Source: a virus
DNA length: 21,663 nt
Strand: one strand, 5' to 3'
IMG/VR virus record: IMGVR_UViG_3300035665_002369
Coordinates: 1 to 21,663 of that record
Below, one piece after another: positions 1 through 21,663 of the stretch. The position numbers were made by a program, and so were the translations under genes. The first letter of the stretch is position 1; each line of letters begins with the position of its first letter. Under the pieces are notes generated by a model. The model did no database searches. It was not told where the DNA came from and saw only the letters and a list, made by a program, of their open reading frames with translations.

Positions 1-1
1 C

Positions 2-334
2 TACGCATCCACGGTCATCACGAAGGCGTACAACCTAGGCGAGCCCATCCCGGACAAGATCGGCTACAGCATCCAGTTCGCCTTCGACAACCCGTACACG
101 ACCTCAAACACGACCGCCTCGATCTCGTTGGCCAAGAACATGAGCGGGACATTCTCCACTCTGGATTCAGCCCTCTCGATCACCAACTCCCAGAAGTTCC
201 TCAAAGCCTACAACCTCATCAGTCAAGGGCGTTGGAACACCATGCAATTCAAGGTGGAAACCACAGGAGGGAGACTGTCCCTGCAATCCACGATCCTGTC
301 CGGATTCGTTGATTCCGTTCGTCCGCAGCAATGA
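2..334 (+). CDS. C-terminal part of a phage tail or virion protein (5' truncated)
   Basis: The reading frame is open from the first complete codon (base 2) to TGA at 332-334, about 110 residues, so the start lies upstream of the window. An in-frame TTG at 128 exists but coding-quality sequence continues above it, so it is not taken as the start. The protein is rich in Ser, Thr, Asn and Gln, with short alternating hydrophobic stretches such as GYSIQFAFDNPY, which suggests beta structure. No catalytic motif is seen. It lies directly before a run of ejection-type virion genes and overlaps the next gene by ATGA, so a tail or adaptor role is inferred from position only. It could be any virion structural protein. 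Confidence 0.6.
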   Translation, partial: YASTVITKAYNLGEPIPDKIGYSIQFAFDNPYTTSNTTASISLAKNMSGTFSTLDSALSITNSQKFLKAYNLISQGRWNTMQFKVETTGGRLSLQSTILSGFVDSVRPQQ

Positions 335-771
335 CCCCGCACCCGACCATCATCGCAGCCGCCAAGCTCCTGAAGGAGAAGTGGCCCACTTGTTCCACAT
401 GGAACGACGATGAGCTGCTCAACTGGATCGGGATCTTCAATTCCAAGCGCCAGATCGGCATCGTCATGGATGGCAACGAATGCGTTGGTGTTGGCGCGGT
501 TCGGTTCCTCAACTCCATCGAGGAAGCAAAAGACATCTACAACAACGACCTCGATGGACACATTGCGTGGATCGAAGTTGTAGTGACCAGCAAGCCGTTT
601 GCCGTCCACACCCTGTGGATGGCCATGAAGCAACGTTGCGGGCCCAATGTCACGAAGATGGGAGGCAACAACGTCCACACAGGCGTTTCCCGTTTGTACG
701 ATTTCGAGCGGTACTTCAAACTGTTGATGAACGAAAGGATTTGCTATGGGAGGAGATTACAGAGCGCCTGA
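331..771 (+). CDS. Small virion-region protein, possibly GNAT-like
   Basis: This 146-residue protein starts at an ATG that overlaps the previous stop as ATGA. It is a mixed alpha/beta sequence with a strand-like stretch near residues 78-87 (HIAWIEVVVT) followed by a helix (AVHTLWMAMKQRCG), and an earlier glycine-rich turn (CVGVGAVRFL). This order loosely resembles the central strand and helix of acetyltransferase-like (GNAT) folds. Many podoviruses carry a small GNAT-like protein just upstream of their internal virion proteins, as T7 does with gp13, so the position is compatible. I see no convincing acetyl-CoA binding motif, so enzyme activity is not claimed. The end of the gene overlaps the next start by 26 bases. 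Confidence 0.6.
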   Translation: MTPHPTIIAAAKLLKEKWPTCSTWNDDELLNWIGIFNSKRQIGIVMDGNECVGVGAVRFLNSIEEAKDIYNNDLDGHIAWIEVVVTSKPFAVHTLWMAMKQRCGPNVTKMGGNNVHTGVSRLYDFERYFKLLMNERICYGRRLQSA

Positions 772-1903
772 TTTCGCATCGGCAAACAGGGATGCCGTCA
801 TGGCTCAAGCGGAAACATTTCCGCTGCTTCGCCAAATTGAAGCGGCATCCCGAATTGGCGCAAAAGTCGAGGTGCCGGTCTACAAAGACGGAAGAGCGAC
901 AGGAGAGTTCAAAGACGTTGATTTCGGACCGATTTCGGACATCGCCCAGACCAAAGCAATCGGACAGGCGTTGGCCGAGATGGCCCCTGAGCAGGCCCTC
1001 GCCCAGTACAGGGCATCACAGCAGCGTGTCACTCCGGGAGGCCCGACGCTTGGTGAGGCAACAGCCATCCAGCGCAGATCGGAACTTCAAGCACTCGATC
1101 CAAATCGGTACGGGCTTTACGAAACCTTCCTAAAGGACATCGGCAAAAGCCCCATCTCTCAAACCGAAATCGAATCCCCCACCTACGAGAAGGTGGCAAT
1201 GCCCACCGGCCCGAGCGATACCGGTGCCGCCAAGTCGATGCGCGGTGAGCTGGAGCGCCAAGTCCAGCGCGGCCTCGCCCAGACCGGCACTCTCGATCCG
1301 TCGGTCCTCCGATCCGTGGAACAGGCAGCCCGCGCCCGTGGAGCCGCCACCGGCAACCTCCTGAGCAATGCCCAAGCCTTCCGCGAGGCTCGCGCCGTCG
1401 GTGAGGCAATCGCCAACGCCGATGTCCAGCGCAGGTCCCAAGCCCTTGGCCTGCTCCAGTCCGGTCAGACCACAAGCGACACCGCCAATCGTCAGGCGCA
1501 GGAGGCCTTCCAGAACATCCTCGCAGCCACCGGCCAGCGAAATACCGCCCAGCAGCAGAGCTTCGCTGGCCAAATGGCTTCGCAGCAGCAGCGTCAGGGA
1601 GCGCAGCAGCAGAACATCGCCAACATCCAGTCCGCGCTCGGTCTCCAGCCCATCGTGTATCAGGCGGGCCAGCTTCCGGGTCTCCAACAGGGTGCTTCTC
1701 CGTTCGCCTCTCCTCAACTCATTCAGGGCATGCAGCAGGCGGGTCCGGGTCAGCTCATGCAGCTTGGATCCAGCTTCGCATTGCAGAACGCCCAGAACTC
1801 ATTCCAAGCCTCGCAGGCAGGTTCTCCGCTTTCGATCTTCCAAGGATTGACCGGAGGCATTGCCAATCTTGGAAGAGGTTACGGTGGATTCATCGGTGGA
1901 TAA
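746..1903 (+). CDS. Internal or ejection-type virion protein, Gln-rich (385 aa)
   Basis: The ATG at 746 is preceded by GAAAGGA at 733-739 with a 6-base spacer, which supports this start over the in-frame ATG at 800, even though it overlaps the upstream gene. The N-terminal third has a compact charged segment (residues 25-60, including KVEVPVYKDG). The middle is helical, Ala/Gln/Arg-rich and coiled-coil-like. Residues about 245-300 are dominated by glutamine (AQQQSFAGQMASQQQRQGAQQQ). The C-terminus is Gly-rich (GGIANLGRGYGGFIGG). No enzyme motif is visible. Such composition is common in phage internal virion and DNA-ejection proteins, and the three following genes have related character. That role is inferred from composition and order. 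Confidence 0.65.
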   Translation: MGGDYRAPDFASANRDAVMAQAETFPLLRQIEAASRIGAKVEVPVYKDGRATGEFKDVDFGPISDIAQTKAIGQALAEMAPEQALAQYRASQQRVTPGGPTLGEATAIQRRSELQALDPNRYGLYETFLKDIGKSPISQTEIESPTYEKVAMPTGPSDTGAAKSMRGELERQVQRGLAQTGTLDPSVLRSVEQAARARGAATGNLLSNAQAFREARAVGEAIANADVQRRSQALGLLQSGQTTSDTANRQAQEAFQNILAATGQRNTAQQQSFAGQMASQQQRQGAQQQNIANIQSALGLQPIVYQAGQLPGLQQGASPFASPQLIQGMQQAGPGQLMQLGSSFALQNAQNSFQASQAGSPLSIFQGLTGGIANLGRGYGGFIGG

Positions 1904-1904
1904 C

Positions 1905-2969
1905 ATGGAATCGTACTTCCTCTTTCCGGAAGGTGGTGATCTGTCCGAGATGGGGACCTCGGTCGGTCCCAACATGCTGGAGAGGTATCCCATCCTACTT
2001 CAACCAGAGCCTCCCCCCGGCGATCCCGCGCAACTCATCCTCAACAGCCCTCCGCCGCCAGCGGTTGAGCCCGCGAGGCCGTCAATCGCCGCTCCGCCAT
2101 CCCCAGGGCTCATCACACCGCCGATGACCCTCGGGACTTACGTTCCGACGGAGACAACGCCTGTCGTGTCGGCTCCTCAGAATCAGCAGACCGTCAGGCC
2201 GGCCACCGTCAGGTACACTCCTCAGCCAGAGCCAGTTCCGGTAACGACCTACACGGAGCCCGCTGCGCCGGATCTGTCCAGAGTCCAGACGCTACAGAAA
2301 TCAAAGCCAACACCGGCACAACCGGTGTCTCCTCCGACCACGACGGAAGTCTATGCACGAGTCGGTGATCCTCTTCACGGACAACCGGGTGTGCGTGTCG
2401 GAGATCCTATTCCTCCTGACAACGAAGGAAATCAATGGGTCTGGGACCTTACGCTTCCGGAGCGTGGATACTTTGTTCCAGCCACCAAAACCCCTCCCGG
2501 CGGCGGCGTTGAGCAGTTAACTCCGGAGGATGTCACCAAGGTCACCGAGGGCCAGACCCAAACCACTTCGACACCGACCGTGACGCCGGGAACCGGAAGC
2601 CCGGCCCCTGGTACCGAGAACCCAGAGGCCCCTTCGGAATACGTTCCTGCTCGTGTGATACTTGATCCAATCAAGTACCCCGATGTACCGGAACTCACGT
2701 TCACCCCTTTCAATCCTTCCGCCAATCAGGGGAGCGCAATCCGGAAAGATCGGAATTTCCAGCCGCTCAACCCCCTGCGGACCGTCCCATTGCCGCAGCG
2801 AGCGACCGACAATTTCATCCCAGAACCCTACGATACTCCGAACTACATCCAGTACGATCCCGAGCAGATCCTCGCCGCAGCCATGAGGGCCATCGGCAAC
2901 CAGAGGATCCGCCAATCAATCGTGGATCAGGCGATGGAGAACAGGATGCTCGAAAGAATGAGAGGCTGA
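1905..2969 (+). CDS. Proline-rich virion-region protein (354 aa)
   Basis: I choose the ATG at 1905, one base after the previous stop, because GGTGGA at 1895-1900 precedes it at a suitable distance. The frame is also open upstream to a TTG at 1860, but that would overlap the previous gene by 44 bases. The product begins MESYFLFPEGG and then has a long disordered region rich in Pro, Thr, Val and Glu (roughly residues 25-240, with runs such as PEPPPGD and SPPPPAVEPARP). The more ordered C-terminal 110 residues contain Arg, Asn and Gln. No membrane segment or catalytic motif is seen. Its location between other ejection-type genes suggests a virion component, possibly a flexible linker or scaffold-like protein. 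The function is not recognised. Confidence 0.62.
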   Translation: MESYFLFPEGGDLSEMGTSVGPNMLERYPILLQPEPPPGDPAQLILNSPPPPAVEPARPSIAAPPSPGLITPPMTLGTYVPTETTPVVSAPQNQQTVRPATVRYTPQPEPVPVTTYTEPAAPDLSRVQTLQKSKPTPAQPVSPPTTTEVYARVGDPLHGQPGVRVGDPIPPDNEGNQWVWDLTLPERGYFVPATKTPPGGGVEQLTPEDVTKVTEGQTQTTSTPTVTPGTGSPAPGTENPEAPSEYVPARVILDPIKYPDVPELTFTPFNPSANQGSAIRKDRNFQPLNPLRTVPLPQRATDNFIPEPYDTPNYIQYDPEQILAAAMRAIGNQRIRQSIVDQAMENRMLERMRG

Positions 2970-2970
2970 T

Positions 2971-4467
2971 ATGGCAACACCTACAGATTCATTACTCACA
3001 CCGCCGAAGATCAACCCGTTCCTTCGCGGTCTGTCCATGCTCACCGGAGGCATCGCCGGTGAATTGACCGGGACCAACGAGCAGATCCGTCGTGAGCGAG
3101 CCCTCAATCGAGCAATGCTCCAAGAGGAGTTCCAGAAGCGTGACGAAGAGCGGGCCATGCGCCGTGCCCTCATGACCAATGCTCTCCAGCAGGGCATCGA
3201 GCTGGATCCGAATGCTCCCATTGAGCAGATGATCTCCAAGCTGCGGAGCGAGGGCGTGAAGGGTGAGATCGCCAAGAGTCAGGGTAGGATCTTTGGTCTT
3301 GGCCAGTCGGTTGGGCCATCTCAGTACGAGGCGGATCCACGCTATCAACTTGGGGTTCTTGGTGGGCAGCGCGAGCTTGCTGAGAATCGAGCCGCTGCGG
3401 CTGCTAAGGAGGAAATTGAACGTCCTTTGATTGAGGCTGAGATCCGGGGATTTGGAGGAACGCCTACACCAGGGGCCCCTACCGGACAACTTCGTGGCGA
3501 GCGTGAGCGCATCAGGATGGAGACTCAGAGCAAGATTCCTTTGGAACAGCGTGGAGAGCAGGCTAAGGCCAACCTCAAAGCGTACCAAGGTGTTGGTGCA
3601 TTTCCGGCACCATTTAATGTTGATTCACTCACTAATCAGCAGGCGATTTCTTGGAACGAGATTTACGGAAGAAGGTTTCAACAGGAGTCTGAGATTGGTC
3701 ATTACGAACGGACTCAGAAGTCTCAGCAGGAGGCATTCAACAAGTTCAACGAGGAAGCCTCTTTGGACAACCCAGACCCCAACAAGCTCAAGGGTCTTTA
3801 CTCACAGCTTCCTGCTTCGCTCCAACGCGATCCTGAGATCAAGAGGACGGCCAACATCTTCACCGCTCCAACTGCTACAGAGCGCAAGACGCTGTTCGGA
3901 TGGAAGGACACCCTCGGAAGAGCCACCAATCTCGCAGAGTCTATTGCGGCTTTGGCTGGTACCGAAGACCTAGCCAAGGTTTCGCAATCCAACTTCAACT
4001 CATTCAAGAGCTGGTTCCGTGGGCTCCAGAACAAGTATGGAACGGAGGATCCACGGCTCAACACGATCAACGACATCGTTCAGCAATTTGAGAAGGTGAT
4101 TTCCGGAACTCGGAAAGACCTGTTTGCAGCTTCGCTTACAGGCAACGAGTTGGAATCCGCCAAACAACAGTTCGGTGATCCCAACTCTGCCAACTTCCTG
4201 CCTCGCATGGTTCAATTCCTTGATGACGTGTTCTCCAAGGACTTGGTCGCTGAGTACAGGGATTCGATGATCGCGGTTCCTCCGGGGGCGGCCAAGTCTG
4301 CCGAGGAGGCTCGCCAGAACTGGCTGAAGACTCGGGAGCAGTTCAACTTCGGGAACCTCGGGGCTCCTCGAAAAACCACGGGCGACCGCATTCAAGGGCT
4401 TCGAGAAGAGGCCGCTCGTCTTCGCAACTCGCTCGGATTGACCAACGCTCCAGCAACCACTCGATAA
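2971..4467 (+). CDS. Coiled-coil-rich internal virion protein candidate (498 aa)
   Basis: The ATG lies one base after the previous TGA. The N-terminus carries a short hydrophobic Gly-rich patch (residues 11-32, FLRGLSMLTGGIAGELTG). A strongly charged helical segment rich in Arg, Glu and Gln follows (about 36-65, RRERALNRAMLQEEFQKRDEE), and then a long mostly helical body with a few Gly/Pro breaks. There are no recognisable enzyme motifs. An amphipathic or hydrophobic N-terminus with long helices fits known features of phage ejection proteins, and the gene sits in the same co-directional block as the 385, 354 and 853-residue proteins. Codon endings are less biased to C than in the downstream early genes. 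The function is inferred from context only. Confidence 0.65.
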   Translation: MATPTDSLLTPPKINPFLRGLSMLTGGIAGELTGTNEQIRRERALNRAMLQEEFQKRDEERAMRRALMTNALQQGIELDPNAPIEQMISKLRSEGVKGEIAKSQGRIFGLGQSVGPSQYEADPRYQLGVLGGQRELAENRAAAAAKEEIERPLIEAEIRGFGGTPTPGAPTGQLRGERERIRMETQSKIPLEQRGEQAKANLKAYQGVGAFPAPFNVDSLTNQQAISWNEIYGRRFQQESEIGHYERTQKSQQEAFNKFNEEASLDNPDPNKLKGLYSQLPASLQRDPEIKRTANIFTAPTATERKTLFGWKDTLGRATNLAESIAALAGTEDLAKVSQSNFNSFKSWFRGLQNKYGTEDPRLNTINDIVQQFEKVISGTRKDLFAASLTGNELESAKQQFGDPNSANFLPRMVQFLDDVFSKDLVAEYRDSMIAVPPGAAKSAEEARQNWLKTREQFNFGNLGAPRKTTGDRIQGLREEAARLRNSLGLTNAPATTR

Positions 4468-4471
4468 GACT

Positions 4472-7033
4472 ATGGCCGACCAACTCTCCAGAGAAGAAGC
4501 TCTCGCAAGGCTGGCGCAGATTGAGAACGAGATTGCGCGGCTGTCGGCTGATCCAGCAGAACCAAGCGCAGAAGAATTGGAGCGCCGTGAAAGGCTTCAG
4601 GTTTTGCGCGAAATGCGTGGTGGCGGCGGACCCATGAGTCCTGAAGCGACAGCAAAAGTTCTTCGTTACGGAGTTCCTTTAGCTGTCGGATTGGCCTCTG
4701 GTGGTGGATCTATCCCGGCTCAAATAATCGCTGGGGCAGCTTCCGCAGGACTCGGTGAAACCGGTGCCCAAGCGGTCGAAGGCAAGGGATTGCGCCCCGG
4801 TGAAATCGCAGGAGCAACCGTTCGCGGAGCCGCTCCCGTGTTCAAGGGTGGGCTCGGTGGACTGCTCAAGACTACAGGTGCCGCCGCAGGTGCTGGTCTT
4901 GGCGGCGGAATGCTTGAAGGCAAGGTTGAAGGCATTGGAAGCGGATTGAGGGAAGCCGCAATACCCGGCGCTCTGACCGGATTACTCGGAGGAGCCGGTA
5001 AAGCCGCTGGAGCGTTGGGTGAATTTTTCGGAAGTGGTGCCACCCGCGCACAAGCTGTCGAGAACATCGGTCCAGGTGTCCAAGCGACAATCGGTCAGGC
5101 GTTCCCGATGTTCGCCGGCCTCGAAACCCGTGTCGCTTCACAGACCGGGAGCCAAGAACTCAAGGAACAACTCCGCGCACAATCCGAATCCATCGCCAAG
5201 GCGGTCCAAGGAATCACCGGAGTCGCAGCCGAGAATTATCCGGATCTCGTCAGCCGCATCTCGCAGACCATCGGCAACCTCGGGCCAGAAACAGCAGCGC
5301 GGTTGAAGAACGAGGCCCAGAACGTCAACTCCGCCTTCGCCGCCGTCGAAAAGGCTCGCTCCGAAGCCCAGAAGAGCCTCGCGCAGGAAGCTCTCGCGGA
5401 AGCCCAGCAGTCGTTCCAAAAAGCGGTTGAGATCGAGACGCTCAAGGGTGGATTCAAAGGAGGAGGAGTTCGTCGTTTCCAATCGGCCACCATGGGTCGA
5501 GAGGAAGAGCAAATGATCGAGCAGACCAGAGACGCTTTTAGAAGCCACTCAAGCGGCCTCTACGCACCGTTGAAGTCAGTCGAGGATCTTCCAGTATTCA
5601 ACATCGGCGCTCCAGCAGGCAAAAACCTGCCGTCAGTCGAGGACGAGATCCTTGGCCTGCTCAACAAGTATCCCGCGCTCCAGACCGGGGAGCAGAGTCG
5701 CGTCTTCACTCCATACCTCCGCAAGCTGGAAGAAATCTTCGCCTCCAGAAATCCCACATCGTTGAATGATCTCAGGGCGATCCGAGATCAGCTCTACGAG
5801 GCTTCGGATGCCGCAGGTCAGGCTTTCGGCAAATCCACCCAACGGGACATCAGGAACGTCGCCAACCGGATCACCCAGACCATCGACTTCCAAGCTCCTC
5901 AAGCCATCGGTCAAAAGAATGCCGACGCACTCAAGGCAGCCAACGAGTTCTACAGCAAGTTCCGTGGACGCTTCGACGAGTTCGGGGTCTCCCAAGCCTT
6001 CAAGCCAGAGCGCATGGAGACCGCGCAGATGGCCGAGACCGTCACCGGTCGAGTGGCCCGCCAAGGAACCGAGACTCCCGCATTCCTGAACGCTTCCACG
6101 CTCCTTGAAGACCTCAAGGCTGCGAAGGTGGAAGGAGTTCCGGATGCTCGCAGGCTGTCGGACATCACTCGCTCTGGAATCGTTGATCGATCCATCGATC
6201 CAGCTACCGGCGAAATCGACCTGATGAGGCTCGCCGGCGATCTCAACAACATCGCGCAGCAGGGTGGTGGCGGATTGCAGAGACTCGGCTTCGGAACCAC
6301 CTCCGAACTCAATCGCTTCGTCAAATACATCCAAAATCTGCCTGCCGAGCAGGCCAAAGGACCGGAAGCTGTCCTCAACCTGCTCAAGACAGGCACTCCA
6401 GCAGGCTTCGCAGTCGCTTCCAGAGCCGTCAGGACGCTTCCGGACCTAGCAACCGTGGATTCGGTGCTTCAGACACTCGAAAAACAGGCCGTAGCGGGCT
6501 CCAAGGGCGCGCAGGACACGCTCTTGCAGATACGCGCGAGGGAAATCGAGGATCTCCTGCTCAAAGCGACCACCGAAGGGCGAGGAGCCAACCTCGGATC
6601 ACTCGCGGAACTGGCTGATCCAGCCATGAGGGACAACGTCGAGCGAATCATCGGCCGGAACCTCATGCTCACCATCGATTCCATGTTCCTCCCGGGATTC
6701 CGAGTCATCGAGGAAGGTCGGCAGGCCGCAGGCATGGCCGGTTCCACGGTTCGCGGTGCCGCACTCGAACGAGTTGGCCGAGCCGTCGCACAAGCACCCG
6801 CCCAGATTGCCACGGGCAATGTCCAACAGGGCATTCAGAACATGATGGGCAACTTCCTCGCAGCAGGAGCCTACAACCTCGTCGCCCGCGCATTCGCCAA
6901 GGGAGCAGGAGTCACCGGCCTCAAGAACCGTCAGGAGTTCCTCAACAAACTCGCGGAAATCGCCCAGAAACCGACCCCGCAACAGGGTCAACTCCTACGC
7001 CGATACCTCGGCGAAGAGTCGGAGCAAGAATAA
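4472..7033 (+). CDS. Large internal or ejection virion protein, Gly/Ala-rich membrane-active region (853 aa)
   Basis: This is the largest gene in the window. Residues 1-50 form a charged helix (EEALARLAQIENEIARLSAD). Residues about 66-180 are a striking Gly/Ala/Leu-rich hydrophobic tract (VPLAVGLASGGGSIPAQIIAG, then GAAAGAGLGGGMLEG and GLLGGAGKAAGALGEFFG) that could insert into or cross a membrane. The remaining 650 residues are long helices with Glu, Lys, Gln and Ala, including a clear coiled-coil near 280-320. No lysozyme or transglycosylase motif was recognised. The combination resembles the largest ejection proteins of short-tailed phages (compare T7 gp15/gp16 or P22 gp16 in general character, not by sequence match). 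It is the last gene of the virion block, followed by a promoter-like site. Confidence 0.68.
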   Translation: MADQLSREEALARLAQIENEIARLSADPAEPSAEELERRERLQVLREMRGGGGPMSPEATAKVLRYGVPLAVGLASGGGSIPAQIIAGAASAGLGETGAQAVEGKGLRPGEIAGATVRGAAPVFKGGLGGLLKTTGAAAGAGLGGGMLEGKVEGIGSGLREAAIPGALTGLLGGAGKAAGALGEFFGSGATRAQAVENIGPGVQATIGQAFPMFAGLETRVASQTGSQELKEQLRAQSESIAKAVQGITGVAAENYPDLVSRISQTIGNLGPETAARLKNEAQNVNSAFAAVEKARSEAQKSLAQEALAEAQQSFQKAVEIETLKGGFKGGGVRRFQSATMGREEEQMIEQTRDAFRSHSSGLYAPLKSVEDLPVFNIGAPAGKNLPSVEDEILGLLNKYPALQTGEQSRVFTPYLRKLEEIFASRNPTSLNDLRAIRDQLYEASDAAGQAFGKSTQRDIRNVANRITQTIDFQAPQAIGQKNADALKAANEFYSKFRGRFDEFGVSQAFKPERMETAQMAETVTGRVARQGTETPAFLNASTLLEDLKAAKVEGVPDARRLSDITRSGIVDRSIDPATGEIDLMRLAGDLNNIAQQGGGGLQRLGFGTTSELNRFVKYIQNLPAEQAKGPEAVLNLLKTGTPAGFAVASRAVRTLPDLATVDSVLQTLEKQAVAGSKGAQDTLLQIRAREIEDLLLKATTEGRGANLGSLAELADPAMRDNVERIIGRNLMLTIDSMFLPGFRVIEEGRQAAGMAGSTVRGAALERVGRAVAQAPAQIATGNVQQGIQNMMGNFLAAGAYNLVARAFAKGAGVTGLKNRQEFLNKLAEIAQKPTPQQGQLLRRYLGEESEQE

Positions 7034-7046
7034 TTCTAAATTCTTC

Positions 7047-7074
7047 TGGACAAGGGCGGGGTTGCCGCTAGGGT
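7047..7074 (+). promoter_or_regulatory. Putative sigma-70-type promoter for the early operon
   Basis: TGGACA at 7047-7052 (5 of 6 to TTGACA) is followed after 16 bases by TAGGGT at 7069-7074, a weak -10. It sits in the only gene-free gap between the virion genes and the recombination genes, 45 bases before the recT-like start. The predicted transcript start would fall near 7081. The -10 match is poor, so this is tentative. Confidence 0.35.
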
Positions 7075-7081
7075 GGGGGCC

Positions 7082-7109
7082 GTGAGGGAGCGATTGATGC
7101 TCCGCTCAC
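7082..7109 (+). promoter_or_regulatory. 5' leader hairpin before the recT-like gene
   Basis: GTGAGGGAGC (7082-7091) pairs with GCTCCGCTCAC (7099-7109) with one bulged base, around the loop GATTGAT. It ends just before the ribosome binding site AAAGGA (7111-7116) of the gene starting at 7120. No T-run follows, so it is unlikely to be a terminator. If the promoter at 7047-7074 is real, the hairpin would begin at the very 5' end of the mRNA. Confidence 0.5.
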
Positions 7110-7119
7110 CAAAGGAAAC

Positions 7120-7908
7120 ATGAACCTACCCCCACCCACCGCAGTATCCTCAACGCAACCCCCATCGGTCGGCATGTACGACCACCTCACCGACCCACTC
7201 ACCGCCATCGAGAAGATGGGCGAGTGGATCGCCTCATCCGGCATGCTCGGATGCACCAAGGTCGAGCAGGGCAAACTCATCGCGTGGCAATGCGCCGCCG
7301 AGAAGAAGACCCCGTTCGACTTCAAGCGCGAGTACCACATCATCAACGGCTCCCTGAGCATGCGTTCCGACGCCATGCTCGCCGGCTACCGCGCTCGCGG
7401 CGGCAAGGTCCTCTGGAAGCAGTTCGATTCAAAAGCCGCCGTCGCTGTCTGGAAGTACGACGGCAACGAGTGCGAGATCGGCTTCACCGAGAACGACGCC
7501 AAGATCGCCGGACTCCTCCCCGCCAAGCCCGGTTCCGGGTGGGCCAAGGATCCGTCCGCCATGCTCCGCGCCCGCTGCATCAGCAAGGCCATCCGCATGC
7601 TGGCACCGGAAGTCGTCGCCGGCATCTACACCCCGGAGGAAACCGAGGACTTCACCCCTGCTCCCTCTGAGGTCTCCGTCACCCCGTCCCAGTCATTCGA
7701 CCTCGTCTCCAAGCTCGAAGCCCTCTTCGAGTCCCGCGAGGTGGAGGTCAACGAACTCCTCATCAAGGCTGGCCGACTCAAAGACGGTCAGACCTTCCGC
7801 GACCTCGATGACGTAACCGCTTCGCGCTACATCAAGAAGCCGGACCTCATCCTGTCCAAGCTGGTCACCGTCGAGCCCACCATCGTGACGGAGGTGTCCA
7901 ATGCCTGA
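7120..7908 (+). CDS. recT: RecT-family single-strand annealing protein
   Basis: The 262-residue product has the typical C-terminal RecT-family core. Residues 138-173 contain GSGWAKDPSAMLRARCISKA, continuing through RMLAPEVVAGIYTPEE, the W/P-ML-R-A-RA-R-P-G-Y-EE pattern of that family. Residues 70-92 (REYHIINGSLSMRSDAML) form the preceding conserved block. RecT proteins bind single-stranded DNA, form rings or filaments and anneal complementary strands in phage recombination. The start has the ribosome site AAAGGA, 3 bases upstream; an internal ATG at residue 19 is a possible alternative. The next gene overlaps it by 8 bases and encodes a RecE-like nuclease, the usual partner. Codons end predominantly in C. 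Confidence 0.88.
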   Translation: MNLPPPTAVSSTQPPSVGMYDHLTDPLTAIEKMGEWIASSGMLGCTKVEQGKLIAWQCAAEKKTPFDFKREYHIINGSLSMRSDAMLAGYRARGGKVLWKQFDSKAAVAVWKYDGNECEIGFTENDAKIAGLLPAKPGSGWAKDPSAMLRARCISKAIRMLAPEVVAGIYTPEETEDFTPAPSEVSVTPSQSFDLVSKLEALFESREVEVNELLIKAGRLKDGQTFRDLDDVTASRYIKKPDLILSKLVTVEPTIVTEVSNA

Positions 7909-8686
7909 GATCATCCACGACCTGCCGGCCTCGCAGTATCACAACCGCAAGGCCCTCTCCAAGTCCGGCCTCGACCAGTTCCGCAAGAGCCCTGCCCACT
8001 TCCGCGCATGGCAGGACGGAGCCTCCGAACCAGAGGTCACCCCAGCCATGGAGTTCGGCACCGCAGCCCACATGGCCGTCCTTGAGCCAGAACTCTTCTA
8101 CGGTCGATACAAGCCCTTTGAAGGCGACCGACGTACCAAGGAGGGCAAGGCCGAGTACCAAGCAATCGTGGACGCCGGGTTCACCCCGCTGGCCATCGAT
8201 ACATGGGACTCACTCGTCCACCTCGCCACCAGCGTCCACGCCCATCCGGCCGCTGCGTCCGCCCTCAACGCTTGTAGCAGTTTCGAGGTCTCGTACTTCG
8301 ATACTTGGAACGACATCGCGGTGAAGGCCCGCATCGATGGCCTCTCTGGGGACGCTATCATCGACCTCAAGACCACCCAGGACGCCTCACCGCAGGCATT
8401 CGCCAAGTCGGTCGCTCAGTTCCGCTACCATGTCCAAGCCGCATGGTACCAGCGCATCACCGGCATCAACCGCTTCATCTTCATCGCCGTCGAGAAGGAA
8501 GCCCCGTTCGGTGTCGCCTGCTACGAGCTCGATCAGCAGGCCATCGATCTCGGCAACGAGATCATCGACTCGCAGCTCTCCCTCTTCCGGGAGTGCCAAA
8601 CCCTCAACTCATGGCCGTGCTACGCATCGACCGTGCAGTCTCTCTCGCTGCCTGCGTGGGCAGCTCGTCAGGATCCCCAACAGTAA
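7901..8686 (+). CDS. RecE-like exonuclease (PDDEXK fold, DUF3799-type)
   Basis: The 261-residue protein contains FGTAAHMAVLEP at residues 52-63, the helical motif near the N-terminus of RecE/Cas4-like nucleases. It also has ARID (Asp146), IIDLKTT with Asp155 and Lys157, and YHVQAAWY at residues 177-184. Together these match the metal-binding and QxxxY motifs of the family. Such enzymes degrade one strand of linear duplex DNA, giving single strands for a RecT partner. Length is close to the isolated nuclease domain of RecE rather than the full E. coli protein. The start overlaps the recT-like gene by 8 bases, with a GGAGG ribosome site inside it, so translation of the pair is likely coupled. 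Confidence 0.87.
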   Translation: MPEIIHDLPASQYHNRKALSKSGLDQFRKSPAHFRAWQDGASEPEVTPAMEFGTAAHMAVLEPELFYGRYKPFEGDRRTKEGKAEYQAIVDAGFTPLAIDTWDSLVHLATSVHAHPAAASALNACSSFEVSYFDTWNDIAVKARIDGLSGDAIIDLKTTQDASPQAFAKSVAQFRYHVQAAWYQRITGINRFIFIAVEKEAPFGVACYELDQQAIDLGNEIIDSQLSLFRECQTLNSWPCYASTVQSLSLPAWAARQDPQQ

Positions 8687-8710
8687 CAACTACCAACGAA
8701 AGTAACATAC

Positions 8711-9130
8711 ATGAAGTTCACAGTTGATCGCAGCCAAGCCGAAGTGAAGCCCTTCCCGGGTCCCGGCGAGTACACCGTCGTCGTCTCGTCCGCCAAGGAC
8801 GATGGCCTCGACAAGAACGGCAATGCCGTCGTCACGCTCAAGTACAAGGGCGCTGCCGGCGAGATCGTCAGCGACCGATTCGCCCTCAAGGATACCCTGA
8901 TGTGGCGTGTCCAGGCCCTCATCGCCGCCACCGAGGCGAACATCGATGATGGCAAGGAGTTCGACTTCAGCGTCAGCGGAGCCTTCCACGGCTTCCTCGC
9001 AGCGTTCATCGGCCTCTCACTCAACATCGTGCTGGAGGAGGAGAAGTACACCGACAAGAACGGGGCCGAGCAGACCACGCTCCGTGTCCGTCGCATGAAG
9101 AAGGTGCCGTCCGACAACGACACCATCTGA
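8711..9130 (+). CDS. DUF669-like protein, probable ssDNA-binding protein
   Basis: The 139-residue product starts MKFTVDRSQAE and has GEYTVVVSSAKDDGLDKNGN, then AVVTLKY, then a region ending in a Trp helix (LMWRVQALIAATEA), and a final strand pair with a charged tail (RVRRMKKVPSDNDTI). This order (beta-rich half, short helix, acidic end) is typical of phage DUF669 proteins. Those occur next to recT/recE-like and helicase genes and are thought to bind single-stranded DNA. The assignment is by pattern, so the family is likely but not certain. It closes the first early gene group: a 46-base gap with a strong hairpin separates it from the helicase. Confidence 0.7.
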   Translation: MKFTVDRSQAEVKPFPGPGEYTVVVSSAKDDGLDKNGNAVVTLKYKGAAGEIVSDRFALKDTLMWRVQALIAATEANIDDGKEFDFSVSGAFHGFLAAFIGLSLNIVLEEEKYTDKNGAEQTTLRVRRMKKVPSDNDTI

Positions 9131-9144
9131 TCCGCAAACAAAAG

Positions 9145-9170
9145 CCCCCGGAGGTATCAGCCTCCGGGGG
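9145..9170. terminator. Perfect GC-rich hairpin; terminator geometry only on the minus strand
   Basis: CCCCCGGAGG (9145-9154) and CCTCCGGGGG (9161-9170) form a perfect 10-bp stem around TATCAG. A-rich sequence (AAACAAAA) precedes it and TGAATC follows, so a T-run is present only when read on the minus strand. On the + strand the stem ends 6 bases before the helicase ATG, and it buries a GGAGG that resembles a ribosome binding site. It may attenuate or regulate rather than terminate rightward transcription. Confidence 0.6.
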
Positions 9171-9176
9171 TGAATC

Positions 9177-10334
9177 ATGAGTCCCTATTATCGCACAACG
9201 CAACGAAACGTCATGCAAAACCAAGATCAATCCGGATCCACGGGAAAGCAAGCCTTTCTCCTCCGACCCTACCAGCAGCGAGCCGTCGAATGGGGAATGG
9301 TGAATGGTGGACTCATCATCGCCCCCGCCGGATGCGGCAAGACCGTCATCGCCTCGTCCATCATCAAACACGCTGCCGAAAAATACCCAACCCTCTCCTT
9401 CGGCTGGCTCGCCCCCACCCGCGAAACCTGCCAACAGGCAATCGCTGCGCTTGAAGCGGTCGGAGTGAATCCAAACCGGGTCGAAGTCCGTTGCCCCCAT
9501 GAGTCGGTCGATTTCTCACGCAAGAAACTGATCATCGTCGATGAGGCCAAGCATGCGCCTGCCGATTCGTGGCGGCGGATCATCGAGTCCTGCAATGGCC
9601 TGCGCTACGGATTCGATGCCACCCCTTGGGGTGATGATGCGGAGCGAAACACGATCCTCCGAAACCTTTTCCGGAACAACGTCTACGAGATCAAGCGCGA
9701 GGACCTCGCCGGCGTTCTGGCCCACGCAACAGTCTACCTGTCCTCGGCCACCGACTTCCTGATCCAGCGGAAGATCGATGACCACATCGAGAGGCTGTTC
9801 AAGGATCGCAAACGCTACATGCGGATCCGTGAGCCGGAACTCCGAGCCATGTGCGCTTGGGAAGCCATCACCGACATCGGCATCTGCCAGAACCAGCAGA
9901 GGAACAACGCCGCGATCATGTTCGCCACCTGCGGCAACTGCCACTCACCCACCCTCGTCCTCGTCCCCAGGGTGACCCTCGGCGAGACCTACGCCATCCG
10001 GATCAAGGGCTCCATCCTCGTCCATTCCAAGATGCCGAAGAAGGCGCGGCGCGAGGCCATGGAGGAGTTCAAGGCCGGCAACATCAAGACCATGATCGCC
10101 ACCTCGCTGGCCGACGAGGGATTGGACCTGCCCAACGTCGAGACCCTTGTGATGGTGTCCGGAGGCAGGAGCGCGCAGAAAACCATCCAGCGGGCCAGCA
10201 GGGCGCTGCGGCGGGCACCGGGCAAGACCGAGGCTTACATCCACGACTTCAAGGACATGTTCCACCCGCTCGCGCAGGCGCATGCGAAGAAGCGTCTCAA
10301 GTGCTACCAGCAACTCGGATGCTCCATCGCATGA
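9177..10334 (+). CDS. SF2 DNA helicase
   Basis: This 385-residue superfamily 2 helicase is well supported. Walker A is APAGCGKT (residues 49-56), the DEAD-like motif II is DEAK (122-125), and motif III-like DATP is at 147-150. Motif V is around 306-319 (MIATSLADEGLDLP) and motif VI is QRASRALRR (338-346). The RPYQQRAVEW block before Walker A is the Q-like motif. The enzyme would use ATP to unwind or translocate on DNA, probably during phage replication or recombination, given the recE/recT/DUF669 genes before it. I keep the ATG at 9177, just after the hairpin; ATG at 9213 is an alternative. Cys253 and Cys256 (CGNC) lie between the two RecA-like lobes. Confidence 0.88.
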   Translation: MSPYYRTTQRNVMQNQDQSGSTGKQAFLLRPYQQRAVEWGMVNGGLIIAPAGCGKTVIASSIIKHAAEKYPTLSFGWLAPTRETCQQAIAALEAVGVNPNRVEVRCPHESVDFSRKKLIIVDEAKHAPADSWRRIIESCNGLRYGFDATPWGDDAERNTILRNLFRNNVYEIKREDLAGVLAHATVYLSSATDFLIQRKIDDHIERLFKDRKRYMRIREPELRAMCAWEAITDIGICQNQQRNNAAIMFATCGNCHSPTLVLVPRVTLGETYAIRIKGSILVHSKMPKKARREAMEEFKAGNIKTMIATSLADEGLDLPNVETLVMVSGGRSAQKTIQRASRALRRAPGKTEAYIHDFKDMFHPLAQAHAKKRLKCYQQLGCSIA

Positions 10335-10438
10335 CCACCGCCTGCACCATCATCGCCATGGCGCTCATGCTCCCAGTCTGCACCCTGATAGGTGTCTGGG
10401 TAGGCCACAAGCTCACCATCAAGTCACAACAAAAATGA
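10331..10438 (+). CDS. Tiny single-helix membrane protein (35 aa)
   Basis: ATG at 10331 overlaps the helicase stop as ATGA, and its TGA overlaps the next ATG the same way. The product has one hydrophobic segment, about residues 5-25 (CTIIAMALMLPVCTLIGVWVG), then a short basic tail (HKLTIKSQQK). This fits a single-pass membrane peptide with the tail in the cytoplasm. The function is unknown. The tight overlap on both sides makes it likely to be translated. Confidence 0.55.
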   Translation: MTTACTIIAMALMLPVCTLIGVWVGHKLTIKSQQK

Positions 10439-10998
10439 GAACAAACCCAAAAATCGCAGCAATCGAAACGCGGTACAACGGAATCAACTTCCGCTCTCGG
10501 CTTGAGGCGAAATGGGCTGCCATGTTCGATCTGCTGAAATGGGGTTGGACCTACGAGCCGACAGATTTTAACGGATGGATTCCTGACTTTGCAATTCACG
10601 GCGAAGGCATCATTTACGTCGAAGTGAAGCCGGTTGGTGACTTCCCGAAGGAAGTTGCCAACAAGATAGATGCCAGTGGTTGCCATGACGAGGTCTTGAT
10701 CGTCGGGATGCTTGGGCCGATGTGGAAAGATGATCTTAACTCCCCGATAGTTGGATGGCTTCGAGAGGTCGTAGGACTGGAAGAAGTACCGGAAGATTTC
10801 TGGTGGGAGCCTGCGCCGATGTCGCGTTACAAAGGGGAGGATCGTATTGGGTTCTGCCACAGCGGAGGGAGCTATCGAGACCGCATTACTGGTCAACACG
10901 ACGGCGGGAGTTTTGGGAGCTTCCGGGTGACGCAAGAGGAGGTCAGGATGCTCTGGCGCGAAGCCAGCAACCGGACTCGGTGGAACCCGAAACAATAA
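10435..10998 (+). CDS. PDDEXK-like phage endonuclease
   Basis: I use the ATG at 10435, which overlaps the previous stop. The frame is open further left only through the helicase gene. The 187-residue product has FRSRLEAKWAAMFD at residues 19-32 (Glu24), WIPDFAI at 48-54 (Asp51), and YVEVKPVG at 61-68 (Glu63, Lys65). This E...PD...ExK arrangement is the active-site pattern of the PDDEXK nuclease superfamily and of many small phage endonuclease-like proteins. The target could be branched or single-stranded DNA, or a host DNA; the sequence does not decide. Its composition has more A and T than the C-rich neighbours (for example AACGGAATCAACTTCCGC), which may mark separate acquisition. Confidence 0.72.
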   Translation: MRTNPKIAAIETRYNGINFRSRLEAKWAAMFDLLKWGWTYEPTDFNGWIPDFAIHGEGIIYVEVKPVGDFPKEVANKIDASGCHDEVLIVGMLGPMWKDDLNSPIVGWLREVVGLEEVPEDFWWEPAPMSRYKGEDRIGFCHSGGSYRDRITGQHDGGSFGSFRVTQEEVRMLWREASNRTRWNPKQ

Positions 10999-11009
10999 CA
11001 AACAAACCA

Positions 11010-11465
11010 ATGAGCAAAACAATCGTAGCCTGTGATCCCGGAGTGAACGGCGGGTTCGCAGTCCATACCAAGGACGGCATCCTCCTGTTCCCCATGCCGG
11101 AATCCGTGCCGGACATCCACCAGCTCCTCACCGGGTTCAAGGTGACGGAATCCCACCTCTGGATCGAGAAGGTCCCGAAGTTCGTATCCAAGCTCACGCC
11201 AGCCCCCGCCGTCGCCACACTCCATGAGAACTACGGCATCGTCCAAGGACTGGCCTACGCCCAAGGCTACGCCCTGCACAGAGTCGAGCCCCGCATCTGG
11301 CAGGAACCCCTCGGACTCGGTGGCAGGAAGGCATGCGCCACCGGACCGGAGTGGAAGCGCAAGCTCAAGGCCAAGGCCCAGGAGCTGTACCCGTACCTCG
11401 ATGTCACGCTCGGCAATGCCGATGCCCTGCTCATCCTTCACTACGCAATCGGAGGTGGCCGGTGA
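11010..11465 (+). CDS. RuvC-like Holliday junction resolvase
   Basis: The 151-residue protein begins MSKTIVACDPGVNGG, the RNase H-fold strand with catalytic Asp9. It continues with WIEKVP (Glu53) and ends with NADALLILHYAI (Asp138). The spacing and the Asp/Glu/Asp set match RuvC-like resolvases, which cut four-way junctions. Phages use such enzymes to debranch recombination intermediates before packaging, which fits the recE/recT/helicase module upstream. RHH-like or HTH domains are absent, so this is the nuclease domain alone. Its GTG-started neighbour overlaps the stop by four bases. Confidence 0.82.
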   Translation: MSKTIVACDPGVNGGFAVHTKDGILLFPMPESVPDIHQLLTGFKVTESHLWIEKVPKFVSKLTPAPAVATLHENYGIVQGLAYAQGYALHRVEPRIWQEPLGLGGRKACATGPEWKRKLKAKAQELYPYLDVTLGNADALLILHYAIGGGR

Positions 11466-11590
11466 ACCCCCGCAAGATCATCGGAACCGAGAACCCCAAG
11501 CCCATGACCAAGCGAGAGGTGGCCGAGGCGTTCAAGGCTGCTCGGAAATACAAGCTGCAGGGGGCGACGGCATGGAGAAAACGCAAATGA
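11462..11590 (+). CDS. Small basic protein, GTG start (42 aa)
   Basis: GTG at 11462 overlaps the resolvase stop as GTGA. The product is strongly basic (MNPRKIIGTENPKP, then MTKREVAEAFKAARKYKLQG and WRKRK). The middle is a single predicted helix. No domain was recognised. A shorter start at ATG 11504 would leave 28 residues. The overlaps at both ends support expression, but the assignment as a gene is moderate. Confidence 0.5.
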   Translation: MNPRKIIGTENPKPMTKREVAEAFKAARKYKLQGATAWRKRK

Positions 11591-11793
11591 ACCGCTTCAT
11601 CGTCGGCTTCGCCTGCGGGTGCTTGGTCGGCAGTCTGGTGTCGACCGCGATCGAGATGGCCGAATACCGCGCCCGGGTCCGGCAGCTCGTCCAGGAGCGG
11701 ATGGAAGTCGAGGCGGTCATGACCGGCCACGCTGAATGGCTTGAAGGCAAGGACGGCAAGCCGATGTTTTCGTGGCGGGAGAAATGCAGATGA
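11587..11793 (+). CDS. Small membrane-anchored protein (68 aa)
   Basis: ATG at 11587 overlaps the preceding stop as ATGA. Residues 4-23 are hydrophobic (FIVGFACGCLVGSLVSTAIE), followed by a charged helical part with Arg, Glu and Gln (YRARVRQLVQERMEVEAVM) and a mixed C-terminus. This fits a single-pass membrane protein with a cytoplasmic or periplasmic helix. The next gene encodes another small membrane protein, a pair arrangement sometimes seen for phage lysis or membrane-modifying genes. I see no diagnostic holin or spanin motif, so that role is only a possibility. Confidence 0.58.
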   Translation: MNRFIVGFACGCLVGSLVSTAIEMAEYRARVRQLVQERMEVEAVMTGHAEWLEGKDGKPMFSWREKCR

Positions 11794-11927
11794 GGACAAC
11801 CCTAGCGTTTCTGGTCGGAGTTCTGGTCGGGGCCTATGCAGCCGGCCAAGTGTGGCAGGAGGAAGCAATCAAACGTGGTTTTGCAGTAGTAGACAACAAT
11901 CAATTCAAATGGAAGGAGTGCAAATGA
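11790..11927 (+). CDS. Small membrane protein (45 aa)
   Basis: ATG at 11790 overlaps the previous stop. The product begins with a hydrophobic segment (MRTTLAFLVGVLVGAYAAGQ) that could be a signal anchor. It is followed by EEAIKRGFAVVDNNQFKWKECK, a small polar domain. Short phage proteins with an anchor plus a G-aromatic-V-V/F-x-W tail occur in several phage early regions, but their role is not known to me. It has a neighbour of the same kind just upstream. The function is not recognised. Confidence 0.55.
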   Translation: MRTTLAFLVGVLVGAYAAGQVWQEEAIKRGFAVVDNNQFKWKECK

Positions 11928-12271
11928 ACGACATAACAAAACAGGGCGAAGAAACACACGTCGAATGGCGCATTAAATGGCGCATTATGGGAAACCCCGT
12001 GCTGTCCGGTGAATCAACACCTGAAACAATACTGACCATCCATCCAGATGGCCGAGTGACAATCAGCGACAAACTCAAGCCCACCGAGATAGCCGCGCTG
12101 GTTCTGGATCAAATCAAGACTCAGTGGATGAGAGATGGGCAGGCTACGAAGATCATGGAAATGCAAGAGCGCATCAAGCTGCTGGAGGAGGCTGGGGATG
12201 AAATCCTCCGAGACAACCAAGACATGGCGAACGTCAACCGCTGGTGGAGAGCCAAGGAGGCCAAGCTGTGA
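11924..12271 (+). CDS. Uncharacterised early protein (115 aa)
   Basis: ATG at 11924 overlaps the previous TGA and is preceded by AAGGAG at 11913-11918. The first half is beta-like (VEWRIKWRIMGNPVLSG, then ILTIHPDGRVTIS). The second half is helical (EIAALVLDQIKTQW, then KIMEMQERIKLLEEAGDEIL). It ends VNRWWRAKEAKL, and that last part shares its final KEAKL and DNA with the next gene. The C-terminal helix could be a coiled coil. I do not recognise a family. Confidence 0.6.
   Translation: MNDITKQGEETHVEWRIKWRIMGNPVLSGESTPETILTIHPDGRVTISDKLKPTEIAALVLDQIKTQWMRDGQATKIMEMQERIKLLEEAGDEILRDNQDMANVNRWWRAKEAKL
12254..12271 (+). repeat. First copy of an 18-base ribosome-site and start-junction repeat
   Basis: AAGGAGGCCAAGCTGTGA ends the 115-residue gene and contains a strong AAGGAGG, an 8-base gap and the GTG start of the next gene. 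The same 18 bases occur at 12484-12501. Both encode the C-terminal KEAKL of the upstream gene in the same frame. Confidence 0.85.
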
Positions 12272-12501
12272 AATGTAAACGCTGCCGTTCTTACGCAATC
12301 AATCACCATTGCCATGGGCGTGACGGTTCTGGAGAAGACCTGTGTGATGTCTGTTATTGGAGAAACATTGCTGAAACGCGACTTCAAAAAATTACCCACC
12401 TAGAATCCGCCCTCCGCCGAATCGCAAATCAGGACTACCGGGGCAATCGCTCGACTGAATCACAGATTGCCTTTGAGGTGTTGAAGGAGGCCAAGCTGTG
12501 A
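12268..12501 (+). CDS. Small zinc-ribbon-like protein (77 aa)
   Basis: The GTG at 12268 overlaps the preceding stop as GTGA and has AAGGAGG upstream at 12254-12260. The product starts MKCKRCRSYAINHHCHGRDG and has CDVCY at residues 26-30. Cys3/Cys6 and Cys26/Cys29, with His12, His13 and His16 nearby, resemble a treble-clef or zinc-ribbon metal site. The C-terminal half is helical (HLESALRRIANQDY, then IAFEVLKEAKL). A nucleic-acid-binding or regulatory role is plausible. The family is not identified. Confidence 0.62.
   Translation: MKCKRCRSYAINHHCHGRDGSGEDLCDVCYWRNIAETRLQKITHLESALRRIANQDYRGNRSTESQIAFEVLKEAKL
12484..12501 (+). repeat. Second copy of the 18-base ribosome-site and start-junction repeat
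   Basis: AAGGAGGCCAAGCTGTGA recurs identically at the end of the zinc-ribbon gene and supplies the ribosome site and GTG start of the following gene. The two copies are 230 bases apart and flank the zinc-ribbon gene exactly, as expected for a gene cassette joined through a shared junction. Confidence 0.85.
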
Positions 12502-12731
12502 GCCGCGAACAACCGCCCTACATGAGCGACGAGCAGTTCAACCGAGTCGCATTCATCTACCGAAGCAAGAAGGGCTGCATCAAAGTGGCCAACCTGATGG
12601 AGGCCAAGGACTACGAAAAAAACCCCGAATGGGAACACCTAGCAACGCTCGATGCGAACCGCTGGATTGAGTGCTTGCTAAACAACACGCAGAAAGAGCG
12701 GAACAAACAGATCAAGGAGATCCTCAAATGA
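12498..12731 (+). CDS. Uncharacterised small early protein (77 aa)
   Basis: GTG at 12498 overlaps the preceding stop, with AAGGAGG at 12484-12490 as its ribosome site. The product, starting MSREQPPYMSDEQFNRVAFI, is charged and probably mostly helical, with several aromatic residues. There are no Cys clusters, hydrophobic segments or enzyme motifs. It ends KQIKEILK and overlaps the next gene as ATGA. I do not recognise the family. Confidence 0.58.
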   Translation: MSREQPPYMSDEQFNRVAFIYRSKKGCIKVANLMEAKDYEKNPEWEHLATLDANRWIECLLNNTQKERNKQIKEILK

Positions 12732-12925
12732 TCACCAAACTCCACGAACTGCCCACGGACCACAAACTCCGCAACACCGCCATCAAGGACCTGGATGTCC
12801 GCATCATCTGCCGGCACACACGCTCCACCCGAGATCCTCGCACCTGGAAAATCAAGGACGATACCTTCAATCGCCTCTCCGAAACTTGGCAGACCAACTT
12901 CGACTTCGTAATCATGAACAAATGA
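12728..12925 (+). CDS. Uncharacterised small early protein (65 aa)
   Basis: ATG at 12728 overlaps the previous stop and has AAGGAG 8 bases upstream. The frame is open to the left but only within the previous gene. The product contains LRNTAIKDLDVRIICRHTRS and a TWKIKDDTFNRLSETW segment, a small mixed alpha/beta protein with alternating charges. There are no obvious motifs. The tight operon position supports it as a real gene. Confidence 0.55.
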   Translation: MITKLHELPTDHKLRNTAIKDLDVRIICRHTRSTRDPRTWKIKDDTFNRLSETWQTNFDFVIMNK

Positions 12926-13299
12926 ATCCAACACCACGCACCGACCAGTACGTCGATAAGTGGATCAAAGATCGAATCGCACTCTGGCCAGACTTCGCAA
13001 GACAACTCGAAACAGAACTCAATGAACTCAAAACAACGATGGGTTCGCATCAGCAACAAAACCAAGCAGGCCATCCTCAAGGCAAACCACTCCTACTCAT
13101 GCACGGAACTAGCCAAGATCCACAACATCGCCCCATCCAGCGTCTGGAAGATCCGCAAGGGGAACTCAAACGCTGGAAAGACCTCGCCCACGCCCTCGCA
13201 GCCTGCCTCGGCTGCGGCTGCACCCAACAACTAGGCCTCTGCGTCCAATGCCACAACGCACAGAAACGCTACCGAGCCTGCCAAGTCCCACTCCAATGA
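12922..13299 (+). CDS. Early protein with Cys-rich C-terminus, containing a nested insert (125 aa)
   Basis: ATG at 12922 overlaps the previous TGA. Residues 1-37 (ending DFARQLETELNELK) and residues 84-125 (RWKDLAHALAACLGCGC, then LCVQCHNAQKRY) look like real protein. Cys95, Cys98, Cys100, Cys107 and Cys110 suggest a metal site. Residues 38-83 look unnatural (HQQQNQAGHPQGKP) and lie opposite a better HTH reading frame in the +1 frame. GAACTCAAA borders this segment on both sides, and its 138-base length keeps the outer frame. Removing it would join LNELK directly to RWKDLAHALA, a continuous helix. The gene may therefore be interrupted by an inserted domain. Confidence 0.55.
   Translation: MNPTPRTDQYVDKWIKDRIALWPDFARQLETELNELKTTMGSHQQQNQAGHPQGKPLLLMHGTSQDPQHRPIQRLEDPQGELKRWKDLAHALAACLGCGCTQQLGLCVQCHNAQKRYRACQVPLQ
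13022..13234 (+). CDS. Small HTH protein in a frame nested within another gene (70 aa)
   Basis: ATG at 13022 opens a frame one base ahead of the surrounding gene. Residues 9-47 (starting RISNKTKQAILKANHSYSCT, continuing ELAKIHNIAPSSVWKIRKG) are a convincing helix-turn-helix of the resolvase or transposase-like type, with the turn around HNIAPSS. The residues after about 50 (AGKTSPTPSQPASAAAAPNN) look like out-of-frame translation of the flanking gene. The HTH therefore occupies exactly the 138-base segment bounded by GAACTCAAA. No strong ribosome site precedes it. It could be translated by reinitiation, by frameshifting from the outer gene, or not at all. Confidence 0.5.
   Translation: MNSKQRWVRISNKTKQAILKANHSYSCTELAKIHNIAPSSVWKIRKGNSNAGKTSPTPSQPASAAAAPNN
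13024..13032 (+). repeat. Left copy of GAACTCAAA flanking the nested HTH segment
   Basis: GAACTCAAA at 13024-13032 recurs at 13162-13170, exactly 138 bases later and in the same frame of the outer gene. A related GAACTCAAT lies immediately before it at 13015-13023. Confidence 0.7.
13162..13170 (+). repeat. Right copy of GAACTCAAA flanking the nested HTH segment
   Basis: This copy encodes Glu81-Leu82-Lys83 of the outer gene, as the left copy encodes Glu35-Leu36-Lys37. Recombination between the copies would delete the HTH segment without shifting the frame. Confidence 0.7.
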
Positions 13300-13643
13300 G
13301 AACACCACTCACGGAATCCATCCCACTCGTCACCGACCTCCGCACCGCCGGTGCCACCTACCACCAGATCGCCAAACGCCTCGGCGTCTCACGCCAACGC
13401 GCCCACCAAATCTACAACACCGCCCTCAAACGCGAACAGATCAAGTCCGCATGGTACTACGGACTCTCCACCAGAAACATCTCCCTCATCAAATCCATGG
13501 GCATCAACTCCAAAGCAGAACTCGTCAAAGCCCTCACCTCCCAGAAAATCCCACCCGGCGGTGGCCTGCCCAACTTCGGGATCAAATCCTACCACGACCT
13601 CTGCACCTGGGCAGGAGTCAAAGTCATCGTCCTACGCAAATGA
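13296..13643 (+). CDS. Sigma region-4-like HTH fused to an RNA polymerase alpha-CTD-like domain
   Basis: ATG at 13296 overlaps the previous stop as ATGA. Residues 21-46 (TYHQIAKRLGVSRQRAHQIY, then NTALKR) match the region 4.2 recognition helix of sigma-70 factors, including the SRxRxxQI and AL positions. Residues 55-107 match the alpha C-terminal domain: LSTRNISLIKSMGI aligns with the DNA-contact helix, and NFGIKSYHDL aligns with the second helix-hairpin-helix. Arg60 aligns with E. coli alpha Arg265, Asn93 with Asn294, Gly95 with Gly296, Lys97 with Lys298 and Ser98 with Ser299; Asn268 is replaced by Ser63. The 115-residue protein is therefore a compact DNA-binding module built like parts of RNA polymerase holoenzyme. 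A transcription-control role is inferred. Confidence 0.72.
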   Translation: MRTPLTESIPLVTDLRTAGATYHQIAKRLGVSRQRAHQIYNTALKREQIKSAWYYGLSTRNISLIKSMGINSKAELVKALTSQKIPPGGGLPNFGIKSYHDLCTWAGVKVIVLRK

Positions 13644-13897
13644 TCGCCTCATCCACCAAGGACATCGTCAAAGCCCTCAACATCATCGCATCCCAACTCA
13701 ACTCACCAGATGGAATCCCGGAAACCGCACTCGCAGAAGCGGCCATCCGCCTCATGGACCTGGTACGCCTCACGGGCAAACTCTCCAACCACATCCTCGC
13801 GAACCCTGTCCATCACCCTGACTGCAACGTCCACTCCAAAGGCACCTACTGCTCATGTATCCTGTCGCAAATCAGCTCCCTACCACCACCAGAATGA
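13640..13897 (+). CDS. Small early protein with possible metal-binding tail (85 aa)
   Basis: ATG at 13640 overlaps the previous stop. The N-terminal two thirds is helical (STKDIVKALNIIASQL, then TALAEAAIRLMDLVRLTGKL). The C-terminal part contains HHPDCNVHSKGTYCSC, with Cys and His positions (His-His-x-x-Cys...Cys-x-Cys) that could bind zinc. I do not recognise the family. It continues the tightly overlapped gene cluster. Confidence 0.55.
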   Translation: MIASSTKDIVKALNIIASQLNSPDGIPETALAEAAIRLMDLVRLTGKLSNHILANPVHHPDCNVHSKGTYCSCILSQISSLPPPE

Positions 13898-14139
13898 GAA
13901 CACCTAGACACGAACAACCATGGTACAAAACACGCCTGAAAGACGCACAGAAACCCGGGCCAAGGAGCCCAGAGGAAAAGACGATGGCCTCGTTCTCGTA
14001 CCTCAAGATCAGAGAGGACGCCCACTCAATCGTCGCCCACGGAGTCAAAAACGGATGGCTATCGTACCCAAAGGCAGAACAAAATCGAAGACTATGGAAC
14101 CAACCCACCGACACCGATTCTTCCCACACATCACCGTGA
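13894..14139 (+). CDS. Uncharacterised basic early protein (81 aa)
   Basis: ATG at 13894 overlaps the previous TGA and begins with the same 12 bases, AATGAGAACACC, as the HTH/alpha-CTD gene. The product is basic and aromatic in its first half (RHEQPWYKTRLKDAQKPGPR) and contains a helical middle (SFSYLKIREDAHSIVAHG). Its last 46 bases overlap the start of the next gene in another frame, so the end may be low-quality coding sequence. No motif is recognised. Confidence 0.48.
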   Translation: MRTPRHEQPWYKTRLKDAQKPGPRSPEEKTMASFSYLKIREDAHSIVAHGVKNGWLSYPKAEQNRRLWNQPTDTDSSHTSP

Positions 14140-14270
14140 TCCTCATCGGCGATGCCGAGATGCGGATCGCAGAGATGAAGCGCACCGTCCTCATCTACCA
14201 GCGCGGCGACCAACGATTCGTCCGCACCCGCGAAGAGTTCGAATCACTGTTCAAACCCATGAAGAAGTAG
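14094..14270 (+). CDS. Small early protein, beta-rich (58 aa)
   Basis: I use ATG at 14094, with GAAG a few bases upstream. The frame is open further left, but that sequence is very basic and out of register with the preceding gene. The product contains PHITVILIGDAEMRIAEMKR, TVLIYQRGDQRFVRT and REEFESLFKPMKK, giving alternating beta strands and a final helix. This is a plausible small fold. Phages often carry similar short proteins just before their primase. The function is unknown. Confidence 0.52.
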   Translation: MEPTHRHRFFPHITVILIGDAEMRIAEMKRTVLIYQRGDQRFVRTREEFESLFKPMKK

Positions 14271-14282
14271 GCCACCACCATC

Positions 14283-16094
14283 ATGACTCCCTATCAACGA
14301 GCCGCACTTTGGATCTCCAAGGTGCCACCCGCCATCTCCGGATCCGGCGGACATAACCAAACCTACACCGCTGCCGTGGGCCTCGTCCACGGCTTCGGCC
14401 TTTCTCAAGGAGACGCCTTCAACATCCTCTCCTCCTGGAACTCCAACTGCCTCCCACCGTGGACCGAGACCGAACTCCGTCACAAGCTGGCCGACGCAGC
14501 CACCAAACCCCACGACAAACCAGCAGGCCACCTCCTCCACGCATCCCCCAGCCTTCAGTATGGTGACCTCACCAGGGTCACATTCAAGAAGCCATCCCCC
14601 CCACCGCCGCCAGCACCGGGTACACCCATCGAGACCGACAGCGAGTTCAAACGCTTCCTCACCGCAGCCTTCGCCCAAGGCGAGACCGTCTGCATCTGCG
14701 AGCAGGTCGAGGAGGGCAGGCCAGCCACCAGCGGCTCCTTCCTCCCAGTCGAAGAATGGATCCGCCGCTTCGATTCACCAGACTCCCTCCTCCTCAAACC
14801 GGATCGCGAGGACGGTGTGTTTGTCCGAATAAACCCCTTCAAGCCCAACCTCTACAGCGGCAGCGACAACGACGTGGCCGCCTACCGCCATGTCCTCGTC
14901 GAGTTCGATGACAAACCCAAGGCCGAACAGGAGAAACTCCTCCGCGACTCCGGTCTCCCCATCTCCGTACTCATCGATTCCGGTGGCAAATCCATCCACG
15001 GCTGGGTCCGCGTAGACGCCGCAGATCGCAAGGAATGGGACGCCCGACGCGACGAAATCTATCGGGCCATCCCCGGCATCGATCCCAAGAACAAGAACCC
15101 CTCACGGTTCTCCCGCCTCCCGGGCGCATGGCGCGGCGAGCATCAGCAGAAGCTGCTGGCCACCACCATCGGCGCCTCCTCCTGGGAGGACTACCTCACC
15201 GCCCGAGAGAGCGACGAGGACAAAGCCACCATCGTCACCGTCAGGGACCTCTTGTCCTTCGACCCCGCCAACGATCCGGATAACCTCATCGGCAACCGAT
15301 GGATCACCCGAGGCTCCTCGATGATCATCAGCGGGGGCACCGGCATCGGGAAGTCATCGATGATGATGCAGATCATCATCCGATGGTGCCTCGGCCTCGA
15401 CTTCTTCGGCATCACGCCGGTGAAGGCCCTCAAGATCGGCGTCATCCAAGCCGAGAACGACAAGGGCGACCTGGCAGAGGCGTTCCGGGACATCGTCAAA
15501 AGCATGGCCCTCAACGTCGAACAGATGCGGAGCCTCCACACCAACCTGGAGTTCCGCACCGAGACCGTCCGCACCGGCGACCATTTCCTCGCCTACGCCA
15601 GACGCTTCATCCACAAGTCCAAGCTCGATCTCATCGTCGCCGATCCACTCTTCTCCTACTTCGGCGGCGATCTCAGCGACCAGTCCGAGGTCAGCGTCTT
15701 CCTCCGCAACAAACTCCAGCCCATCCTCCACGAAACCAAGGTCGCATGGATCTGGATGCACCACGTCGCCAAACCCCAGCGCAAGGAGTCCGGCGCCGAA
15801 CCACTCACCACCATGGAACTGGCCCACTCAGGATTCGGATCCTCCGAACTCGCCAACTGGGCGCGGGAGATCGCCGTCTTGCATGAGGTGGGCCAGTCCA
15901 AGCCACGACGCTTCCAGCTCGCCTTCTGCAAGCGCGGAGGACGACTGGAGACTAGCTCACTGTATCTTCGTCACTCGCCGGCGGGCATACTATGGGATCG
16001 CTGGAATCCCATGATGATGACCGGCGCAGAGCTGAAGCAGCCTCCTTCTCGGCCTTCTTCTTCTGGTCCTCCTCGTCGAGGGCGGCGCGCATAG
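14283..16094 (+). CDS. Primase-helicase (archaeo-eukaryotic primase-like domain plus RecA-like ATPase)
   Basis: The 603-residue protein begins with a helical PriCT-like segment (residues 1-85). Residues 200-300 resemble an archaeo-eukaryotic-type primase: HVLVEFDD (203-210), DSGGKSIHGWV (232-242) and PSRFSRLPGAWR (273-284). The ATPase half has Walker A GGTGIGKS (351-358) and Walker B LIVADP (450-455), followed by WIWMHHVAKP, typical of RepA/DnaB-like or AAA_25 helicases. It would prime and unwind DNA for a host polymerase, since no phage polymerase is seen. The last residues (RPSSSGPPRRGRRA) look like tail read-through into a convergent gene: the two genes overlap tail to tail by 143 bases. 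Confidence 0.83.
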   Translation: MTPYQRAALWISKVPPAISGSGGHNQTYTAAVGLVHGFGLSQGDAFNILSSWNSNCLPPWTETELRHKLADAATKPHDKPAGHLLHASPSLQYGDLTRVTFKKPSPPPPPAPGTPIETDSEFKRFLTAAFAQGETVCICEQVEEGRPATSGSFLPVEEWIRRFDSPDSLLLKPDREDGVFVRINPFKPNLYSGSDNDVAAYRHVLVEFDDKPKAEQEKLLRDSGLPISVLIDSGGKSIHGWVRVDAADRKEWDARRDEIYRAIPGIDPKNKNPSRFSRLPGAWRGEHQQKLLATTIGASSWEDYLTARESDEDKATIVTVRDLLSFDPANDPDNLIGNRWITRGSSMIISGGTGIGKSSMMMQIIIRWCLGLDFFGITPVKALKIGVIQAENDKGDLAEAFRDIVKSMALNVEQMRSLHTNLEFRTETVRTGDHFLAYARRFIHKSKLDLIVADPLFSYFGGDLSDQSEVSVFLRNKLQPILHETKVAWIWMHHVAKPQRKESGAEPLTTMELAHSGFGSSELANWAREIAVLHEVGQSKPRRFQLAFCKRGGRLETSSLYLRHSPAGILWDRWNPMMMTGAELKQPPSRPSSSGPPRRGRRA

Positions 16095-16581
16095 CCCGGA
16101 ACCACTCCTCCTTGTCCTCCACAGCAGCAGCCTTTTCCTCCACAGGGATCGGCTGCTGCTCCGCTTCAGGGGCAGGGGATTCCTCCTGCTCATCCTGCTC
16201 CTCCACCTTCTCGCGATTGGCCGAACGCTTTCGCTCAAGCAGGCCAATCTCCTTCTCATGCCTCCGCACCGTCGTCTTCAGATACGCAAGCTCACGCTTC
16301 AACTCGTTTATCGCCCGGGTCAACAGCGCAACCTTGTCCCCATCCTCAGGCGGCACCCAATCACACCCACGCCATTGCCTATGCACCATGTCATAGGTCA
16401 GCACCATGGACTTCTTGTTCCGCATCGAATTGAACGCACGGATCGCCCGACCCAGATCACACCCAAGGTTCTCTCGGATATGCCTCAAGACCTCGGACCG
16501 ATCCGGATCGGCGTCGTGGCGCTGCGGGGGCATCAGCCGGAACATCGACCGAAGCGTGGAACCATTCTCCAGATAACTCAT
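15952..16581 (-). CDS. Leftward coiled-coil, acidic-tailed protein (209 aa)
   Basis: The frame on the minus strand is open from a TTG at 16623. I prefer the ATG at 16581, which gives MSYLENGSTLRSMF; an ATG 16 codons later is also possible. No good ribosome site is seen. Residues 28-75 have a helix with CDLGRAIRAFNSMRNKKSMV and a Trp-rich end (HRQWRGCDWVPP). Residues 84-125 are a coiled coil, and 126-185 are acidic and Lys/Ala-rich (EEQDEQEESPAPEAEQQP). Its 3' end overlaps the primase gene by 143 bases on the opposite strand. A palindrome covers its putative promoter. A regulatory or DNA-binding role is possible but not shown. Confidence 0.62.
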   Translation of the reverse strand: MSYLENGSTLRSMFRLMPPQRHDADPDRSEVLRHIRENLGCDLGRAIRAFNSMRNKKSMVLTYDMVHRQWRGCDWVPPEDGDKVALLTRAINELKRELAYLKTTVRRHEKEIGLLERKRSANREKVEEQDEQEESPAPEAEQQPIPVEEKAAAVEDKEEWFRAMRAALDEEDQKKKAEKEAASALRRSSSWDSSDPIVCPPASDEDTVS

Positions 16582-16627
16582 AGCAGGAAGAGAATGCGTC
16601 TTGCACGGACACACCGCAAGCAAAAGG

Positions 16628-16656
16628 ATAGTAAATTTGCTACCACCTACCCAAAA
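16628..16656 (-). promoter_or_regulatory. Putative leftward promoter of the coiled-coil gene, with palindromic operator
   Basis: Read leftward, TTTTGG (16656-16651) is followed after 17 bases by TACTAT (16633-16628), a moderate -10. The 14-base near-perfect palindrome TAGTAAATTTGCTA (16629-16642, one mismatch pair) lies over the -10 and spacer. That position suits repression by a dimeric regulator such as the ribbon-helix-helix protein upstream. The -35 match is weak. Confidence 0.4.
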
Positions 16657-16677
16657 GTTACCATGGACCCCGCTCTA

Positions 16678-16714
16678 CTCCCTAGAGGGAGCTTAATCTC
16701 CCTCTTCTAGGGAG
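16678..16714. repeat. Two adjacent inverted repeats with the same arms
   Basis: CTCCCT-AG-AGGGAG (16678-16691) is followed after CTTAAT by CTCCCT-CTTCT-AGGGAG (16698-16714). The four arms can pair locally or with one another, forming two small hairpins or one larger structure. They lie beside a terminator and upstream of the leftward promoter. Their function is unknown; protein binding or a structured origin element are possible. Confidence 0.65.
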
Positions 16715-16717
16715 ATG

Positions 16718-16780
16718 AAAAACTGCTCGCCGCTTCGCTCTTTGGGGCTCTTACGGCCCCGGCGAGCGGCGGCAGTTTTT
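16718..16780. terminator. Long bidirectional terminator
   Basis: AAAAACTGC (16718-16726) pairs with GCAGTTTTT (16772-16780). Inside, CGCCGC and TCGC pair with GCGGCG and GCGA with two single-base bulges, and the tip is GGGGC (16744-16748)/GCCCC (16756-16760). The A-run on the left and T-run on the right suit termination in both directions: rightward early transcripts after the primase, and leftward transcripts from the ribbon-helix-helix gene. Confidence 0.75.
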
Positions 16781-16930
16781 CTGGACCCTCTGGTGGAAGT
16801 ATCAGGTAGGGGGTTTGGAGGCGGGGGTGGGGATGCGGATTGCTGGAGCAGAAAGGGGCCTAGGAGCGCGTTTGATTGGAGGTTGGTGTGGAGACAGCGG
16901 AACGGGGGGCGGGGGGCGGGGAAGCGAAAG

Positions 16931-16952
16931 GCCCCGGATGGGGGTCCGGGGC
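16931..16952 (-). terminator. Hairpin downstream of the ribbon-helix-helix gene
   Basis: GCCCCGGA (16931-16938) and TCCGGGGC (16945-16952) form an 8-bp perfect stem around TGGGGG, 35 bases after the leftward stop. Read leftward it is followed by CTTTCGCTTCC, a weak T-run. It is the first of two terminators after this gene. Confidence 0.55.
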
Positions 16953-16987
16953 AGGGAGGAGCAGGGGTTTGGATGGCTCGGAACGGG

Positions 16988-17194
16988 TTATCCAGAGGAC
17001 TCGGTCCGGGACGGCCCGCGCGGCAGCTCCCGCAACAGGTCCGGCTCCACCAGCACCACATGATAGTCCACCACATGACGCAAATACGCACCCCAACTAC
17101 GAAACCCCAACTCATTGGCCCGCTTCTGTAGTAGTACAAGAACCCGGTAGTCCAACTGGAAACTCGTTGTCACTAAATCGGAGGAGTTGCTCAT
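16988..17194 (-). CDS. Ribbon-helix-helix (Arc-like) regulator
   Basis: The 68-residue minus-strand product has the ribbon-helix-helix pattern. Residues 8-14 (VTTSFQL) form the N-terminal strand, residues 15-29 (DYRVLVLLQKRANEL) the first helix, and residues 33-47 (SWGAYLRHVVDYHVV) the second helix after the GFRS turn. Such proteins bind operators as dimers. The start ATG at 17194 has no ribosome site and lies only a few bases after a possible -10, so it may be leaderless. The last residues (RELPRGPSRTESSG) are likely disordered. It is flanked downstream by terminators and could control the leftward promoters of this segment, including its own. Confidence 0.68.
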   Translation of the reverse strand: MSNSSDLVTTSFQLDYRVLVLLQKRANELGFRSWGAYLRHVVDYHVVLVEPDLLRELPRGPSRTESSG

Positions 17195-17202
17195 GATTCG
17201 CT

Positions 17203-17234
17203 ATTGTAGTAACCCACCGCACCATGGCTGTCAA
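17203..17234 (-). promoter_or_regulatory. Putative promoter of the ribbon-helix-helix gene
   Basis: A perfect TTGACA lies on the minus strand at 17234-17229. Seventeen bases later is TACTAC (17211-17206), and three bases further is TACAAT (17208-17203), a better -10 but with a 20-base spacer. The ATG follows at 17194, so the leader would be very short. The near-palindrome CTATTGTAG (17201-17209) overlaps the -10. Confidence 0.5.
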
Positions 17235-17279
17235 GCCACTACTCGGGACGCCTCTTGGCAAAGGGCCCACCGCACCACG

Positions 17280-17305
17280 ATTCCCGAATCCCGAATCCCG
17301 AATCC
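17280..17305. repeat. Heptamer tandem repeat CCCGAAT
   Basis: The unit CCCGAAT is repeated three times without change, with a partial unit on each side. It lies in the non-coding control region. It may be an iteron-like binding site or slippage product; the copy number is too low to decide. Confidence 0.7.
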
Positions 17306-17425
17306 AGGTATGCGGTATGACGGAGCGCGGGAGCGAGGGGAGCGAGGGGGGAGTGGCCAGCTCAATCGAAAAAGGGGAAAGGCCCCGGGGTCGGACATTG
17401 CATGTCCTAGGGAGGAGCACAAAGA

Positions 17426-17458
17426 AAAGCGGCAGGAGAGAGCATTATTTGCCGCTTT
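17426..17458 (-). terminator. Second leftward terminator
   Basis: AAAGCGGCA (17426-17434) and TGCCGCTTT (17450-17458) form a 9-bp stem. Read leftward the stem is followed by TTCTTT (the stem and tail together read TTTTCTTT). It stands 34 bases downstream of the first leftward terminator. Confidence 0.68.
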
Positions 17459-17492
17459 CCAAGGGGCGGCCCCGGATCCGGGCAAAGAAAAG

Positions 17493-17515
17493 GCCCCAAG
17501 GGGATTCCTTGGGGC
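17493..17515 (-). terminator. Strong leftward intrinsic terminator of the tiny-gene cluster
   Basis: GCCCCAAGG (17493-17501) and CCTTGGGGC (17507-17515) form a perfect 9-bp stem around GGATT, followed leftward by CTTTTCTTT. It lies 20 bases after the stop of the 29-residue gene. This is the clearest terminator in the segment and marks the end of the leftward cluster. Confidence 0.85.
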
Positions 17516-17535
17516 GTGTGGTGGAAGCTTCTGAT

Positions 17536-17625
17536 TCAATCGCCAGCGAGCGCGGACAGAAGCAGTAGGAGGGCGAAAACGAAGCAAAGGGCGAGGTAGC
17601 CTAGTACACGAAGGAGGGGTTTCAA
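17536..17625 (-). CDS. Tiny membrane peptide with TTG start (29 aa)
   Basis: A TTG at 17625 overlaps the previous stop as TTGA. The product, starting MKPLLRVLGYLALCFVFALL and ending LLLSALAGD, is one hydrophobic helix with a basic N-terminus, ideal for a single-pass inner-membrane peptide. It ends 20 bases before a strong terminator. TTG starts are rare, but the stop overlap repeats the pattern of the genes before it. It could be a holin-like, toxic or membrane-regulatory peptide. Confidence 0.45.
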   Translation of the reverse strand: MKPLLRVLGYLALCFVFALLLLLSALAGD

Positions 17626-17852
17626 CGCTGGCCTTTCGTTTTCCCGATTCTCGCCAATGCCCGCAACTGTCGGACACTGACACGGCACTCATCAGACTCT
17701 CGCTTGATACTAAGCAGTCTCACACCGGGCGTTGTCTGGGCTTCGACCGCTTTCTGATAGGCGCTTACGGCCGACATCGCACCTTCAGTCGACGTGTGAC
17801 TTCCGCCGTCAGCCTGCCTTCCTCGATACCACGAGACACAATAGGTAGTCAC
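17622..17852 (-). CDS. Small leftward protein, helical C-terminus (76 aa)
   Basis: GTG at 17852 overlaps the preceding tiny frame as GTGA and has AAAGGGGGTGG upstream. An internal ATG at 17777, preceded by GAAGGTGCG, could give a 51-residue product. The C-terminal part (EAQTTPGVRLLSIKRESDEC, then RVSVRQLRALARIGKTKGQR) is charged and helical and looks like a real small protein, perhaps a nucleic-acid binder. No family is recognised. Confidence 0.5.
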   Translation of the reverse strand: MTTYCVSWYRGRQADGGSHTSTEGAMSAVSAYQKAVEAQTTPGVRLLSIKRESDECRVSVRQLRALARIGKTKGQR

Positions 17853-17911
17853 AATCCACCCCCTTTCGACTTGGCGATGATGACACGGTGCTGGTCTTCG
17901 TGGAGAATCAC
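17849..17911 (-). CDS. Very short leftward frame (20 aa), marginal
   Basis: GTG at 17911 overlaps the stop of the membrane peptide, with GGAGGTG 4 bases upstream, and its stop overlaps the next GTG. The product is MILHEDQHRVIIAKSKGGGL. At 20 residues it cannot be judged by composition. Its main support is that it bridges two other overlapped frames, so it may act as a coupling leader. Confidence 0.3.
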   Translation of the reverse strand: MILHEDQHRVIIAKSKGGGL

Positions 17912-18021
17912 AGGACACCTCCAACGAATAGCTCAGCGAAACAGAGCCCGAGTACGAGGATGACGACAGACCCAAGCGCAAGGAGCGCGAGGGCAACGAG
18001 TAGGGATTTCAGGGATTTCAT
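17908..18021 (-). CDS. Leftward single-helix membrane peptide (37 aa)
   Basis: ATG at 18021 opens a frame for MKSLKSLLVALALLALGSVV followed by ILVLGLCFAELFVGGVL. The product is a basic N-terminus plus a long hydrophobic helix, as in small holins, toxins of the hok type or other membrane peptides. It is the first gene of the leftward tiny-gene cluster. No clear ribosome site is seen. A TTGACA-like promoter element lies 60 bases upstream. Confidence 0.52.
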   Translation of the reverse strand: MKSLKSLLVALALLALGSVVILVLGLCFAELFVGGVL

Positions 18022-18080
18022 GATGTTGAACGGACCCGGTCTTCGGGTCGCACGCGCAAGGTGAGGGAAAGGGGATGCGG

Positions 18081-18086
18081 TGTCAA
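18081..18086 (-). promoter_or_regulatory. Possible -35 element (TTGACA) for the leftward tiny-gene cluster
   Basis: TTGACA is perfect on the minus strand at 18086-18081, but the sequence 17 bases later is CACCTT, a poor -10. The hairpin GACCCG-GTCTT-CGGGTC (18033-18049) would lie in the leader. It shares the TTGACA with the ribbon-helix-helix promoter, which is the main reason to list it. Confidence 0.3.
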
Positions 18087-18154
18087 GGGGGAAAATTTGG
18101 CTTCCAATTCAAAGGGGGATCGGGGAGAGCGGGGGCATGGAAAGAGAAGGGGGA

Positions 18155-18568
18155 ATGACCGACGGAAAGGTGGGAAGGAAGGGGAAAGGGACTCAGGGGA
18201 GGAAGATTGGCAGGCCGCAGAAATCCCTTTCAACGGACCAAGTAAAAAGAGCAATCGAGGCCGCACGATTGGGAATCCCTTCTGAGCGCATCGCGATCGG
18301 CTGTGGGTTCCACGATGGTGGAAGTACATGGTCGCAATATCTGGTCCGGAATCCGGACTTTGCTTCTCAGATGAGAGAAGCGCAATTCCAAGGGGAACTA
18401 GAACTTGCAAGCGTCGTCCGCTCATGCGGTCCCGGCTGGCAAGGATCCGCGTGGTTGCTGGAACGAACCCGAGGTTACGTCGCCCGCGCATCCATCGATC
18501 ACACTTCCAAGGGGAAGGAGCTCTCGATCTCCGGCAACCTGCTCGGAGCATTCGGAGGGAGCAAATAG
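18155..18568 (+). CDS. terS: Small terminase subunit
   Basis: I choose ATG at 18155, preceded by AAGGGGG, giving 137 residues; ATG at 18137 would add six. After a basic N-terminus (GRKGKGTQGRKIGRP), residues 26-68 form an HTH (STDQVKRAIEAARLGIPSER, then STWSQYLVRNPDF). Residues 71-104 contain the helix and GWQGSAWLLER, which are typical of small terminase subunits that recognise phage DNA and load the large subunit. It lies directly upstream of the large terminase and portal, the usual packaging order. The gene uses a mixed codon bias, between that of the early and the packaging genes. Confidence 0.78.
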   Translation: MTDGKVGRKGKGTQGRKIGRPQKSLSTDQVKRAIEAARLGIPSERIAIGCGFHDGGSTWSQYLVRNPDFASQMREAQFQGELELASVVRSCGPGWQGSAWLLERTRGYVARASIDHTSKGKELSISGNLLGAFGGSK

Positions 18569-18580
18569 ACCACGGGGAGG

Positions 18581-18625
18581 GGGGGACCCCCACGAGGGGG
18601 GTGGGTTGATCCTGATACCCCCCTC
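18581..18625 (+). promoter_or_regulatory. G-rich inverted repeats between terS and terL
   Basis: GGGGG-A-CCCCC lies at 18581-18591, and GAGGGGGGT (18594-18602) pairs perfectly with ACCCCCCTC (18617-18625) around a 14-base loop. G-runs at 18574-18602 could also form a quadruplex. The element lies 20 bases upstream of the terL start, which has no recognisable ribosome site. It could control terL expression or be part of a packaging recognition site. Confidence 0.5.
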
Positions 18626-18644
18626 TCCCAACCACCACAATTCC

Positions 18645-20195
18645 ATGCCTGTCAAGCAGATAAAGCGTAAGCGCAACCCCATGGCCAACTCGTATTCCTC
18701 TGGAGGGGGGATGCCTGCGTGGAAGCAGAAGAAGTTACTGGCGGAGGCGCAGAAGCTGGAGAATTTCCCGAAGATGATGCTTGGCCTGCGTGAGGTGTAT
18801 CCGTGGCAGGAGGCGGTGTTGGGTGCATTGGGTGAGAAGCATTCGCGGGTGGCGTTGAAGGCTGCGAATGGTAGTGGGAAGACGAGCATGGTGGCGGCGA
18901 GTGCGGTGATCTGGCACATGTTGAGGTGGCCTGGGAGTTTGGTGGTGTGTACGGCTGGTGTGTATCGGCAGGTGGCGGATGCGTTGTGGCCGCATTTGCG
19001 AAAGATGATCAATGGGTTGGGTGGTGAGGAGAATGGTTTTTCGGTTAAGGATGGGGAGGTGAGGTATGTGTATCCGAGGTTGGTGGAGGGTCAGGAGTTG
19101 GTGAGTCGGTGTATTGGGTTCTCTGCGAGCAATCCTGAGAAGGCGGAGGGGTGGCATGTGCAGGGGCCGAGTGGGGATTTGTTGTATGTGGTGGATGAGG
19201 CGAAGGCTGTTCCGGACGGGATATTTCAGTCGATGGAGCGGTGTCAGCCGACGCGGGTGTTGATGATGAGTAGCCCTGGTGGGAGTAGTGGGTATTTCTA
19301 CGAGGCGTTTCGTAGGAATGATGGGAAGTGGAAGACGTTCACGGTGACGGCGTATGATTGTCCGCATATCCGGAAGGAGTGGATTGATGAGCAGGTGGCC
19401 CGCTGGGGTGAGGGGCATCCGTTGGTGCGGTCGATGATTCATGCGGAGTTCATGGAGGATGACGGGAGTTTGACTGCGGTGAAGACGGTGGATTGGCAGA
19501 GGTGTGTGAGTGATCCGTGCAAGGAGGAGTCGGAGGGTCAGCGGCTGACGGCTGGGTGTGATTTCAGTGCTGGTGGGGATGAGAGTGTGATGGTGGTGCG
19601 GAAGGGGAATTGTGTGAGGGGGTTGGTGCGGTGGCGTGATCGGGACACGATGGCGAGTGTGGGGAGGTTCATTGCGGAGTTTCGCAAATGGGGTGTGAAG
19701 GCTGAGGATGTGTATGCGGATGTGGGTGGGATGGGGGTGGTGATGTGTGATGCGTTGCGGGCTGAGGGGTGGGATGTGAGGCGGGTGAACTTTGGGGAGC
19801 GGGCGATTCGGGATGATCAGTTTGTGAATCGTGCGGCGGAGATGTGGATTGAGTTTGGGCGGATGGTGGAAGAGGGGAAGGTGAACTTGGGGCCGTGTGG
19901 GACGGACGAGGTATTGCTCCAGCAGTTTGTGAGTCGGAAGGTGCGGACGAATGGGAAGGGGAAGTTGACGCTGGAGGGGAAGGATGAGTTGCGGGCGCGG
20001 GGGATCAACAGTCCGGATCGGGCGGATGCTATGGTGTTGGCGTTTTGTGGTGGTGGTGGGAGGAGGATGGATGAGTATTTGAAGGCTGTGGGTGAGGATG
20101 GGAGGAGTTTGCTGGAGAGGATGGAGGAGGAGATTGGCCCGCTGGAGGGGGATGCGGAGGGTGTTGTGCTTGCGGGTTGTGAAGTTGGTGGGTAG
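18645..20195 (+). CDS. terL: Terminase large subunit (packaging ATPase and nuclease)
   Basis: I choose ATG at 18645 (MPVKQIKRKR), giving 516 residues. The frame is open upstream only across the terS 3' end and the G-rich hairpin, and ATG at 18681 is an alternative. The ATPase half has Walker A AANGSGKT (73-80) and Walker B YVVDEAK (181-187). The nuclease half has Asp306 (GCDFSAGGDESVMVV), Asp359 (VYADVGGMG) and Asp461 (DRADAMVLAF), the three acidic positions of RNase H-like terminase nucleases. It would translocate DNA into the capsid and cut it. Codons end mostly in G or T, the reverse of the C-ending early genes. The C-terminus is acidic (ERMEEEIGPLEGDAEG). Confidence 0.9.
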   Translation: MPVKQIKRKRNPMANSYSSGGGMPAWKQKKLLAEAQKLENFPKMMLGLREVYPWQEAVLGALGEKHSRVALKAANGSGKTSMVAASAVIWHMLRWPGSLVVCTAGVYRQVADALWPHLRKMINGLGGEENGFSVKDGEVRYVYPRLVEGQELVSRCIGFSASNPEKAEGWHVQGPSGDLLYVVDEAKAVPDGIFQSMERCQPTRVLMMSSPGGSSGYFYEAFRRNDGKWKTFTVTAYDCPHIRKEWIDEQVARWGEGHPLVRSMIHAEFMEDDGSLTAVKTVDWQRCVSDPCKEESEGQRLTAGCDFSAGGDESVMVVRKGNCVRGLVRWRDRDTMASVGRFIAEFRKWGVKAEDVYADVGGMGVVMCDALRAEGWDVRRVNFGERAIRDDQFVNRAAEMWIEFGRMVEEGKVNLGPCGTDEVLLQQFVSRKVRTNGKGKLTLEGKDELRARGINSPDRADAMVLAFCGGGGRRMDEYLKAVGEDGRSLLERMEEEIGPLEGDAEGVVLAGCEVGG

Positions 20196-20207
20196 TAAGG
20201 GGTGAAT

Positions 20208-21663
20208 ATGATGAGCGACAAGGGGCGGAAGGATTTGCAGGGTCAGATACTGGAGAGTATCGGGCAGCGGAGTCCGTGGGAGTTGCGGCAGACTCGGTGG
20301 TATGAGTTGAGGCATCATGGGTTGCGGCGGGCGAACAAGCCGTGGCCGAAGGCTGCGGACCTGCATTGGCCCTTGATTGATACGGCGATTGAGAAGCTGA
20401 AGCCCTTGTTCCTGCAGCAGGCTCTTGGGATGGATGTGGTGGCCAGCTTTGTGCCGATGCGGTCGCAGTTGAATGCGTACACGAAGGTCGCGGAGGACTG
20501 GTTCAACTACAAGGTGCGGGAGAAGACGAACTTCGTGGATGAGGTTCTTTCGTGGGTGGATTACACGCTGATGAGTGGGCGTGGGGTGATGAAGTGTTTC
20601 TGGAATCCTGGGGACAAGAGGGTTGGGTTTGAGGCGGTGGACCCGATGTATTTCGTGGTGCCGGCGTACACTACGGATTTGCAGGATGCGGATTGGGCGG
20701 TGCATGTGATGCCGATGAGTGTGGGTGCGTATCGTCGGATGGCCGGCCAGTTTGGTTGGAAGGCGGATGGGAAGACGGTGCAGCGGATCCGTGGGAACCC
20801 GCAGGAGGACGACAACATCCCGGGCGCGGCGAGTGAGAATGATGCGAAGCAGTTGCGCGAGGGCATCACTTACACGAGCAACACTGATGGGGTGATCATC
20901 TGGGAGGTGTATCGGAAGACCGATGCGGGGAAGTGGGAGGTGTATCTGTACAGTCCGGCGGCGGTGGATCTGGATCTGCGGGATCCGATGGAGTTGCCCT
21001 ATGACCATGGGCAGTTGCCCTTTGTGGATTTCCCTTATGAGATCAAGGACAAGGGGTGGTTCAGCCCTAGGGGTGTGTGCGAGATCCTGGCTCCGTTCGA
21101 GTTGAGCATGACCTCGATGTGGAACCACAAGCATGATGCGATGACGTTGTACAATCGGCCCTTGTTCCGTGCGGAGCGGGAGTTGCCGAACAGCATCAAC
21201 TTGAGGTTCCAGCCGGGGCAGATTCTCCCGTATGGCGTGGCACCGGTGCAGATGCCGCAGCCGCCGGTGAGTTTCGATACGGAGTTGAACCAGACCCGTG
21301 CGGTCGCGGAGAACCGGATCGGGAGCCCGGATTACGGGATGGCCAGCGTCATGTCGGGCGGGACGGATCGGAGGACGGCGACGGAGATCCAGAGCATCAA
21401 CGCGCAGGCGATGCAGAGTGGTGATCTTCGGGCGCGGCTGTTCCGGATGTCGCTGGGCAAGCTGTATCGTCAGGCGTGGAGCCTGTATGTGCAGTACGAT
21501 TCCAAGAGTCTGCGGTATCGGTTCGCGGAGGATTCGTTGGATGCGGATCCGGTGGCTCTGCATGACCAGTATGAATTGGAGCCGAAGGGTGTGATGGACA
21601 TGGTGAGCCGGCAGATGATGGTGCAGCAGGCCATCAACCGGAAGCAGTTGTTCATGAACTCGC
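20208..21663 (+). CDS. Portal protein (3' truncated)
   Basis: ATG at 20208 is preceded by AAGGGG at 20197-20202 with a 5-base spacer; ATG at 20211 is an alternative. At least 485 residues are read and the frame runs off the window. The protein has the conserved portal layout. An N-terminal WPKAADLHWPLIDTAIEKLKP segment is followed by a domain with WNPGDKRVGFEAVDPMYFVV. The core includes YDHGQLPFVDFPYE and PFELSMTSMWNHKHDAM, then TLYNRPLFRAERE. GTDRRTATEIQSINAQAM and LRARLFRMSLGKLYRQ form the helical stem. It fits dodecameric portals of short-tailed or P22-like phages, through which DNA is packaged and ejected. It shares the G/T-rich codon bias of terL. Confidence 0.85.
   Translation, partial: MMSDKGRKDLQGQILESIGQRSPWELRQTRWYELRHHGLRRANKPWPKAADLHWPLIDTAIEKLKPLFLQQALGMDVVASFVPMRSQLNAYTKVAEDWFNYKVREKTNFVDEVLSWVDYTLMSGRGVMKCFWNPGDKRVGFEAVDPMYFVVPAYTTDLQDADWAVHVMPMSVGAYRRMAGQFGWKADGKTVQRIRGNPQEDDNIPGAASENDAKQLREGITYTSNTDGVIIWEVYRKTDAGKWEVYLYSPAAVDLDLRDPMELPYDHGQLPFVDFPYEIKDKGWFSPRGVCEILAPFELSMTSMWNHKHDAMTLYNRPLFRAERELPNSINLRFQPGQILPYGVAPVQMPQPPVSFDTELNQTRAVAENRIGSPDYGMASVMSGGTDRRTATEIQSINAQAMQSGDLRARLFRMSLGKLYRQAWSLYVQYDSKSLRYRFAEDSLDADPVALHDQYELEPKGVMDMVSRQMMVQQAINRKQLFMNS

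Follow-up and report, generated by a model that had tools for sequence, protein, structure and literature searches.

What role does a viral protein of only 115 residues play in a phage replication and recombination operon, when it joins a helix-turn-helix (HTH) resembling sigma-70 region 4 to a helix-hairpin-helix resembling the RNA polymerase alpha C-terminal domain (alpha-CTD)? The gene in question, P0001 (13296..13643, plus strand), lies in a 21,663-base viral fragment, referred to here as the window, which also carries genes for RecT, an exonuclease, SSB, a helicase, a Holliday-junction resolvase, a primase-helicase and terminase. Among named phages, the terminase is nearest to those of Akkermansia phages (31-35% identity), which hints at a Verrucomicrobiota host. 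The 115-residue open reading frame was proposed in a first-pass annotation, and both the encoded protein and its coding constraint are confirmed. In codon comparisons with two 90% identical relatives, 15 synonymous and 11 non-synonymous codons differ from L003 (19 third-position differences) and 16 and 12, respectively, from L004 (21 third-position differences), a predominance of third-position changes that identifies the frame as a real gene under coding constraint. In addition, both ends of the gene show a plus-strand ATGA overlap, with the stop codon of the upstream ORF 12886-13299 lying over the P0001 start codon (13296..13299) and the P0001 stop codon over the start of the next ORF (13640..13643). 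These overlaps fit a translationally coupled operon and support the assignment of the P0001 start to position 13296. The protein is net basic (K+R = 18, D+E = 5), and its position in the replication module suggests that it is an early product.

The N-terminal part of P0001 is a tri-helical HTH (residues 5-50; 13308..13445, plus strand), with helices at residues 5-17, 22-29 and 33-50 in the AlphaFold2 model, and this is the part with the best structural confidence in the models of both P0001 and its relative L008. Pfam matches residues 18-46 to Sigma70_r4 (E 4.7e-7; 29.7 bits versus a cut-off of 24.1), Foldseek matches the modelled HTH to the sigma4 structures 3n97_D and 1ku7 and also to DeoR, and P0001 shares the S-R-x-R-x-x-Q-I core of sigma-70 region 4 (PF04545). 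Residues 11-43 are also matched (E 9e-8) by PHROG 686 (HTH DNA binding protein), a 76-position family that, unlike P0001, lacks an alpha-CTD-like domain. The sigma region 4-like character claimed in the annotation is thus borne out by a score above the Pfam cut-off, but the label is not exclusive, because the family HTH profile fits the resolvase HTH_7 as well as it fits sigma4 (38.6 versus 40.1); the relative L008 falls under the Sigma70_r4 cut-off (E 0.068). The Pfam match spans only profile positions 19-47, the second half of region 4. Region 4.1 is absent from P0001, given that the match begins at profile position 19 and that residues 1-50 are modelled with three helices only; region 2 was not found in the 115 residues by Pfam and NCBIfam scans. 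As judged from its sequence, the first domain is an HTH of sigma4-like appearance, for which the profile does not demonstrate a sigma origin.

A linker containing an invariant Trp53 in the family alignment (residues 51-55; 13446..13460, plus strand), a residue that the search pattern described below required, leads to the second domain, an alpha-CTD-like helix-hairpin-helix (residues 56-107; 13461..13616, plus strand). First scans with the P0001 sequence alone missed this domain, and no convincing match to it came from single-sequence searches of Pfam, PHROG, NCBIfam and PDB. When residues 50-115 of a six-sequence family were aligned with 31 genomic RpoA CTDs, however, hhalign returned a probability of 91.6, a score of 34.75 and an E-value of 8e-7, the last of which reflects a single comparison and understates the multiple-testing burden, although the alpha-CTD hypothesis had been fixed beforehand by the annotation. 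The score compares with at most 14.9 for 200 column shuffles, 10.75 for the reversed profile, and 14.4 and 11.0 for the RuvA-type and LigA helix-hairpin-helix domains. A 35-sequence profile gave 31.3 for alpha-CTD, with a shuffle maximum of 17.8 and scores of 15.9 (RuvA-type) and 13.0 (LigA). At the profile level, the similarity is specific to alpha-CTD over other helix-hairpin-helix domains, in agreement with the annotated assignment. The model of L008 (pLDDT 83.9) places C-domain helices at residues 59-67, 73-82, 87-90 and 95-106, as expected for an alpha-CTD fold. Foldseek searches with the whole P0001 and L008 models listed no alpha-CTD, the HTH dominating the matches, and a ten-C-domain profile matched none of the PDB sequences.

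The residues named in the annotation check out. R60, N93, G95, K97 and S98 of P0001 correspond to alpha R265, N294, G296, K298 and S299, while the equivalent of N268 is lost (S63 in P0001; Ser, Thr or Lys across the family), so that five of these six alpha DNA-contact residues are kept, all five invariant in 35 sequences. P0001 also shares with the RpoA alpha-CTD (PF03118) its helix order and the pattern LSxR...G(I)xS/T...N-F/Y-G-x-K-S. It differs in that it is not part of an alpha subunit, is only 28% identical over 46 columns, and has, in the window clade, a short insertion after helix 2. In alpha, residues 259-261 form the determinant facing sigma, and in P0001 this is replaced by Tyr54/Gly56. 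Judged by these positions, the residues kept are those predicted to hold the backbone or minor groove, and neither the polymerase-contact surfaces of alpha-CTD nor those that meet sigma or activators are recognisably retained. The domain probably stems from an ancient acquisition, the source being alpha-CTD-like.

Both domains are conserved throughout a family whose gene occupies a fixed place in the operon and diverges faster than most neighbouring genes. A scan of viral contigs for the signature W-x2-GLSxR followed, at fixed spacing, by G-x-K and W found 79 stretches, 67 of which are the P0001 gene, compared with 6 and 13 stretches for two neighbouring spacings. The gene is present in 73 contigs besides the window, as 35 distinct sequences. 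The invariance of R60, G95 and K97 is partly circular, because these residues were demanded by the search pattern; Asn61, Asn93 and Ser98 are equally invariant in the 35 sequences though the pattern left them free. Outside its own clade P0001 is 35-53% identical to its relatives, whereas the primase-helicase is 64-75%, the resolvase mostly 80-90% and full terminase matches about 78-87% identical; the small ORFs beside P0001 are about as divergent as P0001 itself. Full-length relatives were absent from 60 genomes of one bacterial phylum, and a two-locus list of matches from genome contigs was rejected as a source of relatives, the similarity being confined to the HTH. The window protein lacks the single CxxC tail of CPHCG type with which most members beyond its clade terminate (L114, L119, L118, L125, L132, L188). 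In four contigs (L010, L115, L150, L182) a recombination breakpoint lies at the start of the P0001 gene: compared with the window, the upstream HTH-like ORF is 100% identical, P0001 53% and the primase-helicase 71%.

It is probable, if by no wide measure, that the phage uses P0001 to regulate the replication/recombination operon through sequence-specific DNA binding, with a second grip derived from alpha-CTD. Specificity would come from the HTH, reading a short major-groove site, and added affinity from the helix-hairpin-helix, whose Arg60 and Asn93-x-Gly-x-Lys-Ser set would hold the backbone or minor groove next to that site. The presumed outcome of DNA binding by both modules would be transcription control of the phage's own genes.

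A less likely but serious rival, raised by the proximity of the gene to the primase-helicase, is that P0001 acts not in transcription but as an origin-binding or loading factor for that enzyme. Wherever contigs are long enough, the gene order is RecT-Exo-SSB-helicase-resolvase, then the HTH-like ORF, P0001, an 85-aa ORF and the primase-helicase, so that P0001 holds a constant place two genes before the latter, within the recombination/replication module. The upstream neighbour is a 70-aa ORF (13022..13234, plus strand; from the ORF list and tblastn similarity in related contigs) that appears by eye to be a putative HTH, and was not detected in the L118/L160 clade. The 85-aa ORF (13640..13897, plus strand; 52-62% identical outside the window clade), to which P0001 is coupled by ATGA, comes next in nearly every related contig that extends far enough, and the primase-helicase (phrog_2597; 14283..16094, plus strand) is recognised by its PHROG match and in related contigs. 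The case for a replication accessory is one of gene order, however, and the sequence around the P0001 gene showed no iteron-like repeats.

Distinctly unlikely is a polymerase-directed role, in which the sigma4-like or alpha-CTD-like part would contact host RNA polymerase or sigma and steer transcription to phage promoters. In polymerase both domains lie close to the promoter, they co-occur in other mobile-element proteins, and the divergence of P0001 relative to its neighbours would suit a host-facing protein. Against this stand the missing region 4.1, the equally resolvase-like and sigma-like HTH, and the residues themselves. In the recognition-helix motif R33-Q34-R35-A36-H37-Q38-I39 (13392..13412, plus strand), Q34, R35, Q38 and I39 are invariant in 35 sequences, yet the -35 contact set of sigma region 4 (R584, E585, R588) is not preserved: R33, the R584 equivalent, is kept or replaced by Lys, the E585 position is Gln34 in 35 of 35 sequences, and the clade-dependent position 37, equivalent to R588, is His in the window clade and Tyr, Gly or Cys elsewhere. 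In sigma70, E585Q and R588H loosen specificity at -33 of the -35 element (PMC2613000). Of the alpha-CTD surfaces, that of residues 259-261 is not kept and N268 is lost; in E. coli, UP-element activation is lost with N268A/W, and PBAD activity with N268T (PMC11434276). The same substitutions speak against the annotation's suggestion that P0001 jointly reads a -35-like element and an UP element. Its further suggestion of holoenzyme imitation drew no positive evidence, region 4.1 and the 259-261 determinant both being lost, and there is only a slim chance that P0001 is a minimal two-part polymerase imitation of altered specificity that marks phage promoters for host polymerase or masks host promoters. 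What stands of that interpretation is the presence, in one small protein, of two modules with the affinities described.

Also improbable is a chance resemblance of a generic helix-hairpin-helix to alpha-CTD, which would accommodate the weak single-sequence scores (11.8 bits for the P0001 CTD versus the RNA_pol_A_CTD cut-off of 23.8; E 0.21), the Pfam assignment of the plasmid relative P0007 to HHH_5 instead of alpha-CTD, and the probability of 86 that the broadest profile reaches with RuvA-type domains, but not the far higher alpha-CTD scores, which are still best for that profile (48.6 versus 30.0 for RuvA-type and 19.3 for LigA), or the conserved residues, which are the alpha-specific ones. 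When ten family CTDs were scanned openly against Pfam, RNA_pol_A_CTD ranked first (hit by four of them, best E 0.086), and one CTD matched S4. Moreover, a C-domain-only viral-contig protein with the same signature (L154) exceeds the RNA_pol_A_CTD cut-off (25.0 versus 23.8 bits) and matches the window family CTD with an hhalign probability of 97.4, providing a bridge between the family and alpha-CTD.

Should P0001 prove to regulate by binding DNA with the help of an alpha-CTD-derived grip, it would show that the alpha-CTD fold can work away from RNA polymerase, as a small mobile module for DNA binding that phages and plasmids attach to differing N-terminal DNA-binding pieces. The residue pattern would then allow a direct examination of the alpha-CTD functions that survive without polymerase. 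A search for the same domain pair showed that other proteins have it too, so this phage is not alone in carrying it. In ORFs of the faecal 'Bacteriophage sp.' entries MT835636.1 (332 aa) and MT837876.1 (303 aa), a Sigma70_r4 domain precedes RNA_pol_A_CTD and each exceeds its cut-off; these ORFs differ from P0001 in being about three times longer, with an extra N-terminal HTH_17 and a long linker. Matches resembling RpoA at high identity also turn up in the faecal contig set, so that these two entries, though filed as phage, may be bacterial. Both domains likewise exceed the cut-offs in the Chryseobacterium plasmid protein WP_124785686.1 (294 aa) and the Aurantiacibacter plasmid protein WP_063612567.1 (437 aa), the latter with the reverse domain order. 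The Piscinibacter plasmid protein WP_316704560.1 (125 aa) is as compact as P0001, is colinear with it over 95 residues (hhalign probability 92.5) and shares the W-x2-GLSxR signature, but lacks the Asn93 and Ser98 equivalents, and its C-domain alone fails to match alpha-CTD. A further compact, colinear relative, P0008, occurs on Pseudomonas plasmids; it and P0007 lack several DNA-contact positions, and the domain may serve another role there. P0001 adds a compact form to a domain pairing that databases already contain, and the literature searched offers no account of what the pairing does. Because plain Pfam and PHROG scans miss the second domain, similar proteins are probably filed as 'HTH protein' or 'hypothetical'.

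Among phage proteins, Microbacterium phage Morrill gp24 and the Bacillus phage Goe8 'RNA polymerase subunit alpha' resemble the P0001 family module in carrying an alpha-CTD above the Pfam cut-off, but, unlike P0001, no HTH partner was detected in them. Two further proteins (L198, 118 aa; L207, 103 aa) have the alpha-CTD-like module behind an N-terminal piece of antitoxin/ribbon-helix-helix-like appearance, which matches TacA1 weakly in L198 (E 0.025) and nothing in L207; such joining to other pieces is as expected of a generic DNA-holding module. On the Aurantiacibacter plasmid, the gene for the alpha-CTD and sigma4 protein (L065:2518-3831) lies next to genes for an AAA ATPase and a small protein associated with DNA modification, possibly a defence locus.

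No binding site for P0001 was identified, one conserved tandem palindrome having been considered. Its two elements, CTCCCTAGAGGGAG (16678-16691) and CTCCCTCTTCTAGGGAG (16698-16714), about 20 bp apart, are operator-like and lie just upstream of a minus-strand gene (15952-16623). Most of the related contigs that extend this far carry the pair, or a variant of it, at a single location each. The palindromes were rejected as the P0001 site, since their CTCCCT/AGGGAG half-sites are the same in clades whose P0001 recognition helices differ, and they give no support to P0001 as their reader. The minus-strand gene, opposite in orientation, encodes a charged, apparently coiled-coil-rich product, and the 1.4 kb without a confirmed gene that separates it from the terminase genes is likely a control region.
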